A stretch of DNA of 49,797 nt from a virus: positions 1-49,797 of IMG/VR virus record IMGVR_UViG_3300037587_000281; one strand, written 5' to 3'. Positions 1 to 49,797 of this stretch are shown piece after piece. The translations under genes were made by a program, and so were the position numbers. Positions within the stretch are counted from its first letter, which is position 1; each line of letters starts with the position of its first letter. Below the pieces are notes generated by a model. The model did not search any database. It was not told the DNA's origin and was given only the letters and a program-made list of their open reading frames with translations.

Positions 1-127
1 TCGTGATGTGATATAATGGCCCAATAGCCAAGTTGGCTGACAAATAAAAGTGGGTCACTTAAATGTCAAAAGAAAGAAAGTTAAATCCTAAACAGGAGAA
101 ATTCGCACAAGAAGTTGTATTGAATGG
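1..127. repeat. Terminal overlap, left copy
   Basis: These 127 bases are identical to 49671-49797, so the two ends join and the molecule is circular or circularly permuted (49,670 bp unique). The repeat starts inside the terS promoter and runs into the terS gene. A 127-base overlap is a common assembler k-mer length, so it is more likely an assembly overlap than a true packaged terminal repeat. Confidence 0.95.
9..60 (+). promoter_or_regulatory. Extended -10 promoter and leader hairpins for terS
   Basis: TG-A-TATAAT at 9-17 is an extended -10 box; its upstream part lies across the circle junction just after the terminator at 49641-49661. Bases 17-23 (TGGCCCA) can pair with 51-57 (TGGGTCA, one G-U), which covers the weak ribosome-binding region of terS. 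A second hairpin, AGCCA/TGGCT, lies at 26-30 and 34-38. The predicted transcription start near base 24 falls just after the 5' arm, so only read-through RNA could form the long hairpin. Confidence 0.6.
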
Positions 128-533
128 CGGGGATAAAGTCAAAGCAAGGGCGGCCGCAGGTTACAGCACAAAAATGAGCAACCCATCACAAGGCGTTGAC
201 GCTGACAAGTTATACAATCATGCTAAGATATCGCTAAGAATAGCGGAACTCCAAATAGAAGCAGATAAGATAGCAAAGGAATCATTCACAATAAGCGTAG
301 GGCAGCGCTTAAGGTGGCTAAATGAGATTACACTTGCTGGGCTATCAACTTATGTGGATCAAGGCGGAAACAAGCGTAGAGAGAACCTAACCGCATCCAC
401 TGGCGCAATAAAAACGATGAATGAAATGATAGGCACATCAAAAGACGATGATGACCAAGCGCCATCACTAGAGATAACATTCCAAGTTAAACAACCGGTC
501 AAGGAAGTTAAAATAACAAATGCTAAGCCTTAG
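63..533 (+). CDS. terS: Terminase small subunit
   Basis: This 156-residue protein begins with the Terminase_2 pattern (LNPKQEKFAQE followed by KVKARAAAGYS), the helix-turn-helix that recognises phage DNA for packaging. In this family the small subunit binds DNA and hands it to the large subunit at the portal. The C-terminus ends in an acidic patch (DDDDQ) and a variable tail that probably contacts TerL. The gene overlaps terL by 14 bases. The ribosome site is weak and lies inside a potential hairpin. Confidence 0.9.
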   Translation: MSKERKLNPKQEKFAQEVVLNGGDKVKARAAAGYSTKMSNPSQGVDADKLYNHAKISLRIAELQIEADKIAKESFTISVGQRLRWLNEITLAGLSTYVDQGGNKRRENLTASTGAIKTMNEMIGTSKDDDDQAPSLEITFQVKQPVKEVKITNAKP

Positions 534-1800
534 TCATTCGCAAGACGTATTCCTTAATGGTTTAAATACGAAGTTTCGTGCATACGTGGGCGGATATGGA
601 TCGGGGAAAACTTTCGTTGGCTGCCTGGATTTATTGATATTCTTTTCAAAACACCCAGGCACAAGGCAAGGCTATTTTGGCCCGACTTACCCATCGATAC
701 GAGACATATTCTTCCCAACGTTCGAAGAGGCGGCGGAACTAATGGGTTTTGATGTTGATATTAAAGAATCAAACAAAGAGGTCCATGTTTATCGCAACGG
801 AAAGTATTACGGCACTGTTATTTGTCGCTCAATGGAAAAGCCATCTAGCATTGTAGGATTCAAGATATCACGCGCCCTTGTTGATGAAATAGACACCTTA
901 ACAAAGATTAAAGCTGAGCAGGCATGGAATAAAATAATATCAAGACTTAGGCTTAAGATAGAAGGTGTCGAGAATGGTATTGGCGTCACGACAACGCCAG
1001 AGGGGTTCATGTTTGTTTATGAGAGATTCAAGCGCAACCCGACAGAATCATACTCAATGGTTCAAGCCTCGACCTATGAGAACGAAGAATACTTACCAGA
1101 CGACTACATCTCATCACTAAAAGAAAGCTACCCAGCAAGCCTAATAGATGCTTACATCGACGGCGACTTTGTTAACTTAAATAGCGGTACTGTTTACCAT
1201 GAATTCGACAGAGATTTAAATAAGTCAGATGAGCTAATGCAAGATGGGGAACATTTATACATCGGTATGGATTTTAACGTTGGCAAGATGTCAGCCGTTA
1301 TTCACGTTAAACGCGGTGATGACGCTCATGCAGTCGATGAAATCATGGGAGCTTATGATACGTCAAATATGATACAGCTCATTAAGGATAAATACTGGAC
1401 GTACAGCAACGGCAAGTACAATAAGACGCGCAATCTATACATCTACCCAGATGCGAGCGGCGATAGCAGAAAGACGGTGGACGCAAGCACAACGGATATT
1501 GGACTGTTAGAGCAGGCTGGTTTCTTTGTGATAGTCGACGGCTCAAACCCAAGAGTTAAAGACCGCATCAACTCAGTGAATGCTATGTTTAAAAACGCCA
1601 AGGGAGAGCGGAGGTACTTTGTCAATCCGAATATGTGCAGATTGACAGTTGAAGCCTTTGAGCAGCAAGCATATAACGCCAACGGCGAGCCGGATAAAAC
1701 AAAAGATACCGACCACCCAATAGATGCGGCTGGTTACTTTATTGTGCATGATTACCCGATTGTTAAGCCGACGATGGCACCGCGTATCCGTCACTTTTAA
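520..1800 (+). CDS. terL: Terminase large subunit (packaging ATPase and nuclease)
   Basis: At 426 residues this is a full-length large terminase. The Walker A motif GGYGSGKT ends at Lys30-Thr31, Walker B is ALVDEID with Asp122 and Glu123, and the coupling motif is TTTPEG. The C-terminal RNase H-fold nuclease shows acidic residues in GMDFNVG (Asp251), YPDASGD (Asp311) and HPIDAAGY (Asp402). It pumps DNA into the prohead and cuts concatemers. The start follows from the 14-base overlap with terS, usual for this pair. Confidence 0.95.
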   Translation: MLSLSHSQDVFLNGLNTKFRAYVGGYGSGKTFVGCLDLLIFFSKHPGTRQGYFGPTYPSIRDIFFPTFEEAAELMGFDVDIKESNKEVHVYRNGKYYGTVICRSMEKPSSIVGFKISRALVDEIDTLTKIKAEQAWNKIISRLRLKIEGVENGIGVTTTPEGFMFVYERFKRNPTESYSMVQASTYENEEYLPDDYISSLKESYPASLIDAYIDGDFVNLNSGTVYHEFDRDLNKSDELMQDGEHLYIGMDFNVGKMSAVIHVKRGDDAHAVDEIMGAYDTSNMIQLIKDKYWTYSNGKYNKTRNLYIYPDASGDSRKTVDASTTDIGLLEQAGFFVIVDGSNPRVKDRINSVNAMFKNAKGERRYFVNPNMCRLTVEAFEQQAYNANGEPDKTKDTDHPIDAAGYFIVHDYPIVKPTMAPRIRHF

Positions 1801-1881
1801 CGACTATGACGCATTACGTTACCGCGCTACGTCATTAACTCGACAGCCAGCAATGCCAAGGGTTAAGATGTTTTAGGATGG

Positions 1882-2136
1882 CTATAAAATTACTTCCGAG
1901 ATATCGGATAGCATTAATTTAGCTAGATATGACATTTCAAGCCGCTCAACTAAGAGGTCAGGCGTGAACTTACCAGTATCAACAAACCTCCAATGGCAAG
2001 CGAATGGTTTAAAAACCTCAACATCCCGCTTGCTCTTGAAGAATATCCCCGTTTCTATCGTGACGGTTGCTTTGAAGCAATAATTCAAAACTGAATTGCC
2101 AGATTTTTCTATTAATCTAAAGTTGCTTATTTTCAT
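1882..2136 (-). CDS. Hypothetical accessory protein, 84 aa
   Basis: I do not recognise a family. It lies on the minus strand inside the plus-strand late block, with a good ribosome site (AAGGAGTGAGAG) before its ATG. It follows another minus-strand small gene (2170-2337), and the two probably share one transcript from the 2340-2400 region. The sequence alternates charged and aromatic residues and has no membrane segment. Its position next to a Cro-like regulator suggests an accessory (moron) unit. Confidence 0.6.
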   Translation of the reverse strand: MKISNFRLIEKSGNSVLNYCFKATVTIETGIFFKSKRDVEVFKPFACHWRFVDTGKFTPDLLVERLEMSYLAKLMLSDISEVIL

Positions 2137-2169
2137 TCTCTCACTCCTTAGCCTGTTAGGGCTGGTTAA

Positions 2170-2337
2170 TTACTTCCAGTTATTAATTCCGCGCCAATCA
2201 CCGTTAAAAAATTGCACTGGCTGATTGCCACTAATGTCAATTATCGAAATGTATTCATTGTTGCATTGCTTTATATCATCCTCTGAAATGGTTTCTGTCT
2301 TACTTACTGTTCCATCTTCCTGCGCTATTAAAAACAT
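2170..2337 (-). CDS. Small hypothetical protein, 55 aa
   Basis: This short minus-strand ORF starts MFLIAQEDG and ends GINNWK. The in-frame ATG at 2343 is possible, but the GAGGGG ribosome site is better spaced for 2337. It lies divergently from the HTH gene at 2464 and upstream of the 84-aa gene, consistent with a two-gene accessory operon. No family recognised. Confidence 0.5.
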   Translation of the reverse strand: MFLIAQEDGTVSKTETISEDDIKQCNNEYISIIDISGNQPVQFFNGDWRGINNWK

Positions 2338-2375
2338 CTTCATTCCCCTCAGTTAAAAGCCAACAATAATACATG

Positions 2376-2409
2376 TTGAGAATTATGTAAAGTAAAATTA
2401 TAACTTTAC
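2376..2409 (+). promoter_or_regulatory. Promoter and operator of the Cro-like regulator
   Basis: A -35 box TTGAGA (2376-2381) lies 17 bp before a -10 box TATAAC (2399-2404). A perfect 7-bp inverted repeat, GTAAAGT at 2387-2393 and ACTTTAC at 2403-2409, spans the -10 box. This is the geometry of an autoregulated repressor site for the HTH gene at 2464. It also sits between divergent genes, so it may control the minus-strand pair too. Confidence 0.65.
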
Positions 2410-2463
2410 TACAGCTATTAAAAGGGCTAGTATTAATCATCATATTAAATAAAGGGCATTACG

Positions 2464-2664
2464 ATGGACTTAGCAAAATCAACAAGAATAGGGCTGGCAC
2501 ACGCAAATCAAAGTCGAGCGTGGCTATCAAGAGAGCTTGAAGTGTCAAAGCAATACGTGTCGGATATCTGCAACGGCACATACGACCCAAGCACTAGCAA
2601 GATAGAAGACCTTGCTGCGATATTCGGCGTTAGCGTTTCTGAATTTATTAAGTGGGGAGAGTAA
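2464..2664 (+). CDS. Cro/XRE-type DNA-binding regulator
   Basis: The 66-residue protein is a single helix-turn-helix domain. The central part (LSRELEVSKQYVSDICNG, then LAAIFGVSVSEFI) is the standard XRE/HTH_3 layout of five helices. Proteins this small, lacking a dimer or cleavage domain, resemble Cro rather than CI. An inverted-repeat operator lies over its own promoter, so autoregulation is likely. It heads the accessory patch 2464-4670. Confidence 0.8.
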   Translation: MDLAKSTRIGLAHANQSRAWLSRELEVSKQYVSDICNGTYDPSTSKIEDLAAIFGVSVSEFIKWGE

Positions 2665-2665
2665 A

Positions 2666-3061
2666 GTGAGAGAGATTAAATTTAGAGGGCTAGATAGCGA
2701 AGGTAATTGGCATTATGGCAATTTACTACAATCTAAACCATTTAAAGATGGTCGAATTGACTGCTGGATTCAGCCTAAATCACTTTTATGCCTAGGTGCT
2801 ATATCAACGCCTACAAGTTCGTTCGTTAAGGTAATTGAGAAAACGGTCGGGCAATTCATCGGCATTAAAGATGAAAGCGGCGCGGAAGTTTTTGAGGGTG
2901 ATGAGTTAAAAACAGACACGGTAAATCAATATGTTGTTTATCGTGAAGATATGACCTTGTTTTGCATGAGAGTAAATAAATTTTCTGGCACAACATCAAT
3001 ACCAGCAGCCTGCGAAGTAATCGGCAACATCCACCAGAGCCCTTGGAATTTTGGAGAATAA
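2666..3061 (+). CDS. YopX family protein
   Basis: The start is a GTG just after the stop of the HTH gene, placed by the family N-terminus MREIKFRGLD and by the GGGGAG ribosome site. The middle, VGQFIGIKDESG followed by AEVFEGDEL, and the end, CEVIGNIHQSPW, are the conserved YopX blocks. YopX proteins are common phage and prophage accessory proteins whose function is not established. Length is 131 residues, normal for the family. Confidence 0.85.
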   Translation: MREIKFRGLDSEGNWHYGNLLQSKPFKDGRIDCWIQPKSLLCLGAISTPTSSFVKVIEKTVGQFIGIKDESGAEVFEGDELKTDTVNQYVVYREDMTLFCMRVNKFSGTTSIPAACEVIGNIHQSPWNFGE

Positions 3062-3064
3062 ACA

Positions 3065-3268
3065 ATGAATATAACATACCAATCAGTATCCGCCCTTTCG
3101 CTAACCATACTAGATGGCAAGCCAGACCTTGAGCTAGGCTGTCAAGTCGGTGATCTTAACGAAGGTATCCAGCCAACTTACGGAATGTGCGCAGAAGGCA
3201 TGGGCTTTGATACTTTTATTATGACGATTAAGTGGCAAGAATTCACAAACAAGAATATGTATTACTAA
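3065..3268 (+). CDS. Hypothetical protein, 67 aa
   Basis: It starts 3 bases after the YopX stop, behind a GGAG site, so it belongs to the same small operon. The sequence is slightly acidic and has no membrane segment or recognisable motif. Function unknown. Confidence 0.5.
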   Translation: MNITYQSVSALSLTILDGKPDLELGCQVGDLNEGIQPTYGMCAEGMGFDTFIMTIKWQEFTNKNMYY

Positions 3269-3281
3269 TTGGAGAATGAAA

Positions 3282-3521
3282 ATGATTAAATTTATTAAAA
3301 GCTTATTTACAAACAAGGCAGAGGTGGTGCTACATGAATTGCGTGAGTATAAGATTGCGCATCCCGACCCTGAATTTGTATTATTGAGAAAGAAAACGGT
3401 TTTATACCATGGTTTACGTGGCATAAAGATAGATAAGATAGAGGTTCCTTACTCGCTAATGTATGAGACTCAGCTATCTAGTTTATATCCAGGCTATAAA
3501 ATTTATGATTATAAGGCTTAG
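3282..3521 (+). CDS. Hypothetical protein, 79 aa
   Basis: The ATG at 3282 is preferred over the one at 3276 because the GGAGA site is then spaced about 7 bases away. The N-terminus (MIKFIKSLFTNK) is amphipathic and basic. The rest is rich in Tyr, Leu and Lys. No family recognised. It continues the operon from 2464. Confidence 0.5.
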   Translation: MIKFIKSLFTNKAEVVLHELREYKIAHPDPEFVLLRKKTVLYHGLRGIKIDKIEVPYSLMYETQLSSLYPGYKIYDYKA

Positions 3522-3523
3522 TA

Positions 3524-3586
3524 ATGACTGACCTACCCCGCGAACTCCAAGAGCAATTCGATAAAATTTTTGGGAGAAACAAATGA
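3524..3586 (+). CDS. Tiny ORF, possible leader peptide, 20 aa
   Basis: Twenty codons (MTDLPRELQEQF onwards) end in a TGA that overlaps the ATG of the next gene as ATGA. The arrangement would couple translation of the 3583 gene to it. It is too short for independent proof and may be a truncated relic. Confidence 0.3.
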   Translation: MTDLPRELQEQFDKIFGRNK

Positions 3587-4452
3587 GCAACGTTAAACCG
3601 ATGGTGGGTCAAGTTTGGGGTTTGCTATATGCGGATGGTAGCCATTACGAAAAGAGATCCATTTCTAGATTAAGCAACTCTAGAGTTCTATACACTGACG
3701 GATGTGGAGTTGAGCGGTGGTCTAATAGGTCTAAATTTATTGAGGATTACGAATTCATTCCGCAAAACGATTTGGAGTGGTTAGCGGTCAACGAGCCTGA
3801 ATGGAATAATGATTACTTCTTATTCATTGCTAAAGTAAAGGGTGATAGGGCATATTACCGCCAACTTCATGTTCTTAGCTATGCCCGCCAGCAATGGCAA
3901 AACATGCGCTACGAACTAGGCCTTGATGAGCCTAAGAATAAAACCACTTGGGCGGACTGTCCGTTTCCAACAATAAACATAAACTGCCCATGCACATTAA
4001 CACCACTAAAAAAGGAAACAAAAATGATTGATTTAAGAACGGCTAAAGTTGGGGATGAGTTTGTTGATAAAAACAGCAACATTGTTGAGTTGGTAATAGC
4101 TGACCATTCTGTAAGTAGATATGTTGGCAAGGGAGTTGGAGCGTGTGGCGGCAAAGTATTTTATGGAATTTATACAAATGAAGGTTGCAACGTCGATCAA
4201 CGATCATGCGGTTTAGCGTCAAAGCACGAGCCCCGCCACTGGCTTAAGGACCTTCCTAATACTGATTTATTTAGCTTATACAAAGCAAACTATATTTATT
4301 GTGATAAAACATTTGGCTGGAAGTCTGTTAGTCATAGTCAAATGACGCTAGACCTAGATGATGAATTAATGCCCACTCTAACCGGCGATGAGTGGAAGTT
4401 GAGCAAGATTAGCATTGTTGAGCTTCGGGCTTGGCAGGAGCAAAACAAATGA
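3583..4452 (+). CDS. Hypothetical protein, 289 aa, apparent two-unit fusion
   Basis: The protein looks like two phage-type units in one frame. Residues 1 to about 145 begin MSNVKPMVGQVW and end in a proline/cysteine-rich stretch. Residues 148-289 begin MIDLRTAKVGDEF, which looks like a normal gene start and has its own AAAGGAAA ribosome site before an in-frame ATG at 4024. The cell may therefore make both a full-length product and a 142-residue C-terminal product. Neither unit has a function I recognise. Confidence 0.6.
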   Translation: MSNVKPMVGQVWGLLYADGSHYEKRSISRLSNSRVLYTDGCGVERWSNRSKFIEDYEFIPQNDLEWLAVNEPEWNNDYFLFIAKVKGDRAYYRQLHVLSYARQQWQNMRYELGLDEPKNKTTWADCPFPTININCPCTLTPLKKETKMIDLRTAKVGDEFVDKNSNIVELVIADHSVSRYVGKGVGACGGKVFYGIYTNEGCNVDQRSCGLASKHEPRHWLKDLPNTDLFSLYKANYIYCDKTFGWKSVSHSQMTLDLDDELMPTLTGDEWKLSKISIVELRAWQEQNK

Positions 4453-4670
4453 TCGAGTTAAACCGTTGTCCTATCTGCGGAGAGAAACCATTCACATTTA
4501 CCAGCTCTGTGTCTGCTGCTGGGTGTGATTTTAATGCTTACATAGTGGAATGCGATGCTGATAATGACGGCACTCAAAACCCACCATTTATTGGGCACAA
4601 CGTTAGCGCTTACGGGAAAAATGAGGCTGAGGCCAAAGAGCGATGGAATCAAACAGGAACTAACCGGTAA
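4449..4670 (+). CDS. Lar-like zinc-ribbon protein, 73 aa
   Basis: The ATG at 4449 overlaps the preceding TGA and has a CAGGAG site; it gives MIELNRCPICGEKP. The CxxC motif near the N-terminus and the AEAKERWNQ ending match the Lar (restriction alleviation) family pattern. In Rac prophage, Lar modulates host type I restriction-modification. Many phage relatives are annotated only by similarity, so antirestriction here is an inference. Confidence 0.65.
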   Translation: MIELNRCPICGEKPFTFTSSVSAAGCDFNAYIVECDADNDGTQNPPFIGHNVSAYGKNEAEAKERWNQTGTNR

Positions 4671-4694
4671 TAATTAGGCGCCCAATCAAACCGT

Positions 4695-4728
4695 GATACA
4701 ATGGCTCATTAACTAAACGTGAGCCATT
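4695..4728 (+). promoter_or_regulatory. Promoter with overlapping 9-bp hairpin for the MuF-like gene
   Basis: The -10 box TACAAT is at 4697-4702. Bases 4700-4708 (AATGGCTCA) are perfectly complementary to 4720-4728 (TGAGCCATT), just before the ATG at 4731. The predicted start near 4709 lies immediately after the 5' arm. Read-through RNA would fold the hairpin over the start region, and RNA begun here would not. Confidence 0.6.
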
Positions 4729-4730
4729 TA

Positions 4731-5882
4731 ATGTCCCATACCGATGACACCATTGCTGATTCAATCTTGCGCCGTGAATTTTTTTTACAGCGCTTCGCTT
4801 CTTTCCTCGTTAACAAAGAAGTAGACGGCACAATACAGGCTTTCTCTCGTAAACTACCATCATTGCTTAATGAGTTCGGTGACGCGCAGGATTTAACGCT
4901 AGGTGAGCGCAGGGCGGTAACTAAAGCAGTCACCGTCGAAATGGCCGCGCTATGGACTAGCATGTGGTCAGATATCACTGAGCAACTTGGCGAAATGGCC
5001 GTAATGGACGCGGCTCACGTTGCTGGTGTTTATGATCACCTATTAGGCGTGTCGCTAACATTGCCGGCCGATTCGGTTCTATTGGGCCATATCGCCAATT
5101 CAATCATGACGCTCACATCTGGGAAAAATGTTACAGCCGGGGTGTGGGCCAAATTCATCAAGGACAACACGGACGCAGCGACCAAATCAATTAATGGTGC
5201 CATTTGGAGCGGCTACACATCAGACTTAACCAACCAGCAAATAGCTCAATCAATACGTGGCACGTTTAATCGCTCAACTAAACTTTACCAGGGCGGCATC
5301 TTACAGGGTCGGGTTAGAGCGCAGGCCGACGCATTGGTTAGAACTGGAGTGTCGCATTTTTCTAATTCAGCAAGAGATAGGACCTACGCGGCAAACAAAG
5401 ATATCATCCAGTCTAGGATACTAATAGCCACGTTAGATTCAAGAACTACATTTATTTGCATGAGTAGAAACCTTAGAGAATGGGACATCGATGATCCAAA
5501 CTTCCCTCGCCTACCGTTTCACTTTAACGAGCGATCGGTTTATATCGTAAGAATAAAAGGCATACCACCACTAGAGGGAACAAAGCCCGCGATTGGAGGC
5601 AATAGAGGTACAGAAAAATCAGATTTCAATCGGAAATTCAGAGGGAAGCGCGACTTAGATGTTTATAACGTTAAACAAGTTGCGGCAGACACAAGCAGCG
5701 ACGCATTCCTAAGGCGCCAACCTCGATCATTCATAGAATCAACTCTCGGTGTTGCAAAGTCCAAGCTATTCCTTGATGGCGGATTTACACTTAAAAGATT
5801 TGTTGACGCGACTGGTAGAACTTTGGACCTTAAGCAGCTAAGAAAGATTGACGCGGCAGCATTTAAGAAAGCAGGAATATAG
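4731..5882 (+). CDS. MuF/SPP1 gp7-like minor head protein
   Basis: At 383 residues it resembles head morphogenesis proteins of the Mu gpF/SPP1 gp7 group. The key block is TLDSRTTFICMSRN (about 245-258), followed by LPFHFNERSVYI, corresponding to the DSRT..C...G and PPxHxxCRS motifs; the usual second Cys is absent here. These proteins sit inside the capsid near the portal. The gene precedes the portal, the reverse of the usual order, with a homing gene between them. An upstream GTG at 4719 is less likely because it lies inside the hairpin. Confidence 0.75.
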   Translation: MSHTDDTIADSILRREFFLQRFASFLVNKEVDGTIQAFSRKLPSLLNEFGDAQDLTLGERRAVTKAVTVEMAALWTSMWSDITEQLGEMAVMDAAHVAGVYDHLLGVSLTLPADSVLLGHIANSIMTLTSGKNVTAGVWAKFIKDNTDAATKSINGAIWSGYTSDLTNQQIAQSIRGTFNRSTKLYQGGILQGRVRAQADALVRTGVSHFSNSARDRTYAANKDIIQSRILIATLDSRTTFICMSRNLREWDIDDPNFPRLPFHFNERSVYIVRIKGIPPLEGTKPAIGGNRGTEKSDFNRKFRGKRDLDVYNVKQVAADTSSDAFLRRQPRSFIESTLGVAKSKLFLDGGFTLKRFVDATGRTLDLKQLRKIDAAAFKKAGI

Positions 5883-5896
5883 TTTTTAACTAAATA

Positions 5897-5998
5897 TGTT
5901 ATAATTAAATTGCGCCTAGCTTTAGCGGGTGAAAGTCAGGATTCATAGCCCTGATTGGCGCGCAACTTTTCAGCTATGATTAACCAGTTATGAGGTTA
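5897..5998 (+). promoter_or_regulatory. Promoter and structured leader of homing gene 1
   Basis: An extended -10 box TG-T-TATAAT lies at 5897-5905. The following leader can fold as an outer stem (TTGCGCC near 5911 with GGCGC near 5957) around an inner TCAGG/CCTGA hairpin. A second weak pair, TAACC (5981-5985) with GGTTA (5994-5998), covers the GAGG ribosome site, and a TATGAT box (5975-5980) lies directly in front of its 5' arm. Confidence 0.45.
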
Positions 5999-6000
5999 TT

Positions 6001-6627
6001 ATGTTTAAAGAAATTCCTGCAAGTAAAATGTCAACTTCAAGAAGAAGATTAGTCCATGGCGTTGGAATAAATGACGCTAAATATATTATAAATCCATTAA
6101 TAAATGGCGAGATGACAAGGTGCCAATTTTACAGTAGATGGAATAAAATGATAACTAGATGTTATTCACTCAAATTCCAAGAAAGAAATCCTACGTATAT
6201 TGGGTGTTCTGCCTGCCCTGAATGGTTGATTTTTTCTAATTTTAAATCATGGATGGAAAAGCAAGACTGGGAAAACAAAGAATTAGACAAGGATATAATA
6301 TCTCCCGGGAACAAGATTTACAGTCCTGAAAATTGCGCTTTCGTTCCAAAACCACTAAACGGATTAATAGTCGACCAAGCCACATCTCGAGGTAAATACC
6401 CGCGTGGGGTTTATTTTAACGAGCTGAGGGGTAACATATGTTCTAATATTAGCTATCAAGGGGTTAGCACACATATCGGAACTTTCAGCACTACTAAGGA
6501 GGCGTCAAGAGCATACATAAAAGCAAAGGTTGAAATAATATTAGCCGCAGTTGATGAGCAGCAAGACATTAGAGTTGCAAACGGTTTAAAGCTTCATGCT
6601 GACTTATTGTTAAGAGATATCATCTAA
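6001..6627 (+). CDS. HNH/AP2-type homing endonuclease-like protein 1
   Basis: This 208-residue protein is one of four relatives in this genome (also 18918, 26436 and 37712). They share the blocks GVGINDAxY, a W..M..RCYS segment, PTYxGC..C.EW, and LDKDI...GNK.YSPENC.FV. The last block resembles a degenerate HNH core. The C-terminus (YPRGVYFNELRGN through IGTFSTTKEASRAYI) looks like an AP2 DNA-binding domain. Proteins of this kind in phages are free-standing mobile endonucleases. It separates the MuF-like gene from the portal gene. Confidence 0.75.
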   Translation: MFKEIPASKMSTSRRRLVHGVGINDAKYIINPLINGEMTRCQFYSRWNKMITRCYSLKFQERNPTYIGCSACPEWLIFSNFKSWMEKQDWENKELDKDIISPGNKIYSPENCAFVPKPLNGLIVDQATSRGKYPRGVYFNELRGNICSNISYQGVSTHIGTFSTTKEASRAYIKAKVEIILAAVDEQQDIRVANGLKLHADLLLRDII

Positions 6628-6649
6628 GTTTGTGAGTAACGCTAACTAA

Positions 6650-6658
6650 TGGTAAAAT
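6650..6658 (+). promoter_or_regulatory. Extended -10 promoter before the portal gene
   Basis: TGG-TAAAAT at 6650-6658 matches the extended -10 pattern seen before many genes here. It lies 27 bases before the portal ATG, with a CGGGAC ribosome site between. No clear -35 box. Confidence 0.4.
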
Positions 6659-6684
6659 TGACTAAACTTTAACGGGACAAACTA

Positions 6685-8166
6685 ATGCCGCATGACGATC
6701 TAATGAATATTCATCATCCAGACTACGACTTTACTATTGACGAAGTAAAAACAGTTAGGGATTGCGTGGAGGGATCGAACGCCATCAAGAACGGAGAGCG
6801 TTCAAGGATATATCTGCCAAATCCCACTGATATTGACATTCTAAGGGGGCAGGACTTTGTAGAGGCTAGCAATCGTTATAAGGCATATAAAAACAGAGCG
6901 GAGTATTCTGACTTCCCATCGAGAACTGAAAGCGGATACATGGGCGCGATGAAATCAACGCCTCCAGACTTCGCTGAAATACCAGCAGAGATTGAATATT
7001 TACTAACCAACTCCGACGGTGACAATTTAACGCTATCAGAGTCAATTGAAATCACCCAGGCTAATTTACTTGAGGTTAAGTTTCACGGCCTGTTAGTGGA
7101 CTTTAACGGCTTGACTCAAGTCGACATCAACGATGATTCGCCGCAATTAACAAACGCTCAAGCTAAGTCGTTGGACTTAAAAGCAACAATCAAGCATTAC
7201 CCTCGCGAATCAATTGTCGATTGGGATTATTCGGTTATTAACAACCAGAATCAACTATCCTTTATCAAACTGATGGAGAAAACCAGCGAAATAGATCGCG
7301 ACACCTTGCAGCGTGTCGAGGTTGAAAATCAGTTGGTGCTAGCGTTAGATGAAAACGGTGAGTACTATCAGCAGCAAATAACCAAAACTGCTGAAGGTAA
7401 AGACCAGATCAGCGATCGGCTTTATCCAGAAAATAATAGTGGCCGATTAAGCCTTATTCCACTTGAAATAGTTATCGACCAAAAGCAAAAATCATCATCA
7501 ATCCCAAAGGCGTTAGGAATATTATATCCAATTTGCCTAAAAGCGCTCTCAAGATACACGGTAAGCGCGGACTTAAAAGAGTCAATCCATCGTTCCGCAC
7601 AGCCTACAATGTGGTCAAGTGGTTGGACTAACCAAGCGTTTGAGATATACAAAAATCTAACTGGCAATGAGCACATAGCGACTGGGGCATCTTCTCACAT
7701 ACCATTACCTAAAGATGCCAGCATTGGATACCTTCAATGGGACGCTGATAGCAATGCCATGTTTAAATACATGGAAGAAAACCAGAAAGAGGCCAAGGCA
7801 TTAGGTGCTAGGTTTGACACTTCAGATCCAAAGGACGAAGCTGTGGGGGTTGCTAAGATTCGCAGCGCAGAAGAGTTGAGCGCATTAATGAACATTCAAT
7901 CATCAATCGAGGAATCATATACTCGCGTTCTTGGTTGGTGCTTTAACTTTATGTCTACCAGCGCAACCGATCCTAAAATTGAAATCGTGTTAAATAAAGA
8001 GTTCAACAAGATTAAATTAACACCTGGAGAGCAAAAGGCGATACTCGACAACTTCACTATGGGCTTAATCGATAGAGCAGAGGCTTTAGCTCAATTAGAA
8101 AAAGGCGGGGTATTAATAAGCGAAGCCGAAGAGTTATTAAATAGGTCAGAAACTAACGGTGAATAG
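6685..8166 (+). CDS. Portal protein, DUF4055 type
   Basis: The 493-residue protein matches the DUF4055 portal family in length and in blocks such as IKHYPRESIVDWDY, ICLKALSRYTVSADLKESIH followed by RSAQPTMW, and a late helix around ARFDTSDPKDEAVGVAKIRS. The portal ring is the channel at one capsid vertex through which TerL pumps DNA and to which the neck attaches. The acidic C-terminus (LISEAEELLNRSE) is also usual. Start ATG at 6685 has CGGGAC upstream. Confidence 0.85.
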   Translation: MPHDDLMNIHHPDYDFTIDEVKTVRDCVEGSNAIKNGERSRIYLPNPTDIDILRGQDFVEASNRYKAYKNRAEYSDFPSRTESGYMGAMKSTPPDFAEIPAEIEYLLTNSDGDNLTLSESIEITQANLLEVKFHGLLVDFNGLTQVDINDDSPQLTNAQAKSLDLKATIKHYPRESIVDWDYSVINNQNQLSFIKLMEKTSEIDRDTLQRVEVENQLVLALDENGEYYQQQITKTAEGKDQISDRLYPENNSGRLSLIPLEIVIDQKQKSSSIPKALGILYPICLKALSRYTVSADLKESIHRSAQPTMWSSGWTNQAFEIYKNLTGNEHIATGASSHIPLPKDASIGYLQWDADSNAMFKYMEENQKEAKALGARFDTSDPKDEAVGVAKIRSAEELSALMNIQSSIEESYTRVLGWCFNFMSTSATDPKIEIVLNKEFNKIKLTPGEQKAILDNFTMGLIDRAEALAQLEKGGVLISEAEELLNRSETNGE

Positions 8167-8193
8167 GTCATATTCGCCATTATTTAGTCAAAG

Positions 8194-8202
8194 TGTTACA
8201 AT
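8194..8202 (+). promoter_or_regulatory. Extended -10 promoter before the scaffold gene
   Basis: TGT-TACAAT at 8194-8202 is an extended -10 box. The GAATT that follows it can pair with AATTC beside the CGGAG ribosome site of the scaffold gene, and the site itself lies in the loop of TCGG-AGT-CCGA. Confidence 0.5.
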
Positions 8203-8244
8203 GAATTTTATTTAAACAACTGCAACAATTCGGAGTCCGATAGC

Positions 8245-9000
8245 ATGCAATTACAATTTGAGAACGAGTCTGACATCCCCAGTGGAGATAAAGACAGCTT
8301 TGTGCCATTTGAACAAGATGGTAAGCAAGTATTTATGCATAAAGATTTGGCTGAATCTAAAAAAACAGCATTTCGACATCAGGGACAGTTAAGTAATTTA
8401 ACTAAAGATTTCGAAACGTTTAAAGGTGGCATTACCGTTAAGCAGCAAGAGCAAGAAGCTGCCGCAAAGTTAGCGCAAGAACAGGCGTTAGTTAAGCAAA
8501 TGGCAGAGCTAAAGGATAGTGGCAAAACTAGCGAGCTACACAAGTTGGAAATGCAACAATCCGCCGATAAGTATAAATCGTTATTAGATTCTAACGAAAA
8601 GTTGCAGCAAGATTTTACAGGGTTGCAGACATCTCTAGTAGAGACAAGCAACAAAACACTAGCTACCGAAATTGCTAGTCAGTACGTCCCGGCAGAAATG
8701 GTTGATTCATTCAGCAAGTTGCTAATGATGAGTCACATTAAAAATGTTGATGGTAAGTCAGTTTTTACTAATGCCAGTGGCGATGCGGTAGACAATGACA
8801 TAGATCGGGTTATGGAAGTTTTAAACCAAGACCCAAATTTAAAACATTTTGCTAAATTCCCCGGTTCTAAGGGCGCTTATGGTGGCAAAGGTGGTGATGC
8901 TGGTGGTAATGGGAAAACAATTTCTCGTCGCGCATTCGAAGAGCTGCCTACGCACGAGAAAAACGCCAAAATTAGAGCTGGCATTAAACCAATAGATTAA
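8245..9000 (+). CDS. Capsid scaffold protein
   Basis: The 251-residue protein lies between portal and coat, where scaffolds are encoded. Residues about 45-140 are a long Gln/Lys/Glu/Ala-rich coiled coil (QQEQEAAAKLAQEQALVKQM). A glycine-rich linker (GGKGGDAGGNGK) follows, then a short basic C-terminal helix that probably binds coat protein. Scaffolds direct coat assembly and leave before or during DNA filling. There is no visible protease motif. Confidence 0.8.
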   Translation: MQLQFENESDIPSGDKDSFVPFEQDGKQVFMHKDLAESKKTAFRHQGQLSNLTKDFETFKGGITVKQQEQEAAAKLAQEQALVKQMAELKDSGKTSELHKLEMQQSADKYKSLLDSNEKLQQDFTGLQTSLVETSNKTLATEIASQYVPAEMVDSFSKLLMMSHIKNVDGKSVFTNASGDAVDNDIDRVMEVLNQDPNLKHFAKFPGSKGAYGGKGGDAGGNGKTISRRAFEELPTHEKNAKIRAGIKPID

Positions 9001-9011
9001 GGTAAAACACA

Positions 9012-10151
9012 ATGGCTAATACACTAACGGATCTAATTCCGGATTTATACGCAGCGCTTGACGTTGTATCACGAGAGCAGGTTGGTTTTATTCCTGCTGT
9101 AACCCTAAACGCAACAGACGGACGAGCGGCTGTTGGCGAAAGTGTTCGAGTGCCAATTACTGGCGCCGCAAACGTTGTTGATATCACGCCAGCAATGGTA
9201 ACTCCAGAGCCTACCGATCAAGTAGTGACAAATACAGATATTATTATCACTAAATCTCGTGCCGCTGAGTTTGGCTGGGTTGGTGAGGAACAAAAAGGCT
9301 TAAACAACGGTCCAGGCTTCTTAACTATTCGCGCCGGTCAAATGGCCCAAGCGATGCGAAGCCTAACCAATGAGATCGAAACTGATATCGCAAGCTTGTA
9401 CAAAGCAACGTCTCGCGCTTTCGGCACTGCCGGTGTAACTCCATTCGCCTCAACGCTGCAAGATACCGCTCAGGTACGAAAGATTTTATCTGATAACGGC
9501 GCACCATTAGGTGATTTACAGCTGGTTATTGACTCAACCGCAGGCGCTAACATGCGTACCTTGACGAACTTAACCAAGGCTAACGAGGCTAACGACACAT
9601 CACTATTGCGCCAAGGCGTGTTGCTTGACGTTCATGGCTTTTCAATTCGCGAGTCAGCTCAGAACGCGAACGTAGTTAATGGTACTGGTACGTCATTTAC
9701 CACCGATACGGCTGGTTATGCTGTTGGTGCAACAGTTATTACGCTTATTACTGGCACTGGCACAGTGTTAGCTGGTGATGTTGTTACATTCGCGGGCGAC
9801 ACTAACAAGTATGTTGTCTCTTTTGGAACTGTTGGCGCTGGGCCTATTACGTTAGCTGCACCTGGCCTTCGTGTTGCGATTGCTGCGTCTGCTACTGCCT
9901 TGACCATCGGCGGTGATTTCGTTGCTAACATGGCATTCGCTCGAAGCGCATTGCAGCTCGTAACTCGCGCACCAGCGTTGCCAGAAGAAGGCGATATGGC
10001 AATTGACCGCATGTTAATTACTGATGACCGTTCAGGGTTAAGTTTTGAAGTGTCAATCTATCCTGGCTACCGTAAGGTTCGTTATGAGATTGCTATCGCC
10101 TGGGGATTTGAGAACATCAAGCCTGAGCATGGAGCCATCCTTCTAGGCTGA
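9012..10151 (+). CDS. Major capsid protein, P22 coat-like
   Basis: The 379-residue protein follows the scaffold. Blocks such as LYKATSRAFGTAGVTPFAS and LVIDSTAGANMRTL are typical of the P22-type coat branch of the HK97 fold. Residues about 225-300 (VGATVITLITGTG, VLAGDVVTFAGD) are a Gly/Thr/Val-rich stretch matching an inserted beta-barrel like the P22 I-domain. The end (YRKVRYEIAIAWGFENIKPE) is also characteristic. A short AAGGT ribosome site precedes the ATG with no separate promoter, so it is co-transcribed with the scaffold. Confidence 0.9.
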   Translation: MANTLTDLIPDLYAALDVVSREQVGFIPAVTLNATDGRAAVGESVRVPITGAANVVDITPAMVTPEPTDQVVTNTDIIITKSRAAEFGWVGEEQKGLNNGPGFLTIRAGQMAQAMRSLTNEIETDIASLYKATSRAFGTAGVTPFASTLQDTAQVRKILSDNGAPLGDLQLVIDSTAGANMRTLTNLTKANEANDTSLLRQGVLLDVHGFSIRESAQNANVVNGTGTSFTTDTAGYAVGATVITLITGTGTVLAGDVVTFAGDTNKYVVSFGTVGAGPITLAAPGLRVAIAASATALTIGGDFVANMAFARSALQLVTRAPALPEEGDMAIDRMLITDDRSGLSFEVSIYPGYRKVRYEIAIAWGFENIKPEHGAILLG

Positions 10152-10160
10152 TATTATTTA

Positions 10161-10221
10161 TTGCAAACCCCAATAGATAAGTTAAAATACCCTTACTGTT
10201 AATCGCATTAAGGGTATTTTT
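10161..10221 (+). promoter_or_regulatory. Promoter overlapping a 12-bp hairpin before homing gene 2
   Basis: TTGCAA (10161-10166), a 16-bp spacer and TAAAAT (10183-10188) form a good promoter. AAAATACCCTTA (10184-10195) pairs perfectly with TAAGGGTATTTT (10209-10220), which contains the AAGGG ribosome site and runs into T10221 and the ATG. The predicted start near 10195 removes nearly all of the 5' arm. The hairpin with its T tail could also terminate read-through transcription from the coat gene. Confidence 0.65.
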
Positions 10222-10950
10222 ATGAGACTTAAAGATATTGGAGCAACCGGAGCGAAAAGAAAGGGGTTATCTAAAAGCCCTCTATACGGGATTTGGTCAC
10301 TTATGCTTTATAGGTGTTATGACAAAAATTCAAAATCATATATTAATTATGGAAAGAGGGGGATAACCGTTTGCAATAGATGGTTTTGTTTTGATAATTT
10401 TCATGATGATAATATAAAGCTTTATAATTACGGCTTAGAAATAGATCGAACCGATAATAATGGTGATTACTCACCGGGCAACACAAGATGGGTCACGCAT
10501 TCTCAGAATTGCAGGAATAGAAGAACATCAGTTTTAGCAACAATTAATGGGGTGGAAAAATCAGTTTATGACTGGGCTGATGAGGCGGGAATTAACCCCA
10601 AAATGGTATTAGAAAGAGTTCAGCAGCAAGGATGGAGCATTGAGAGGGCGTTATCAGAACCTACAGCAAATAGGCACGAAAACATGTTAATAGCGCAAGG
10701 TAAGCGATGGGAAGGTCACGTCAAAGTTCCAAAAAGAAAACCAAAGACAGCTAGAAAGATAAGAACCATCGAGTACAAAGGCGAAACAATGACCATTAAG
10801 CAGCTTTCTGATATAGTAGGCGTAAGCGCTAAGCTTTTGAGTAAACGTTTATTTGAAAGAGGCTGGCCTCTTGATAGGGCGGTCACGAATGAAAATTTCA
10901 AAGGCACAAATCAATTTACTAAGGAACAATCATGCAAATCCCAACAGTAA
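10222..10950 (+). CDS. HNH homing endonuclease with DNA-binding repeats
   Basis: The 242-residue protein begins with a phage HNH domain: SPLYGIWSLMLYRCYD, YGKRGITVCNRW, then LEIDRTDNNGDYSPGNTRWV, whose last segment is the HNH core. The C-terminal half has two similar helix-turn-helix units, YDWADEAGINPKMVLERVQQ and IKQLSDIVGVSAKLLSKRLF, each followed by a W-(S/P)-(I/L)-(E/D)-RA motif. These resemble NUMOD-type modules. It lies between coat and connector genes and its 3' end overlaps the next small gene by 19 bases. Confidence 0.8.
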   Translation: MRLKDIGATGAKRKGLSKSPLYGIWSLMLYRCYDKNSKSYINYGKRGITVCNRWFCFDNFHDDNIKLYNYGLEIDRTDNNGDYSPGNTRWVTHSQNCRNRRTSVLATINGVEKSVYDWADEAGINPKMVLERVQQQGWSIERALSEPTANRHENMLIAQGKRWEGHVKVPKRKPKTARKIRTIEYKGETMTIKQLSDIVGVSAKLLSKRLFERGWPLDRAVTNENFKGTNQFTKEQSCKSQQ

Positions 10951-11072
10951 AAGTTAAAGACAAAGCCGGTAATGAGGTCATCGTAAATGAAGAAGACGCT
11001 CATTTATATGATGAGTTTAAAAAGCCAGCGAAGAAAGCGAACCCAGCAAAGGACAAAAAGGCGGATAAGTAA
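10932..11072 (+). CDS. Small lysine-rich structural-operon protein, 46 aa
   Basis: The ORF starts MQIPTVKVKDKAG and ends in a Lys/Ala-rich tail. It overlaps the end of the homing gene and ends TAATG with the next gene, with AAGGAA upstream. Short proteins with this KVKDxxG start are common just after coat genes in phages, but their role is not known to me. Confidence 0.6.
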   Translation: MQIPTVKVKDKAGNEVIVNEEDAHLYDEFKKPAKKANPAKDKKADK

Positions 11073-11953
11073 TGACCTTTAAAAATCCGGTACCGGCAGA
11101 TAGGACTATTGTTCCTGGATCGTGGTCTGATATCTTAGATAATCAACTGGCGTCATTTGAAACATCCGACAGAGGTAACACCGCAAATAAGGTATTTGTC
11201 CAAGATCAAACTACTGAAATGCTTGATCTTGATTTTCTGCAAGAACTTAAAACAGGATTATCTCTCGCGGTTGATTCGGTTGCCACCTCAAGGGATATAA
11301 CTTTGACTGCGGGTCACGGCATGGTCACAGGCGCATTCCCGGCTGGTGATGTAGGAACCATTCTTGAGATTGGGTCGACCGCGACTGGTCGGTTTGTACA
11401 AGCAAAGGTGCTGGCTGTTGTAGGTGATGTCATTACCCTCAATCAACTTGTCGGTGACGTATTCCTTGCCGGTGCATCTGTAAACACTGGCAATCGTAAT
11501 CTTGCGTTATCTGATGGTTCGGTGACTCCTGTTATATTTAGGGTGGAACCCTCCCCTGTACAAGCCGGTGATATTACACGCTTAATAATAGCCATAATAG
11601 GTCCGACCGCAATGGATTTTTCGACATTCGGATCGGACGCTCCATTACCTGTTGGTTTATTGTTCAGAGTGAGGCGTCCAGACGGGTCTTATAAAAATCT
11701 TAGAACAGTTGACGTGAATCTTGAGGCTTTTTTGTGGGGATTTGATAATAATCTTTTCACACCGAAGACGGGAAACACGGCCCACGGCATCGCATTCAGA
11801 GTCACATTTGCAGGGCAGGAAAAGCACGGAGTTACTGCGCGGTTAGATGGCACATTGGGGGAGCAAATAGAATGCGTGGTTTTAGATGCTTTGAGTGCAG
11901 GAACTAACACTTCCATTAGGGTAATGGCCGAAGGTTCGGAATTGCAGGATTAA
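11072..11953 (+). CDS. Putative virion structural protein, 293 aa
   Basis: It lies between the coat gene and the neck genes and is joined by TAATG to the preceding ORF. The sequence is rich in Val, Thr, Gly and Asp with beta-strand-like stretches (RDITLTAGHGMV, DVITLNQLVGDVF) and no membrane segment. A head decoration or minor capsid role is possible but inferred from position. A terminator follows, so it ends a transcription unit. Confidence 0.55.
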   Translation: MTFKNPVPADRTIVPGSWSDILDNQLASFETSDRGNTANKVFVQDQTTEMLDLDFLQELKTGLSLAVDSVATSRDITLTAGHGMVTGAFPAGDVGTILEIGSTATGRFVQAKVLAVVGDVITLNQLVGDVFLAGASVNTGNRNLALSDGSVTPVIFRVEPSPVQAGDITRLIIAIIGPTAMDFSTFGSDAPLPVGLLFRVRRPDGSYKNLRTVDVNLEAFLWGFDNNLFTPKTGNTAHGIAFRVTFAGQEKHGVTARLDGTLGEQIECVVLDALSAGTNTSIRVMAEGSELQD

Positions 11954-11990
11954 ATAATTTAAGGCGCGACATAAACCAGCCACCAAACAA

Positions 11991-12013
11991 AAGCCGCTTA
12001 ATTGCGGTTTTTT
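11991..12013 (+). terminator. Intrinsic terminator after the 11072 gene
   Basis: CCGC (11994-11997) pairs with GCGG (12004-12007), flanked by A-rich and T-rich arms and followed by six T (12008-12013). It separates the head genes from the accessory island. Confidence 0.75.
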
Positions 12014-12050
12014 ATTGCGTGAATTTAATAAATCTTTTTACAAAATAGAC

Positions 12051-12096
12051 TTGAAACCGTGACAATGATGACATATAGTTAATGCCAATGATGACA
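12051..12096 (+). promoter_or_regulatory. Promoter with two 11-bp direct repeats
   Basis: TTGAAA (12051-12056), a 17-bp spacer and TATAGT (12074-12079) form a sigma70-type promoter. The 11-bp sequence CAATGATGACA occurs at 12063-12073, within the spacer, and again at 12086-12096. The copies are 23 bp apart, about two helical turns, as expected for a repressor bound on one DNA face. Confidence 0.6.
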
Positions 12097-12113
12097 AGTC
12101 AAAAGGCCTTATA

Positions 12114-12383
12114 ATGAAATCGTATGAAAATAAAACCATACCTGAGTCAGTAAAGAAAGTCCTAGTTAAAACAACGTGCGATATGTGCGGTGATGAAATA
12201 AAAACAAGCGGCTTTGACTATGATGAAGTAGAAATAAGCCATGAGCATGGATCCGTATATCCTGAAGGTGGATTTACGGACACGGATTTCATTGATTTAT
12301 GCGGTAAGTGCTTCCAAGAAAAACTAATCCCTTGGCTTAAGAGTCAGGACTGCGAAATACAAACAAAAGATACAGGCTACTAG
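12114..12383 (+). CDS. Zinc-ribbon-like hypothetical protein, 89 aa
   Basis: Two CxxC pairs (CDMCG near residue 21 and CGKCF near residue 63) suggest a bound zinc. The rest is acidic. It is the first gene of the accessory island behind a regulated promoter, with an AAAAGG site before the ATG. Function unknown. Confidence 0.6.
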   Translation: MKSYENKTIPESVKKVLVKTTCDMCGDEIKTSGFDYDEVEISHEHGSVYPEGGFTDTDFIDLCGKCFQEKLIPWLKSQDCEIQTKDTGY

Positions 12384-12391
12384 GAGCTTAA

Positions 12392-12553
12392 ATGAACGTA
12401 CTAACACGAAAAATTAGAAACAAAGGCTATTCACTCGATGAGTTTTGCGAGTTGAATTATATCTCGCTCAGAACATATCGACGATGGGAAAAGCCAAGCC
12501 ACCCAAAGCACGAAACTTTAGTTATTCAGATTAATGAATTGGAGCAAAAATAA
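12392..12553 (+). CDS. Small helix-turn-helix-like protein, 53 aa
   Basis: The sequence MNVLTRKIRNKG, then YSLDEFCELNYISLRTYRRW, has the look of a minimal helix-turn-helix (LDEFCELNYISLRTYRRWE). AGGAG precedes the ATG, and it starts 8 bases after the zinc-ribbon gene. It may be the regulator of the repeats at 12063-12096. That is an inference from position only. Confidence 0.55.
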   Translation: MNVLTRKIRNKGYSLDEFCELNYISLRTYRRWEKPSHPKHETLVIQINELEQK

Positions 12554-12606
12554 TTAGTGATGCAAAATGTGATCACTGCGACCACAAAAGGGCTTAATCA
12601 GTAAAG

Positions 12607-12615
12607 TGATATAAT
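12607..12615 (+). promoter_or_regulatory. Extended -10 promoter
   Basis: TGA-TATAAT at 12607-12615 is a near-consensus extended -10 box. The ATG at 12646 follows 30 bases later with a CGGGAG site. No hairpin overlaps this one. Confidence 0.55.
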
Positions 12616-12645
12616 TTGAATATTTAACTAAACGGGAGAAGAAAG

Positions 12646-13017
12646 ATGAACGGAGCAAGAGAATTCGGCGGACTGGGAATTGATGGGGTCCACGGCAGAT
12701 TGTACATTTCAACAGGTAGCCATGCTAGAGGTCGAACTCTACATATTTACGTTTTGCCGGTTGACGTAGAGTACTACGATAATAAAAAACCGAAGATAGA
12801 TAACGCTGTCGAAGTTTACGGAATTCTTGGTGGACAGCCTGGATGGACTGAGCGTTATGGATGGAAACACCAAGGTAAGTGGGTGAATGATTTTAACGAA
12901 ATAGTAAGCAAAGCTAAAGCGTTAAAGGAATCCATAAAGCAAGATAGAGAAAACACTTTAAAAACTAAAGAGCTTGATGAAAAGACTCGTAATCAAGTTT
13001 TGTTAAATAACTATTAA
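12646..13017 (+). CDS. Hypothetical protein, 123 aa
   Basis: The N-terminal 80 residues are Gly- and Tyr-rich (REFGGLGIDGVHG, GILGGQPGWTERYGW) and the last 35 are a charged, probably helical tail. It has its own promoter and a GGGAGAAG ribosome site. No family recognised. Confidence 0.55.
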   Translation: MNGAREFGGLGIDGVHGRLYISTGSHARGRTLHIYVLPVDVEYYDNKKPKIDNAVEVYGILGGQPGWTERYGWKHQGKWVNDFNEIVSKAKALKESIKQDRENTLKTKELDEKTRNQVLLNNY

Positions 13018-13050
13018 CCAACAACGCCCTTCGGGGCAATGGAGATGAAA

Positions 13051-13590
13051 ATGAGCGAAGTTAAAAGCACGATAGCGAATAAGCCAAGTAAAGAGCTTAT
13101 TGATATGGGTTACAGCAACTCAAGATCTGGACATTATGAAGGCGCTGATGAAAAGAAGTTATTTTCAATGAGAAGGGATTACTTTTTAGATAACCTTTTT
13201 ATCTCGAATTATTGTCGAGAGGTATTTGACGCAGACGAAGATTATACTATTTATGTAATCTCTGCATTTGGTGGCGCTTTCATCTCTCTTGAGTTTTCGC
13301 ATTGGAATTGCCCTGATCGCATTGCTGCCGATGCTGATGGTGAAGTAAATGTTTCATCGGGCAATGACGGAGACTTCTTTACTCCATGCGTAGACATCAA
13401 GGATGGCGCGTGGGAGCATCACGACGATGAGTTATGGTGCGCTGGCTTCATTGATATTGATAAGGATGGTTATTACGTGGTAGGTGGTAGCCATCATCAC
13501 TGGACAACATGTATGTGCATTCCTTCCGTTGTTAAATATAATGTGGGCAAAGCAACGCTCGATATGATAGTTAAGAAGTTTAAGCTTTAA
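13051..13590 (+). CDS. Hypothetical protein, 179 aa
   Basis: The ATG at 13051 fits the GGAG site better than the upstream in-frame ATGs. The protein is rich in Asp, aromatic and His residues, with an HHDDELW segment and a GGSHHHW segment late on, which might bind metal. It is the last gene before the first noncoding RNA locus. Family unknown. Confidence 0.55.
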   Translation: MSEVKSTIANKPSKELIDMGYSNSRSGHYEGADEKKLFSMRRDYFLDNLFISNYCREVFDADEDYTIYVISAFGGAFISLEFSHWNCPDRIAADADGEVNVSSGNDGDFFTPCVDIKDGAWEHHDDELWCAGFIDIDKDGYYVVGGSHHHWTTCMCIPSVVKYNVGKATLDMIVKKFKL

Positions 13591-13596
13591 ATAAAC

Positions 13597-13633
13597 CCAC
13601 CGCTTTGATTAATAATCTTGGCGGTGGTACAAT
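13597..13633 (+). promoter_or_regulatory. Inverted-repeat promoter of structured RNA A
   Basis: CCACCGC (13597-13603) and GCGGTGG (13621-13627) form a 7-bp inverted repeat. The loop holds a -35 box TTGATT (13605-13610), spaced 17 bp from TACAAT (13628-13633), and the right arm supplies the extended -10 TGG. The paralogue at 46184-46219 has a different arm sequence that still pairs (CACGGAC/GTCCGTG), so pairing is conserved rather than bases. Confidence 0.7.
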
Positions 13634-13639
13634 TGGTTT

Positions 13640-13742
13640 GTTGATTGGAGTGAAGCCCATAGACAGAAGATAGGATTTAGTAAGTGACTGGTGTTAATTT
13701 TTCATTAACCCGCTTCAACAGTCACCTACTAAGTCCTTTTTT
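13640..13742 (+). ncRNA. Structured small RNA A with pseudoknot and terminator
   Basis: The transcript predicted from the promoter is about 103 nt. A 19-position helix pairs 13672-13690 with 13719-13737 (one A/C mismatch, one G-U) and ends in six T, forming the terminator. Inside it, GTTAAT (13693-13698) pairs with ATTAAC (13704-13709). The upstream TGAAGC (13651-13656) can pair with GCTTCA (13712-13717) inside the big loop, making a pseudoknot. The copy at 46226-46327 has the same four-part plan with different paired bases. No ORF of useful size lies in it. Confidence 0.75.
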
Positions 13743-14063
13743 ATTGCCTCAAGTTCCCCCCTCCAAACATCTAGGCGCTTTACAAAGTTTCCCCTAGGCA
13801 CGAGCCACCAAAAGCAGAAACGTTTACCAAAATAGCTTATATGTACAAATCAATATTAGATCGTCTTTGATAGCGGACGCACTTACACAGCAAATGTAGA
13901 GTGATAAACATCGTTAGTGGGCACTTTAGGTTTGTGACGGCATTATATGGATGTTGACCGTTTCTGATAAAGTTTAATATTGATACATGCTTATATAATT
14001 ATATTAATTAGCTCAGTGGGTAAGTGTCCCTAAGCTATCTAATGACAACTGTGGAGAAATAAA
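13743..14063 (+). other. Noncoding stretch downstream of RNA A
   Basis: About 320 bases with no convincing ORF. Blocks resemble the stretch after RNA B: TTGCCTCA just after the terminator, TATGGAT, TTTAATATTGATACATGCTT, and TTAATTAGCT..GTGGGTA near 14010. GCTTA and TAAGC near 13990 and 14032 could pair around the last block. It leads into the ribosome site of the 14064 gene, so at least the 3' part may be a structured leader. Confidence 0.5.
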
Positions 14064-14423
14064 ATGAGAGAGTTAACGCAAAAAGAAACTGATAACGCGC
14101 CTAGTTGGGCCACGCATTACGATGCAGTTGGTGATAGCGTCATGTTTGAGTCAAAAGATAATACACAAATGATGATAAAGGGTCAGCTTGGTAATTTGAT
14201 TCCTTTTGGGCCCGTATCGGAAGATTCACAACCAATCCCGAGCAAGGGGTTTGACATTAGTGAGTATCATCGAAACGAAAGTAATGAGAGTTTTTTTGTT
14301 GATGGTGATTTAATTACTCTGGTTAGGCGTGACAATTACACAAACCCATACTTTGAGTTAACAATGAAAGACGCAATAGCCCTAGCCAAGCACTTTAAGC
14401 TAACAGCGGAGGATTTGAAATAA
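14064..14423 (+). CDS. Hypothetical protein, 119 aa
   Basis: It begins MRELTQKETDNAPSWATHYD; the tryptophan and the short GDSVMFES strand suggest a small folded domain. The last 25 residues form a helix (TMKDAIALAKHFKLT). GGAG precedes the ATG. It shares the TAATG junction with the next gene. Family not recognised. Confidence 0.6.
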   Translation: MRELTQKETDNAPSWATHYDAVGDSVMFESKDNTQMMIKGQLGNLIPFGPVSEDSQPIPSKGFDISEYHRNESNESFFVDGDLITLVRRDNYTNPYFELTMKDAIALAKHFKLTAEDLK

Positions 14424-14710
14424 TGGAAGATATAAAGCCGTGTCCGTTTTGCGGCGGAGTGGATATTTCAACAAACAAATATTGCGTAACTCAACTTTGG
14501 TACATTCACTGTACTGATTGCCCAGCATTACTGGAAGAAAGCGGCGGTGGTTATTTTACTGAAAAAGAAGCGATTAAAGCATGGGATAAACGGGCTGATT
14601 TTTCAATGGTAGATGGCAAGCAGCTAGTCAGCGACAAGGCTATAGCTTATTTATTTAAACAGTGGCCGTCTGCATACGAGGAGTTTTATAAGCTACTAGA
14701 TGAGGATTAA
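14423..14710 (+). CDS. Lar-like zinc-ribbon protein, 95 aa
   Basis: The start MEDIKPCPFCGGVDIS, the second pair IHCTDC and the ending KEAIKAWDKR match the Lar restriction-alleviation family closely. A 30-residue extension follows. It is a second Lar-like gene in this phage, the other being at 4449. Antirestriction is the family association, not shown here. Confidence 0.75.
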   Translation: MEDIKPCPFCGGVDISTNKYCVTQLWYIHCTDCPALLEESGGGYFTEKEAIKAWDKRADFSMVDGKQLVSDKAIAYLFKQWPSAYEEFYKLLDED

Positions 14711-14712
14711 TA

Positions 14713-14910
14713 ATGCCATGCGGAAAAGCCTATCTTCACTCAAAGAAACACGCAAAGAAAATACTTAAGAAAAGGAAAAGCGGAGGATTAAAAATTAAGC
14801 TAAGAATATACAAATGCGATTTATGTACAGGCTGGCACTTTACCAGCTGCCCCGTTTGGGTAGTTAAGATAATTAAGGATAGGAAGTTAAATAATGAGCA
14901 ATGTAATTGA
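14713..14910 (+). CDS. Basic zinc-finger-like protein, 65 aa
   Basis: The protein begins MPCGKAYLHSKKHAKK and has YKCDLCTGWHFTS, a CxxC followed by a WHxTS motif. The gene at 48776 has the same plan (MTCGKMAF at the start, CPKCGLFHLTS later), so the two are paralogues. High Lys/Arg content suggests nucleic-acid binding. Its function is unknown to me. Confidence 0.65.
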   Translation: MPCGKAYLHSKKHAKKILKKRKSGGLKIKLRIYKCDLCTGWHFTSCPVWVVKIIKDRKLNNEQCN

Positions 14911-15076
14911 CCTAGGTAAAGAAAAGAAATTCCCAGTTAGCGGCGAGTTAGTTGGTGAGCTTAATAAAGTTATTGATAGTTTCGCTGGCAGAATATCACT
15001 AGTTGAAGCTGTCGGAGCGTTAGAGTTGGTTAAGATTGGCGCAATCGATAAAGCTAAAGAGAACATATCTCCATAA
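14894..15076 (+). CDS. Small hypothetical protein, 60 aa
   Basis: It overlaps the 3' end of the 14713 gene by 17 bases. The sequence MSNVIDLGKEKKFPV, followed by a predicted helix pair, resembles small phage proteins of unknown role. It closes the accessory island. Confidence 0.5.
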   Translation: MSNVIDLGKEKKFPVSGELVGELNKVIDSFAGRISLVEAVGALELVKIGAIDKAKENISP

Positions 15077-15096
15077 TTAACCCGACAATCAATTCG

Positions 15097-15134
15097 TGTT
15101 ACAATAGCCCTATATTAACTTATCGGGCTTTTTT
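15097..15134 (+). promoter_or_regulatory. Extended -10 promoter overlapping a terminator-like hairpin
   Basis: TGT-TACAAT ends at 15105. AGCCC (15106-15110) pairs with GGGCT (15125-15129), which is followed by six T. The 5' arm lies exactly between the -10 box and the predicted start. Read-through RNA could therefore terminate here and locally started RNA could not. An ATG follows at 15135 but opens only a two-codon ORF, perhaps the relic of a gene start displaced by the homing gene. Confidence 0.6.
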
Positions 15135-15175
15135 AATGGCCTAGGTAGAAGATGGCAGGGTGGTTGCTTTTACTG

Positions 15176-15202
15176 TATAATCTCCAATTAACAGGAGATA
15201 TA
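15176..15202 (+). promoter_or_regulatory. Hairpin hiding the ribosome site of homing gene 3, with embedded -10 box
   Basis: TATA-A-TCTCC (15176-15185) pairs with GGAGATATA (15194-15202), nine pairs with one bulged A, and encloses the only ribosome site of the 15203 gene. The 5' arm itself contains TATAAT (15176-15181). RNA starting from it would begin in the loop and leave the site open. This matches the logic known for T4 homing genes, where early read-through RNA is silent and late RNA is translated. Confidence 0.65.
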
Positions 15203-15949
15203 ATGAATTATATTAAAATATACGAAAGAATCATCGAATCATCTAAAAATAGAATCGCTGATGGCTACACAGAAAAGCATCACATCTTACCTAGATGCAT
15301 GGGTGGTGGAGATGAAAAAGAAAATATAGCGGTCTTAACTGCGAGAGAGCATTTTATTTGCCACTGGCTTTTATACAAGCACTACAGAATTAAGAGTTTA
15401 GCGTTTGCATGGCATATGATGAAAATGAATCTTCGCGGCGCAAGATATACGTCAAGATCATTTAAATATGCAAAAGAAGCATTTTCTAAGGCGATGACTG
15501 AGTTTAACACTGGTAGAGTTGCCAGCGATGAAACAAGAAGAAAGCAATCTATAGCGAAAAAAGGCTGCATCCCTTGGAATAAAGGCATAAGGGTTAAGCA
15601 CAAAAAGTCACAGCTTAGAATTGATTATGATAACAACCCTATATTATGCAAAGAATGCAGAGAGCCTTTAGATTTTAGGTATAGACTTAAAAGAACATAT
15701 TGCTCTAACAAGTGTGCAAATAAGGATATATCAAGTTGGTTTGTTCCGCATGAGGCAATCGTTAATTCTGGAAGCTTTAAAAAAGGCCATGAGATGGAAT
15801 GTTCAACAAGAGGTAAGATATCAAAAAAAATGACAGGAATGAAAAGGCCAAGGGGTGCATGCCCTAATTGCGGCAAAGAAGGGGCTTTAAGCCTTTTGAA
15901 AAGATGGCATTTTGATAATTGTAAGGAGATAGGTAGTGTTAATAGTTGA
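15203..15949 (+). CDS. HNH homing endonuclease with NUMOD-like region
   Basis: The ATG at 15203 is chosen because AGGAGA precedes it. The protein of 248 residues starts with MNYIKIYERIIESSK and an HNH core (EKHHILPRCMGGG, then ENIAVLTAREHFICHWLL). The middle has a NUMOD3-like segment (RRKQSIAKKGCIPWNKG). Two CxxC pairs (CKECRE..., YCSNKC) and a late CPNCGKEG suggest bound zinc. It is inserted before the connector genes, and its 3' end overlaps the next gene by 14 bases. Confidence 0.85.
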   Translation: MNYIKIYERIIESSKNRIADGYTEKHHILPRCMGGGDEKENIAVLTAREHFICHWLLYKHYRIKSLAFAWHMMKMNLRGARYTSRSFKYAKEAFSKAMTEFNTGRVASDETRRKQSIAKKGCIPWNKGIRVKHKKSQLRIDYDNNPILCKECREPLDFRYRLKRTYCSNKCANKDISSWFVPHEAIVNSGSFKKGHEMECSTRGKISKKMTGMKRPRGACPNCGKEGALSLLKRWHFDNCKEIGSVNS

Positions 15950-16427
15950 AACGGGTGCAGGAATTATTGGGTCAAATACTTTTATAACTGATGCTGAGTA
16001 CGTGGCCTATGCTGCGGCGCGCAACCTAACAATAGGCGCAGATGCACCAGCGAGAGAAATTGAGCTTATATTAGCTGTCGACTACCTTACGTCAATCGAA
16101 CAGCGATTCAAAGGCACTAGAGTTGAGTCTGACCAATCATTACTCTACCCGCGTCGAAACGTAATTATATTTAGTGATTTATTCGATCAAGATTCTATCC
16201 CGATTCAATTGAAAAATTCCCAAGCAGAAGCGGCCGCAGCCTCTAACGGGCAATCACTGCTAACCAACGAAACCAATCAAAACGTCAAACGAAATAGACT
16301 TGACACTCTTGAGCAAGAATTCTTTGAGGGTGGCTCATGGTCAGTGGCTAGACTTGATAGGGTTAACGCGGCGCTTAAAGAACTGGTGATTGCTGGTGGA
16401 TTTGGCCGTACCGTAAGGATTTTATAA
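15936..16427 (+). CDS. Head-tail adaptor, DnaT-like connector family
   Basis: The GTG start follows an AAGGAGAT site. The 163-residue protein (GSNTFITDAEYVAYAAARNL, then a helical middle and ALKELVIAGG) matches the small phage family annotated as DnaT-like, which sits at the adaptor position after coat genes. It would join portal to neck. It has 1-base start/stop overlaps with the next genes, forming a tight neck operon. Confidence 0.65.
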   Translation: MLIVETGAGIIGSNTFITDAEYVAYAAARNLTIGADAPAREIELILAVDYLTSIEQRFKGTRVESDQSLLYPRRNVIIFSDLFDQDSIPIQLKNSQAEAAAASNGQSLLTNETNQNVKRNRLDTLEQEFFEGGSWSVARLDRVNAALKELVIAGGFGRTVRIL

Positions 16428-16786
16428 TGGTAACTCGCGTTGACTTTCAAAACCTAGCGGCTGATATAATCAATAATACATTCGGTGATTTTCGAGACGA
16501 CGTTGTGCTAACTCAGCTCGGCACGTTTGATTACGATACTCAAACAACCACTGGCGACATAGTTAATAATACCAAAGGGATCAGGACAGAATTCAATAAG
16601 AGCCAAATTGACGGGCAAAAGATTCAGGTGGGAGATTTCAAAATTTTGGTATTACAGCAAAGCATAACCGTAGATGTTAGAGCAGATAACACCAGCATGA
16701 CGTTTAACGGCATACCAGTGAGCATCGAGTTCGTGGCTGAAGATTCAGCTCAGGCTATCTACACCATACAGGCGAGGGAGAAATAA
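16427..16786 (+). CDS. Putative head-tail stopper
   Basis: The 119-residue protein is second in the neck operon. The sequence is mostly short beta strands (GDFKILVLQQSITVDV, GIPVSIEFVA), consistent with the small barrel of head-closure proteins. The assignment rests mainly on order between adaptor and tail-completion genes. Confidence 0.5.
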   Translation: MVTRVDFQNLAADIINNTFGDFRDDVVLTQLGTFDYDTQTTTGDIVNNTKGIRTEFNKSQIDGQKIQVGDFKILVLQQSITVDVRADNTSMTFNGIPVSIEFVAEDSAQAIYTIQAREK

Positions 16787-17151
16787 TGAGCTTTGAAAAA
16801 TCCCTATCTATACTTGATGATTTAAACGATGAACTGGCAGAAGACGTTCGCAAAACAGGACTGCAAGTATTGAACGGGGTAATTCTAGGGACTCCAATTG
16901 ACACGGGAGAGGCTAGGGGTGCGTGGCAAGTTACTTTAAGTAACAAAGCAGAAAGAGACACGCCAGAAGGCAGACGCGCAGGACAGGCATTAAGTGAAGG
17001 CACAACAAAGATCCAAGGCGTGACCGGTAAAAATATTCCTACCGTCACCATATCAAATAGCAAAGATTACATCGAGGAATTGAACGACGGCTCAAGCCTC
17101 CAGGCTCCAGCAAAGTTTATTGAAATGGTTATCAATCGAGTGACAAGATAA
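16786..17151 (+). CDS. Neck or tail-completion protein, HK97 gp10-like
   Basis: The central TPIDTGEARGAWQVTLS is the hallmark TPxDTGxxRxxW of the HK97 gp10 group. It is followed by an IxNSxxYxxxLNxG-like segment (ISNSKDYIEELNDG). At 121 residues the length is normal. It connects the neck with the tail tube. Confidence 0.8.
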   Translation: MSFEKSLSILDDLNDELAEDVRKTGLQVLNGVILGTPIDTGEARGAWQVTLSNKAERDTPEGRRAGQALSEGTTKIQGVTGKNIPTVTISNSKDYIEELNDGSSLQAPAKFIEMVINRVTR

Positions 17152-17555
17152 TGGCAAACTCCCCACTAGAAACACAAAAAGATTTAATTAAGCGATTGCT
17201 GGCTAACTTACCCGCAGGATTTACGACATCAACAATTAAATTGCCAAATGCAACCTTCACAACGCCAACAGATGATAAATGGCTTAGGGCAACGGTTTTA
17301 TTCGACGAGGCTGCCAATGTAACCCCGGATAATTACCAGCGTATTTTCGGGATATTCGTTATAGACTCTTTTGTGCCAAAAGGCAGCGGAGATCAAGCTC
17401 AATTGGCGGACGCTGAATTATTAAGAACAACGTTTCAAAATGTTGAGTTTGGGCAAACCAAAACGCAAGAAACATCGATTCAAACCATTGGTGAAACTGA
17501 GAGTTGGTATCAAGTGCAAATTAGTACAAACTTCTATCTTGAAGGTGCGATTTAG
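17151..17555 (+). CDS. Tail terminator protein
   Basis: The 134-residue protein follows the gp10-like gene and precedes the tail tube gene, the usual place for the terminator. An N-terminal helix is followed by alternating strands (WLRATVLFDEAA, IFGIFVIDSFV, SWYQVQISTNFYLEG), in keeping with DUF4128-type tail terminators. It caps the tube when the tape measure length is reached. Confidence 0.65.
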   Translation: MANSPLETQKDLIKRLLANLPAGFTTSTIKLPNATFTTPTDDKWLRATVLFDEAANVTPDNYQRIFGIFVIDSFVPKGSGDQAQLADAELLRTTFQNVEFGQTKTQETSIQTIGETESWYQVQISTNFYLEGAI

Positions 17556-17572
17556 CGGCTTGGTTTATATTG

Positions 17573-17613
17573 TGGTAAAATACATTAAATTAACTATTGG
17601 CGACTGATCGCCA
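17573..17613 (+). promoter_or_regulatory. Promoter and hairpin before the tail tube gene
   Basis: TGG-TAAAAT (17573-17581) is an extended -10 box. Downstream, TGGCGA (17598-17603) pairs with TCGCCA (17608-17613) across a 4-base loop, leaving the AAAAGG ribosome site open. A strong separate promoter suits a protein needed in many copies. Confidence 0.55.
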
Positions 17614-17632
17614 CAATTAAAAGGTAAATAAT

Positions 17633-18820
17633 ATGAGCTCCACCGTAGCCGATCGGTCGTTATCCGGTAACGATATTTCAGTACACCTTAGCCCTCAAAC
17701 AGCTAAAGGATCCATAGACGTCAGCCCAGTGTTTGATCAATTTCGTAGATTGGAAGGCAAGGCAGCTAAAACAGTGTCCTATGTCACATCTAACGAAGTC
17801 AAAACAAATCGCCAAGCGCGAATGCAAATCCAGGATTCGACAACCCACGCCGCAGAACTAGGCTTTGAGCTTAATGAGTCAACAGCTAAGTATATTGATG
17901 GATTACTTCACGGCGATTCGGTTGACAATGGAATTGTCGGTCAAGTTACGGTTGCCGCAACAGCTACAGGCTTCACTGATTCAGGTAGTGGCTCTGATGC
18001 GCTAGTGGTTGGCGACTGGTTTAAAATCTCAGGCTTTGCTGATAGCACAATCGATGGTTTCTATAAAATATCAGTACTTAATAGCCCGGGTGATTTCGAC
18101 ACCTTACCGGTGCCACCGGCCACAGAAGTTGCAGGGGCATCGGTAACAATCGAGAGTGAAAAAACATCATCTGGTAGCGCTCCAACTTATTACACTGTGC
18201 AAAATCGCACAGTCGATAAGTCAGCAGCCGGCGACATTGCTTATGACACTTTCTTCGATGCGATCATTAATACCGGATCAATTGAAATTGGCGAGACCGG
18301 CATCGTTGCTGGTACGTTCGGATTAAATATCGAAAGCTTAACTTCTGGTGTGGCTTTAATCTCTGGACAAACTGATAACGCCATTGATACATCTGAAGCA
18401 GTTAGCTCGATCAATAACGTAACGACAATTTATGTTGATGGTGTCGATTCGGAATGTAGCGTAAAATCATTCAGCATTGAGTTTACAAATAATTATCAGG
18501 GCGATCGGTCAGCGGCTTGTGACGGCGAGCGTTATGCATTCGGTGACGTTGAATCAACAGGCTCATTAGTTACTCGGGCCGTTATTAGTAATACGTTTGA
18601 TTGGCGCTCACGCTACCGCAACAGCACACCGTTTGCACTAGCTGTATTAATTGAGTTCACTGGCGGTCGATGGATGATCTTCGAGGTTATGCAGGCAATC
18701 GCTACAGAACACACGATGCCTGATGGTTCCAATGTGATAGCATCGAACGAGCTCTCGTATGCAGCCGAAGAAGATTCGGCAACCGCTAAGACGTTGCAGT
18801 TTTTCAGGAATTTTACGTAA
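17633..18820 (+). CDS. Major tail tube protein
   Basis: The 395-residue protein matches phage tail tube proteins of the long type. Evidence is the N-terminal VSPVFDQFRRLEGKA region, the TNRQARMQIQDSTTHAAELG block and a conserved end with SFSIEFTNNYQGDRS. Residues about 95-190 (VGDWFKISGFADS and following) form an extra Ig-like or beta domain. It polymerises into the tail tube. It has its own promoter. Confidence 0.8.
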   Translation: MSSTVADRSLSGNDISVHLSPQTAKGSIDVSPVFDQFRRLEGKAAKTVSYVTSNEVKTNRQARMQIQDSTTHAAELGFELNESTAKYIDGLLHGDSVDNGIVGQVTVAATATGFTDSGSGSDALVVGDWFKISGFADSTIDGFYKISVLNSPGDFDTLPVPPATEVAGASVTIESEKTSSGSAPTYYTVQNRTVDKSAAGDIAYDTFFDAIINTGSIEIGETGIVAGTFGLNIESLTSGVALISGQTDNAIDTSEAVSSINNVTTIYVDGVDSECSVKSFSIEFTNNYQGDRSAACDGERYAFGDVESTGSLVTRAVISNTFDWRSRYRNSTPFALAVLIEFTGGRWMIFEVMQAIATEHTMPDGSNVIASNELSYAAEEDSATAKTLQFFRNFT

Positions 18821-18827
18821 ACTGTAG

Positions 18828-18886
18828 TACAATAAACATGTGGATAGGCTCATTACCGAACACCGTCTAGTCAACGGCCTCCACAT
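18828..18886 (+). promoter_or_regulatory. Promoter and branched leader of homing gene 4
   Basis: TACAAT lies at 18828-18833. ATGTGGA (18838-18844) pairs with TCCACAT (18880-18886), closing a loop that holds a CCGT/ACGG hairpin. The layout resembles the branched leader of the 6001 homing gene. Confidence 0.4.
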
Positions 18887-18917
18887 ATATTTCGACTACC
18901 TTTGACGAGGATTCAAT

Positions 18918-19556
18918 ATGTTTAATTTCCCACTTAAAAAAGCAAGCGCAAGATCGATCTCAAGAAGAAAGCCGGTTTATGGAGTTGGAATTAACGATTC
19001 TGATTACGTCGTGACCATAAAAATAAACAACAAGAGAAAGATCTGCCCGATATATAAAATATGGGCAAACATGCTTAAGCGATGCTACTGTAATGAGTTT
19101 CAAATAAAGAATCCTGCATATAATGGCTGTAAAGTTGTTTCATGGTGGAGAACGTTTAGTCATTTTAGGATCTGGGTAATAACCCAAGACTGGCAAGGGA
19201 AGGATTTAGATAAGGATTTTATTTTTAGCAACAATAAGATTTACTCGCCAAGCTCATGCTTGTTTGTTAATAGCGACATAAACAGACTTGTAGAAAAAAG
19301 AACAATATCAACTGGGCCTACTGCTTACGGAACTTATCTGGACAAAAGAAGAAGCTTATTTGTAGCAAGGTGTAGCGTAAGATCAAAAGATGTATGGATA
19401 GGCTCATATAAAAAAGAGAAAGAAGCAGGCGAGGCGTTTTTAAAATTCAAGTCTAATCACGTTCACGAAATAGCATTGCAGCAAACGGACGAGCGATTAA
19501 AACAGGCGCTAATCAGGATATCAGGCGAGATTAGCCGAGGCGAATACTACCAATAA
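18918..19556 (+). CDS. HNH/AP2-type homing endonuclease-like protein 4
   Basis: The 212-residue protein is a relative of the one at 6001: GVGINDSDYVV, MLKRCYC, NPAYNGC, QDWQGKDLDKDF and NNKIYSPSSCLFV. Some family positions have changed, for example the usual C.EW is VSWW. The C-terminal AP2-like part (GTYLDKRRSLFVARC, IGSYKKEKEAGEAF) is kept. It separates the tail tube gene from the tail chaperone gene. GAGGA precedes the ATG. Confidence 0.75.
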   Translation: MFNFPLKKASARSISRRKPVYGVGINDSDYVVTIKINNKRKICPIYKIWANMLKRCYCNEFQIKNPAYNGCKVVSWWRTFSHFRIWVITQDWQGKDLDKDFIFSNNKIYSPSSCLFVNSDINRLVEKRTISTGPTAYGTYLDKRRSLFVARCSVRSKDVWIGSYKKEKEAGEAFLKFKSNHVHEIALQQTDERLKQALIRISGEISRGEYYQ

Positions 19557-19561
19557 TCACC

Positions 19562-19593
19562 AAGGGGCTACGCCCCCTTTTTCGTGTTATAAT
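19562..19593 (+). promoter_or_regulatory. Terminator followed directly by an extended -10 promoter
   Basis: GGGGC (19564-19568) pairs with GCCCC (19572-19576), followed by a T run that leads into TGT-TATAAT (19585-19593). The unit closes the homing gene and restarts transcription for the tail chaperone gene at 19620. Confidence 0.65.
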
Positions 19594-19619
19594 TTCGTAA
19601 TACTTAATTTGGAATAACC

Positions 19620-20018
19620 ATGCAGCTATCAGACTTCGCAGAATGCCCCGACAAACAAGAGCAAGGATCGCCGCTATATTTAGATGATGGCTTTATTTGC
19701 GTTAAGCGAATTCACACGGTCGAGTACAACAAACAGCGTGAATCGATTAGAAACAGCATATACGGCTTTTCACCTAATGATGTTGACGAGAACTTAATCA
19801 CAGGCCATTGGCTTGCTGAGTGCGGCGTGACGGGCTGGAATGGCGTATTAGACGGCGACAAAGAGCTTGAGTTCACCCGCGAAAACGCAAGGGCTGTATT
19901 CCTTAACCCTAATTACAAACTAAGCCTTAACGCGCTACTTATTAACCACGCAGCTAACTATGCCAATTACTTATTTGACGAAGTTAAAGAGGACATAGAG
20001 GCCGCAAAAAAGAGCTAG
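19620..20018 (+). CDS. Tail assembly chaperone, short form (gpG-like)
   Basis: The 132-residue protein lies just before the tape measure gene, the fixed place of tail assembly chaperones. It is acidic and mostly helical at the end (LNALLINHAANYANYLFDEV). The last codons are GCA-AAA-AAG-AGC-TAG and contain a slippery heptamer. In lambda the G protein coats the tape measure until the tube is built, and the same role is expected here. Confidence 0.8.
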   Translation: MQLSDFAECPDKQEQGSPLYLDDGFICVKRIHTVEYNKQRESIRNSIYGFSPNDVDENLITGHWLAECGVTGWNGVLDGDKELEFTRENARAVFLNPNYKLSLNALLINHAANYANYLFDEVKEDIEAAKKS

Positions 20019-20356
20019 CATTTAGATCTGAAGTTGGCTACGGCGACGCGGAAGAGCAAGTAAGGCTGATGTATGAACGAATGGGCAGTATTGACGAGTT
20101 TTACAAACTAAAACCTAAACTATCAACCAAACAGTTTATGCTGCTTAGTTCGTTTAACCGATTGAGCCAGGAGCGCAGATTAGAAAACGGCGGCCCGATG
20201 CCAATTAAAGACCGTGACATTCATTATCACCAACAGCACAACGGCTCACACGGTTACGCACCCGATTTATTTATCATGGCAATTCATGAGGTAGATCAAG
20301 AATACATCAAACAAACTTGCGATGAAATGCGCCGAAAAATGAATAAGGGTAAATAA
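19620..20356 (+). CDS. Tail assembly chaperone, -1 frameshift form (gpGT-like)
   Basis: A -1 shift on A-AAA-AAG moves the ribosome from the first frame to the one that runs on through 20069-20356. The join reads KK-ELAFRSEVGYGDAEEQ and continues into MYERMGSIDEFYKL. The fusion is 245 residues. The T part is basic and ends KKEMRR-like (CDEMRRKMNKGK), one base before the tape measure ATG. Both frames stay open exactly as the model requires. Confidence 0.85.
20006..20012 (+). promoter_or_regulatory. Slippery heptamer for -1 frameshift
   Basis: A-AAA-AAG in the zero frame, 3 bases before the stop codon of the short form. It is one of the strongest -1 slippery sites in bacteria and is used for the same purpose in other phages. 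Confidence 0.85.
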
Positions 20357-23023
20357 ATGGCTACGACTAGGTTTATTGATATAAAATTGAGATCTAAAAA
20401 AGCAGAGCGCGGCGTCGATAGGTTAGATAGAAAAATGACAGGCCTTGGTCGTACAGTAGATGATACCGCTAAATCTCTTTTTAGTTTATCTAAAGTCGCT
20501 ATCGGCGTATTTTCCGGTATTGCTCTAAATGCAGTAACAAAATATGCAGATGCGTTTTCATCAATACAAAATCAAATCAGGCAGACCACAAAAACAACAG
20601 AAGATTTAACGCAGAGAACGGCAGAACTATTAGATGTAGCTAACCGATCTCGCATAGAGTTTGCCGCAACGGCTGAGCTGTATACCCAATTAAATTTATC
20701 AACTGAAAATCTCAATCTATCAACTGGTGAGCTATTAAGACTAACCGAGACGATTGGCAAATCATTTGCTGTAAGCGGTAAAAGTGCGGCCGAGTCGGCG
20801 GGGGCAATTAGACAGCTAGGTCAGGCGTTTAGCGCTGGCGCGTTACGTGGCGATGAATTCAACTCAATAGCCGAAGGCGCCCCAGAGATAATGCGAGCAC
20901 TACAGCGGTCACTAGAGCTAACACAGGGCGAGTTGAGGGACTTTGCTGCTACTGGCGGGATTACGGCTGAGATACTTGTAACGGCGTTGGGCGAGGCGGC
21001 TGAAGTCATCGACGACAAAATGAGCAAAGCAGTAAAAACGTTTGCCCAGTCAACGCAAGAAGCCAATAACAATATGACAGCATTTATTGGTAGCTCTGCT
21101 CAAGTTCAAAATATTGTAGGTGGGGCCGGTGAGGCATTAATAATTGCAAGCGACAATATAGAATCAATAGCGAGATTTGCAGGCCTGGCGGCAACCGTTT
21201 TTGCAGCAAGATTAATTCCTGCTATTTTAGCAAGTACCAAAGCAACACTAAAAAGCGAATCAGCATCAACCCTAGATGCAAAATCAAAAGTAGTAGAAGC
21301 CAAAGCTATAAAGGCGCTAACAAAAGAAGAGACGATATCAGCGGCGGCGTCAGTCACTAAGTCACGAAAAGATTTAATAGCAAAAATAGCGACTAAAGAA
21401 AAAGCGATAGAAACAGTTAAGGCAGCAAGAGCAGCCGAAGCTGAAGCCATTGCAACTCTCGACGCCGCAAAAGCCTCGGTAATTCACGCGAGAGCCACGG
21501 CGAAACTATCAACAGGGGCGCAGGTATTAGCTTTTGAGATAAACAATAGAACGATAGCAACCAAAGCGGCAACGGCAGCAACGGCAACGCTTACAAAGGC
21601 AGAACTGGCAGCGTCGGCAAGTGCCGCTAAGTTATCAGCTACAAAGGCAGCGTCCACTGGCGTTATATCGGCATCCGCAGCAGCAAAAACAGCAAGCGCG
21701 GCAGCGGCGACGAGATTAAGTGCTGCAAATGTAGGAATGGCACTATCCGCCAGAATTGCAGCCACAGCAACAACCACGCTAGCATCTGCCATGGCGTTAG
21801 TTGGTGGCCCATTAGGTGCGGCGCTATTGGCTGCAACGGCCATATTCTTATTTGTGGATGCGGCCGAGTCAGCCGACGAGAAATCAAAACGATTAGCTGG
21901 CTCTGTTGATGATTTAAAAAACTCGTTCCTTGGCTTAACCGAGGCGCAAAGAGTTACCGAAGTTTCAAGAATAAACAATGAGTTCAAATCTTTAAGCGCG
22001 CAACTTGTTATTGCAAACGACAGGCTAAACTCAGTAAGAGATACGGTCCAATTTAAAGGTAAGGCCGCAATAGTTATTGGTCTAGAAGATGATTTGCAGG
22101 ACATTAACGACCAGCTAGATTTATTAGCCATTAAGCGCCAGGCAATATTTGAGGGTGGACTTCCTAGCATATCAGGAGAGACAAGAGAGGAAGCCCCAAG
22201 CGCGGGCGGACTAGGAGACAAAGAACAGAAGAAGCTAGATGCAGCCGTCGCGTTTTTCGACCAAGAGCGCCGATTAACCGAGCGACATTTAAGAAACCTA
22301 TTTGATCTAGAAAACGAGATAACAACAGAAGCTATCGTAAACGAAGAAAACAGATTTCTAGACAAAGCGGCGCGGCTACAAGCTAGACATACTACAGAAC
22401 TTGAAGCATTAGGAACAAATGATGCAGCAAAGAAAGAATTAACAGACGCGTTCAATGAGGCAGAAAAAGCAGCGCTAGCTGAGCATGAAACGTTACTAAC
22501 TGGCATAAAAACAGGTGAAGACAAAAAGCGCACCGATTCAGAAACAAACGCTGCACGAACTAGGTTAAAGCTAGGCGGTAAAGCTATTAGCGACTTCGCG
22601 GGCCTATCAAAGAAAGGCCAAAAGATACAACGCAGACTTCAACAGGCCGACATCATAGCAAGCACAGCGGTTGCGGTTGTTGACTCGTTTAGAAATGCTG
22701 GCGGCTTTCCTCTTGGTATACCAGCGGCGGCAGCAATGGCGGCGGCTGGTGCGGTCCAACTTAAACAATTAGGCGGTCAAGGTGGTGGCGGAAGTATAGC
22801 ATCACCAACTGGTGCGGCAGGAGGGGCTCAACCATCGCCAACTGCAACGGCGCAGGATCTACCACAGCAAACAAGAGCCATTGACATCAGGATTGATGAT
22901 AACGCCTTACTTACTGGCGCCATGTTTAAGGAGGCCCTTAATAGTGTGTTAGAATCGGACTCAGACATTGCAATAAATATATCTAACGCACAAGCTGAAG
23001 CCGTTAGAACAGGGGCGATTTAA
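20357..23023 (+). CDS. Tape measure protein
   Basis: The 888-residue protein sets tail length. At about 1.5 angstrom per residue this gives a tail near 130 nm. The N-terminal 250 residues match the conserved tape measure domain (SIQNQIRQTTKTTEDL, then GALRGDEFNSIAEGAPEIMR). Residues 300-480 are Ala/Thr/Lys-rich helix. A hydrophobic stretch near 465-500 (ASAMALVGGPLGAALLAATA) may insert into membranes. The end is glycine-rich. A long open frame on the opposite strand reflects codon bias, not a gene. Confidence 0.9.
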   Translation: MATTRFIDIKLRSKKAERGVDRLDRKMTGLGRTVDDTAKSLFSLSKVAIGVFSGIALNAVTKYADAFSSIQNQIRQTTKTTEDLTQRTAELLDVANRSRIEFAATAELYTQLNLSTENLNLSTGELLRLTETIGKSFAVSGKSAAESAGAIRQLGQAFSAGALRGDEFNSIAEGAPEIMRALQRSLELTQGELRDFAATGGITAEILVTALGEAAEVIDDKMSKAVKTFAQSTQEANNNMTAFIGSSAQVQNIVGGAGEALIIASDNIESIARFAGLAATVFAARLIPAILASTKATLKSESASTLDAKSKVVEAKAIKALTKEETISAAASVTKSRKDLIAKIATKEKAIETVKAARAAEAEAIATLDAAKASVIHARATAKLSTGAQVLAFEINNRTIATKAATAATATLTKAELAASASAAKLSATKAASTGVISASAAAKTASAAAATRLSAANVGMALSARIAATATTTLASAMALVGGPLGAALLAATAIFLFVDAAESADEKSKRLAGSVDDLKNSFLGLTEAQRVTEVSRINNEFKSLSAQLVIANDRLNSVRDTVQFKGKAAIVIGLEDDLQDINDQLDLLAIKRQAIFEGGLPSISGETREEAPSAGGLGDKEQKKLDAAVAFFDQERRLTERHLRNLFDLENEITTEAIVNEENRFLDKAARLQARHTTELEALGTNDAAKKELTDAFNEAEKAALAEHETLLTGIKTGEDKKRTDSETNAARTRLKLGGKAISDFAGLSKKGQKIQRRLQQADIIASTAVAVVDSFRNAGGFPLGIPAAAAMAAAGAVQLKQLGGQGGGGSIASPTGAAGGAQPSPTATAQDLPQQTRAIDIRIDDNALLTGAMFKEALNSVLESDSDIAINISNAQAEAVRTGAI

Positions 23024-23829
23024 TGAGCGGTAATACTTTAGTTGTTGATACAACACTACAGGCAACGCAACAGGCTAATGACTTTAGTGTGCTTGGGTTT
23101 AGGACTCTACTCCCAACATCAGCGATCACTGGCGAGGCCGAAGATCCGCTATTTCCATTTGCTAACGCACAGGATTTTAGAGATAACACCAAATACAGCC
23201 CACTAGCGACTAGCGGCAGCGTTGTTATAACATTCACTCAGACTGCGCCGACCGACATTGATTATTTTGGGTTTGCCATCCACAACTCAGAAGATGCGGG
23301 GCTGTCTGGTCAGCTTGAAGTTGATTCAGGATTTGGTTTTGAGGTTATTGCTGAATTCAACGGCCTAAAAAATAACCGGCCGTTTCTTAAGTTTTTCGGG
23401 ACCAAAAATTCAATACAGCAAAGGCTAACTCTTAACTTTACCTCTAAATTATTTATTGGATCTATTTACATTGGCAGAGCTATTGTATTCAACAGAACAC
23501 CTTCGCTTGGATTTCAACCGGCTCGATTTAGCTCACTAGATACCGTTGAGCAGTTCACTACTGATGGCAATAACTTCATCACGGGCCGAAGAGAAACAAG
23601 AGGATTTCAATCTAAGGGTACGTTTAGATTTGTTAACTTTATCGACATAGAGGATGTTTGGGAGGATTTCGCTAATCACGTTCTTGATAGTAAGCCAGTG
23701 TTTTTTAAATGGTCGAACATTAAAGATCAAACTGTTTTCGGCATCCAGCCAGTAAATAGATTACACAAGCCGAGCTATGTTACGTCGAATCACTCAGACG
23801 TAAGCTTTGAGATAAACGGATATGCTTAA
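23023..23829 (+). CDS. Putative distal tail protein
   Basis: The 268-residue protein follows the tape measure with a 1-base overlap, as distal tail proteins do. It is strand-rich (SGSVVITFTQ, IDYFGFAIHN, LKFFGTKNSIQQRL). It would form the ring joining tube and tip. I infer the role from order and composition; no strong motif is visible. Confidence 0.6.
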   Translation: MSGNTLVVDTTLQATQQANDFSVLGFRTLLPTSAITGEAEDPLFPFANAQDFRDNTKYSPLATSGSVVITFTQTAPTDIDYFGFAIHNSEDAGLSGQLEVDSGFGFEVIAEFNGLKNNRPFLKFFGTKNSIQQRLTLNFTSKLFIGSIYIGRAIVFNRTPSLGFQPARFSSLDTVEQFTTDGNNFITGRRETRGFQSKGTFRFVNFIDIEDVWEDFANHVLDSKPVFFKWSNIKDQTVFGIQPVNRLHKPSYVTSNHSDVSFEINGYA

Positions 23830-26418
23830 ATGACATTTAACACATTAAAGGTAACAGCTGGCCAAAAGATCGTAACAATTGGCGATGTTGAATTGGACAG
23901 ATGTCAACACACTACCGCTCAATCTGTACTAGATGGCGCGATAACAATAAGCGATTCACTAGCGCAGGGCGCGACAACAACGCTTGCCATAACTGGCGGG
24001 ACGGCTTTGTCATTTGTAAACTCGACGCCTTTCATATTGTGGGATAGCGAAGTTATCAAGGTAACGGTTGATTCAGATATTCAGCTAACGGTAATTAGCC
24101 GCGGTCACTTTGGGACGATAGATGTTGCTCATTCACCAAGCTCGGCAATACTTCAGCATTTAGGTGAGGCTGACGGCTCATGCTACGGCACACCTTTTAC
24201 CTGCAATAGCCCTGACTCATTTGAGGCTAATACCAAGTTATTGTTTAGGTTCCCATCAACACAGCTTGATTTAGATCAGGTTTTTTATAATGGCTATGAC
24301 AAATGGTCGCACAAAGCGGGCACTGTCGATCCTGGCCAGTCAATGGGCAAGCGAGCGGGGGCAACGCTAACAATAAAAGATAGCGTTGATAATGATGTTT
24401 ATGTCCCATATACCGACAGGCGCACGGATAGAGGGACGTTATTCACCAAGTTGATAGCTCGGCACCCTAATTTTGAAGGTCGCCCAATCAAGATTCACAC
24501 AGGCTTTGATCCACTTGACCTTGATTTTGCAAACTTCATTACTCGCGAATACGTTATTGATAAGGCCCAATTGAAAAACGGCGTATTTACCATTAGCGCA
24601 TTAGATCCACTTATTCTATCTGATGATGCAAAATCTAAAGCGCCGGTAGCATCCAAAGGCACCAATACAATAGCCATAATAGATGCAAGCACAACGATAA
24701 CCTACACAGGGGCACCAGCCTTTGATTATGGCGCGGCAACGTCAAAAGCATTCGTTCGTATTGATTCTGAAGTAATTGAATGCACAGTGTTGAGTGATTT
24801 CGTTTTAACGATTGATAACAGGGCCATTGGCGGCACCGAACAATCCGATCACAATATTAACGCAACGATTCAAGAGTGCCTTGTTTTTACAGCCGTAAAT
24901 GTCGTTGAGATAATCGAAACATTATTAACTGACTTCACCGGTATACCATCATCATTTTTGGATGACTACACGGCAGTTAAAGCTGCAACATCAACAATCA
25001 CATTAACAAGAAACATCAACAAGCCAACGTCCGTTAAAAAGCTAATTGACGAACTAATTAAAAACGGCGACTTGACGATGTTTTATGACGAGATAACCAG
25101 CAAAATTAAAATTAAACAGGTTGCTGATGCCGATGTTGAGCCTATTAATATCAACGAAGACGATCATATAGGCCAAGATTCAATAGAGTTCACGCGAGAT
25201 ACTAAAAACCAGTTTACCCGGTATTCTGTCGCGTGGGGGCCAAACGATATAACCGAGGATACTGGAGAAGAAAACTTCTCGATAATATTTCAATCAATAA
25301 ATCTAGGTAATGAACAGCCTGAATTTATTGGTGAGATTAACGAAAAGAAATTATTTTTTAATCCATGGCTAACAACATCAAATGATGACGTAATAATAGG
25401 CACATCTATTGCTCAAAGAGTTATTGATCGAGTTGAAGACGTTCCCATTATTGCCGAGTTCGACTTAGACATTGAAAGCGTATTTTCAACGCAGGGCGGA
25501 AACCTTGAACTAGGATCTATTATAAACTTATCCAGTGGCCGGGCTGTAAACGTTGACGGATCAAACAGGGCGGCTAACCACCAAGTTTTAAGCATCAAAG
25601 ATAAGGGCGGTATGCGGTACCGAATAAAAACTAAGCTGTTTCAAGATCCACTAGCGGGCGTTAACGTCGACTTCACTATCTCAGTTGACAAAGAAGATTA
25701 TGATTTATCAACCGAGTTCGCACCGGTCGCGGGTAATTATGTAATTCTAATCGAGACAGGCGTTACGATTGGATCAACATCAACGTCAAACCCAGCATTT
25801 ACAACAGGAGCTCAAGCAGCGGGGGTTACGTTTGATTTTGTGATTAAAGGTTCAATTCTTGGCACTGGCGGAGCCGGCGGCAATGGCGGTATTATTTTAA
25901 ACAAGACACCAGCGCCTCCACTTCAAGTGGGAGACGACGGCGACCCAGGAGGAAGCGGTGGTGATGCCCTAGAGTTAACTGTACCTTGCACAATAAACGC
26001 AGGCTCTGGCGCTATATGGTCAGGCGGTGGAGGGGCGGGAGGGACGAGAAGTGCGCTTAGTATCAACCCAGGACTAACAACGCTAACCGCATTCGAAGGA
26101 AACGGAGGCTCAGGTGCGTCTGGTTATGTTGCTAGCGCAGGTGGTGACGGTGGAGTTATTACCTTTTCTGGGTTCCCCGCCGTAAATATAGTGTTTTCAG
26201 TGGATGGTGCTACTGGAGGTCCGGGCGGAGCGGGTGTGATAGCCGGTGTGTCTGGTGGCGACTTTGGGGATCAAGGTGATACACCAATATCCGACCCGTC
26301 ACTCCCGGGGGTCGGAGGTGTCGGAGGTATTGCTGGCCTAGCAATCGTGACTAATGGTAACAATGTTGTCATTACTTCAGGCAACAACCCGATCAATATA
26401 AAGGGCGGCATTTTGTAA
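23830..26418 (+). CDS. Tail tip/hub protein with glycine-rich adhesin tail
   Basis: The 862-residue protein starts directly after the distal tail gene. Residues 1 to about 620 contain hub-type blocks (YVPYTDRRTDRGTLFTKLIA, RPIKIHTGFDPLDLDF, FTISALDPLILSDDAKSK). From about 665 the sequence changes to glycine clusters (GTGGAGGNGG, GDDGDPGGSGGD, WSGGGGAGG, GGSGASG, GVGGVGGIAG) separated by hydrophobic segments. That pattern matches polyglycine-helix adhesins such as gp38 of S16/T2-type phages, where the loops choose the receptor. The C-terminus therefore probably binds the host surface. Confidence 0.75.
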   Translation: MTFNTLKVTAGQKIVTIGDVELDRCQHTTAQSVLDGAITISDSLAQGATTTLAITGGTALSFVNSTPFILWDSEVIKVTVDSDIQLTVISRGHFGTIDVAHSPSSAILQHLGEADGSCYGTPFTCNSPDSFEANTKLLFRFPSTQLDLDQVFYNGYDKWSHKAGTVDPGQSMGKRAGATLTIKDSVDNDVYVPYTDRRTDRGTLFTKLIARHPNFEGRPIKIHTGFDPLDLDFANFITREYVIDKAQLKNGVFTISALDPLILSDDAKSKAPVASKGTNTIAIIDASTTITYTGAPAFDYGAATSKAFVRIDSEVIECTVLSDFVLTIDNRAIGGTEQSDHNINATIQECLVFTAVNVVEIIETLLTDFTGIPSSFLDDYTAVKAATSTITLTRNINKPTSVKKLIDELIKNGDLTMFYDEITSKIKIKQVADADVEPININEDDHIGQDSIEFTRDTKNQFTRYSVAWGPNDITEDTGEENFSIIFQSINLGNEQPEFIGEINEKKLFFNPWLTTSNDDVIIGTSIAQRVIDRVEDVPIIAEFDLDIESVFSTQGGNLELGSIINLSSGRAVNVDGSNRAANHQVLSIKDKGGMRYRIKTKLFQDPLAGVNVDFTISVDKEDYDLSTEFAPVAGNYVILIETGVTIGSTSTSNPAFTTGAQAAGVTFDFVIKGSILGTGGAGGNGGIILNKTPAPPLQVGDDGDPGGSGGDALELTVPCTINAGSGAIWSGGGGAGGTRSALSINPGLTTLTAFEGNGGSGASGYVASAGGDGGVITFSGFPAVNIVFSVDGATGGPGGAGVIAGVSGGDFGDQGDTPISDPSLPGVGGVGGIAGLAIVTNGNNVVITSGNNPINIKGGIL

Positions 26419-26423
26419 AAACG

Positions 26424-26463
26424 TCACCACAAGGGCTAGGCTTTCGTCCAATTCTTGTGGTGA
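26424..26463. terminator. Bidirectional terminator between tail tip gene and homing gene 5
   Basis: TCACCACAAG (26424-26433) pairs perfectly with CTTGTGGTGA (26454-26463) across 20 bases. T-rich tails follow on both strands. The hairpin includes the last codons of the minus-strand homing gene, so it serves both converging genes. Confidence 0.75.
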
Positions 26464-26972
26464 TTTCTTTTACCTCGACTAACGGCGCTCATATGCGACT
26501 GATTTAACCCATTATCACGGCAGAATTCAGACAGATTATACACATCAACATTCTCACCGCTTGGGCTTGTAAACTTATAGTGCTTAGCGCTTGACTCGAT
26601 AAGATTGTCCGCTTGTATCACAAAGCAACACGTCTCGGCAGAATAAGTTTTGTTACCCTTAACAAGAATATCTTTATCTAATTGCTTACCCTGCCAGTCT
26701 TGAGTTAGCATCCATAGACGGAACGCGCTAAATAAACACCACTCTTTACAGGTGGTGCACCCTTTATACGTTGGGTGTTTTTCCTGACATTTGGGCGAAT
26801 AGCAGCGGTGAATCATGTTTACCCACGTACGGTATATTGGGCACATAATCCGCTCGCCGTCAATTACCGGATAGGTCAAATAATCAGCGTCATTTATGCC
26901 AACGCCACAAACCAGTTTTCTAAAAGCTAGCGACTTATTACTTGCTGGAATTTCTTTAAATGAGTTTTTCAT
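26436..26972 (-). CDS. Homing endonuclease-like protein 5 with exchanged C-terminus
   Basis: The first 130 residues (FKEIPASN, GVGINDADY, RCYSPKCQEKHPTYKGC, QDWQGKQLDKDILVKGNK) are close to the proteins at 6001 and 37712. After FVIQADNL the AP2-like part is missing. Instead there is a helix-turn-helix module (VDVYNLSEFCRDNGLNQSHM, SAVSRGKRNHHKNW) like NUMOD1-type repeats. At 178 residues it is shorter than its relatives. It runs against the late operon and has its own promoter on the minus strand. Confidence 0.75.
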   Translation of the reverse strand: MKNSFKEIPASNKSLAFRKLVCGVGINDADYLTYPVIDGERIMCPIYRTWVNMIHRCYSPKCQEKHPTYKGCTTCKEWCLFSAFRLWMLTQDWQGKQLDKDILVKGNKTYSAETCCFVIQADNLIESSAKHYKFTSPSGENVDVYNLSEFCRDNGLNQSHMSAVSRGKRNHHKNWTKA

Positions 26973-27098
26973 TTGATCACCTCGTTAGAGTGTCGTTACT
27001 TGAAAGGAGTTATGCGCGTCTGGTAACGAATCAGAGCGAGGCCGCTAAGCCTCTCGCGCTCACCTATAATAACATGAACTAATTTTATGTGTTAAAAT
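26973..27098. promoter_or_regulatory. Divergent promoters between homing gene 5 and the tailspike
   Basis: On the plus strand TGT-TAAAAT (27090-27098) leads to the tailspike. On the minus strand TGT-TATTAT (box at 27071-27066) leads to the homing gene. The roughly 90-nt minus-strand leader can form GAGCG..AGG/CCTCGCTC and TCGTTAC/GTAACGA stems, and CACTCT/AGGTG could cover its ribosome site. Confidence 0.5.
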
Positions 27099-27126
27099 TA
27101 ATTAAATTTAAAGTTAAGGATTTAAA

Positions 27127-28989
27127 ATGACCCTATCAGCATTTACCGTAACGATCATGACGCTAGATGACTCTCCCCACAATACATTACCATTGGCACC
27201 CCTTGAGATAAGAAATAGGCTAGCAAATGGAACAAGTGGGGCGCTGGCCTCTATATTTTCAGATGCGGCGGGCACAACACCAATAACACAAACCGGCGCA
27301 ACCACTGACTCCTTAGGGCAGTTTTTATTTTACGCATCACCAGCGCCTTACAATGCTGTATTTGATAACAACGGAACGCCTGTTATATCAGCTATTGATG
27401 TTGGATTAACTACCGTCGCTTTCGCTTCAGCTATTGACCGACTAAACCCTGACACGCTAGCAATAGCCATTGCTGATGCATCGTTATTAGATGGTGACTT
27501 ACTGCATGTGGAAGAACACTCCACAGGGACCGGGGGTGGTGGTATCTGGAAAGTCATTCTAAAGGGCACCACGGCTGGCGTAGATTTACCAAACACAAGA
27601 AATATAGTCGCATCAACGGGCAACGTGCTTCTTGCTTTAACTTTAGTCATAGAGGGTCTTGTAAACATTAAGCAGGTTGGCGTCATTCCTAGTCTTATTG
27701 ATACACAGTTTGCTATCAAAAACTCACAAATTCTGAATGGCCTTTTTTCAGATGGATTTACCGATTTTGATTTAGGAACGGGTTTCTTTTTCCTTGAAGG
27801 TGGATGGGACGTAAAAAACACCAGCGGTATAATTATTCGCGGTGATGGCAGTGATGCAGCATTTTTTAGGGTTATAAATACCACTGATTTTGGGATTAAA
27901 GTCGGCAATCATAACGCATCAAGCAACAGCGGCGGCGAGTTAAGCGGGTTCACTATTCAGGGATCGATAGTATCAGGAACGGATTTCACAGATAGAGTAT
28001 ATTTGACTGATCAAATGATTTCTATGGGTGGCCTGATAAACGGTTTCAATATGTTTGATGTTGATATACTGGACACAACAACAGGCATTGACTCAACAGG
28101 AAGTGCATTAAACTTTAACCGTAACTTTAATAACGTTCGCATAGCAGGAACTATAAACGGGTTCTTATCATTAGAGGCTAATTCAAATAATTTTCAGGGA
28201 TTGAATATTAACTTCTATCAACAGAAGGGCATGAGCATATTCGGTTTTGCTATGAATTTTAATAGCTGCTCATTTGAATCCGGAGCATCGCTAACTGACT
28301 TTGGTCTAGATATTCAAGGATCGAATGGTACAACGATAGCGGGATGTTACTTCGAGGCAAATCATAAATCACTTAAAATCGGTGGAACGGTTGGCAACCG
28401 AGCAAAAGGCAACGTTGTTTCAGGAAATTACCTCACAGGAACAGATGTGGCAGGTTCAACCGCTATAGAAGTTGATGCGGCAGATGGTAATGTAATACAA
28501 GGTAACTGGTTGAGAAAACATGATTTAGGACTTGTGTGGACTAACTCATCAATAAACTGCACGGCTGGGCCTAATCATATTTCTGATGCGTCTGTTGATT
28601 ACTCAGTAGATACACCAGGCTTCAATATCTTCAGACCTGGAGAAAATTTGTTTGACATTTCTAATAGCGCAGTAAGATTTCAAACCAGAACACGAACAGG
28701 TGTCGAGGCGGAGATATTACGTGCCAGTTTTACAACTATTAATAATTTACTTGACGTTACCATTAACAGCCACAGCCAGGAATGGCGCGTATTCCTTGGT
28801 GGCCGCAGTGGGTCAGATGGCGGAACGAGACCAACGAGAGACGGAGAACAATGGTTTGGCTCGGAAAACAACAGGTGGGCGGAGATGTTCGCGACACTAC
28901 AAACTTTTGCAAATGAAGCAGCCGCAGCTTCATTAAGTCAAGGTCAAATATACAAGACGGCAACGGGAGAGTTAAGAATTAAACTATAG
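27127..28989 (+). CDS. Tailspike with right-handed beta-helix
   Basis: The 620-residue protein has a short N-terminal attachment domain, an adaptor region, and from about residue 215 repeated short strands with Asn/Gly turns (SGIIIRGDGSDAAF, SGGELSGFTIQGSI, FNRNFNNVRIAGTING, GTTIAGCYFEANHKSLKIGG), typical of a parallel beta-helix. Such proteins bind and often cut surface polysaccharide; no catalytic pair can be assigned by eye. The end (SENNRWAEMFATLQTF, then QGQIYKTATGELRIKL) is a C-terminal segment shared by many tail fibres. It has its own promoter. Confidence 0.8.
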   Translation: MTLSAFTVTIMTLDDSPHNTLPLAPLEIRNRLANGTSGALASIFSDAAGTTPITQTGATTDSLGQFLFYASPAPYNAVFDNNGTPVISAIDVGLTTVAFASAIDRLNPDTLAIAIADASLLDGDLLHVEEHSTGTGGGGIWKVILKGTTAGVDLPNTRNIVASTGNVLLALTLVIEGLVNIKQVGVIPSLIDTQFAIKNSQILNGLFSDGFTDFDLGTGFFFLEGGWDVKNTSGIIIRGDGSDAAFFRVINTTDFGIKVGNHNASSNSGGELSGFTIQGSIVSGTDFTDRVYLTDQMISMGGLINGFNMFDVDILDTTTGIDSTGSALNFNRNFNNVRIAGTINGFLSLEANSNNFQGLNINFYQQKGMSIFGFAMNFNSCSFESGASLTDFGLDIQGSNGTTIAGCYFEANHKSLKIGGTVGNRAKGNVVSGNYLTGTDVAGSTAIEVDAADGNVIQGNWLRKHDLGLVWTNSSINCTAGPNHISDASVDYSVDTPGFNIFRPGENLFDISNSAVRFQTRTRTGVEAEILRASFTTINNLLDVTINSHSQEWRVFLGGRSGSDGGTRPTRDGEQWFGSENNRWAEMFATLQTFANEAAAASLSQGQIYKTATGELRIKL

Positions 28990-29005
28990 TTGCCGGTAAT
29001 AGATA

Positions 29006-29045
29006 CGGCCAAGATATTCGCAATTACTCGCTTTCATCTTGGCCG
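29006..29045. terminator. Long inverted repeat after the tailspike
   Basis: CGGCCAAGAT (29006-29015) pairs with ATCTTGGCCG (29036-29045), 10 bp with a 20-base loop. There is no good T run, so it may act with the next hairpin or as a protein site. It lies at the end of the late operon. Confidence 0.45.
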
Positions 29046-29085
29046 GAATAAATCACCGCTTAGAGTTAGCAGGTATATAAAACAA

Positions 29086-29103
29086 AGCCCCAAGGAAGGG
29101 GCT
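29086..29103 (-). terminator. Terminator of the minus-strand early operon
   Basis: AGCCCC (29086-29091) pairs with GGGGCT (29098-29103). On the minus strand the hairpin is followed by TTTGTTTTAT, so it ends the operon that runs from 38732. It overlaps the stop codon of the last gene. Confidence 0.7.
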
Positions 29104-29362
29104 ATTTATGCTTACCACAACAGCAAGAAGCAGGCTCATTTAAATTATTTGCCTTTGATTTTTCAAGCAAACGATCAAAGCATTTTTTGTGGTCGTTAAT
29201 TTGACATGAACAAGGCCATTGCCTGCCGCAGATGTTGCACCAATCACCAGTTGGTGAGCGAGATATTTCCTCACTCCCACAGGCGCTGCAACCGCAAAAA
29301 TTAGGCTTAACAATGTTTTCTTGTGATTTATTTCTTCTTTTATTCCTTTGTCTTAAGCTCAT
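29102..29362 (-). CDS. Cysteine-rich zinc-binding-like protein, 86 aa
   Basis: It has CGCSACG, WCNICGRQW and a final CCCGKHK, and a basic start (MSLRQRNKRRNK). An AAAGGA site precedes the ATG. It overlaps the gene upstream by 23 bases and is the last gene of the early minus-strand operon. Family not recognised. Confidence 0.55.
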   Translation of the reverse strand: MSLRQRNKRRNKSQENIVKPNFCGCSACGSEEISRSPTGDWCNICGRQWPCSCQINDHKKCFDRLLEKSKANNLNEPASCCCGKHK

Positions 29363-29525
29363 TTTTATGATCCTTTAATAATTTAATTTGCTCATCGGTT
29401 AGCTCGATAAAAACCCCTTCATCGTATTCATAACCCTGACCACAGCTAGGGCATTCACTTTCGCCATACTCATCCACATCAAACTCTTTATCACAAATAA
29501 TACAATCCAAAGTCGAAAGACCCAT
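29340..29525 (-). CDS. Small zinc-ribbon protein, 61 aa
   Basis: CIICDKEF and CPSCGQGYEY are two CxxC knuckles about 15 residues apart, a rubredoxin-like ribbon, followed by an acidic helix (LTDEQIKLLKDHKNEL). Such mini-ribbons are common in phage early operons. Role unknown. Confidence 0.6.
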   Translation of the reverse strand: MGLSTLDCIICDKEFDVDEYGESECPSCGQGYEYDEGVFIELTDEQIKLLKDHKNELKTKE

Positions 29526-29567
29526 AATAATAACACTCCTGTAATTAAACGAACGACCAAGGACGGG

Positions 29568-29657
29568 CTATTTACTTTTACTATACAGCCAAGCTAAACA
29601 GCCACATACCACAACACAAAAAACCAAGAATATGACACACTGAATGTTAGGCGTCAT
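29568..29657 (-). CDS. Mini membrane protein, 29 aa
   Basis: The ORF reads MTPNIQCVIFLVFCVVVCGC onward, almost entirely one hydrophobic helix, then a basic end. Its ATG overlaps the TGA of the upstream gene as ATGA and an AAAGGA site precedes it. The strong hydrophobicity and coupling make it more likely real than chance. Confidence 0.45.
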   Translation of the reverse strand: MTPNIQCVIFLVFCVVVCGCLAWLYSKSK

Positions 29658-29857
29658 TTTGTTTGATCCTTTACAAAGTGAGTCAAATGCTCGATTAGAA
29701 CCAGCGCCTCAGACACATTAAGCATTGGTCGCCCCGGGGCTTCCTTTGAAAACATAGCCTGCATTACATTGCCTTTCACGTAATGTGTCGAGTTAATTGT
29801 TATCCTAGCCTCTTGGAAAGGTATTTTTTCTATTGACGTTTCAAATTTTATACTCAT
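29654..29857 (-). CDS. Hypothetical protein, 67 aa
   Basis: It lies between ninG and the mini membrane gene, sharing stop/start overlaps with both. The sequence is mixed with a C-terminal helix (SEALVLIEHLTHFVKD). No family recognised. Confidence 0.5.
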   Translation of the reverse strand: MSIKFETSIEKIPFQEARITINSTHYVKGNVMQAMFSKEAPGRPMLNVSEALVLIEHLTHFVKDQTK

Positions 29858-30519
29858 TATAACCCCCGTAGTTTTGCGTAAAATCTAGCGCGCTTGTTAA
29901 ATATTTTCTTGATGCGCTTTAGTCGATCGATATTGAATTTATTTGATTCCGGTTCGTTATTATTTTCAAGGAAATTAACTTTATCAATGCCAATCTTTTT
30001 AATTAAATTAATTCTGTAATTAGCGTCAACCGTTGCGGCTTTGGCTGAAAACTTACCGCCGCCAGCATTACATGATTTGCACTGCTTATGGACGTTAAAA
30101 AGGACAAACCTTAATTGGCCTTTTGCACCTCTTGTCATAAAATGCCCGGCATCCCAACAGCCGCCAACCTTCCAGTCTTGTTCGTGCTCAATGACTTCTC
30201 TTGGCTTTAGGCATGAAATGCAAGGTTCAGCGTAATCACGAACGCGAATATACTTATTGAATGCCGCTTGAGCTTCGGCTAACCATTTTGACTTAGGTTT
30301 AATTTGCTCCTTCGCTTCTCTATGGGCCTTTTTAGCCACCTTGTCAGCTTTAACTTGTGATTGCTTGGCTTTGGCTTGTTGTCGCTCTCGCTGCTTAGCT
30401 TGCGCAGCCCTGGCAAACTTTATCGCACTATCGGAATCACAAAACACGCCAGCCGGAGTTTTAATAAAAGTTTCGGTATATGTACCATGATATTTACACT
30501 TTCGTTTAGCTACTGGCAT
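29857..30519 (-). CDS. ninG: NinG/Rap-type recombination protein
   Basis: The 220-residue protein matches NinG of lambda in layout. A Lys/Ala/Gln-rich helix (40-75) is followed by CISCLKP, then AGHFMTRGAKGQLRFVLFNV and HKQCKSCNAGG. The cysteine and histidine residues form the zinc-containing HNH-like core of Rap, which cuts recombination intermediates. It lies in a nin-like cluster with ninB at 30778. Confidence 0.85.
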   Translation of the reverse strand: MPVAKRKCKYHGTYTETFIKTPAGVFCDSDSAIKFARAAQAKQRERQQAKAKQSQVKADKVAKKAHREAKEQIKPKSKWLAEAQAAFNKYIRVRDYAEPCISCLKPREVIEHEQDWKVGGCWDAGHFMTRGAKGQLRFVLFNVHKQCKSCNAGGGKFSAKAATVDANYRINLIKKIGIDKVNFLENNNEPESNKFNIDRLKRIKKIFNKRARFYAKLRGL

Positions 30520-30788
30520 TGCGTCAAATCCTTAATTGTTATACTTCGGTTGCCCTTTTTGTAATGATTGATATCTCGCAACCTATCAGTTAAATCCCAT
30601 TGATTACGCTTTAAAAACTTAAATCCCTCAATGCAAGACTCGACGCTATCAAAGCTGCCAGGTAGCCAGCCGCCAGAATCAGAAATGCAATGAGATAAAG
30701 ATCCGTCATCATTAACAACTCGATGGACTGTTAATTTATTATTGCCAGCCTTAACTTGAGTTGTATTGTTAGTCCATTTATTGGCCAT
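30510..30788 (-). CDS. Hypothetical nin-region protein, 92 aa
   Basis: It lies between ninB and ninG with short overlaps on both sides. The sequence is basic at the N-terminus (MANKWTNNTTQVKAGNNK) and has a GGWLPGSFDSVESCIEGF block. No family recognised. Confidence 0.5.
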   Translation of the reverse strand: MANKWTNNTTQVKAGNNKLTVHRVVNDDGSLSHCISDSGGWLPGSFDSVESCIEGFKFLKRNQWDLTDRLRDINHYKKGNRSITIKDLTQCQ

Positions 30789-31203
30789 TTGATTTGTCCT
30801 TTAATTTTTGATATTCGTTATCGTCGGGCATTGGCAACACAATCATTTTGTCGATCGCCCATTGTTCAATTTTATTTAAATAAAAATGCATCTCGCCAAC
30901 GTCTAACCGCTTAGTTGATCTCTCCGATGTTTGGCCAACTGGAAGCGGTACCACCTTGACCGGGCAGAAATAACGCTTAAAATAACAATGCCAGGTTTCA
31001 GGGTCATAGTAAGAACTGCCAACTTCGACAGTGTTCGCTATTTCAGTAAGCCATTTCCAATATAAGCTATTTTGGTCAACGCTTCGCTTTTCTCGCCACT
31101 TAACAATTTTTACCCGAAATCTGCCGCCCTTTAGCACAAGCTCAGTGCACAACTTAAAGAACGCTGACAATGTGTCGATACTTAGGCAAAAATCTTCTTT
31201 CAT
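30778..31203 (-). CDS. ninB: NinB-like recombination protein
   Basis: The 141-residue protein has the RVKIVKWREKRSVDQNSLYW block, which corresponds to the RxxDQNxxxW/H motif of NinB, and a C-terminal block with STKRLDVGEMHFYLNKIEQW. In lambda, NinB (Orf) binds single strands and SSB and helps recombination. Pairing with ninG and ERF supports the call. Confidence 0.75.
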   Translation of the reverse strand: MKEDFCLSIDTLSAFFKLCTELVLKGGRFRVKIVKWREKRSVDQNSLYWKWLTEIANTVEVGSSYYDPETWHCYFKRYFCPVKVVPLPVGQTSERSTKRLDVGEMHFYLNKIEQWAIDKMIVLPMPDDNEYQKLKDKSNGQ

Positions 31204-31235
31204 GTTATCCTCTGCTTTGCATGTTAGTTCTCTTT

Positions 31236-31261
31236 GCCCACCCTCGCGAGTGGGCTTTTTT
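31236..31261 (+). terminator. Plus-strand terminator inside the minus-strand operon
   Basis: GCCCAC (31236-31241) pairs with GTGGGC (31250-31255), followed by six T on the plus strand. It faces against the genes here, so it would stop antisense read-through. It overlaps the end of the 31260 gene. Confidence 0.6.
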
Positions 31262-31436
31262 ATTTGGAATCATCAGTAATTATATCTTCGTAAGTTATTT
31301 TAGTATCGTGTTTCTGCATCCAGGTTGGAATATTTTCATTAAGCCAATTCCAAGCGTCGCTTTCGGTTTTTAATCCTTCATACCATCTGACATATTTAAC
31401 TAGATCGTCGATTTCAGCTTGCGACTTGAGAATCAT
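31260..31436 (-). CDS. Small hypothetical protein, 58 aa
   Basis: The ORF (MILKSQAEIDDLVKYVRWYE and a Trp-rich middle) overlaps the upstream gene's stop as ATGA. It is acidic and mostly helical. Coupling to the 31433 gene supports it. Confidence 0.5.
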   Translation of the reverse strand: MILKSQAEIDDLVKYVRWYEGLKTESDAWNWLNENIPTWMQKHDTKITYEDIITDDSK

Positions 31437-31648
31437 CGTCCTGACCTTTTATGCTTCCCGCGTCGATTCTTCTTGTGCGGTGGCGTGAATTCCTGGTGAT
31501 TCGGCGCCAAATTAATTTGTGGGCCAGCGGGCTCGACCTCATTGATTACGGCCCTTCCAACATAAATTACATGCGTTGTGAACGTATCGTAATAAGGTTG
31601 ATAATAAGGTGTGGTTCCTAAGTTCATTATTTCTCTTGAATTGCTCAT
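31433..31648 (-). CDS. Hypothetical protein, 71 aa
   Basis: The first half is Tyr/Thr-rich and the end is strongly basic (PPHKKNRRGKHKRSGR), suggesting nucleic-acid contact. It follows the PHA-type hydrolase gene after 3 bases. Family unknown. Confidence 0.5.
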   Translation of the reverse strand: MSNSREIMNLGTTPYYQPYYDTFTTHVIYVGRAVINEVEPAGPQINLAPNHQEFTPPHKKNRRGKHKRSGR

Positions 31649-31651
31649 AAT

Positions 31652-32530
31652 TTATCCACCCCCGAATATTATTGCCCAAGGACCGTCAGCTCTCATGGCT
31701 TCGGCACTTCCGAATGCACACATGTGACCTCCACTGACCGTATGACGTGTTACTTTATGAAAGCAAGCCGCTTGTATAGCTTCGGTTTGTTTCGGTGGCG
31801 TAATATCATCTTCTAAGCCAACAAGAATATTGACCTTGCACTTAATCTTTAGCGACTTTAAAAGCAGGTTATTAATAAAGACATTCCAGATCATCCACAA
31901 GTAAGGAAACTGATCGATGTCTTGAACTTCGTTATAACACTTGTAGAAATAAGCGTTCTTAGGATCTTTCTCCGCAATTGCGTGTTTTTTAGCGTGTGGC
32001 TTTTTCCATGCCTTAAGCATAGCTTTTCCGCTCATTACACCGCCAGAACCAAAGACTACGGCCTGATACACTGAGAAGTGTATTTTCTGCGCTGGTGTGA
32101 TTACTGACTCGAATGACGTGTCAATAGGTGATGCCGCCACGGTTAGTTCTGTAACTAGGTGAGGGTACTTGGTTGCTACTTTTGCGGCTAATGCGCCGCC
32201 TTGACAGATACCCGCAAGATGCACGGGGCCATTATCGACAAATAAGATTGTTTCCTTAACCCACGACATCCATGAGTCATACGTAACAATAAAGCGACTA
32301 AAAAATGTTGGCGCTTTAATGCAAATGGAGAAGACGCCACCTTTGGCATTTTTTACGGCGCATTGTGCCAGGCTCTTGTCTTCTTTGAAGTCCACCGTAA
32401 ATTGGCTGGTGTGGCCAGCGATAGCACCTAGCAATACAGTGCTTGTTTCGCCTTCAACATTAGGTTTAAAACAAAGGATTTTAAAATATGAGTTCTCAAA
32501 TACAACTTCATTAGCTGTTGGGTATTTCAT
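31652..32530 (-). CDS. PHA synthase/depolymerase-type alpha/beta hydrolase
   Basis: The 292-residue protein has a cysteine nucleophile elbow, LAGICQGG with Cys109, which is the lipase box of polyhydroxyalkanoate synthases. A likely triad is completed by Asp241 or Asp242 (VGLEDDITPP) and His269 (SGGHMCAFG). The region before the elbow (FKEDKSLAQCAV, TYDSWMSWVKETI) also follows the PhaC/PhaZ fold order. LEDDITPPKQTEAI and the GH..FG ending recall intracellular depolymerases. It is shorter than PhaC (about 355-590) and lacks an oligomer domain. An AAAAGG site precedes the ATG. Whether it makes or breaks PHA, or does neither, cannot be told here. Confidence 0.7.
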   Translation of the reverse strand: MKYPTANEVVFENSYFKILCFKPNVEGETSTVLLGAIAGHTSQFTVDFKEDKSLAQCAVKNAKGGVFSICIKAPTFFSRFIVTYDSWMSWVKETILFVDNGPVHLAGICQGGALAAKVATKYPHLVTELTVAASPIDTSFESVITPAQKIHFSVYQAVVFGSGGVMSGKAMLKAWKKPHAKKHAIAEKDPKNAYFYKCYNEVQDIDQFPYLWMIWNVFINNLLLKSLKIKCKVNILVGLEDDITPPKQTEAIQAACFHKVTRHTVSGGHMCAFGSAEAMRADGPWAIIFGGG

Positions 32531-32618
32531 GATTTTACCTTTTGTTAATTATTAGTTTCGATTATTAAAACATATCACTTATCTGAGTTATTGGTATTAG
32601 ACCAATTGCTAATTGACA

Positions 32619-32966
32619 TTAGTTAATTTTTGCTCTCCACAATCCATCAGATGAATTAATCTTTCCATTTTTAGGCCTTAATGATGGCACCGCTTTAGTC
32701 TTCAGCTTAATAACTCTTTCCGGTCGCTCGGGCCGGTACTCCTCGGCAACCGCTTGAAGATATTTATTAGCCGCATCGCGCCCGGCGTACCCCTGATTGA
32801 ACTTGAGTAACTTCTCATAATGATTAGTAACTTCCTGCCGCCTATCTTCGGGAATGACTTTGATCTTCTTAATTATCCAGTGAATATCATTAACACCACG
32901 GCGGCAAAAATACATGATTGGTCTAATTAGTTTGGTCATGATAAATCCAGTCAAAAAACCTATCAA
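32619..32966 (-). CDS. Hypothetical protein, up to 115 aa
   Basis: The part MTKLIRPIMYFCRRGVND through ANKYLQAVAEEY looks conserved and helical, with a Lys/Arg-rich end. Two starts are possible, 32966 and 32942 (giving 107 residues), and neither has a strong ribosome site. It overlaps the upstream zinc-type gene, so translation may be coupled. Function unknown. Confidence 0.5.
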   Translation of the reverse strand: MIGFLTGFIMTKLIRPIMYFCRRGVNDIHWIIKKIKVIPEDRRQEVTNHYEKLLKFNQGYAGRDAANKYLQAVAEEYRPERPERVIKLKTKAVPSLRPKNGKINSSDGLWRAKIN

Positions 32967-33261
32967 TCATGCCGCGCTTATCTTCATGCTGCATTTTAAT
33001 TATTTTGTAACCTTCTTTTTGACATTCCCGACATGGCTCAAACATTCCCTTTGGCATAACAAATGCGGCGTGATTAGTTTTGCAAATGCAGCACGGCATA
33101 TTGTGAGTTGATACCATCCCGCTATCGTGAATGCCTACGTAAACAATAGGTAACTTCTCGCACATCTTCTCAAAATCAGTGTAAAGAGGCATTTCATTAG
33201 CGTTGCAATAATAATATTTGTAATTGCCTTTTTCATATTCTGGTTTGAATTTATCAATCAT
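32923..33261 (-). CDS. Cysteine-rich hypothetical protein, 112 aa
   Basis: The ATG at 33261 with a GAGGG site is preferred over the GTG at 33270. The middle (MPCCICKTNHAAFVMPKG, then EPCRECQKEGYK) holds two CxxC pairs and a His that could bind zinc. It lies between the replication genes and the hydrolase gene. Confidence 0.55.
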   Translation of the reverse strand: MIDKFKPEYEKGNYKYYYCNANEMPLYTDFEKMCEKLPIVYVGIHDSGMVSTHNMPCCICKTNHAAFVMPKGMFEPCRECQKEGYKIIKMQHEDKRGMIDRFFDWIYHDQTN

Positions 33262-33313
33262 AATTATCACCCTCGATGACTTGGCCAGTTAAATCAATGG
33301 CCGTTGTTTAATG

Positions 33314-33520
33314 TTATTTGCCTTTGCTTTTCGCTTTGGATTCTTTAACGGCCGATGCAATTAACCTCTCAATCATTTTTCCAACTGACTTATCGTGAAA
33401 GCTTGATTGTTTAAATAGCTTAACCCCTTGTAGAGCGTGATTAAGTGCAGCTCTTTCGGCCGCTCCTTTGTTTATTGCGCCTTTGTATATCCCATTATAA
33501 ACAACGTCCTTGGCATCCAT
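33314..33520 (-). CDS. Small basic protein, 68 aa
   Basis: The sequence is Ala/Lys-rich with two helices (GAAERAALNHALQGVKLF, VGKMIERLIASAVKES). It follows the clamp-like gene with a 1-base overlap. Function unknown. Confidence 0.5.
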   Translation of the reverse strand: MDAKDVVYNGIYKGAINKGAAERAALNHALQGVKLFKQSSFHDKSVGKMIERLIASAVKESKAKSKGK

Positions 33521-34053
33521 TAATCGATCCTCGCTGGCATAACGATAAATTTAGGGTTGCCATACTCTTTGTTAATATTATCGCTTGTTGAGGTTAATAA
33601 CATTGCACCGTTTTCACCGGAAAATTGAAGCTTGGCAACACCGAATTTACAATTAAACATTTTTCCAAAGAGGCCGACGTAAGCGGCTTTAACGCCAATT
33701 GAATCGACAGATTTAAATTCTTTCGGGATTATTCGATTAATATCAGGGTATTTCCCGTCAATAACATCAACAACATTTAAACTAATAAGCGATCCGAATT
33801 CATCGTAATGTTTAACAAAATTAGACTTGCCAAAAACAAAACTGGAATATTCAGCTTTTTTTGATATAACGCCTCGGATGTTTAAAATTAAATCTTTCCT
33901 AATGCGCTTGTCCATAGTCATATGAATTGCAATATGACCGTTAGTTGCTTCTATTTTGTTTTTGTAAATATGAATGCCGTTAAGATAATATCTTGGATCA
34001 TCTTTTCCCTGACAAATTTTAGCGGCTCTTAATAATCTACTTAAAATATTCAT
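33520..34053 (-). CDS. Short beta-sliding-clamp-like protein
   Basis: The 177-residue protein has features of bacterial beta clamps: LSRLLRAAKICQGKDD, a strand ending EATNGHIAIHM (like ATDGHRLA), and a C-terminus GAMLLTSTSDN through FIVMPARI (like the YVVMPMRL ending). It is about half the length of a full 366-residue clamp, so it may hold only part of the ring or a two-domain version. It lies right after the O/P-like genes, which suits a replication role. Confidence 0.55.
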   Translation of the reverse strand: MNILSRLLRAAKICQGKDDPRYYLNGIHIYKNKIEATNGHIAIHMTMDKRIRKDLILNIRGVISKKAEYSSFVFGKSNFVKHYDEFGSLISLNVVDVIDGKYPDINRIIPKEFKSVDSIGVKAAYVGLFGKMFNCKFGVAKLQFSGENGAMLLTSTSDNINKEYGNPKFIVMPARID

Positions 34054-34054
34054 G

Positions 34055-34756
34055 TTATTTACCCTTATTTTCGTTAAAACGTTTCTTATACGGCCCGATC
34101 AATCTGGTTCCGCTTGCTTGCATAGTCGCAATTTCAGCATCTAACCTGATATTTCGAGCTTCTTCCGTTTCGGTTTCGCGGAAAACTTCAGGGCTAGCAA
34201 CCTGAACAGGGTTAATATCATGCTCGAGCAATTCCCCATTTTTAACTAGCTGAATGTTTCTAGTGAGCACCTTTTTAAATAACGCTCGGGCCTTTTCTTC
34301 TGATAGCTGTTGCTTGCATCTAAAACCGACTTCTTGACGCGTTTCGTATTCAGCAACGCCATTGCATGGCTTTTTGTCGATCATGCGGTTAAATGCTTCG
34401 TCAGTGTCTATTTCAGGCCCATCACACCAGTTAATAAACTGACCAACACTTGGCCAAAACGGATTAACGCCTTTTCTAGCTGCCTCAAGTCCGGCTTTTA
34501 TCTGCCATTCGTTAGAGATATTGTTTTCGATAAACGCCTTGGTCCATGTCTTTTTTGCAGCGTTCCATGTCTCGCGAGTTTCAAATGCTTGCTTCCAAGC
34601 TGGGTAACATGACTTGAGTTCGTTAAACAGATCGTCGATAACCGACTTCGCATTTTCGGAAACTTGTTTTTTAAGTAACTCGTTTTGCTGATTAGTGAGA
34701 TGAGTTTGCTGCATGTTGGATTGCATATTTTGCATTACTGCTTTTAAATCTTTCAT
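34055..34756 (-). CDS. Replication protein P-like helicase loader
   Basis: The ATG at 34756 follows a GGGGA site better than the GTG at 34762. The 233-residue protein has NEWQIKAGLEAARK, then PFWPSVGQFINWC, the conserved block of lambda P-type proteins. P brings the host helicase DnaB to the origin bound by O. The N-terminal 35 residues are Gln/Asn-rich. It overlaps the O-like gene by stop/start contact. Confidence 0.8.
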   Translation of the reverse strand: MKDLKAVMQNMQSNMQQTHLTNQQNELLKKQVSENAKSVIDDLFNELKSCYPAWKQAFETRETWNAAKKTWTKAFIENNISNEWQIKAGLEAARKGVNPFWPSVGQFINWCDGPEIDTDEAFNRMIDKKPCNGVAEYETRQEVGFRCKQQLSEEKARALFKKVLTRNIQLVKNGELLEHDINPVQVASPEVFRETETEEARNIRLDAEIATMQASGTRLIGPYKKRFNENKGK

Positions 34757-34758
34757 GA

Positions 34759-35400
34759 TCACATCCCCAAGTCTTTATGCCAATTATCATCATCCCAGTT
34801 TTCGGGTTGTTGATTTTGACTAGATTGTTTAATAGGGAAAAGGCCTTGATATTCGTTGTCAATTGACTGCTGAATAATTAACGCTTGAGTTTGTTCGTTC
34901 CCCATGGTGATTATTTTTTTCATAGCGGAATCGGTTTTATACTTCTTGAATTTGCACTTGACTCTAAATGCAATCCATAAATCCCACGCTTCACAATTCA
35001 GCCCGATAGGGCGCGGATCTTCTTTGCTCTGTCTCTCCTCTGTCTCTTCTCTACTCTTCTCTACTGAGGGAACACTTGATGGAGCGGGTTGCTCACTACC
35101 TTGTAGCGGAGCGCTAGCATCATGCTCCATAACTAGAAAGCCTGATTCTATTAGGGATTCCAGATTAACTTTTGAATGGCTACCTATCTTTTTAGAAATC
35201 CAGCTAGCATCGAATGGCATTAGGTTTTTGGTTCGACTAGCTAACATCCAAATACACAGCAAGTGACCTTTGGCTGCGTCACTCAGGCATTCAAAATCGT
35301 AATCATCAAGTAAGTGATTATGCAGCTTAATCCACGGCGGGTTTCTATCTTTGTAATGCTGGAAGTCATCCCAGTTTTTGACCTTGAAGTAACTTTTCAT
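34759..35400 (-). CDS. Replication initiator O-like protein
   Basis: The N-terminus (FKVKNWDDFQHYKDRNPPWI, KLHNHLLDDYDFECL, HLLCIWMLAS) is a winged-helix block common to phage replication initiators. Residues about 95-130 are a linker rich in Ser, Glu and Arg. The C-terminal part (WDLWIAFRVKCKFKKYKTDS) probably meets the P-like protein. In lambda the origin lies inside the linker part of O. Here that DNA (about 35005-35075) is almost pure pyrimidine on the plus strand. Confidence 0.8.
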   Translation of the reverse strand: MKSYFKVKNWDDFQHYKDRNPPWIKLHNHLLDDYDFECLSDAAKGHLLCIWMLASRTKNLMPFDASWISKKIGSHSKVNLESLIESGFLVMEHDASAPLQGSEQPAPSSVPSVEKSREETEERQSKEDPRPIGLNCEAWDLWIAFRVKCKFKKYKTDSAMKKIITMGNEQTQALIIQQSIDNEYQGLFPIKQSSQNQQPENWDDDNWHKDLGM

Positions 35401-35451
35401 TAAACTGTACCTGTCTAGTTAATTTGTCCTCTGTTTGCAGCAGGGGATTAT

Positions 35452-35667
35452 TTACACTTCGTTTGCCTCTTCTGCCCAAGGTAGTGCTTTATCTCCATAC
35501 TCCACATCGTGCACATCTAGGTATGTGACCACTGCCATCAGCAAGGAGTTAAACTTTACAACATTAAATTCTTCACTCCTTACGCATTCGTAAACATTCC
35601 GTGACACTTCCATATCGACAACTGGTGGCAGCATATTATCGCCTAGTGTGATTGCTGACTCGCTCAT
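35452..35667 (-). CDS. Hypothetical protein, 71 aa
   Basis: An acidic protein of mostly helical sequence (FNVVKFNSLLMAVVTYLDV) located before the O-like gene. The start lies 1 base after the zinc-knuckle gene. Family not recognised. Confidence 0.5.
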   Translation of the reverse strand: MSESAITLGDNMLPPVVDMEVSRNVYECVRSEEFNVVKFNSLLMAVVTYLDVHDVEYGDKALPWAEEANEV

Positions 35668-35668
35668 G

Positions 35669-35839
35669 CTATTTAAACCCCGTCATGTTTTCAAAGAATA
35701 ACTCACAGTCCAGCATGTCATGATTACCACTTCCGCATTGATCACAAAATGTAGAATAAAAGCCAGCATCATCATCTTTGGCTTTTCGGTTTGTTTTTTT
35801 CTTGGACTTCTTGCTTGTCTTGTTAAATGCAGTATTCAT
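35669..35839 (-). CDS. Zinc-knuckle protein, 56 aa
   Basis: A Lys-rich N-terminus (NKTSKKSKKKTNRKAK) is followed by CDQCGSGNHDMLDC. The spacing is CX2CX4HX4C, exactly that of retroviral-type zinc knuckles, which bind single-stranded nucleic acid. AGGT precedes the ATG. It lies just before the replication genes, so a role in binding single strands is possible. No phage family known to me. Confidence 0.55.
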   Translation of the reverse strand: MNTAFNKTSKKSKKKTNRKAKDDDAGFYSTFCDQCGSGNHDMLDCELFFENMTGFK

Positions 35840-35878
35840 ATTTACCTCTAAGTTAATTATCCCGTTGCTGTGGGTTTT

Positions 35879-36127
35879 TTATGCGCCTAAATTATTAGCC
35901 GCGTTAAAAAGCCAGCCTAACGAGAACTCAGATATTCTCCCCTGCATTAAACGGCTAACTCTTGGCTGGAAGCACCCCATCTTAATTGACGCGTCTAATT
36001 GAGTTATATTGTTCTCCTTGATGTGATCAACAATTCTATTCATTAGTGCGTTTTTTTCATTAAACAATTTAGACTCTGGTGAGTCCTTACCGAATGTTGC
36101 GTCAAATGCGTTGTCGTGTGATTTCAT
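35879..36127 (-). CDS. XRE-family regulator (HTH_37 type)
   Basis: The 82-residue protein has a helical N-terminus followed by IKENNITQLDASIKMGCFQ, then PRVSRLMQGRISEFSL, the helix-turn-helix typical of HigA-like antitoxins and small phage repressors. Its own promoter carries a near-palindrome. No toxin gene adjoins it, so it more likely controls early transcription of the replication genes downstream. Confidence 0.8.
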   Translation of the reverse strand: MKSHDNAFDATFGKDSPESKLFNEKNALMNRIVDHIKENNITQLDASIKMGCFQPRVSRLMQGRISEFSLGWLFNAANNLGA

Positions 36128-36157
36128 AGTTACACCTTGTTTGCTTATTGTTTTACC

Positions 36158-36187
36158 AGTATATTCTCTAACTTATATATATACAAG
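36158..36187 (-). promoter_or_regulatory. Promoter and near-palindrome of the XRE gene
   Basis: On the minus strand TTGTAT (36186-36181), 17 bp and TATACT (36163-36158) form a promoter. The 16-bp CTTGTATATATATAAG (36187-36172) is palindromic except at one pair and covers the -35 box, a likely operator. Confidence 0.6.
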
Positions 36188-36216
36188 TAGTTATTTGATA
36201 GATTTATTTTGGTCGT

Positions 36217-36238
36217 AAAAAAAGCCCGACAAGCGGGC
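36217..36238 (-). terminator. Minus-strand intrinsic terminator
   Basis: GCCCG (36224-36228) pairs with CGGGC (36234-36238), with seven A before it, which are seven T on the minus strand. It ends the upstream part of the early operon just before the XRE promoter. Confidence 0.8.
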
Positions 36239-36252
36239 AATTGGTTGGGTGG

Positions 36253-36387
36253 TTATGGGTCAAGGTATCTTTGGTGTAAGAACGACCACCAGCGATGGCC
36301 TTTCCAGTATACCGTTATCATCTTTGTTCTGCATGCGGACATTTGAAGTGTGATTTTATCGTAATCATCAGGCGGCGTCTTATCCAT
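36253..36387 (-). CDS. Small hypothetical protein, 44 aa
   Basis: AAAGGAGGA gives a near-perfect ribosome site for the ATG at 36387 (or 36390). The product MDKTPPDDYDKITL, then a Trp-rich end (WKGHRWWSFLHQ), has no known family. It is the last gene before the terminator. Confidence 0.5.
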   Translation of the reverse strand: MDKTPPDDYDKITLQMSACRTKMITVYWKGHRWWSFLHQRYLDP

Positions 36388-36404
36388 CATTCCTCCTTTA
36401 TCGG

Positions 36405-36596
36405 TCATAGTTTAGTGTCTAGCTCTGTCGCTGCTTCGTCCATGTTCTGATGATTATTGAACGGACAGTCATCGCAGTTAACACTCTCGCAATAATCTGC
36501 TTCGTATATGGCTTCGCATAAAGCACTAATGGTAATATCGTCATTATGACCGCTTATTTGCTCTATTATTGATGCTAAGGCTTTTAGTTTACTCAT
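36405..36596 (-). CDS. Hypothetical protein, 63 aa
   Basis: The ATG at 36596 behind GAGGA is preferred. A helical start (KLKALASIIEQISG) is followed by CESVNCDDCPF, which might bind metal. Function unknown. Confidence 0.5.
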   Translation of the reverse strand: MSKLKALASIIEQISGHNDDITISALCEAIYEADYCESVNCDDCPFNNHQNMDEAATELDTKL

Positions 36597-36600
36597 TTTG

Positions 36601-36771
36601 TCATTCCTCAATATGTGTTAGTAATTCGCTCAGCTTTGATAATGGAACTATCACCGCGTTTTCATTGTTGACGTGGTTGTTAATGTGAACATAAAGCTTT
36701 GTGTCAGATTTCATTAGGCTATATGTGTGCTTTTCGTCTGATACTTTCTTGATAACTTCTAATACGCTCAT
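36601..36771 (-). CDS. Hypothetical protein, 56 aa
   Basis: The ORF MSVLEVIKKVSDEKH overlaps the previous stop as ATGA and ends next to the GAGGA of the following gene. Predicted helix-strand-helix. No family recognised. Confidence 0.5.
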   Translation of the reverse strand: MSVLEVIKKVSDEKHTYSLMKSDTKLYVHINNHVNNENAVIVPLSKLSELLTHIEE

Positions 36772-36974
36772 TTCTCGTCCTCCGGTTTAATCGTCCCAGC
36801 CCTAAGCGCCAGCACCGAACCAAATCCCACGTGCCCATCACTGAACTTAACTTTTAGATTCCATTTGTTGCAATAGCCTATTAGCTCGACTTTATCGTCC
36901 GAGTGTTTATTATCAAACATCTCTCCGACTTTAACAGTTGGCTTGTTGCGTTTTATTTTATTGCTGAATGACAT
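36768..36974 (-). CDS. Small beta-rich protein, 68 aa
   Basis: VGEMFDNKHSDDKVELIGY, then LKVKFSDGHVGFGSVLALRA look like strands of a small SH3- or AP2-like barrel, often seen as short phage DNA-binding proteins. A basic N-terminus (KIKRNKPTVK) agrees. The exact family is not certain. Confidence 0.5.
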   Translation of the reverse strand: MSFSNKIKRNKPTVKVGEMFDNKHSDDKVELIGYCNKWNLKVKFSDGHVGFGSVLALRAGTIKPEDEK

Positions 36975-36976
36975 GA

Positions 36977-37096
36977 TTATTTCCTTTTATTCATTCGCAT
37001 GGGAGTAGTCATTGAACGAGCTGTGCTTTTCTCACCGCAACGCTCAAAGACTATATTGTAATATTTGAATGTGTGCTTACGCTTAGGTTTAGGCAT
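36977..37096 (-). CDS. Mini basic protein, 39 aa
   Basis: The ORF MPKPKRKHTFKYYNIVFERC onward has 12 Lys/Arg in 39 residues. A GGGAG site precedes it. It fits the dense chain of tiny early genes. Confidence 0.4.
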   Translation of the reverse strand: MPKPKRKHTFKYYNIVFERCGEKSTARSMTTPMRMNKRK

Positions 37097-37098
37097 TA

Positions 37099-37308
37099 TT
37101 ACTCCCATACTTCCCTAAGTTTATCACGCAATAGCGCGTCATTCTCGGCCTTAACTATGCGCTTATGTAGCTCGCAACCAATTTTAGTTTTGATTTCAAT
37201 GTTAGATTTGAGGGTGCGTTCAAGCGATTTATCAGCCAAGCTTTGAGATTCTTTCTTGCTGATTTTGGATTTCTTGTTTTTGGTTAAGTTCATTGCGAAA
37301 TCTGACAT
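37099..37308 (-). CDS. Hypothetical helical protein, 69 aa
   Basis: Lys/Ser/Glu-rich and predicted almost wholly helical (LADKSLERTLKSNIEIKTKI). It lies 1 base after the 37310 gene. Family unknown. Confidence 0.45.
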   Translation of the reverse strand: MSDFAMNLTKNKKSKISKKESQSLADKSLERTLKSNIEIKTKIGCELHKRIVKAENDALLRDKLREVWE

Positions 37309-37309
37309 G

Positions 37310-37621
37310 TTAGTTCTCCAGTGAAATAAGTTTTGGTTGTGATATTTCGTTTAGAATGTCGCTAAAGCTTTCGTCTGATATGTTGTCAATGTCTGGATTT
37401 ACCAGCTTCAAGTTGCGCTCTGCTGACCATTTAAACCTGCCGGAACGAACGCTTTTTATATCGGACTCATACGCTTTGCATTTTTCGGCGGACTTGGTTC
37501 CATCTTCGTTATTCAGCTTTGTTTCCCTAAAGTTGCCTACCATGAATCTATGTCCGATATTTCCAGCTTTTGATTTTGTTACTTCAACAAGATCGCCAGC
37601 CTTAAATTTAAAACCACTCAT
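37310..37621 (-). CDS. KOW/SH3-like hypothetical protein, 103 aa
   Basis: The start FKAGDLVEVTKSKAGNIGHR resembles the KOW/SH3 motif of small nucleic-acid or ribosome-binding barrels. The second half is polar and acidic. It is coupled to the tiny membrane gene upstream by ATGA. Confidence 0.45.
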   Translation of the reverse strand: MSGFKFKAGDLVEVTKSKAGNIGHRFMVGNFRETKLNNEDGTKSAEKCKAYESDIKSVRSGRFKWSAERNLKLVNPDIDNISDESFSDILNEISQPKLISLEN

Positions 37622-37722
37622 TGTGTCACCTCGATTATATTAACGAATGAATAAGCTTCGATAATTGCGAATACCGCAAACAAGAACCAAAACCAGCGCT
37701 TTGCGTGCTTTTTATATGGCAT
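37618..37722 (-). CDS. Mini membrane protein, 34 aa
   Basis: MPYKKHAKRW followed by the hydrophobic segment FWFLFAVFAIIEAYSFV suggests a single membrane helix with a basic inner end. It overlaps the end of the homing gene by 11 bases. Confidence 0.4.
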   Translation of the reverse strand: MPYKKHAKRWFWFLFAVFAIIEAYSFVNIIEVTQ

Positions 37723-38356
37723 TGACAAGTCCTTTTGTTAGCTTTGCGGCGTGAAGCTTTAGTCCATTAGAGATTAGCGGGTCGCTTTGTTCGGATGCCG
37801 CTTGTAGTATTGTCTTTGACTTAGCATCGATGTATGCGGCGCTTGCCAATTCTGGAGTGGTATAACGACCTAAGTTTTTTGATGTTCCCTTTATATTAAC
37901 TCCAGCTTTATACTTTTTTGACTCCCTGTCATAGCTAACCCCCTGAGGGTATTCTCCTCTTTTTGCTGCGTGATCATTTAGTAGATGATTCAATTCTTTT
38001 GTTATGAATCGACAATTTTCAGGATCGTAAATCTTATTTCCAGGATTGATAATGTCTTTATCTAGATCCTTTCCTTCCCAGTCTTGCTGCTCCATCCAGT
38101 GCTTAAAAGACGTAAAACTAAGCCATTCCTCGCAAACTGCGCAATCAATATATGTTGGGTATTTTTCGTGATATTTTTTTGAATAGCACCTATTAAACAT
38201 ATTTTTCCATCTTGCGTAAAAAGGGCACGTGACTTGTTTACCTCTAATTAAAGGCATAACTATATAATCTGCGTCATTAGTTCCCATGGAAAATATCAAT
38301 TTACGTTTTGCTATTGATATTTTGCTTGCTTTGATTTGTATAAATTTATTTTTCAT
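37712..38356 (-). CDS. HNH/AP2-type homing endonuclease-like protein 6
   Basis: The 214-residue protein is closest to the 6001 one: FIQIKASKISIAKRKLIF at the start, GTNDADYIV, RCYSKKYHEKYPTYIDCAVC, QDWEGKDLDKDIINPGNK and YDPENCRFI. The AP2-like C-terminus (YPQGVSYDRESKKYKAGV, LGRYTTPELASAAY) is present. It lies in the early operon, unlike its three structural-block relatives, which shows spread to both arms. AAAGAGAT precedes the ATG. Confidence 0.75.
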   Translation of the reverse strand: MKNKFIQIKASKISIAKRKLIFSMGTNDADYIVMPLIRGKQVTCPFYARWKNMFNRCYSKKYHEKYPTYIDCAVCEEWLSFTSFKHWMEQQDWEGKDLDKDIINPGNKIYDPENCRFITKELNHLLNDHAAKRGEYPQGVSYDRESKKYKAGVNIKGTSKNLGRYTTPELASAAYIDAKSKTILQAASEQSDPLISNGLKLHAAKLTKGLVNAI

Positions 38357-38412
38357 AAAAATCTCTTTTTGTCAATCGTCATTTAATTTGATAAGAATTC
38401 ACATTTTCAAAT

Positions 38413-38517
38413 TTAGAACGCGTTTATTAAAACTCCAAATATAACGGAAGCAACAATACAAGCCGGGCTCTCCCAAAACATCACAGACAATTTCTTTGTG
38501 TCTATTTTTATCTTCAT
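38413..38517 (-). CDS. Mini membrane protein, 34 aa
   Basis: MKIKIDTKKLSVMFWESPA, then CIVASVIFGVLINAF: a basic start and one hydrophobic helix. It is joined to the first early gene by TAATG. Its tail end lies close to the homing gene leader. Confidence 0.4.
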   Translation of the reverse strand: MKIKIDTKKLSVMFWESPACIVASVIFGVLINAF

Positions 38518-38732
38518 TATTTACGCCCCAGTATTTTGTTGATGATTAAGTCTTTAACGAATTGAATCTCCAAAAGGTCATCCATTGGTTTTGAATAAAC
38601 GCTTCGTGATGGCTTGTAATAAAGGCAGTCGATAATCACCTCGCCGCTTAATTCGATACTGCCGCATACTTCTAATTCGATTGCTTCGCCCTCGATGGTT
38701 ATCGTTACCGGCCTATATGTAAATACTGTCAT
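38517..38732 (-). CDS. First gene of the minus-strand early operon, 71 aa
   Basis: A beta-rich start (VFTYRPVTITIEGEAIEL) and helical end (LLEIQFVKDLIINKIL). GGAGG precedes the ATG, the best ribosome site in the operon. It is the first gene expressed from the divergent early region, a place often held by host-takeover proteins, but no function is recognised. Confidence 0.6.
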   Translation of the reverse strand: MTVFTYRPVTITIEGEAIELEVCGSIELSGEVIIDCLYYKPSRSVYSKPMDDLLEIQFVKDLIINKILGRK

Positions 38733-38899
38733 GGTGCCTCCTTGGTTTTAGGTACGTTACTATAGAGGGCGGGAATAAGTCAAGCATTATTAACGTATAA
38801 ACCTACGTAATAATAAATGTGAAATATACGTAATAATATATTGACTAGAATTGAGCGGCGTGTAACTATGGACACATCAAAAACAAGCAGGGGTACAAA
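38733..38899. promoter_or_regulatory. Divergent early promoter region with repeated operator
   Basis: Plus strand: TTGACT (38841-38846) and TAACTA/AACTAT near 38863-38869. Minus strand: TTGACT near 38785-38780, with TATAGT or TAGTAA further on. TACGTAATAATA occurs at 38804-38815 and 38827-38838, 23 bp apart. A degenerate inverted version lies at 38786-38797 (TTATTAACGTAT). The outer copies sit beside the two -35 boxes, as in a two-way genetic switch. Confidence 0.65.
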
Positions 38900-39094
38900 T
38901 TGAAAACTAAAAAGATGGACGTTCAAATGAGTGACCACACTCTAAAGCTGGAATCAGAAATTAAAAAGGTTAACGGCGTTTCAAAGGTTCACTCTCGCCA
39001 GACGATTATGGCCGAAGCTATCGAACGTTTGCACAAAAAAATGTTTAAGCCAGCCGACATAAACGAAACAATGTTGAGCACTAAAAATGAATAG
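38900..39094 (+). CDS. Putative small regulator, ribbon-helix-helix-like, 64 aa
   Basis: A TTG start is inferred from the AGGGG site; the ATG at 38915 is the alternative. MDVQMSDHTLKLESEIKK, then TIMAEAIERLHKKM resembles a strand plus two helices of the Arc/MetJ type. As first gene of the plus-strand early arm it may bind the repeats next to it. The fold call is tentative. Confidence 0.45.
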   Translation: MKTKKMDVQMSDHTLKLESEIKKVNGVSKVHSRQTIMAEAIERLHKKMFKPADINETMLSTKNE

Positions 39095-39347
39095 GCAATG
39101 TTATGCAACAAACGAGTTGGCAGTCATTGGAGCTATCTGTCAAATGGCACAGCATGACACGCTAGGAGATAAAGCAAGCGTTGATGATTCAGCGTTAAGG
39201 CATCAAGCTAGAGTGCAAGCGCGAGTTGATTCAGATCAAAGGCATCGTGAGTTAATGCATAAACTTAGAATGCAAAATAACGAAGCTATCAAAGTTAAAG
39301 CGTTGACTAGTGACATGGTTTATCCAAAAGGAGCGAGACATGAATGA
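39087..39347 (+). CDS. Hypothetical protein, 86 aa
   Basis: It overlaps the preceding gene by 8 bases. The sequence is rich in Ala, Arg, Gln and His with a central helix (HQARVQARVDSDQRHRELMH). No family recognised. Confidence 0.5.
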   Translation: MNRQCYATNELAVIGAICQMAQHDTLGDKASVDDSALRHQARVQARVDSDQRHRELMHKLRMQNNEAIKVKALTSDMVYPKGARHE

Positions 39348-39450
39348 TTCAGCAATGGAATTTTTTACCGAATGTGCCGAAAGGGTCGGTGTGACTTTGG
39401 AAGAATTAACCGCGGCAGATGCAAAATTTTGGAGCTTTGAAGATGAGTGA
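39340..39450 (+). CDS. Small acidic protein, 36 aa
   Basis: The ORF MNDSAMEFFTECAERVGVTL onward follows an AAAGGAG site and overlaps both neighbours by 8 bases. It is acidic and helical. The coupling makes it a probable gene just before the recombinase. Confidence 0.5.
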   Translation: MNDSAMEFFTECAERVGVTLEELTAADAKFWSFEDE

Positions 39451-39964
39451 TTTAAAATTAGCTTTATCAAAAATACAGCAGACGTTAAACGCCCCTAAAG
39501 GTCAGTGGAATGATTACAGCAAATATCATTACCGAAGCTGTGAGGATATCCTCGAAGGGCTTAAAAAGGTTCTTGGTGAATGCGTGGTAACTATTAGTGA
39601 CGATATGGTAGCAGTTGGTAATAACATTTACGTTAAATCCACGGCAACAATATCACTAGGCACTGAAAGCGAAAGTGTAACGGCATTTGCCAGGGAGCAG
39701 GAAAGCAAAAAGGGCATGGTAGGAGCGCAATTAACCGGATCAACTAGCTCTTACGCTCGCAAATATGCATTGAATGGCCTGTTCCTTATCGATGACAATA
39801 AGGATTCGGACAATAGCGGAATAAGCATCGCAGAGGTAGCCAAGGAATGCGGCTGGACGATTGAAAGTGTTTTAAACTCTTTCAATCCACCGCTTAAAAA
39901 TATATCAGAAATATCAGACGTCAAAGCATGCGCGGAACACTTACGCGCCAACAAAGTAAATTAA
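39443..39964 (+). CDS. erf: ERF-family single-strand annealing recombinase
   Basis: The ATG at 39443 gives MSDLKLALSKIQQTLNAPK. The ERF motifs are clear: YSKYHYRSCEDILEGLKK near residue 25 and GSTSSYARKYALNGLFLID near 100. These proteins anneal complementary single strands and help circularise or recombine phage DNA. The C-terminal 55 residues form a separate helical domain. An SSB-like protein and a coiled-coil protein follow, the usual ERF neighbourhood. Confidence 0.9.
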   Translation: MSDLKLALSKIQQTLNAPKGQWNDYSKYHYRSCEDILEGLKKVLGECVVTISDDMVAVGNNIYVKSTATISLGTESESVTAFAREQESKKGMVGAQLTGSTSSYARKYALNGLFLIDDNKDSDNSGISIAEVAKECGWTIESVLNSFNPPLKNISEISDVKACAEHLRANKVN

Positions 39965-39974
39965 GGGTAATAAA

Positions 39975-40469
39975 ATGTCTAAAATCGCATTAGCACTAAA
40001 AATCAATGTTTCAGCAATGGATCCGGCTCGCTTATTCAATGGTCAAAAAGGTCAATACTTGGACTGTACAGTTTTTGTGGACCTCGACCAGTTAGATCAA
40101 TATGGCAATTCCGGCATGATCACTCAAGACGTTAGCAAGGAAGAAAAGCAGCAAGGTATTAAAGGTAATATCTTAGGCAACGCTAAAATATTCTGGACCG
40201 ACACAGGCCGTATGCCCCAGCCTCAGCAGCAGGGTAGCTATAATAATCAGCCTCCCCAGCAAGGTGGGTATCAAGCGCCGCAGCAGCAAGGCGGATTCCA
40301 GCAGCAAGCCCCACCGCAACAACAGGCGTCACAGCAAGGAGGTTATCAGCAACAGCCGCCAATGCAACAACAGCCACCACAACAGCAAGGTGGGTTTCAG
40401 CAACAAGCGCCATTACAACAGCATCCCCAGCAACAAGGCGGCTATGAATGGAACGATAACGGTCAGTAA
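39975..40469 (+). CDS. Single-strand DNA-binding-like protein with Q/P/G tail
   Basis: Residues 1-75 (LALKINVSAMDPARLF, DQYGNSGMITQDVSKEEKQQ, KGNILGNAKIFW) match small phage SSB-like proteins encoded beside ERF. Residues 80-155 are repeats of QQQGG(Y/F)Q and QQxPPQ, a low-complexity tail rich in aromatic Tyr/Phe, ending in YEWNDNGQ rather than the DIPF tip of bacterial SSB. Such tails promote self-association and protein contacts. The stretch antisense to it opens by composition only. Confidence 0.7.
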   Translation: MSKIALALKINVSAMDPARLFNGQKGQYLDCTVFVDLDQLDQYGNSGMITQDVSKEEKQQGIKGNILGNAKIFWTDTGRMPQPQQQGSYNNQPPQQGGYQAPQQQGGFQQQAPPQQQASQQGGYQQQPPMQQQPPQQQGGFQQQAPLQQHPQQQGGYEWNDNGQ

Positions 40470-40571
40470 CCAACAGCAGCCGCGTTCACAGCGCGGCTAC
40501 TACTAACGTCTAATTACAATAAAAACAAAGAGCCTCTAATATGGGGGCTAACAAACTAACAGGTGGATGAA

Positions 40572-41561
40572 ATGAAAACTGAACTATTGGTAATCGAACA
40601 ATCAGGATTTGAGCTTGAGCCATTTTTTACCAAAGGAACTGGTATTGATGAAATCTTAAATAAGCTTGAAACTGAAATTATGGCGCACGTACCTGATGTT
40701 TCGACCGTGAAAGGTCGTGGCGAAATAACTGCAAACATATCGAAAGCGAAGGTATATAGACTTCACTTGTTTGATTGCCGTAAAAAACTATCGGCAGAAT
40801 ACAAATTGATACCATCAACAATAGATAAACATGGGAAAAAAGTTAACGATTTTCTATTGAATATTGAAGCTAAAGCAAGAATTCAGCTCACCGAATGGGA
40901 AGTCGAAGATAAGGCGAAAAAAGAGCGTGCGGCGTTACTGGTTAAAATTGAGCAAAAACATGATGACGCAAATATTGAAAATGAGCTATTTGATTTGAAG
41001 GCCAAACAAGCCGAAGCCGATCGCCAAGCTGAAATCAAAGCAGCATCAGAAAAAGCGGCCGCAGAAGCTAAAGCACAAGCCGAAGCCGAAGCGGCCGAAC
41101 GAATCGCTCAGGCCGAGCGCGAAAAAATCGCAGCCGAACAGCGCGAGATAGCAGCCAAGCAAGCAGTTATTGATGCGGAAAATAAAGCGGCTCAAGATGC
41201 TATCGACGCTAAAGCTCGCGAAGAAAAAGCCAAGCAAGATGCTATCGATGCCCAAGGGCGAGCGCGATATGAAGCGGAACAGGCAGAACAGCGCAGAATT
41301 TTTGCAGAGCAACAAGCAAAACGTGATGCTGAAGTCGCCGCAGAAAATGCGCGAAAATGCGAAATAAGAAAACAGGAAGTCGAAGCGCATCAAGCAAAGG
41401 TCGATAAAGAAGCGAGAGAAGCAAATAAGCGTCATGTTAACGGCATTAAGACTAAGGCCATGAATGACTTTATATCATGCGGCCTAGATGACGCTAGCGC
41501 ACGCTTAGCAGTTAAGGCATTGGCAGCTGGCAAGATTAGCAACGCAGGAATTAGCTACTAG
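40572..41561 (+). CDS. Coiled-coil recombination-associated protein
   Basis: The ATG at 40572 fits the AGGTGG site. The first 110 residues (PDVSTVKGRGEITANISK, a basic helix and GKKVNDFLLNIEAKARI) follow a layout common next to phage recombinases, in the DUF1351-like style. Residues 120-280 are an Ala/Glu/Lys/Gln coiled coil resembling TolA. A compact helical end follows (DFISCGLDDASARLAVKAL). It may be a scaffold for the ERF-SSB complex, by position. Confidence 0.6.
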   Translation: MKTELLVIEQSGFELEPFFTKGTGIDEILNKLETEIMAHVPDVSTVKGRGEITANISKAKVYRLHLFDCRKKLSAEYKLIPSTIDKHGKKVNDFLLNIEAKARIQLTEWEVEDKAKKERAALLVKIEQKHDDANIENELFDLKAKQAEADRQAEIKAASEKAAAEAKAQAEAEAAERIAQAEREKIAAEQREIAAKQAVIDAENKAAQDAIDAKAREEKAKQDAIDAQGRARYEAEQAEQRRIFAEQQAKRDAEVAAENARKCEIRKQEVEAHQAKVDKEAREANKRHVNGIKTKAMNDFISCGLDDASARLAVKALAAGKISNAGISY

Positions 41562-41572
41562 ACCAAGGTCTA
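41559..41572. promoter_or_regulatory. Palindromic site, copy 1
   Basis: TAGACC-AA-GGTCTA followed by ATACCACAAC. The reverse complement occurs at 45717-45730 with the same downstream context. The right arm overlaps a possible -10 box TCTAAT, so it may be an operator. Confidence 0.5.
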
Positions 41573-41633
41573 ATACCACAACCCACAAACAAGGCTTACT
41601 CTTATGGGTAAGCCGCTAACAAGCGAGAACGAT

Positions 41634-41915
41634 ATGAGCGAAAAATGTAATTGTTACGAAGAAAAAATGAAACTTCTCAAGCCAAAAATAATGGAGAAGA
41701 TACCAAAAAATGCAACTAATATTGATATCCGTTGGGATGGCTACTCATTCTTTACGGGTGGTGACTATAACCCTGTTAACGCCGGCATTAAAGTTGAGTA
41801 TCGCGGCATTAAAAAGAGTGGTGCACCAAAAGCTAATCTAACGAAGTTCGATACCTATTTAACTTTTGATTTTTGCCCTTTCTGCGGTCGAGAATTAATG
41901 AAGTCAAAGACTTAA
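41634..41915 (+). CDS. Zinc-ribbon-like hypothetical protein, 93 aa
   Basis: The ATG at 41604 lies in the loop of a GGCTTAC/GTAAGCC hairpin and has no ribosome site, so 41634 is preferred. CNCYEEKM at the start and CPFCGREL at the end may bind zinc together. The middle is beta-rich (IDIRWDGYSFFTGG). Function unknown. Confidence 0.5.
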   Translation: MSEKCNCYEEKMKLLKPKIMEKIPKNATNIDIRWDGYSFFTGGDYNPVNAGIKVEYRGIKKSGAPKANLTKFDTYLTFDFCPFCGRELMKSKT

Positions 41916-41916
41916 C

Positions 41917-42180
41917 ATGAAATATTTATTAGCTGGCAACGAAAGCACTAAACGGGTTGAGCTATTAATTAGTTTAACTCGAATAGAAAGCGAGCCATTG
42001 ATTAAGGCTATAAACCAGCACTTGGTTAACGGTAAGCCAGAAAACAGCGCGGCCATACTCAACGGCATACCGCAGCCTAATTTTAATCGGGCAATGGTCA
42101 AGTTAAACAAAGTGGCTGAGACCGTTGAGGCAATCAAAACGCTGGACTGGGCTCACATTAATAATAAATCACTTAACTGA
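41917..42180 (+). CDS. PapB-like DNA-binding regulator
   Basis: The 87-residue protein has LISLTRIESEPLIKAINQHL and PQPNFNRAMVKLNKVAETVE, matching the adhesin regulator PapB/FocB pattern (LxxIxxIxSExxIxAL, then NxxxFxRxLxRLNxV). In enterobacteria such proteins control pilus genes. In phages they are probably transcription regulators. It starts 1 base after the preceding stop. Confidence 0.7.
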   Translation: MKYLLAGNESTKRVELLISLTRIESEPLIKAINQHLVNGKPENSAAILNGIPQPNFNRAMVKLNKVAETVEAIKTLDWAHINNKSLN

Positions 42181-42201
42181 TATAAAGAGGATAATAAAAT
42201 T

Positions 42202-42720
42202 ATGAACTGTACAAATCCAATGTGTATACACGGTCAAGATCAAAATTGCTGCAATCCAATTCACAAGGCGGAAAATAAAATAAAGAAGTATCGAAAAAAA
42301 GGAACGCAAGCCATGCGGCCTTATATCCTAGGCGAAGACTTAACCAACGTATCAGTTAGTGTTGAAGATACGCCAGAGGTAGGCGGAATGATTGCCATAG
42401 GTGCAGACAATGACGCAAGGTGGTATGTATCTAAAATATTCTTTAATGAAAACTATGTAGAGTGCAATAACAGCAACCAAAAAGCTGCAACAATTGAAGT
42501 AATAGAATGGACGGGATACAACCTAAATGAGGTTATAAAGTTTACCGGGCAGAACGTGTCAGTTAGGGATCTAAGCTGGGGCGAGTACGAAGAATTAGTT
42601 AGTCGTGAAGGGTTGAAGATTTTCACACTAGAAGGGAGCTACATGGCATCAGTTGGCGATTACATCATCAAGAGCGCTAAAGGTGAGCTTACCTGTGCAA
42701 GCCTGACATCTTTGAAATGA
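42202..42720 (+). CDS. Hypothetical protein, 172 aa, composite
   Basis: The first 35 residues are Cys-rich (CTNPMCIHGQDQNCCNP) and basic, like a separate zinc knuckle. An in-frame Met at 42312 follows AAGGAA. The last 75 residues (IEVIEWTGYNLNEVIKF, IFTLEGSYMASVGDYIIKSA, KGELTCAS) match a widespread phage domain with the end xxGDYIIKGxKGE. The protein may be a fusion of two or three small genes. Confidence 0.6.
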   Translation: MNCTNPMCIHGQDQNCCNPIHKAENKIKKYRKKGTQAMRPYILGEDLTNVSVSVEDTPEVGGMIAIGADNDARWYVSKIFFNENYVECNNSNQKAATIEVIEWTGYNLNEVIKFTGQNVSVRDLSWGEYEELVSREGLKIFTLEGSYMASVGDYIIKSAKGELTCASLTSLK

Positions 42721-42752
42721 CTTACGATTACTAAAACAACAAAGGAACTAAC

Positions 42753-42956
42753 ATGACAAAACATGAACTAAATATCGTAAAACTAGTCGACTTGATAGAA
42801 AAACAGGTCGATACCAGGCATCACCTAATAAACAGAGGTAGCCTTATTCGATTAAATACTTTAATTGAATGCCACGCTATAATGACAGGTACTAAACCGG
42901 AGTATTACGACCAAACCGAGCCAAAGACGGGGCCAGCTAAGGACTATCATGAATAA
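42753..42956 (+). CDS. Hypothetical protein, 67 aa
   Basis: A helical start (ELNIVKLVDLIEKQVD) and a polar end. AAAGGA precedes it. It overlaps the next mini membrane gene by 8 bases. Function unknown. Confidence 0.45.
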   Translation: MTKHELNIVKLVDLIEKQVDTRHHLINRGSLIRLNTLIECHAIMTGTKPEYYDQTEPKTGPAKDYHE

Positions 42957-43080
42957 TGTAACGATTGAACACGTTGCTTACGCGCTAACCTTAACCGTTG
43001 GCTCAGTATTTATACTGGGCGTTGGCGCTGTTTTGGTTATATGTTTAGTTAAAAAATTTGGAGAAGATAACAATGAATAG
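42949..43080 (+). CDS. Mini membrane protein, 43 aa, lysis region
   Basis: One hydrophobic helix (AYALTLTVGSVFILGVGAVL and beyond) and a short charged end. It overlaps the endolysin gene by 8 bases. It may be a lysis accessory, by position. Confidence 0.45.
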   Translation: MNNVTIEHVAYALTLTVGSVFILGVGAVLVICLVKKFGEDNNE

Positions 43081-43573
43081 TCAGCAATTACTAGATCACA
43101 TTATCACACCGACATTGAAATATATGGGCGGGAATTACGACAGCCTTGACGCAAGAATGCTGCTACTTTCAACGGCGGCTATTGAGTCGAATTGCGGGTA
43201 TTACATTAAACAGGTCGGCGGTCCTGCTCTTGGTATTTGGCAAATGGAGCCTAACACTCATCAAGATATAAATTTAAATTGTGACGCGCTAAGTGATGAA
43301 GATGGCGAAATGTGCGCAAAGCAATGCAATCTGTATATGCCATACAATCTTGAGGTTGAAGCGCCAGGCTTAGTAAATAATCCTATGTATTCTTGCTTTA
43401 TGGCGCGATTAAAATACTCAATGGACCCTAAGAGATTGCCTAGCTATAACGATAAGCATGCCATTTATGATTATTACAAGCGCATTTATAATACTGAATT
43501 GGGCGCGTCAACTCGTGAAAAGTTCTTAGCCGCATGGGACCGTAACGGATTAAATAAGGTGAAATTATCATGA
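43073..43573 (+). CDS. Endolysin, lysozyme/transglycosylase-like
   Basis: The ATG at 43073 behind GGAGA gives 166 residues. LLLSTAAIESNCGYYIKQVG holds the likely catalytic Glu38, and GPALGIWQMEPNTHQDI is the conserved block of SLT/lysozyme-type phage proteins that cut the glycan chains of peptidoglycan. There is no signal peptide, so it needs the holin encoded directly after it (4-base overlap). Confidence 0.75.
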   Translation: MNSQQLLDHIITPTLKYMGGNYDSLDARMLLLSTAAIESNCGYYIKQVGGPALGIWQMEPNTHQDINLNCDALSDEDGEMCAKQCNLYMPYNLEVEAPGLVNNPMYSCFMARLKYSMDPKRLPSYNDKHAIYDYYKRIYNTELGASTREKFLAAWDRNGLNKVKLS

Positions 43574-44004
43574 GTTTTTGGGGTAAACTATTCGGTAGCG
43601 ACAAAGCGCTATCAGGGGTCGTTGATGGCATTACTAACGGCATAGATAAAATCTGGTACACCGATGAGGAAAAGTCAGAAGATGCCGCCAAAGCAAAGCG
43701 TGACGCTGCTGGCTTCTTGATTAATTGGATGGAGTCAACCAAGGGGCAGAATTTAGCTAGGCGCTTTCTGGCGATGATGATTACTTTTGTTTGGCTTGTT
43801 CAGTATCTCATTGCTAAAGCCTTGCTAATCGCCGCGGTATGGGTTGGTGATCCTAAGCAATTAATGGAGTCCGCCGCGGTAATCAGCGCTGATGCTCAAT
43901 CAATGACCGGGGCAATGATGCTGATATTAGGGTTTTATTTCGCAGCGCCACACATGGGTAGTATCGCCAAAGCAGCACTAGAAAGGTTCGGCGGCAAAAA
44001 ATAA
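43570..44004 (+). CDS. Holin, 3TM superfamily
   Basis: The 144-residue protein has a polar N-terminal half (WGKLFGSDKALSG, WYTDEEKSEDAAKAKRDAAG) and membrane helices at about 67-92 and 112-128. This is the pattern of the 3TM/GTA holin family, which opens the inner membrane for the endolysin. The ATG overlaps the endolysin stop (ATGA). Confidence 0.8.
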   Translation: MSFWGKLFGSDKALSGVVDGITNGIDKIWYTDEEKSEDAAKAKRDAAGFLINWMESTKGQNLARRFLAMMITFVWLVQYLIAKALLIAAVWVGDPKQLMESAAVISADAQSMTGAMMLILGFYFAAPHMGSIAKAALERFGGKK

Positions 44005-44016
44005 TAGGGGAATAAC

Positions 44017-44133
44017 ATGATTATCAGAAGCGAACAAAAAGACGATTACACACACGCGGAAAATTTCAAATGCTTAGTGCTGGCGGAGATTTTGTTGGGT
44101 TTCATTATATGTGTTATTATTGTTAATTCATAA
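44017..44133 (+). CDS. Mini membrane protein, 38 aa
   Basis: An acidic/basic start (MIIRSEQKDDYTHAENFK) leads to one membrane helix (CLVLAEILLGFIICVIIV). AGGGGAA precedes the ATG. Its place after the holin suggests a lysis helper. Confidence 0.45.
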   Translation: MIIRSEQKDDYTHAENFKCLVLAEILLGFIICVIIVNS

Positions 44134-44148
44134 TCAATTGAGCTAACA

Positions 44149-44265
44149 ATGGGTAGCATATTCAAACCAAAGCGCGCACCAGTATTTCAAAACAACAAAA
44201 GCAAGAAAACCTCGTTTTCTGAGTCTAATGTTAAGCGCGATAAGTCTGGAAGGTTTAAGAAATGA
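44149..44265 (+). CDS. Mini basic protein, 38 aa
   Basis: MGSIFKPKRAPVFQNNKSKK onward has 12 Lys/Arg and no hydrophobic segment. Its stop overlaps the next ATG as ATGA. Function unknown. Confidence 0.4.
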   Translation: MGSIFKPKRAPVFQNNKSKKTSFSESNVKRDKSGRFKK

Positions 44266-44744
44266 GTAAAATACACTTAACAGCCCCAATTACCGCAATG
44301 GCATACCTAGGCGCGTTATTTGCTGTCGATGCTTCTTATGAGTTTGATACTTGGCAAGCGCTATCAACTTATATCTTAGTTGAGCTGTTATTTATCTCAT
44401 ACATATCATTCAGTAAAATCAACTACATCAAAGCGAGGTGGATGAGCCTTTTATTAAGGGCTGCTATGATAGTCGGCGGGGCTTTTTGTGTAATAGTATA
44501 TATGAGAGAAACGGGGCTCATAGCAAAAGACTCTACGGCATTTGATTACTTTGAGTTATCATACAGATATATTAACATCGTAATAACGGCGCTTTTATTC
44601 CTAACGGCGTTTACTCGACAGAGACTATTGAGCAAATTCGATGATTTATGTTGGCCTAGTGTGTTTAATAATATTTATATTTGTAGTGACGATGATAGCT
44701 GGCAAACTAATAAGCAGGATAAAGAATGCCAGCACAAGCAATAG
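44262..44744 (+). CDS. Membrane protein of the lysis region, 160 aa
   Basis: Four hydrophobic segments are visible near residues 9-22, 33-48, 64-81 and 106-119, followed by a polar, Cys-containing tail. It lies between the holin and another membrane gene, so it may be a second holin or antiholin. No family match by eye. Confidence 0.5.
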   Translation: MSKIHLTAPITAMAYLGALFAVDASYEFDTWQALSTYILVELLFISYISFSKINYIKARWMSLLLRAAMIVGGAFCVIVYMRETGLIAKDSTAFDYFELSYRYINIVITALLFLTAFTRQRLLSKFDDLCWPSVFNNIYICSDDDSWQTNKQDKECQHKQ

Positions 44745-45016
44745 CCGAAATAATCAGGGAGGAACTAGGCGAGATGACTAAATCATTAATGAATAAAATG
44801 TTGCTTGGTTCAATAGCGACCACAACAACCCTCGCGACAGCTCAGGCAGCGGAGGTTATACCCGTCACCACAATGGATATTTCGACTTGGGTTATGACAG
44901 ATTACGGATTAGCAATATCAATGATCGCCGGTGTTGTGTTGATATTAGAGCGCACACAGACTATTATTTACAAAGCAGTCGATAGGCACAAACAAAAGAA
45001 AGAAGCCAAATTATGA
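44726..45016 (+). CDS. Membrane protein, holin-like, 96 aa
   Basis: An amphipathic start (AIAEIIREELGEMTKSLM) is followed by a weak hydrophobic segment and a clear membrane helix at about 62-76 (YGLAISMIAGVVLILE). The tail is basic (DRHKQKKEAKL). Size and layout fit a small holin. It overlaps both neighbours. Confidence 0.5.
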   Translation: MPAQAIAEIIREELGEMTKSLMNKMLLGSIATTTTLATAQAAEVIPVTTMDISTWVMTDYGLAISMIAGVVLILERTQTIIYKAVDRHKQKKEAKL

Positions 45017-45117
45017 AAGTAACCACAGCAATTAAAGTAGGCGTTTGGGATGAAGAAGAGTGGCACCCGCACAAAGAAGGTATGGGCGTTATTAATAACG
45101 GATTCTCAGGCGGATAA
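45013..45117 (+). CDS. Small hypothetical protein, 34 aa
   Basis: The ORF MKVTTAIKVGVWDEEEWHPH onward overlaps the preceding stop as ATGA. It is acidic with an aromatic centre. Coupling supports it modestly. Confidence 0.35.
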   Translation: MKVTTAIKVGVWDEEEWHPHKEGMGVINNGFSGG

Positions 45118-45326
45118 AGAATAGACGGCACGGGCACGCTACCCAATCATCTTCAACTGAGGAGGTGGGACCATCTAGGTATTTGGCAACACCAGGCGCA
45201 TTAATATATCTGTGAAGGTGATTTAATGTGAGTAATCAGCATCCGAGAGGGTGCTTTTTATTTTAATAAACGTTATGATAATAATTCAAGTAAAGGATAT
45301 CCCAATTAACTTGATAGGAGAATAAA
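45118..45326 (+). other. Intergenic region with a start-stop pair and terminator
   Basis: No ORF of useful size. An AAGGTGAT ribosome-like site is followed by ATG-TGA near 45227, a minimal start-stop, just before the terminator at 45239-45259. The rest may hold a promoter for the exported protein gene at 45327. Confidence 0.4.
45239..45259 (+). terminator. Terminator after the lysis cassette
   Basis: GCATCC (45239-45244) pairs with GGGTGC (45249-45254, one G-U) across GAGA, followed by TTTTTATTTT. Confidence 0.8.
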
Positions 45327-45641
45327 TTGAAAAAGCTTAGATTCTTAGCTATTGCAATTACTGGTTTATTATTGTCAGTATCAGTAAGCGCAACTATGAT
45401 TCAAAGCGATGGCATTTCACTAGTAAACTCAAAAGTTTTTATTGATAGTAACTTTGAGTTTACCGAAGAAAATTCCTGGACTTTGGAGAGTGAAAACAAA
45501 ACGATCTTTACGGCGGTCACACTGGCTCAAATCCGAAGTTTGGATTTAGCTATCAACGATAATAGCGCAGAGCCTTTAACGCATAATAGCGTTGCTAAAT
45601 CATTGCCTATTAAGCACGTTGAGGTTGGCTGGCGCATCTAA
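45327..45641 (+). CDS. Exported hypothetical protein, 104 aa
   Basis: The TTG start follows AGGAG. The first 22 residues (MKKLRFLAIAITGLLLSVSV, then SA) are a textbook signal peptide with cleavage after SVSA. The mature part, about 80 residues, is acidic and Ser/Asn-rich. It has its own terminator, so it is a stand-alone moron. Proteins of this kind can alter the host envelope, but no family is recognised. Confidence 0.6.
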   Translation: MKKLRFLAIAITGLLLSVSVSATMIQSDGISLVNSKVFIDSNFEFTEENSWTLESENKTIFTAVTLAQIRSLDLAINDNSAEPLTHNSVAKSLPIKHVEVGWRI

Positions 45642-45680
45642 CAACTTATAAAAATTGCGTTGATACAGGAATAATAGAAA

Positions 45681-45706
45681 AGCCACTTTAATCGAGTGGC
45701 TTTTTT
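45681..45706 (+). terminator. Terminator of the exported protein gene
   Basis: AGCCACT (45681-45687) pairs with AGTGGCT (45695-45701), followed by a T run to 45706. Confidence 0.85.
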
Positions 45707-45716
45707 ATTTGTCAAC

Positions 45717-45730
45717 TAGACCTTGGTCTA
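45717..45730. promoter_or_regulatory. Palindromic site, copy 2
   Basis: TAGACC-TT-GGTCTA, the reverse complement of the site at 41559-41572, followed by the similar ATACACAAAC. It precedes the mini membrane gene at 45780. Confidence 0.5.
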
Positions 45731-45779
45731 ATACACAAACATCAAAGCTTATGAGATATTAGATATCAAGGGGAAAGTC

Positions 45780-45890
45780 ATGAAAAGAATGGATGATCAT
45801 CAAAGAGCGGAACGTTATTTTTACATAATTGAATTTGTAGCTATTGTTGTTGGCGCATTAATTTACATTATTAGCGCTATTCCGGCGTGA
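45780..45890 (+). CDS. Mini membrane protein, 36 aa
   Basis: MKRMDDHQRAERYFY and a membrane helix (IIEFVAIVVGALIYIISAI). AGGGGAAAG precedes the ATG. It stands alone between a palindromic site and an inverted repeat. Confidence 0.5.
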   Translation: MKRMDDHQRAERYFYIIEFVAIVVGALIYIISAIPA

Positions 45891-45910
45891 GGCAAAGTTA
45901 AATAAAACCC

Positions 45911-45937
45911 CACCGGCCCGATTAATCAAAGCCGGTG
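45911..45937 (+). promoter_or_regulatory. Third copy of the inverted repeat, without the RNA
   Basis: CACCGGC (45911-45917) and GCCGGTG (45931-45937) enclose a loop with GATTAAT. Flank and loop match the inverted repeats before RNA A and RNA B, and all three lie in a TTAAATAA context. Here the -10 box is degraded (GTGCAAAT) and no structured RNA follows; a gene follows instead. Confidence 0.55.
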
Positions 45938-45954
45938 CAAATAAGGAAATTACG

Positions 45955-46176
45955 ATGAGTAACTTAATATCACACCCAGAGCAGTGTCAAGCGGTAAACT
46001 TAGATACAGTTGTTAGTGTATTCCATCAAGCGGGCATATCTAAAAAGATATGGTTTTCATACCCTGCGATAAGCATTGATAGCGAACTGGAAGTAACTTG
46101 GGAATTCAAAACTAAGGAGGAGGCTGGAATCGTTTACAATAAAATACTTGATAGATTCGTAACTGAAATAAATTAA
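45955..46176 (+). CDS. Hypothetical protein, 73 aa
   Basis: A small alpha/beta-looking sequence (LDTVVSVFHQAGISKKIWFS, SELEVTWEFKTKEEA). AAGGAAA precedes the ATG. It is the gene just before RNA B. Family unknown. Confidence 0.5.
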   Translation: MSNLISHPEQCQAVNLDTVVSVFHQAGISKKIWFSYPAISIDSELEVTWEFKTKEEAGIVYNKILDRFVTEIN

Positions 46177-46183
46177 ATAACAT

Positions 46184-46219
46184 CACGGACTTTTGATTAT
46201 TCATGGTCCGTGGTACAAT
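46184..46219 (+). promoter_or_regulatory. Inverted-repeat promoter of structured RNA B
   Basis: CACGGAC (46184-46190) pairs with GTCCGTG (46206-46212). The arm runs into TGG-TACAAT (46211-46219), an extended -10 box. The loop holds TTGATT, here only 15 bp from the -10. The pairing is kept although four arm bases differ from copy A. Confidence 0.65.
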
Positions 46220-46225
46220 GGTTTT

Positions 46226-46327
46226 GTTGATTGGCGTCGGAACCAAAAGACACTAGATAGGGTTTAGTTAGTAACTGTGATGATTCAACATCATCATTCC
46301 GACCAGTTACTAGACTAAGCCTTTTTT
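46226..46327 (+). ncRNA. Structured small RNA B with pseudoknot and terminator
   Basis: Main helix: 46261-46277 with 46304-46321, 17 pairs and one bulged G, followed by six T. Inner hairpin: TGATGA (46278-46283) with TCATCA (46291-46296). Pseudoknot: GTCGGAA (46236-46242) with TTCCGAC (46297-46303), seven pairs lying directly between the inner hairpin and the main helix. Every helix differs in sequence from copy A but pairs in the same place. The leader TTGTTGATTGG and the end CCTTTTTTA(A/T)TGCCTC are nearly identical in both. Confidence 0.75.
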
Positions 46328-46671
46328 AATGCCTCAGTTTTACGTCAAGATTTATCCTAGAGCACATTCTTTATCAACAAAACATGATATTCAAAGCTAC
46401 GAATCAAAATAGCAATTAACACAAAGTCCAAGCACTGTCCCGCCATGACAACTTGGCCCCATCATGAAACTCTATGAGTGTCAGCGTTATTTATAACGAC
46501 CGAGTAATCGGGTTAGGGGATCAATTAGTACCTATGGATTGTTATTTGGTCCATATTTAACTAGATACACGCTTTGCCATCTTGGATAAGCCCTTTAGTT
46601 AACTAGCTGTGTAGGTATCAGTTAGGGGAAAATGGCTTAACTATGTCTTAAATTAATAATTGGAGAATAAA
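46328..46671 (+). other. Noncoding stretch downstream of RNA B
   Basis: About 340 bases without a convincing ORF. It shares spaced blocks with 13743-14063: ATGCCTCA, TATGGAT, TTTAACTAGATACACGCTT and TTAACTAGCT..GTAGGTA. Near the end AAGCC and GGCTT, and AGTTA and TAACT, can pair just before the GGAG site of the next gene. It may be a structured leader or a second RNA. Confidence 0.5.
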
Positions 46672-46914
46672 ATGATTGATGACAAAAAAAGATTAGTTGA
46701 AGTCTGTGCCGAATGCGGATGCGCCAGCTGTTATCACGGTGAGTTCATGTGCTGGGAATCCACAACCGCAGGAACCAAAAAGAGGACAGTAGCCCAGTTA
46801 GACGAAGCATATTTAGAAGATAAGCACCACTACTCGAAAGAAAACATTAAAAAAGTGTATGGAGAAGAAGCGCCGCACGGATATGAAACAGAGCAGTGTG
46901 TTACGGGGGAATAA
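46672..46914 (+). CDS. Cysteine-containing hypothetical protein, 80 aa
   Basis: The ATG at 46672 behind TTGGAG is preferred over an upstream TTG. CAECGCASCYHGEFMCW near the start suggests a zinc knot. An acidic helical tail follows. It is the first gene after RNA B. Function unknown. Confidence 0.55.
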   Translation: MIDDKKRLVEVCAECGCASCYHGEFMCWESTTAGTKKRTVAQLDEAYLEDKHHYSKENIKKVYGEEAPHGYETEQCVTGE

Positions 46915-46917
46915 ATT

Positions 46918-47142
46918 ATGGCGTTTTTTATACCGTTTACTGTGGAATGTGATAATTGCAAGGTTAGCGAAACACTGAAAGCATCCAGCAAAAGGGACAT
47001 GAACAGAAGGTTAATCAACCCTCAAGATGTTGAGAAATCAAAATGGTTCGCAAAGGATAACGTTCATTTTTGCGGATCTTGTCGCGATCACTTTCCATTC
47101 ACCCAAGATGAAAATGGCAATAACATTTTTGACGTTAGCTAA
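46918..47142 (+). CDS. Zinc-ribbon-like hypothetical protein, 74 aa
   Basis: VECDNCKVSE and HFCGSCRDHF are two CxxC pairs about 37 residues apart, a typical small ribbon. It starts 3 bases after the preceding stop. Function unknown. Confidence 0.55.
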   Translation: MAFFIPFTVECDNCKVSETLKASSKRDMNRRLINPQDVEKSKWFAKDNVHFCGSCRDHFPFTQDENGNNIFDVS

Positions 47143-47171
47143 ATCCATTCAAGCAATAAAGAGGAATAACA

Positions 47172-47591
47172 ATGACGACCATAACTTATCACCACAAAGA
47201 CAAGCAAGTAGCGTATGACGGGCGATGCACTGGCGGTGATGTAATAAAGTGTGACGATGATGATAAGTTAGATACTAAAGGGGATTTGACTTTTATTTTA
47301 GCAGGCGCTTTGGACGAGAAAGAGCACCTAATAAGTCAGTACCCAAATAAACTAGAAAAGACAGTAAGCGTTTCAGGCTTTCTAATAAAAGACAATATTG
47401 TATATGGTATTTGCGGGGACGATCTTAATATAGCTGAGTGGAAAATGAATTACTCTGACGCTCATGGTAGCGGCGCTAAATTCGCTATCGCTGCAATGGA
47501 CCACGGCAAGACCGCTAAAGAGTCCGTTAAGTACGCAATGACTCGTGATATCCATACTGGCGGCAAGGTTAGAGTATTCGACGTTAAATAA
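47172..47591 (+). CDS. HslV/proteasome-like Ntn hydrolase
   Basis: The 139-residue protein starts MTTITYHHKDKQVAYDGRCT. After Met removal this gives the N-terminal Thr-Thr of HslV-type peptidases, with Asp and Lys (AYDGR, DDDDKL) near the positions of catalytic Asp17 and Lys33. The end, GSGAKFAIAAMDHGKTAKES followed by YAMTRDIHTGGKVRVFDV, is the C-terminal proteasome-like signature. It is shorter than HslV (about 175) and no HslU partner is encoded. A role in protein trimming or defence is possible but unproven. Confidence 0.75.
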   Translation: MTTITYHHKDKQVAYDGRCTGGDVIKCDDDDKLDTKGDLTFILAGALDEKEHLISQYPNKLEKTVSVSGFLIKDNIVYGICGDDLNIAEWKMNYSDAHGSGAKFAIAAMDHGKTAKESVKYAMTRDIHTGGKVRVFDVK

Positions 47592-47622
47592 TCCAACACA
47601 AATAAAACAAAAGGTAACTAAC

Positions 47623-48486
47623 ATGACATTTACATTAGAGAACACTAAAGAAGCGACTCATATTTATTTTAACTCTACAGTTGGTGCTATATTTAGAACC
47701 GATAAAGGCTACATACAGGGCAATATGGTAAGTATGAGTAAATCATTCGATAAGATTCCTTATTCGGCTCAGGTGCTATCACGCTCAACTAAAGAAACAA
47801 AAGAATATCACACAGACTTTCGCGGCGTAACACAATACGCACAGCCACAAGGAAACGAAATGGACGATGTTAGCGAAATAGATTGGATTCACGGCTCAGA
47901 ATATTACAAGCCATCAACTAAAGAGTTTTTCAGACTGCCAGTAACGGGTAATTACGCTGAATACTTCTCTCATGAGCGACAGGCATGGAAAGTTCAAGCG
48001 ATGACGCCAACAAACAACCTAACACGCAGCTATTTTGTAAAGCGCCTAGAATGGCCTAGCTGTGATAGTCAAGAGAACATTAACCCAGGTGTAACGCTTG
48101 CTGATAGTTACTCGTTTAAAGAAAGCCTTGATTCAGTCATTAAACCAACATTCACACAAGCTCAAGCTGATGCCGGGGAGCAAGCGGCGATTGGTAGTCG
48201 TGTAATGTATCTAGCAGGTACAGGAATCAAAAAAGAGGACGGCACATTTACTAAAGGCTACTGGGATGAAACCACTATCATTGCTCGTCATAATGATATG
48301 ACTTGGCTAGATACTCACGGCATCCAAAGTGACATTGAAATCAAACCAATCCAGACAGCCGAAGAGAAGTTAATGACTGCACTATGGGATACTATCGAGC
48401 AAAATGATGGCGACTTAAACGAATCATCAATTGACGCATTTCGATCTGACTTGCTATCTAAATTCACAATCACATTAAAGGGGTGA
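47623..48486 (+). CDS. Hypothetical protein, 287 aa
   Basis: The ATG at 47623 follows AAAAGGTAAC and is preferred over the far upstream frame opening at 47545. The sequence has beta-like stretches (THIYFNSTVGAIFRTDKGYI) and an Ala/Gln-rich helix (QAQADAGEQAAIGSRVM). No membrane segment or known motif is visible. Confidence 0.6.
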   Translation: MTFTLENTKEATHIYFNSTVGAIFRTDKGYIQGNMVSMSKSFDKIPYSAQVLSRSTKETKEYHTDFRGVTQYAQPQGNEMDDVSEIDWIHGSEYYKPSTKEFFRLPVTGNYAEYFSHERQAWKVQAMTPTNNLTRSYFVKRLEWPSCDSQENINPGVTLADSYSFKESLDSVIKPTFTQAQADAGEQAAIGSRVMYLAGTGIKKEDGTFTKGYWDETTIIARHNDMTWLDTHGIQSDIEIKPIQTAEEKLMTALWDTIEQNDGDLNESSIDAFRSDLLSKFTITLKG

Positions 48487-48489
48487 TTT

Positions 48490-48789
48490 ATGGACGCATT
48501 AACTTTATCTAGAAAAGTAGCTGATATTGATGGCTGGTCAGGCGTTGACACTGTAACAAACGTTGGAGCGCTATCAGCTGTTGTGGATGGCAAAGGCGGA
48601 GTGATGGGGAAGGCTCTGCTATTAGATTTGATTTTTAAATATAAGGTTGAACTAACCCACTGGGACAATAACGATGGTTGCGTTTTTATAGGAAATGACG
48701 TTTACAATAAAACGTACGAATTCAGCTCTCACGAGTCATTACCTCGCGCAATACTAGAATGTATCATCCAGGCTAATGACCTGCGGTAA
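48490..48789 (+). CDS. Hypothetical protein, 99 aa
   Basis: A helix-strand layout with GVMGKALLLDLIFKYKVELT and an end helix (SLPRAILECIIQAND). The end vaguely recalls NinX-type phage proteins, but the match is weak. It overlaps the next gene by 14 bases. Confidence 0.5.
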   Translation: MDALTLSRKVADIDGWSGVDTVTNVGALSAVVDGKGGVMGKALLLDLIFKYKVELTHWDNNDGCVFIGNDVYNKTYEFSSHESLPRAILECIIQANDLR

Positions 48790-49006
48790 GATGGCGTTTG
48801 TTTCGAATGGCGAGGCAAACGTATTTATTAAAATGTGCAAGCGGCGCAAGGGTAGGAAGGCGATCCATAAGTGCAGCCCTTACCTTTGCCCGAAGTGCGG
48901 GTTGTTCCATCTAACCAGCCAGAAAGGGAAGGTATCGACAGGCAGAAAGAAAGCATTGCGAAGAAACTTAAAATTAAAAGGGGATGACCATGATAACAAT
49001 AAGTAA
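48776..49006 (+). CDS. Basic zinc-finger-like protein, paralogue of the 14713 gene, 76 aa
   Basis: MTCGKMAFVSNGEANVF, then CSPYLCPKCGLFHLTSQ, with many Lys/Arg. The C(G)K start and CxxCxxxHxTS motif are shared with the 14713 gene, so the two accessory islands hold related genes as well as related RNAs. Probably a nucleic-acid-binding protein. Confidence 0.6.
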   Translation: MTCGKMAFVSNGEANVFIKMCKRRKGRKAIHKCSPYLCPKCGLFHLTSQKGKVSTGRKKALRRNLKLKGDDHDNNK

Positions 49007-49436
49007 AGTTAAGGATAACGATTGCTGCATTTGTGCGTATGCAATGTGCGAAGGAGTTAGCTGGAATGTATCAAGGCGGAGACTACGAAAGCATTTAGTT
49101 AACAGAAAGAGGCTAGGAGTTAGTGGCGCATCGGTTCGTGATGTTGGCATTTCTGGTTATTCACACGTCATCAAAGGGTCATTCAAAACGCTTAATGAAA
49201 TATTTAATTTTGGCACTGGCATTATATTCATAAATTGGGGTGATGGTACTGGTCATGCAGTGTTTTGGGATGGCTGCAAATTCATTGATCACACACAAGA
49301 TGGTAGGCTTCATAACAAGAGAAGCATTGATGGGTTATTGTTTGATGGAGAATGCATATGCATGATCCTTAAAAAAGACAAGCAGAGATTATTCACCAAG
49401 CTAAAATCATTTATCTCGATGCATTGGTTCAAATAG
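48990..49436 (+). CDS. Putative papain/C39-fold cysteine protein, 148 aa
   Basis: The ATG at 48990 follows AAGGGG. NDCCICAYAMCEG near residue 10 would hold a nucleophile Cys before a helix, TGHAVFWDGCKFIDHTQDG supplies His and Asp/His, and a conserved GIIFINWG strand lies before them. This order fits papain-like or C39-like peptidases. A short basic tail ends the protein. Activity is not shown. Confidence 0.5.
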   Translation: MITISKVKDNDCCICAYAMCEGVSWNVSRRRLRKHLVNRKRLGVSGASVRDVGISGYSHVIKGSFKTLNEIFNFGTGIIFINWGDGTGHAVFWDGCKFIDHTQDGRLHNKRSIDGLLFDGECICMILKKDKQRLFTKLKSFISMHWFK

Positions 49437-49446
49437 CAAACCAAAT

Positions 49447-49493
49447 CCACCTTAATCGGTGGTTTTTTCGTATCTATACATCTGTGTTACAAT
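49447..49493 (+). promoter_or_regulatory. Terminator followed by an extended -10 promoter
   Basis: CCACC (49447-49451) pairs with GGTGG (49458-49462) and six T follow. TGT-TACAAT at 49485-49493 then restarts transcription. The ribosome site of the next gene (GGAGA) lies in the loop of TTTAC/GTAAA (49499-49513). Confidence 0.7.
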
Positions 49494-49515
49494 AATGATT
49501 TACGGAGAGTAAACA

Positions 49516-49620
49516 ATGCCACGCCACACAGTAGCGGAGAAAGCCAAAAATCGCGCAAAAGAAGCCAAGAAGACCAGAGAGAAAAAGATTATAGCGAGTA
49601 AGCGTCGACGGAAAAGATAA
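49516..49620 (+). CDS. Mini highly basic protein, 34 aa
   Basis: MPRHTVAEKAKNRAKEAKKT onward, ending KRRRKR. Seventeen of 34 residues are Lys or Arg (plus one His) and the rest is mostly Ala and Glu, so it should be helical and bind nucleic acid. It has its own promoter and terminator directly before terS, which suggests a DNA or RNA binding factor made at packaging time. Confidence 0.55.
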   Translation: MPRHTVAEKAKNRAKEAKKTREKKIIASKRRRKR

Positions 49621-49640
49621 CTCTAACCAGCGTAATTAAT

Positions 49641-49661
49641 AGCCGCAATCACGCGGCTTTT
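49641..49661 (+). terminator. Terminator before the terS promoter
   Basis: AGCCGC (49641-49646) pairs with GCGGCT (49653-49658) and a short T run follows. Its T run also lies where the -35 region of the terS promoter would be. Confidence 0.75.
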
Positions 49662-49670
49662 TGCTATCTA

Positions 49671-49797
49671 TCGTGATGTGATATAATGGCCCAATAGCCA
49701 AGTTGGCTGACAAATAAAAGTGGGTCACTTAAATGTCAAAAGAAAGAAAGTTAAATCCTAAACAGGAGAAATTCGCACAAGAAGTTGTATTGAATGG
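49671..49797. repeat. Terminal overlap, right copy
   Basis: Identical to 1-127. It repeats the terS promoter and the first 65 bases of terS, so the terS fragment here is not a second gene. Confidence 0.95.

Follow-up and report, generated by a model that had tools for sequence, protein, structure and literature searches.

Promoter-bearing hairpins before a MuF gene and other phage genes probably restrict translation to RNA from the gene's own promoter

Passages of PMC2988022 and PMC3014915 describe start hairpins whose 5' arm contains a late promoter, at T4 gene e, soc and 49, at I-TevI, I-TevII, I-TevIII and segB, and at Aeh1 mobE. In T4, according to these passages, long upstream RNAs fold over the Shine-Dalgarno sequence (SD) and the AUG, and transcripts begun at the 5'-arm promoter come without that arm and are translated; such hairpins serve homing endonucleases and late genes alike (PMC2988022, PMC3014915). 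T4 mobE and segF are described, in a passage of the first paper, as having terminators inside the coding region (PMC2988022). The part of PMC2965389 on IS10/Tn10 and IS200 reports a mobile gene that hairpins or 5' terminators protect against transcription from outside, and its part on the rimP leader an intrinsic terminator that overlaps the ribosome-binding site (RBS), with a stem and a T-stretch possibly reaching the RBS. In the open-licence PMC literature, a scope that most phage classics fall outside, we found no mention of a phage start codon preceded by a terminator with a promoter inside it; this silence on the fused arrangement is weak evidence of novelty.

The DNA analysed here, the window, is a stretch of 49,797 nucleotides from a circularly repeating phage record (G000) with a 127-bp end repeat. 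It contains a MuF-type head morphogenesis gene (4731..5882, ATG at 4731, + strand; phrog_241, E 1e-81) preceded on the same strand by the extended -10 box TGATACAAT (4694..4702), that is, TACAAT at 4697-4702 with TG in front; TATAAT or TACAAT was kept in 7/7 relatives examined. The preliminary description reported a perfect 9-bp pair at this gene, one arm of which is formed by the stretch from the -10 box to the start, and we found both statements to be accurate. The 5' arm AATGGCTCA (4700..4708, +) is made up of the final three -10 bases plus the discriminator, and it pairs across a loop of 11 with the 3' arm TGAGCCATT (4720..4728, +), which spans a weak Shine-Dalgarno-like GTGAG; one added G-T pair extends the stem to 10 bp. 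The 5' arm spans the bases from the -10 box to the predicted RNA start, about 7 nt past the box at 4709 and immediately beyond the arm, and the 3' arm overlies the ribosome site before the ATG. The entire leader was predicted to fold with -12.6 kcal/mol and the leader begun at 4709 with 0.0. The predicted mean unpaired probability of positions -13..-4 was 0.11 in read-through RNA and 0.47 in promoter-started RNA.

We think it probable that this hairpin is a gate with a promoter inside it, such that read-through RNA is silenced and RNA from the gene's own promoter is translated, often with a terminator fused to it. Geometry, compensated conservation, position at gene starts and recurrence in unrelated phages, described below, can be read directly from the DNA. 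We infer promoter use, the RNA start position and the silencing or termination of read-through as follows. A sigma70-like promoter, often with an extended -10, would contribute its box-to-start bases as the 5' arm, and the 3' arm would be the SD region or, in one relative, the start codon region. Read-through RNA from upstream would carry both arms and fold, making the start untranslatable, and a stem followed by a U-tract, which would double as the SD-ATG spacer, would also cause intrinsic termination. RNA from the embedded promoter would begin about 7 nt after the box, in or past the 5' arm, and its start would be open; RNA that started 6-8 nt after the box would be without the 5' arm. In fold predictions, the SD region opened more in promoter-started than in read-through RNA in 15/16 leaders, two of which (terS) differed by 0.00-0.01 only. 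In read-through RNA, the hairpin was predicted to cover the SD or the start codon at the MuF, HNH and 15203 sites and in relatives, and not clearly so at terS.

Protein searches with MuF yielded six relatives of 48-87% identity (L002-L007, corresponding to G001-G006), and a pattern scan added one further distinct relative (L162, also seen as L167). The distant matches L008 and L188 were left out, and a profile search found no additional close relative. The hairpin abutting the -10 box was retained in 7/7 relatives examined, with differing bases and a start codon close behind. The leader reads TATAAT-GCCCTA-n8-TAGGGC-TTTTTT-ATG in L005 and L007, the stem is GCCTGAT/ATCGGGC in L002 and has 11 pairs in L006, and the start codon in L004 is TTG. 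In L003 (G002), the usual register of pairing has been lost, and that same 5' arm forms a 12-bp stem with the start codon region instead. The SD region of L003 is then predicted to be open in read-through RNA, which counts against the gate. A G+C-rich stem with an immediate U-tract, as in an intrinsic terminator, was found at 10183, at 15100 and in L002, L005, L006 and L007, and not at the window MuF gene (...GCCATTTAATG). Five of the seven MuF leaders of the window and G001-G006 have a U-tract. Because the pairing of discriminator with translation start is constant in orthologues while the U-tract comes and goes, translation silencing would be the core of the element and termination an addition at some sites and orthologues only. 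The SDs of MuF and terS are weak by eye.

We tested the pairing by swapping arms between MuF leaders, because a MAFFT alignment, rejected as a stem test, misplaced the stem. Eight of 10 aligned leaders were used (L221 and L222 were omitted, and the G002 entry was lengthened beyond the start codon). Cognate arms gave a mean of -13.05 kcal/mol and arms exchanged between orthologues -7.31, and 15 of 40,000 permutations were equally good. In Pseudoalteromonas phage HS1 and Alteromonas phage R9Y2, MuF lies a few bases after terL and is without such a leader; other genes separate MuF from terL by 2.9 kb in the window and by 2.6 kb in G002. Absence of the leader where MuF adjoins terL fits the gate. 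A near-identity search of the first 25 kb of the window against GenBank phages found no match, and an Rfam search of the window returned nothing. Elsewhere in the window, 13604-13751 and 46192-46336, with copies in G001 and G002 by blastn, are probably a phage small-RNA family of about 110-130 nt with a promoter-like box TGGTACAAT, a long terminal stem plus T6 and, immediately before the box, a hairpin whose sequence varies. These candidates had no Rfam match, and the second copy had no match in GenBank phages.

The head-tail adaptor gene Ad1 (15936..16427, +; phrog_477, E 2e-33) has been displaced from a leader of the same design at 15100..15135 (+). This leader has TACAAT at 15100-15105, a stem at 15106-15114/15121-15129 (AGCCC-TATA / TATC-GGGCT, one mismatch), a U6 tract at 15129-15134 and an ATG at 15136 that opens a 2-codon remnant. 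In 5/5 relatives (G001, G002, G003, G005 and G006), the adaptor gene is immediately preceded by a -10-like box, a hairpin and T6 to T7, and the G001 leader is the same as the window leader from box to ATG. Between the leader and the adaptor gene lies a homing endonuclease gene (15203..15949, +; phrog_655, E 2e-55) that is missing at that place in relatives. We also noted that 15136-15175 are likely fossil first adaptor codons (ATG GCC TAG GTA GAA GAT GGC), still beside the leader, and that the adaptor gene restarts at 15936, within the last codons of the endonuclease. Since relatives' adaptor genes carry such a leader, G001's is identical and codon remains adjoin it, 15100 is most likely, from sequence comparison, the adaptor's native leader severed by the endonuclease insertion. 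The inserted gene most likely brings its own promoter (15176..15199, +), with TATAAT at 15176-15181 and an SD-hiding stem at 15180-15185/15194-15199 (CTCC/GGAG). In the adaptor leaders, covariation was scored on seven aligned leaders; the other two of the nine available were repeats. The stem of nine pairs had 95% of cells paired and three pairs changed on both sides, and none of 500 shuffles matched its covariation score.

An HNH endonuclease gene (10222-10950, +; phrog_3377, E 5e-58), which adjoins the major head protein gene, has the design as well (10183..10221, +), by hairpin score and fold. TAAAAT at 10183-10188 is followed by perfect 10-bp arms at 10186-10195/10209-10218 (AATACCCTTA/TAAGGGTATT), a U-tract and the ATG. 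HNH genes of the phrog_953 kind (6001, and copies in relatives) have structured leaders of a different design that begin some 5 nt past TATAAT or TACAAT (window 5897-6000 and 18815-18920; G001 17154 and 5473), with nested stems such as GCGCC..TCAGG..CCTGA..GGCGC. Yet another arrangement was seen in L312-L315, at about 600-650, where HNH genes of E. coli and Klebsiella phages overlap the upstream gene and have a GGGG..CCCC stem in the first codons; ARNold calls this stem a terminator in mEp554, and it resembles the coding-region terminators of T4 mobE and segF.

The layout recurs in unrelated phages. The pattern TATAATGCCCT-N4-20-AGGGCTTTT had 19 matches in viral contigs, and an open reading frame (ORF) of at least 40 codons began within 14 nt in 17 of them (14/16 with repeats removed). 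An ATG or GTG lay within 8 nt in 18/19, though the pattern holds no start codon. Bacterial genomes had 28 matches, of which 4 opened at least 40 codons by the 14-nt rule with TTG allowed and 2 by the stricter 8-nt rule (ATG or GTG); the ORF fractions of the distinct viral and bacterial sets differed (Fisher 2e-7). A control with a permuted box had 3 matches (1/3 with an ORF) and a control with swapped arms, thus no SD in the 3' arm, had 5 (0/5); pooled viral matches against both controls gave P = 0.03 only, the controls being few. A second, weaker stem, TATAATAGCCC..GGGCTTTTT, had 21 viral matches, 12 with an ORF by the looser rule and 11 by the stricter. The genes behind pattern matches include those for GIY-YIG homing endonucleases (L091 and L103, phrog_314; L094, L095, L096 and L102 by eye), HNH endonucleases (L101 and L107, phrog_2340), MuF proteins, and head closure-like (L090) and sigma-factor-like (L093) proteins. 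The GIY-YIG protein of L091 and its leader had no match in GenBank phages. For a related HNH gene in 10 GenBank isolates, the layout was present in 3 (Aeromonas 4_L372X, Vibrio F89 and Pararheinheimera KLER1-1) and absent in 7.

A scan without the box, GCCCT..AGGGCTTTTTTATG, gave at least 120 matches, with 69 distinct among the 80 listed. Among the matches listed, a -10-like box stood 0-3 nt before the stem in 15/26 with an ORF of at least 60 codons and in 5/42 whose ATG opens fewer than 30 codons (Fisher 9e-5; one match of intermediate ORF length left out). At offsets -7..-4 there was no excess among those listed (1/26 vs 2/42). Five of the 15, again among matches listed, were integrases of one family, also found in the P2-like Klebsiella phage KP12. 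The P2-type integrase genes of L192, L209, L210, L227 and L241, and of L318, start immediately after a GCCCTC..GAGGGC terminator stem plus T6, and the -35/-10-like boxes, partly assigned by eye, end 2-3 nt before the stem. In L198, L234 and L259, genes for proteins starting MIIGVCGFIGSGKDT (deoxynucleotide-kinase-like by eye) have a TTGAC-type -35, an A-rich -10 and again this stem, T6 and ATG in order.

A simpler explanation, which we regard as unlikely, is that an upstream terminator and the next promoter share the same bases for economy, with no silencing of translation. In its favour, the adaptor and HNH sites and the five MuF leaders have U-tracts, and the adaptor gene of Alteromonas phage R9Y2 has a conventional terminator and a separate SD. 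However, the window MuF, window terS and 15203 sites pair despite having no U-tract, the MuF leader of G002 preserves pairing to the start codon region, and the arm-swapped terminator pattern had no gene behind it in 5/5.

The terS leader (12..57, +), identified by geometry and inner-stem compensation in G001, is the weakest of the sites. Its -10 box at 12-17 is followed by outer arms at 17-23/51-57 and an inner stem at 26-30/34-38, and a second copy lies at 49682 in the end repeat. The outer stem has one G-T pair in the window and two in G001, with a mismatch in G003 by eye; the inner stem of G001 shows compensated change. Fold predictions show no accessibility switch at terS between read-through and promoter-started RNA. 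Here the inner stem would remain at the RNA 5' end and is conserved with compensation, in line with a hairpin that stabilises the promoter's own RNA. As an account of the element this is very unlikely: at the MuF and adaptor genes and at the two endonuclease genes, RNA is predicted to start within or past the 5' arm, which leaves a leader that is nearly or wholly unstructured (MFE 0 in 12/14 leaders of those sites).

A perfect repeat adjoining a -10 box could also be an operator, bound as DNA by a phage regulator. We consider this highly improbable, as no one sequence recurs: the bases change from site to site and among orthologues, yet the arms stay paired through compensatory changes, arm spacing is variable, and none of the 5 arm-swapped matches stood at a gene.

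The preliminary description placed the design at five or more sites, among them terS (17-23 with 51-57) and 15100-15129, and took it as a genome-wide way to isolate transcription units beyond the control of homing genes. Both named sites exist, with one G-T pair and one mismatch, respectively, and the number holds as five (12, 4697, 10183, 15100 and 15176), including the 10183 site absent from its list. The design does precede structural genes as well as homing endonuclease genes. However, the check it proposed, scanning for inverted repeats by TAYAAT boxes, gave 5 cases in the window, where shuffles averaged 3.43 +- 1.84 and 7 of 30 reached 5; among seven phages, G005 alone exceeded all 30 shuffles. 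Since such generic repeats are not enriched, "genome-wide" is unsupported. Promoter-like TGNTANAAT boxes before window genes at 6650, 8194, 12607, 19585 and 27090 have no abutting hairpin, and the element marks a few unit boundaries. As for isolation of transcription units, the design does stand at unit boundaries in relatives (terS, MuF and head-tail adaptor), with covarying stems, but the phrase is too narrow because the window MuF and terS sites are without a U-tract; the shared part is hiding of the start.

We also scored hairpins ending just before a start codon, with approximate values for the -10 box weight matrix. Four window genes reached 24.5 or more, where 40 shuffles averaged 0.07; over seven phages, 15 of 476 ORFs did so against a shuffled mean of 0.82 (max 3; 40 shuffles). 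This threshold was picked after a lenient run in which the excess was weak (42 vs 28.6, max 39). The 15203 site, at 21.8, falls short of it, and the 15100 leader is uncounted, its ATG opening a remnant only. One of the four window genes, at 48833, was dropped as chance, the start being 12 nt away. The generic scan would agree with a chance hairpin near a chance -10 box, but orthologue conservation with covariation and gene-start enrichment make coincidence exceedingly doubtful.

Inserted genes may be transcribed at another time. We suggest, tentatively, that phages share a modular gate of about 35 bases, nesting the -10 box, anti-SD/terminator arm, RNA start, SD/terminator arm, U-tract spacer and start codon, that makes any gene, whether mobile or structural, readable solely from its own promoter and unresponsive to transcription from its neighbours. 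It may have arisen or been fixed repeatedly at insertions of homing endonucleases, morons or integrases, and may have spread from these insertions to essential genes. If the gate works as proposed, such sites would reveal the boundaries of phage transcription units in the sequence, and homing or accessory genes could sit in late operons with neither mis-expression nor silencing of neighbours. It would also be a very short part, driven by host RNA polymerase, that frees a gene from its surroundings.

Compared with known systems, the element would follow the same principle as T4 gene e and I-TevI, a start-hiding hairpin with an embedded promoter. The T4 promoters are late promoters (TATAAATA) needing gp55, whereas the boxes here are TACAAT, TATAAT and TAAAAT, often with TG. 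A fused terminator is not described in the passages of PMC2988022 on T4, and here the stem is often fused with one. The genes differ as well, being MuF, head-tail adaptor, HNH and GIY-YIG endonuclease and P2-type integrase genes. Shielding from outside transcription would be shared with IS10/Tn10 and IS200; unlike there, structural genes would be shielded too and a hairpin arm is the promoter discriminator. The gene that would be protected is of the homing endonuclease kind, and in that sense mobile, at 10222 and 15203, and not at MuF and Ad1. The stem plus a T-stretch that may extend to the RBS resembles the rimP leader as given in PMC2965389, in which the arms have the opposite G/C order and the part concerned describes no embedded promoter. 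What sets the arrangement found here apart is the sigma70-like box, the fusion with an intrinsic terminator and the placement before MuF and Ad1 genes.

Follow-up and report, generated by a model that had tools for sequence, protein, structure and literature searches.

A candidate silencing hairpin over the ribosome site of an HNH endonuclease gene behind a phage coat gene

A hairpin between the major coat protein gene of a phage and an HNH endonuclease gene probably silences the endonuclease on read-through RNA, a reading well supported in silico for positions 10184-10220 of the 49,797-nucleotide stretch of DNA analysed here (the window). As we read it best, the element would combine a lock on the Shine-Dalgarno (SD) sequence of the HNH gene with a weak terminator, and so silence the gene on coat transcripts. 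The silencer, promoter and terminator readings overlap, and the main rival is a coat terminator alone. The features concerned are:

9012-10151 (+), major coat protein gene, P22 coat-protein-5 type (PHROG 283 major head protein, E 1.7e-97)
10161-10166 (+), TTGCAA, -35-like hexamer (4/6)
10170-10241 (+), possible outer helices 10170-10175/10236-10241 and 10178-10183/10226-10231, from predicted folds
10183-10188 (+), TAAAAT, -10-like hexamer (5/6), after a 16-nt spacer
10184-10195 (+), 5' arm of the hairpin (anti-SD arm), AAAATACCCTTA
10195 (+), predicted local transcript start, by convention 7 nt past the -10 box, provided that the promoter is genuine
10196-10208 (+), hairpin loop, 13 nt
10209-10213 (+), TAAGG, SD of the HNH gene, within the 3' arm
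10209-10220 (+), 3' arm of the hairpin, TAAGGGTATTTT
10217-10221 (+), U-tract, which is the SD-AUG spacer and gives the hairpin its terminator-like look
10222-10950 (+), HNH endonuclease gene, 242 aa (PHROG 3377 HNH endonuclease, E 5.1e-58)
10932-11072 (+), next head-operon gene, 46 aa, with a homologue in contig L005

The coat gene assignment is also backed by tblastn to annotated capsid genes; neither the HNH protein nor the coat protein matches any Pfam family at E ≤ 0.001. The endonuclease is placed in the homing type by family similarity to PHROG 3377 only, and mobility of its gene by homing is putative. Position 10222 is its likely start because the next in-frame ATG, at codon 28, falls within the HNH domain as judged by eye. 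A single-sequence search of the viral collection with the HNH protein returned two loci with short matches, and the 941 phage records held no homologue of at least 60% identity; in neither set was a homologue found that is near enough to check the conservation of this hairpin. A DNA-level search for the coat-HNH arrangement in phages returned five records with capsid matches alone.

In the closest relatives (L003-L005), whose coat proteins are 90-93% identical, there is no HNH gene at this place, which is consistent with an insertion; between the coat gene and the next gene they carry a different, terminator-like hairpin, followed by TTATTTTTA or TTTTTA. The 46-aa gene is 89% identical over 37 aa to its homologue in L005, which there directly follows the coat gene. 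The HNH gene likely arrived downstream of the coat stop and ahead of the SD that serves the 46-aa gene at 10932.

The same phage carries further HNH genes at 6001-6627 (+), 26436-26972 (-) and 37712-38356 (-), with PHROG 953 as best match. The leaders of those at 6001 and 26436, which passed the filters of the survey described below, have no significant SD lock. Just before the gene at 6001-6627, the intergenic stretch 5909-5979 (+) gives a sub-threshold match to the int-alpA RNA RF02996 (30.3 bits against a gathering threshold of 35.8, E 0.022).

The two arms of the hairpin are exact reverse complements and form a perfect 12-bp inverted repeat, which grows to 15 nt when one mismatch is allowed. 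Nowhere else in the window do perfect 12-bp arms flank a loop of 3-20 nt; 20 dinucleotide-shuffled windows yielded five comparable arm pairs in total (mean 0.25). The 99 nt from 10152 to 10250 fold with -25.3 kcal/mol (z = -4.06), a value that 0 of 200 shuffles equalled. TAAGG lies 8 nt upstream of the ATG at 10222 and within the 3' arm, which bears out the claim, made in an earlier note on this DNA, of a 12-bp hairpin over the ribosome site of the HNH gene. In predicted folds, the outer helices would place the AUG in an internal bulge; they are marginal, with 2.75% of 400 flank shuffles equally stable.

The SD is predicted to be hidden in RNA that enters from upstream and free in RNA that begins locally. 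For RNAs with a start between 10050 and 10170, opening the SD would cost 11.5-12.2 kcal/mol, so that the sequestration of the SD in upstream-initiated RNA that marks leaders of the I-TevI/mobE type is found here in silico. The cost falls with the position of the RNA start, to 8.2 kcal/mol at 10184, 5.2 at 10189, 1.1 at 10192 and 0.9 at 10195. The earlier note had proposed that coat read-through RNA is locked and locally begun RNA is free; the predicted folds agree with both halves of this proposal, and its logic is physically coherent because the SD is free only in RNA that starts within the 5' arm or beyond it. In such a scheme, coat read-through RNA would fold the hairpin and bury the SD in the 12-bp stem, and part of this RNA would probably also end there, since a U-tract follows the stem; the coat messages, though abundant, would yield hardly any HNH protein. 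An RNA with its start at about 10192 or beyond could not form the stem and would be translatable. Ribosomes on the coat gene would halt 32 nt before the stem and should leave it unmelted.

The earlier account missed the terminator-like hairpin of relatives that have no HNH gene. By one mechanical rule, 60 of the 70 distinct regions downstream of the coat gene, L003-L005 included, have a hairpin with a T-run, against 33 of 260 random windows from the same loci. The 70 distinct regions represent 79 loci (a first count gave a hairpin in 69/79; two copies of the window itself were excluded). Relatives without the HNH gene carry a hairpin here, and part of the feature therefore belongs to the downstream context of the coat gene. 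The terminator score of the window's hairpin, 7.9, exceeds 0.69, the 98% quantile for 120 random windows, and the mirrored A- and T-tracts have the look of bidirectional terminators. All this would fit a plain coat-gene terminator that limits transcription past the coat gene, with the HNH gene having parasitised the site and with the SD overlap and the A-tract '-10' as by-products. We consider this rather unlikely as the whole explanation. The hairpin shares with the terminators behind phage major capsid genes its position after the coat stop and a stem followed by a T-run, but it differs from them in having reversed arms, the SD of the next gene in its 3' arm and a weaker score. Of the 60 hairpins in relatives, 57 have a G-rich 5' arm, whereas the window's hairpin has a C-rich 5' arm and a G-rich 3' arm, the orientation needed by an SD-bearing 3' arm; because the arms are reversed and the sequence is unrelated by eye, the window's hairpin is not simply the ancestral terminator. 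Measured against an intrinsic terminator, with its G+C-rich stem and immediate T-run, only three of the 12 stem pairs are G-C, and the score is lower than that of 19 of the 22 relatives scored, the remaining three being negative. RNA that passed a plain terminator would, moreover, still have its SD locked.

The evidence bears unequally on the claim of the earlier note that incoming transcripts fold and are silenced, or else terminate: hiding of the SD is predicted, and termination is plausible from the U-tract and the score. Attenuation or termination is likely a second role of the silencing hairpin, and the old terminator was likely replaced by, or altered into, this dual-role element.

The earlier note had placed a sigma70-like promoter at the 5' arm, and we found its hexamers at chance level. 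TTGCAA-16-TAAAAT has 9/12 matches, and the same scan counts 26 promoter-like sites over 10 kb, where 23.0 would be expected. With the hairpin held fixed and the upstream sequence shuffled 5000 times, a promoter of at least 9/12 arose at that place in 14.9% of cases and one of at least 8/12 in 49%. The -10 box needs no promoter as its explanation, because the A-run mirrors the T-run. A working local promoter at TTGCAA/TAAAAT is possible, although we would not presume one.

A self-insulating sigma70 promoter at this site would start RNA at about 10195, so that local RNA without the anti-SD arm would be translated and read-through RNA locked. The geometry fits this exactly and as the earlier note described: the 5' arm begins one base inside TAAAAT, and +7 is A10195, the last base of the arm. 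A -10-like TAAAAT stands at equal offset in contig L092, ending 33 nt before the ATG; the layout is enriched before HNH genes in both sets of the survey below; and near-consensus cases exist in L408 (TTGACA-18-TATATT, with the arm within the spacer) and L450 (TTGACA-17-TATAAT). On the other hand, the window's own site is of a kind expected by chance, and the survey criteria were shaped after the top cases of the first set had been seen. Where a gene has a promoter-like site as well as an anti-SD arm of 8 bp or more, that arm precedes the start belonging to the top-scoring promoter in 7/13 HNH genes and 1/4 controls, numbers too few to prove placement. On balance, we give this promoter reading somewhat less than an even chance.

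A role at the DNA level, in which the palindrome would be an operator or a target-like site for the endonuclease or a phage repressor, is very improbable. The dyad is plausible as a protein site, and I-TevI binds an operator that overlaps its late promoter (PMC2988022). Against such a role, no second copy of the dyad was found in the window, and the empty sites of the relatives have no obvious similarity to it by eye.

Silencing of this kind has known counterparts. I-TevI, I-TevII, I-TevIII and segB of T4 and mobE of Aeh1, the last a free-standing HNH gene, are presented as hairpin-regulated homing endonuclease genes in PMC2988022 and PMC3014915. The I-TevI and mobE leaders resemble that of the window in the stable stem that hides the SD in RNA from upstream promoters; their own promoter is so positioned that the 5' strand is missing from local RNA, and for such a promoter the window has a candidate site at chance level (PMC2988022, PMC3014915). 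There the local promoter is of T4 middle or late type, whereas the window has a candidate sigma70-like site, and TATAAATA, given as the T4-type late promoter motif in PMC3014915, is absent from 10100-10221. Also unlike these leaders, the window has a single hairpin that carries a terminator-like U-tract as well and abuts the coat gene. By analogy, the window's leader would work like those of I-TevI and mobE, yet we do not file it as a T4-type member because the T4 late promoter is absent and the local start is only predicted. T4 gene e (lysozyme) is comparable in that early read-through RNA hides the translation start and late RNA lacks the 5' strand, and differs in that its function is lysis and its T4 late promoters are mapped (PMC3014915).

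In T4-centred reviews and the openly accessible literature, judged by listing, no earlier description of a sigma70 form before phage HNH genes was found. The protection of IS10 and IS50 from external transcription involves a weak sigma70-type promoter and a read-through RNA that hides the translation start of a mobile-element gene; unlike in the window, that gene encodes a transposase and the arm comes from the terminal inverted repeat.

A parallel is found in Enterococcus phages (Herelleviridae, e.g. MZ147816, ON113169, PP582180), in which a relative of the window's HNH gene follows a tail or DUF4815 gene. In one lineage, four records carry AACCTCCTA ... TAGGAGG and a T-run, and in a second, two records carry GCCTCCTACT ... 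AGTAGGAGG and a T-run; in both, the anti-SD/SD hairpin is perfect, with TATAAT or TATACT between the arms. The folded leaders of Bob, 113, KEN04 and EA1 have z values from -3.6 to -6.6. The pairing is kept in two diverged sequences, and function of the lock is therefore supported. These leaders share with the window a related HNH protein, a structural gene upstream, an anti-SD/SD hairpin and a U-tract, but their inner stem is longer and their -10-like box comes after the anti-SD arm, not inside it. The depositors of MZ147816 annotate the hairpin as a terminator, and it overlaps the annotated ribosome site of the HNH gene.

Scanning the viral collection for the exact pattern recovered the same inner arms and ATG in two other contigs, L092 and L091. 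In L092, the arms, the loop length and the spacing to the ATG equal those of the window, and the gene behind the leader encodes an endonuclease of another family (PHROG 8446 HNH, E 9.3e-8), whose protein has no match in the phage collection. In L091 the hairpin is terminator-like, and no long ORF begins at the ATG. A looser pattern returned 19 loci. In some of them a gene starts at the ATG: a head gene in L293, a holin gene in L298, and endolysin genes of two types behind a common leader (L294 and L295; L304). The hairpin-plus-ATG layout is therefore not special to homing genes and serves lysis genes too, just as T4 gene e is under hairpin control (PMC3014915). Several other loci were set aside as plain terminators with no gene at the ATG (L291, L292, L296, L297, L299-L303, L305-L307).

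The leader AAAATCCCCTTA..TAAGGGGATTTTTATG is identical at L294:5817-5853, L295:5184-5220 and L304:7467-7503 (-), before two endolysin families of related phages, and looks like a conserved lysis-timing leader. The holin gene with this layout, at L298:9787-9822, belongs to PHROG 8226.

The 15-mer AAGGGTATTTTTATG occurs in at least 119 stretches. Among the matches listed, it was assessed at 81 sites in 82 sources, including the window, L091 and L092 (one was dropped, near an edge): a stem of at least 7 pairs is present at 14/81, an ORF of at least 50 aa at 35/81, and both at 5/81. Two candidate parallels were rejected, L124 because its true start is probably further downstream, and the L170 type because the stem is lost in its relative L114.

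Recurrence of the layout was assessed in a survey of HNH genes gathered by family similarity, with neighbouring genes as controls; genes with an SD of less than 4 nt or a gap of less than 35 nt were dropped before counting in both sets. Overall SD accessibility showed no difference between 100 HNH and 260 control genes (Mann-Whitney p = 0.61 for energy, 0.09 for shuffle rank), and the enrichment is confined to a minority of HNH genes. Anti-SD arms of at least 8 bp anywhere upstream were found in 10/93 HNH genes and 10/255 controls (p = 0.019), and arms of at least 9 bp in 5/93 and 8/255 (p = 0.25). A promoter-linked rule, which asks for a promoter of 8/12 or better and an anti-SD arm located downstream of its -35 box and upstream of its predicted start, was formed after the top cases of set A had been seen, so that set A is exploratory and set B, of newly fetched loci, is the replication. 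With arms of at least 8 bp, 7/94 HNH genes in set A (the window included) followed this rule, against 1/261 controls (shuffle expectation 0.2 and 1.25). At the same thresholds, set B, in which 41/86 HNH genes had passed the filters, gave 3/41 against 1/134 (p = 0.041); the two sets have some contigs in common, removal having been limited to duplicate upstream sequences. Pooled and with the window's gene excluded, the counts are 9/134 HNH genes and 2/395 controls (p = 1.2e-4), or 9/64 and 2/111 among genes with a promoter-like site only (p = 0.002). Among the 12 cases at 7 bp or more and the window's gene, the protein identity of any pair is at most 53%, and they have no common upstream DNA.

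These counts carry the caveats of a rule formed post hoc on set A, a modest replication and predicted promoters. They bear on the proposal of the earlier note that the window holds a sigma70-like variant of the I-TevI logic: such a layout is enriched before other phage HNH genes, while the window's own promoter is at chance.

Two controls with portal-like genes pass the rule at 7 bp or more (L219:450-531 and L313:320-403). Both have a consensus TTGACA-17-TATAAT promoter whose spacer holds the 7-nt anti-SD ATCCTCT, and the layout is therefore not exclusive to HNH genes. At L256:1250-1310, one palindrome serves a divergent gene pair as an 11-bp SD lock, for an HNH gene and its neighbour alike; the neighbour has no Pfam or PHROG match. 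The closest parallel by eye is L451:2450-2477, with CATAAT, TCTCCTGT, a 6-nt loop, ACAGGAGA and the ATG of an HNH gene.

In a wider reading, which we put forward tentatively and hold to be doubtful, free-standing HNH genes of phages outside the T4-like group would repeatedly have reached the same compact leader, suited to host-type RNA polymerase. Its one hairpin would stop some incoming polymerases and lock the SD of the RNA that passes; as it holds or precedes the -10 box, only RNA from the gene's own promoter would be translated. The identical 12-bp arms and the equal loop and spacing of the window and L092, in front of unrelated endonuclease genes, would suggest a portable regulatory cassette.

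Selfish endonuclease genes must persist in highly transcribed virus operons without harm to the virus, and T4 and a few relatives represent one solution, bound to T4 promoters. Such hairpins are filed as terminators in annotation despite their overlap with a ribosome site, as in MZ147816. If such a lock also operates from ordinary bacterial promoters across many phages, it would provide a sequence signature for finding more such genes, and would explain quiet HNH genes landing behind a coat gene.

Follow-up and report, generated by a model that had tools for sequence, protein, structure and literature searches.

The element at positions 13640 to 13742 of the window, the term used here for the whole 49,797-nucleotide stretch of viral DNA that was analysed, belongs to a widespread family of structured RNAs, RNA1, in which the fold is kept by compensatory base changes across at least 43 distinct relatives recovered by a covariance model built without the pseudoknot. 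Judged by its anatomy, it is a well-supported case of a phage leader or small RNA with a new fold that is uncatalogued in Rfam. Its surroundings across relatives further suggest that RNA1 could be the first, terminating domain of a non-coding operon leader and act as a conditional terminator, a reading to which we assign a probability of roughly 0.5. The window holds two copies, and the first, copy A, has the following parts.

13597-13603 and 13621-13627, + strand: inverted repeat, CCACCGC and GCGGTGG, enclosing the -35 box (other arms in a minority of relatives)
13605-13633, + strand: sigma70-type promoter, with -35 TTGATT (13605-13610), a 17-nt spacer and -10 TACAAT (13628-13633)
13640-13742, + strand: RNA1 copy A, about 103 nt, with P1, pseudoknot, P3, long terminator helix P2 and U6
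From 13640, + strand: hairpin P1
13651-13656, + strand: 5' strand of the pseudoknot, TGAAGC, in the P1 loop; covaries in alignment A6
13712-13717, + strand: 3' strand of the pseudoknot, GCTTCA, in the terminator loop; covaries in A6
13673-13742, + strand: terminator, made of the P2 helix, the inner hairpin P3 and T6

Promoter, P1, pseudoknot and terminator had all been described in the initial annotation and are present at these coordinates, and its statement that the RNA carries no reading frame agrees with the absence of any ORF of at least 60 aa overlapping copy A. The promoter is of the extended -10 type, with TG one base 5' of TACAAT. The arms of P2 lie at about 13673-13690 and 13719-13736, directly followed by T6 at 13737-13742. 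Folded without its pseudoknot, copy A reaches -31.1 kcal/mol (z -4.3; 0 of 200 shuffles as low), and the covariance model R1 scores it at 86.6 bits. The second copy, copy B, lies 32.6 kb away.

46184-46219, + strand: copy B promoter, containing the inverted repeat CACGGAC (46184-46190) and GTCCGTG (46206-46212) and -10 TACAAT (46214-46219)
46226-46326, + strand: RNA1 copy B, with pseudoknot GTCGGAA (46236-46242) pairing with TTCCGAC (46297-46303)

Its plan is identical to that of copy A and its pseudoknot sequence is different, which fits the earlier description of a second locus about 32 kb off where the helices are kept by other bases. Copy B scores 98.8 bits with R1 and, minus the pseudoknot, folds at -33.2 kcal/mol (z -5.4; 0 of 200 shuffles as low). 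Two copies are likewise found in each of the records G001 and G007, which like the window are 48.6-49.8 kb long, and one in the other matching records. Reverse-strand matches of R1 fall in the same places, are caused by the palindromic P2 and were left uncounted.

Relatives were collected by pattern scans of viral contigs in which the pseudoknot and the terminator interior were open, and true members were recognised by their full anatomy. Every search pattern had N at the pseudoknot positions. Upper P2 and P3 were likewise free, save in one scan that fixed parts of upper P2 and returned known members only. Parts of P1, the P2 base or the T-run were fixed in the patterns, and one required TGCCTC after the T-run, so that conservation in P1, the P2 base and the T-run is partly by construction. 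For one of the scans, relatives were drawn from among the matches listed, and in several of them the hits beyond the named relatives were chance matches. Model R1 was built from 16 relatives with the pseudoknot left out and was then run on the collected loci; this covariance search of phage sequences, which the initial annotation had proposed, recovered a family of related loci. Alignment A6 comprises 43 distinct rows (E <= 6e-7) from 43 sources, omitting L026 at the threshold and duplicates such as L286, L300 and L347; rows in general are not all independent, as near-identical loci occur (L278/L286/L300, L323/L347, L223/L230 and L162/L201/L227/L324). A topology-descriptor scan recovered copy B and not copy A, and a stricter version recovered neither. 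An exact-pattern scan of bacterial genomes gave two chance matches and no RNA1, and none was found in one Chitinophagaceae genome. Shewanella phage 1/40, with a 19-nt match, was rejected as a relative because a gene starts about 30 nt past the match.

The covariation claimed from the two copies is confirmed on an alignment of 43 rows. Across 33 pairs, 95.3% of cells are paired and 27 pairs have changed on both sides. The double-change cells number 250, a count reached by none of 500 shuffles (60.8 ± 7.1), and when the partners are slid by 1-3 columns pairing falls to 31-55%. The alignment was fitted to the nested helices and not to the pseudoknot, and the TGAAGC/GCTTCA pairing proposed for copy A covaries across the same 43 rows. 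Taken alone, the seven pseudoknot pairs of the alignment have 93.0% paired cells (25-46% when slid) and 100 double changes against 28.7 ± 5.7 in shuffles, and are no better than shuffles on two of five measures, namely pairs with a double change and further pair types. Conserved bases are present in A6 at the top of P2 (CUG/CAG) and at its base, and sequence identity is low in much of the fold.

A complementary, covarying hairpin loop and internal loop would suit pairing between molecules as well, and RNA1, with or without RNA2 (the second RNA described below), would then be a multimer or packaging RNA in which each P1 loop pairs with an adjacent molecule's internal strand. Intermolecular loop pairing is known from the phi29 pRNA. 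The phage RNAs GOLLD and ROOL form homo-oligomers (PMC12286853). We consider such a role for RNA1 highly improbable, since the loops of copies A and B, which occur in one phage, do not match and the cis pseudoknot geometry looks feasible by estimate.

Copies A and B share the anatomy by which the family is defined: the -10 box lies 6-7 nt ahead of P1, the P1 loop forms a pseudoknot with the interior of the terminator, and P2 is followed by a T-run. The fold with its T-run is also present in the 41 further rows of A6, giving a T-run after P2 in 43 of 43. By script, a -10 box was located 6-7 nt before the first P1 base in 33 of 44 upstream regions; in most of the remaining 11, a TAATAT- or TATAAT-like box is there by eye. 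TG before the -10 box and TTG near -35 are common among the relatives.

The inverted-repeat promoter, which the initial annotation had taken as part of the design, is real at copy A and lies outside the conserved core. G+C-rich arms straddling the -35 box occur in about 9 of about 60 relatives, some identified by eye (copies A and B, L002, L250 and Vibrio phages K30, F89, 199E37-1, 1.016.O and 1.177.O). Three arm pairs are seen: CCACCGC/GCGGTGG in copy A and its close relatives, CACGGAC/GTCCGTG in copy B, and CCCCACT/AGTGGGG or shorter in K30, F89, 1.016.O and 1.177.O. Most relatives have none, and single cases arise in about 2-15% of shuffles, so the repeat is best regarded as accessory and not core. 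The hairpin CCCCACT..GTGTGGAGTGGG is recurrent (L382, L383, L388, L389 and many of the 316 matching Vibrio phage records described below), sometimes with no RNA1 behind it, as in Vibrio phage 98E28.6a.

The recurrence of this repeat over the -35 box with different arms could indicate that the conserved element acts as DNA, for instance as a hairpin promoter on single-stranded DNA, a recombination site or an origin, with the RNA secondary. The pseudoknot strands, almost all Watson-Crick in A6 (7 G-U cells), and the mosaic distribution of leader segments between phages would be compatible with this. Such a role is nevertheless very unlikely, given the G-U pairs on the + strand in P1, P2, P3 and RNA2, the fixed positions of the T-run and -10 box relative to the fold, and the lack of the repeat in most relatives.

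RNA1 also occurs in cultured phages. A DNA query spanning RNA1 and RNA2 of locus L288 matched 74 of 50,697 named phage records (71 Vibrio and 3 Pseudoalteromonas), and a query of class Y (L227) matched none of the named records. Two queries containing the inverted-repeat promoter matched 316 and 315 Vibrio records, many over the promoter part only, and most of the leader of Vibrio phage K30 is present in 66 records. An RNA1-like element was present in 11 of 12 cultured-phage regions inspected. Phage 98E28.6a was rejected as a carrier, as it shares the inverted repeat only. Model R1 matches F89, 199E37-1, vB_VnaS-L3 and 1.016.O at E <= 1e-5 and 1.177.O at 1.8e-4. In BS5, HS2, 1.085.O, NF and H105/1 the sequence is unrelated or barely matching and the plan is kept, with a -10 box, a first-hairpin loop paired inside the terminator and a T-run. 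The longest stretch of complementarity joining the 5' segment to the terminator interior measures 7 nt in seven of the 11 loci, 8 nt in two, and 6 nt and 11 nt in one locus each; a complement of 7 or more is found in 3-10% of dinucleotide shuffles per locus, and the loci, reached by similarity to the leader region, do not amount to eleven independent tests because several are close kin. The 11-bp knot belongs to K30, a single lineage of near-identical records, in which there is no T-run and the fold runs on into RNA2. Further RNA1 variants occur in L377 and L263/L294, and in L377, BS5 and HS2 an RNA1 of unrelated sequence and the same plan is found at loci that bear RNA2.

What follows RNA1 is about 230-490 nt of non-coding DNA and then a same-strand gene. 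A same-strand ORF of at least 50 aa starts within 600 nt at 40 of 42 loci (49 rows minus 7 whose contigs end too soon), the exceptions being L250 (825 nt) and L309 (755 nt). This co-direction is weak evidence where upstream genes run the same way, since phage genes are mostly one-directional; of the 13 rows in which every nearby upstream ORF lies on the opposite strand, 12 have a same-strand ORF behind RNA1.

In eight aligned relatives the spacer contains a second covarying, pseudoknotted RNA, RNA2, with a core of about 170 nt (L288:1319-1490 and seven aligned relatives; alignment A7). Its 28 pairs have 95.5% of cells paired, with 27 double-change cells compared to 8.3 in shuffles, and its pseudoknot, formed by a hairpin loop with the strand that precedes TAATGA, is 100% paired; a further long-range helix is visible by eye, outside the counted pairs. 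Model R2 (E <= 1e-6) finds RNA2 in 11 of 48 RNA1-bearing sources, 8 of them its own training rows, and in 0 of 73 loci without RNA1 (74 sources were searched, one of which, L343, carries RNA1). The spacers of classes Y and Z look structured too. In L380 (G005) 1195-1255 and L378 (G027) at about 2380-2450, RNA2 3' halves lie apart from their 5' halves, after inserted genes (HNH-type in G005), an arrangement suggestive of mobile genes having inserted into the leader. Transfer RNA genes are also seen near RNA1: in V. breoganii phage 1.085.O, annotated tRNA-Trp and tRNA-Arg begin right after the RNA1 terminator (L387 1304-1451), in L130, at the site 12008-12084, a tRNA-Pro directly precedes RNA1, and L289:4320-4540, between RNA1 and RNA2, holds a tRNA-like 3' half (GGTTCGAATCC...ACCA) uncalled by ARAGORN. 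The corresponding spacers of the window are as follows.

13743-14063, + strand: non-coding stretch from terminator to next gene, at the position of RNA2 in relatives
46330-46659, + strand: non-coding stretch following copy B; much of it is near-identical in L007

Model R2 gives no match in either, so a structured RNA2 in the window is suggested by its relatives. Scoring for sigma70 sites left most spacers without a site above shuffles, and the best scores mostly lay around the shuffled mean or under it. Some class X loci, with sites close to the start of the gene, are exceptions, as are six class Y loci, several of them nearly identical, where a possible promoter lies 22-23 nt past the T-run. 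The conserved TTGCC after the T-run was rejected as the -35 of a second promoter, as it fits part of class Y only.

The initial annotation had considered a stand-alone small RNA, as an anti-host regulator, a decoy or a packaging RNA. The same-strand genes at 40 of 42 loci, the second covarying RNA in the spacer and the K30 fold without a T-run point instead to a leader element acting in cis. That RNA1 is a trans-acting regulator or decoy of a host or phage factor, with its place before operons incidental, is doubtful but has evidence behind it: a strong promoter at a fixed distance, an efficient-looking terminator, a self-contained fold, the conserved bases of P2, and the presence of two copies in each of the three records of about 49 kb. 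In addition to the cis evidence, this explanation has to accommodate the unrelated RNA1 sequences that hold the same place ahead of RNA2, and a pseudoknot whose sequence varies freely and would as such be no fixed target seed.

The genes behind RNA1 are diverse. A head-tail adaptor type (L283, L306 and L344) clusters with the window protein at 15936-16427; by labels read from sequence, others are portal-like (L220, L289), helicase- or primase-like (L227, L223), or small HNH or GIY-YIG genes (L221, L222, L300, L307). In the window, copy A sits in the interval from the capsid to the head-tail genes and is followed by small accessory genes.

14064-15076, + strand: small co-directional genes downstream of copy A
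14423-14710, + strand: Lar-like restriction alleviation protein, behind copy A
15152-15949: homing endonuclease, after the small genes behind copy A
15936-16427: head-tail adaptor, matching phrog_477
47172-47591: HslV-family peptidase-like protein, behind copy B

This arrangement, together with the low sequence identity in much of the fold, would suit a start and insulation cassette in which promoter and strong terminator shield inserted genes from late transcription and the knot merely aids the terminator. We find this quite unlikely: a terminator between promoter and gene gives no help to the expression of that gene, a plain terminator needs no 5' hairpin, pseudoknot or conserved junction, and in L283, L306 and L344 a head-tail type gene stands directly behind RNA1 with no inserted accessory genes.

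The window phage is lambdoid-like, as judged by the following predicted genes.

34759-35400, - strand: O-like
34055-34762, - strand: P-like
30778-31203, - strand: NinB
29857-30519, - strand: NinG
39419-39964, + strand: Erf-like

The closest matches to its capsid protein are in Rhizobium and Acinetobacter phages, those to its terminase in Vibrio breoganii phages, and five HNH or homing-type endonuclease genes are present (10222-10950, 15152-15949, 18918-19556, and, on the - strand, 26436-26972 and 37712-38356). Of the Q antiterminator types, the two Pfam families searched for, PF03589 and PF06530, were each found in 0 of 15 RNA1-bearing records. A PapB-like regulator was rejected as a common partner, occurring in only 4 of the 15.

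Reading RNA1 as a terminating leader domain rests on the same-strand spacer or RNA2, and then the gene, that follow it. Three features suggest a conditional terminator: a conserved RNA lies past the terminator in the same orientation, mostly with no promoter in evidence to start it separately; RNA1 versions of unrelated sequence hold to one place and topology; and one lineage, K30, has the fold without the T-run. Further support comes from the constant position of the promoter relative to P1 and from the two tRNA genes directly behind the terminator in 1.085.O. Transcription would start at or next to the first P1 base from the sigma70-type promoter, and the predicted fold, backed by covariation, consists of P1, the P2 terminator helix enclosing P3, and a pseudoknot in which the P1 loop pairs with bases immediately 5' of the descending arm of the terminator. 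By default, RNA polymerase would stop at the U-run, releasing a stable RNA about 103 nt long. Termination may be suppressed at some point during infection, either by a phage or host factor recognising the knotted fold or by the fold itself acting on the polymerase, and read-through could then continue into the downstream RNA and the operon. Several points count against the leader reading: base pairing is possible between the U-run and the A-rich linker that precedes P2, which would be expected under selection for efficient termination; R2 matches some loci only; class Y has its possible promoter past the T-run; and the two Q families searched for are absent from the 15 records. No competing antiterminator pairing is visible, and the fold looks like one stable state.

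Rfam 15 at gathering thresholds gave no match in the window, and a tRNA only in 20 loci; an e-value search with 13560-13780 and eight loci returned the same tRNA and chance hits to miRNA, snoRNA and other families far below threshold. C4-type antisense RNA, 6S RNA, phi29 pRNA, HEARO, GOLLD and ROOL, which we take to be families in Rfam, were rejected as identities because none matched. A full-text literature search, within the portions of text it covered, produced no description of RNA1, which agrees with the earlier view that no phage RNA of this plan had been described; a computational survey of candidate phage structured RNAs has reportedly been published, and its lists lay outside the comparison. 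RNA1 is as such an unlisted phage RNA family with unusually clean covariation, in phages culturable on laboratory hosts (e.g. V. natriegens phage vB_VnaS-L3), and RNA2 is a further uncatalogued structured RNA.

The plan of RNA1 can be likened to the lambda late leader or to a phage attenuator. In lambda, the pR' promoter, the 6S RNA and the terminator tR' form a leader that is opened by Q antitermination, and the Q site is DNA. RNA1 resembles it in sequence anatomy, with a constitutive-type promoter, a short terminated RNA and a long downstream operon. In contrast to the lambda leader, RNA1 is about half as long, knotted and covarying, its leaders also precede replication-type genes, the 15 RNA1-bearing records contain neither of the two Q families searched for, and the recognised element is probably in the RNA fold. 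If RNA1 is a conditional terminator, it would illustrate a way for lambdoid phages lacking a recognised Q to set the timing of operon expression. Transcription attenuators and riboswitch expression platforms similarly interlock an aptamer-like fold with an intrinsic terminator in a 5' leader, but no alternative antiterminator helix is seen in RNA1 and its downstream genes share no pathway. GOLLD and ROOL are, like RNA1, structured non-coding phage RNAs with pseudoknots, sometimes beside tRNA genes (as in 1.085.O and L130), but they are far larger (PMC12286853), and their Rfam models match neither RNA1 nor RNA2.

The closest precedent for an RNA-driven version is probably put of phage HK022, with a different fold. 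According to PMC9378689, which also treats sigma-dependent pausing and lambda Q, put RNA alone acts on the host polymerase, and putL and putR are, like RNA1, phage RNAs of about 70-100 nt at operon starts, two copies per genome, behind a sigma70 promoter. As described there, put consists of two stem-loops, without a terminator pseudoknot or a built-in U-run, whereas RNA1 combines P1, P2 with P3, a crossing pseudoknot and a U-run. It is conceivable, although rather unlikely, that the knotted fold of RNA1 decides alone, in the manner of put, or with a host signal, between stopping and passage into RNA2, which would have its own function during infection. In that case RNA1 and RNA2 would together form a novel, modular expression device in marine lambdoid phages, with sequence-unrelated versions keeping the topology only. 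More generally, a conditional terminator of this kind would be a compact natural pseudoknot-gated terminator, testable in vitro with host polymerase.

Follow-up and report, generated by a model that had tools for sequence, protein, structure and literature searches.

The gap between two ORFs near the end of this viral genome raises the question of whether it encodes a self-contained small RNA or one part of a larger transcript. The window (the whole stretch of DNA analysed, a 49,797-base virus record) was found, on reading of its ORFs, to carry terminase-like genes first, followed by capsid and tail genes, with small accessory genes toward the end. The sequence in question, termed copy B (46214-46333, counted from its -10 box), lies between ORFs 45955-46176 and 46672-46914. 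An earlier note had described it as a structured small RNA with its own terminator, and as a paralogue of a second sequence in the window, copy A. The structured part of each copy is referred to here as D1 and the non-coding region that follows it as D2 (Table 1).

Table 1. Positions of copies A and B, their structural elements and adjoining features in the window
Feature	Position	Strand	Basis or remark
Predicted promoter of copy A (TTGATT, 17 nt, TACAAT)	13605-13633	+	Sequence
D1 of copy A; pseudoknot arms TGAAGC (13651-13656) and GCTTCA (13712-13717); U6 at 13737-13742	13637-13748	+	
Non-coding region downstream of copy A, a 3' module differing from that of copy B	13749-14050	+	93% identical to L006
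Dyad CACGGAC/GTCCGTG, the former 'leader'; promoter DNA around the -35 region	46184-46212		Sequence, comparison of loci
Predicted sigma-70-type promoter of copy B (TTTTGA 46191-46196, 17 nt, TACAAT 46214-46219)	46191-46219	+	Sequence
D1 of copy B, 5' pseudoknot domain, to ATGCCT past the U run	46223-46333	+	R1 model, covariation
P1 hairpin TTGG/CCAA with loop arm PK5, GTCGGAA (46236-46242)	46231-46246	+	Structure and covariation
P2 (46261-46277/46304-46321), enclosing P3 and PK3	46261-46321	+	Folding, covariation
P3, inner hairpin TGATGA/TCATCA	46278-46296	+	Sequence, covariation
PK3, second pseudoknot arm TTCCGAC	46297-46303	+	Sequence, covariation
U6 run after P2, intrinsic-terminator-like, probably leaky	46322-46327	+	Conserved in nearly all relatives
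Non-coding region downstream of copy B, a D2-type 3' module	46334-46641	+	Partners L010, L253, L254, partly L018

Following the TACAAT of its predicted promoter, copy B was found to consist, in order, of TTGTTGATTGG, P1 with GTCGGAA in its loop, a linker, the 5' strand of P2 (GGTTTAGTTAGTAACTG), P3, TTCCGAC, the 3' strand of P2 and U6. Its predicted fold has an energy of -53.8 kcal/mol (z = -5.8), which none of 200 shuffled sequences equalled. A de novo topology finder, specifying a 7-bp pseudoknot, P1, P2 and a T run, was used to scan both strands of the 50-kb window and returned copy B as its single site, with 0.25 sites expected per shuffled window. Copy A was missed because its pseudoknot arm is only 6 bp, which is under the cut of the finder. 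Copy A (13628-13748, counted likewise from its -10 box) nevertheless possesses the same order of elements in other letters, with GTTAAT/ATTAAC as its inner hairpin. All of the elements previously named for the two copies, including both pseudoknots and both inner hairpins, were present in the sequence. The order proposed to be common to them was upheld from P1 through U6, while the 'leader' hairpin placed at its start was identified as promoter DNA lying before the -10 box.

The second gene beyond copy A (14423-14710) was observed to match phrog_599 (E 5.9e-11), which is a Lar-like restriction alleviation family. The nearness of this gene suggests that the RNA sits within an accessory, possibly anti-restriction, island.

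The promoter predicted for copy B is a weak match that the promoter scan did not list. Across the related loci, judged from the sequence only, promoter-like sites were identified 5' of D1 at 27 of 43, with 3.5 expected. The dyad around the -35 region keeps its position with varied sequence in copy A, L006, L011 and others, and is absent in L007 and L019. It was placed outside the predicted RNA as it is upstream of the -10 box, spans the -35 region and is missing in several homologues; in Vibrio phage 1.216.O the promoter dyad is present and the RNA absent. The inverted repeats at the -35 region of D1 promoters (13600-13626 and 46184-46212 in the window; also L006, L011 and L013) thus retain position and complementarity but not sequence. 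This would be odd for a protein operator, and they are perhaps hairpins that end the upstream mRNA instead. A motif before the next gene, TCTAATGAYAAST, was considered as a phage promoter and set aside, having 10 matches in the window with 5.1 expected.

No Rfam family was found to match the window, and Rfam matches to microRNA and leader families fell far short of their gathering scores and were regarded as chance. A similarity search using copy A as the query identified intergenic matches in three Vibrio phages (jenny 12G5, 1.131.O and 1.090.B), and exact-pattern scans of viral contigs identified approximately 35 more loci with the full structure. The patterns used were drawn from stretches of the 5' segment or from the flank of the T run, not from the pseudoknot, and some of the loci are near-identical. 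Four of seven exact pattern matches (L004, L005, L008 and L009) were discarded as having no D1 structure. Shewanella phage 1/40 was likewise rejected as a relative; it has a 19-nt exact match to the 5' segment, yet no D1 topology was detected in it with the strict finder. The same exact pattern in bacterial genomes gave no structured match among the matches listed. Every structured homologue recovered is in a viral contig or a phage record, and the homologues belong to tailed phages, many of them of Vibrio.

At 42 of 43 loci the two pseudoknot arms form 7 bp with each other, using about 25 different 7-mers. Covariation was examined in an alignment (A9) of 18 distinct sequences, made using MAFFT without structure, onto which a structure hand-written from copy B was placed. 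Over the whole structure, including the pseudoknot, 98.5% of cells were paired, compared to 82.6% for shuffles and 27-50% when the structure was slid by 1-3 columns, with 15 pairs showing changes on both sides. For the pseudoknot itself pairing was 99.2%, with both sides changing in six of seven pairs and no G-U, and both-side changes were identified in all six pairs of P3. P2 was largely invariant at its two ends, five of the eight pairs at its base and all three at its apex never varying. The near-complete change of paired bases claimed in the earlier note holds for the pseudoknot and the inner hairpin, but not for these two parts of the main helix. In paired cells, G-U exceeded A-C by 25:1 in D1 and 289:3 in D2, which fits an RNA of the + strand, with the caution that both structures were derived on that strand.

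A covariance model built from A9 (R1) scored copy B at 94.3 bits and copy A at 81.5 bits (13637-13746), both copies being among its training sequences. R1 copies number two each in the window, G001 and G005, and one apiece in several Vibrio phages. D2 later led to a third, diverged copy in G001 (L253), in which the U run is predicted to lie inside a longer P2. D1 of copy B is almost certainly a real RNA structure; the proposal of a functional structured RNA was strongly supported once covariation was run on more homologues, with both the pseudoknot and the inner helix passing. The further suggestion that the two loops have different targets gained no support, as the arms are complementary to each other in homologues and are thus explained without an outside target. 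In the literature searched, which lay mostly outside subscription journals, no description of this RNA was found, and in the records inspected the element is unannotated or overlaid with hypothetical proteins. The family is unannotated and novel, yet not novel in kind.

At every locus with enough sequence, the RNA was found to precede 250-520 nt in which no convincing gene lies, with an ORF on the same strand beyond; D1 and the non-coding region together cover about 370-640 nt. All-against-all comparison revealed blocks common to loci whose neighbours are unrelated. The similarity of L010 to copy B runs from the -10 box through GGCTTA and is lost on either side.

The linkage of the two parts was sampled independently of D1 by scanning viral contigs with a 21-mer of one D2 family, which gave 51 loci with enough upstream sequence. 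By inspection, a D1-type element lies directly 5' of the 21-mer in 49 of these, and in many it is of a type with the same topology in wholly different letters (with GCAG/CTGC as P1 and, for example, TTGATACC/GGTATCAA as the arms). The two loci without D1 are L212, where the D2 structure is not kept, and L220. For this family, the best sampled, a D2 structure of 45 pairs was 98.4% paired (shuffles 90.1%, slid 39-46%), with 20 pairs changed on both sides; the structure was predicted on its own test alignment and is therefore somewhat favoured, the margins over slid and shuffled controls being wide. Single-sequence folding of the D2 regions of the window itself is not unusual (z of -0.67 for copy B and 0.0 for copy A). 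As this folding is ordinary and relatives are few, a structure for these regions is suggested by analogy with other D2 families. The region downstream of copy B, used alone as a query, returned no convincing phage record.

Pairing between the 5' leader of D1 and D2 was considered and rejected, as over 33 loci the leader paired with its own D2 as it did with foreign D2 (mean -7.0 vs -7.0 kcal/mol, mean p 0.41), with good pairing in a few loci only (L012, L015 and L040). No terminator was found after D2 in 35 of 40 loci, and for a long RNA to have a defined 3' end, processing would therefore be required. In L038, L046, L055, L068 and L070, a TTGACA-17-TAAACT promoter was observed between D2 and the next gene. 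The spacer of this promoter holds a palindrome, TTAAG-NTAN-CTTAA, of which the central letters vary and the symmetry is kept.

Among Vibrio phages, D1 was found to be situated 3' of a small-gene cassette and 5' of a variable gene. In phages 1.071.A, 1.127.O and K68, the promoter (CCCCACTTTGCATTTGTGTGGAGTGGGGTGTATAAT and close variants) and D2 are as in 1.135.O, with D1 replaced by an unrelated pseudoknotted RNA, D1', that consists of two long interleaved complementary strands and has no U run. The D2 of 1.135.O thus occurs with D1 or with D1', and in 14E30.2 D1' is joined to yet another D2. Matches to D1' occur in 88 Vibrio records, with an identity of at least 90% in nearly all of them. Where it was folded (L246:1655-1810; also present in L245, L248 and L249), D1' has a z of -4.5, is highly conserved and has no Rfam match, and in some Vibrio phage records annotated hypothetical proteins overlie it. 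Three relatives, L027, L254 and Vibrio phage 242E40-1 (L243), were found to have a tRNA between D1 and D2, each tRNA scoring above its Rfam gathering score; ARAGORN found no tRNA in L243 or L027. No tRNA was found in the window.

Other features of the window were also noted. Four paralogous proteins (6001-6627 and 18918-19556, with 26436-26972 and 37712-38356 on the - strand) have a common start, EIPASK/QIKASK...RKL...G.NDA.Y, and resemble phage HNH/AP2-type nucleases; a relative of these is the gene right after the D1-D2 element of L024. Two palindromes of the form ACTAGACC(AA/TT)GGTCTAATAC (41557-41576 and 45715-45734), 90% alike and 4.2 kb apart, are candidate operators. The protein encoded at 39975-40469 has a glutamine-rich repetitive tail and is perhaps a single-stranded DNA-binding protein.

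Given that a non-coding stretch always follows, that D1 and D1' are swapped and that tRNAs occur at the joint, copy B is read as the 5' domain of a larger RNA. It is probable that D1 and D2 form one functional unit, since 5' and 3' modules exchange as parts of one thing. The chances are about even that copy B forms the 5' domain of a non-coding phage RNA that is modular, measures approximately 430 nt and acts, as the long product, in the form of RNA. In the mechanism proposed, a host-type promoter would start transcription a few bases before TTGTTGATTGG, and D1 would compact into a pseudoknot in which the 7-nt loop of P1 kisses the 7-nt strand between P3 and P2. Some transcripts would probably stop at the U6 after P2 (at approximately 110 nt), with the remainder continuing through D2 (240-330 nt), a second structured domain, and on into the accessory gene that follows. 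In lytic growth the long product would then work as RNA, much as has been suggested for GOLLD and ROOL, as a scaffold, a decoy or in assembly, and not as a base-pairing regulator. U6 is not listed by a simple terminator scan because of the large loop, and in relatives RNA structure continues past it.

An extension of the earlier view, by which D1 would be a stand-alone promoter-RNA-terminator unit of approximately 110 nt (an RNA 'moron') that acts in trans by its structure or by base pairing and that D2 merely adjoins, is considered rather unlikely. The promoter-like sites and the U run behind a GC-rich stem, the latter kept almost everywhere, would suit an independent short RNA, as would the ordinary folding energy of D2 in the window and the failure to find pairing between D1 and D2. 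However, sampling through D2 alone recovered D1 at nearly every locus, a non-coding stretch always follows, with a covarying D2 where testable, and D1', with no U run, takes the place of D1 between the same promoter and D2. Arms that are complementary to each other also leave no need for a target in trans.

It is unlikely, too, that D1 is an attenuator and D2 the long structured 5' leader of an accessory operon, with the pseudoknot tuning termination at U6. A gene on the same strand is next in every locus with enough sequence, usually with no terminator between, but the shared strand is uninformative, being common to all nearby genes. The downstream genes are moreover unrelated (methylase, nuclease, tailspike and hypothetical), one D2 family has its own promoter between D2 and the gene, and tRNAs can lie within the element. 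The sharp borders of the exchanged blocks and their unrelated flanks could instead mark a structured DNA site, such as a recombination joint for swaps of accessory genes, with the RNA-like covariation as a by-product. This is very improbable, given the promoters 5' of D1, a pseudoknot topology typical of RNA and the excess of G-U over A-C, the last read with the same caution as to strand.

Returning to the modular RNA, a wider reading is offered tentatively, at rather less than even confidence. D1, D1' and the several D2 types may belong to an undescribed superfamily of ornate phage RNAs with exchangeable 5' and 3' modules and uptake of tRNAs at the joint, in which the letters of P3 and the pseudoknot diversify so that co-resident copies avoid mispairing, and which possibly self-assemble like GOLLD and ROOL. 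Isolated Vibrio phages that may be genetically tractable carry the family (1.135.O, jenny 12G5 and V. natriegens phage vB_VnaS-L3), and its natural domain swaps are ready-made experiments. Rfam would gain a new family with clean covariation.

Among known RNAs, the Pistol ribozyme has a P1 loop that forms a pseudoknot with the strand adjoining P2. D1 differs from it in having no Rfam match and a P2 of 17-18 bp with P3 inserted. Kissing loops assist the assembly of two other phage RNAs, GOLLD and ROOL; GOLLD, with many members above 800 nt and a linker that sometimes holds tRNAs, assembles into an RNA nanocage, and ROOL is a large RNA with multiple pseudoknots that is often near tRNA islands (PMC12286853). 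The RNA described here is like GOLLD in being phage-encoded, non-coding and elaborately structured, in having kissing or pseudoknot pairings for which covariation gives support, and in having one part more conserved than the other. A tRNA lies at the joint in three relatives, as in the linker of some GOLLD RNAs, and the window has none. The RNA differs from GOLLD in its size (approximately 430 nt, compared to above 800 nt for many GOLLD members) and in that both halves are exchangeable. With ROOL it shares being a phage-encoded, structured and pseudoknotted RNA, and it differs in size, in structure and, in the window, in having no tRNA. Neither the GOLLD Rfam model (E up to 5, E up to 2, gathering score) nor that of ROOL matched the window or the related loci scanned.

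In phage ICP1, the most abundant transcript is an ORF-less RNA of approximately 800 nt between gp139 and gp140, the length of which its authors liken to GOLLD and ROOL (PMC7567579). It was rejected as a homologue, the ICP1 gap having no sequence similarity and no D1-type topology, and it differs in ending in an ordinary GC hairpin and T run. A Vibrio phage, an ORF-less gap and a long RNA are nonetheless common to both, and the ICP1 RNA is the closest experimental parallel in Vibrio phages. The modular RNA proposed for copy B resembles GOLLD and ROOL in kind while not being a detectable member of either, and a GOLLD-like role for it is conceivable, if somewhat short of an even prospect.
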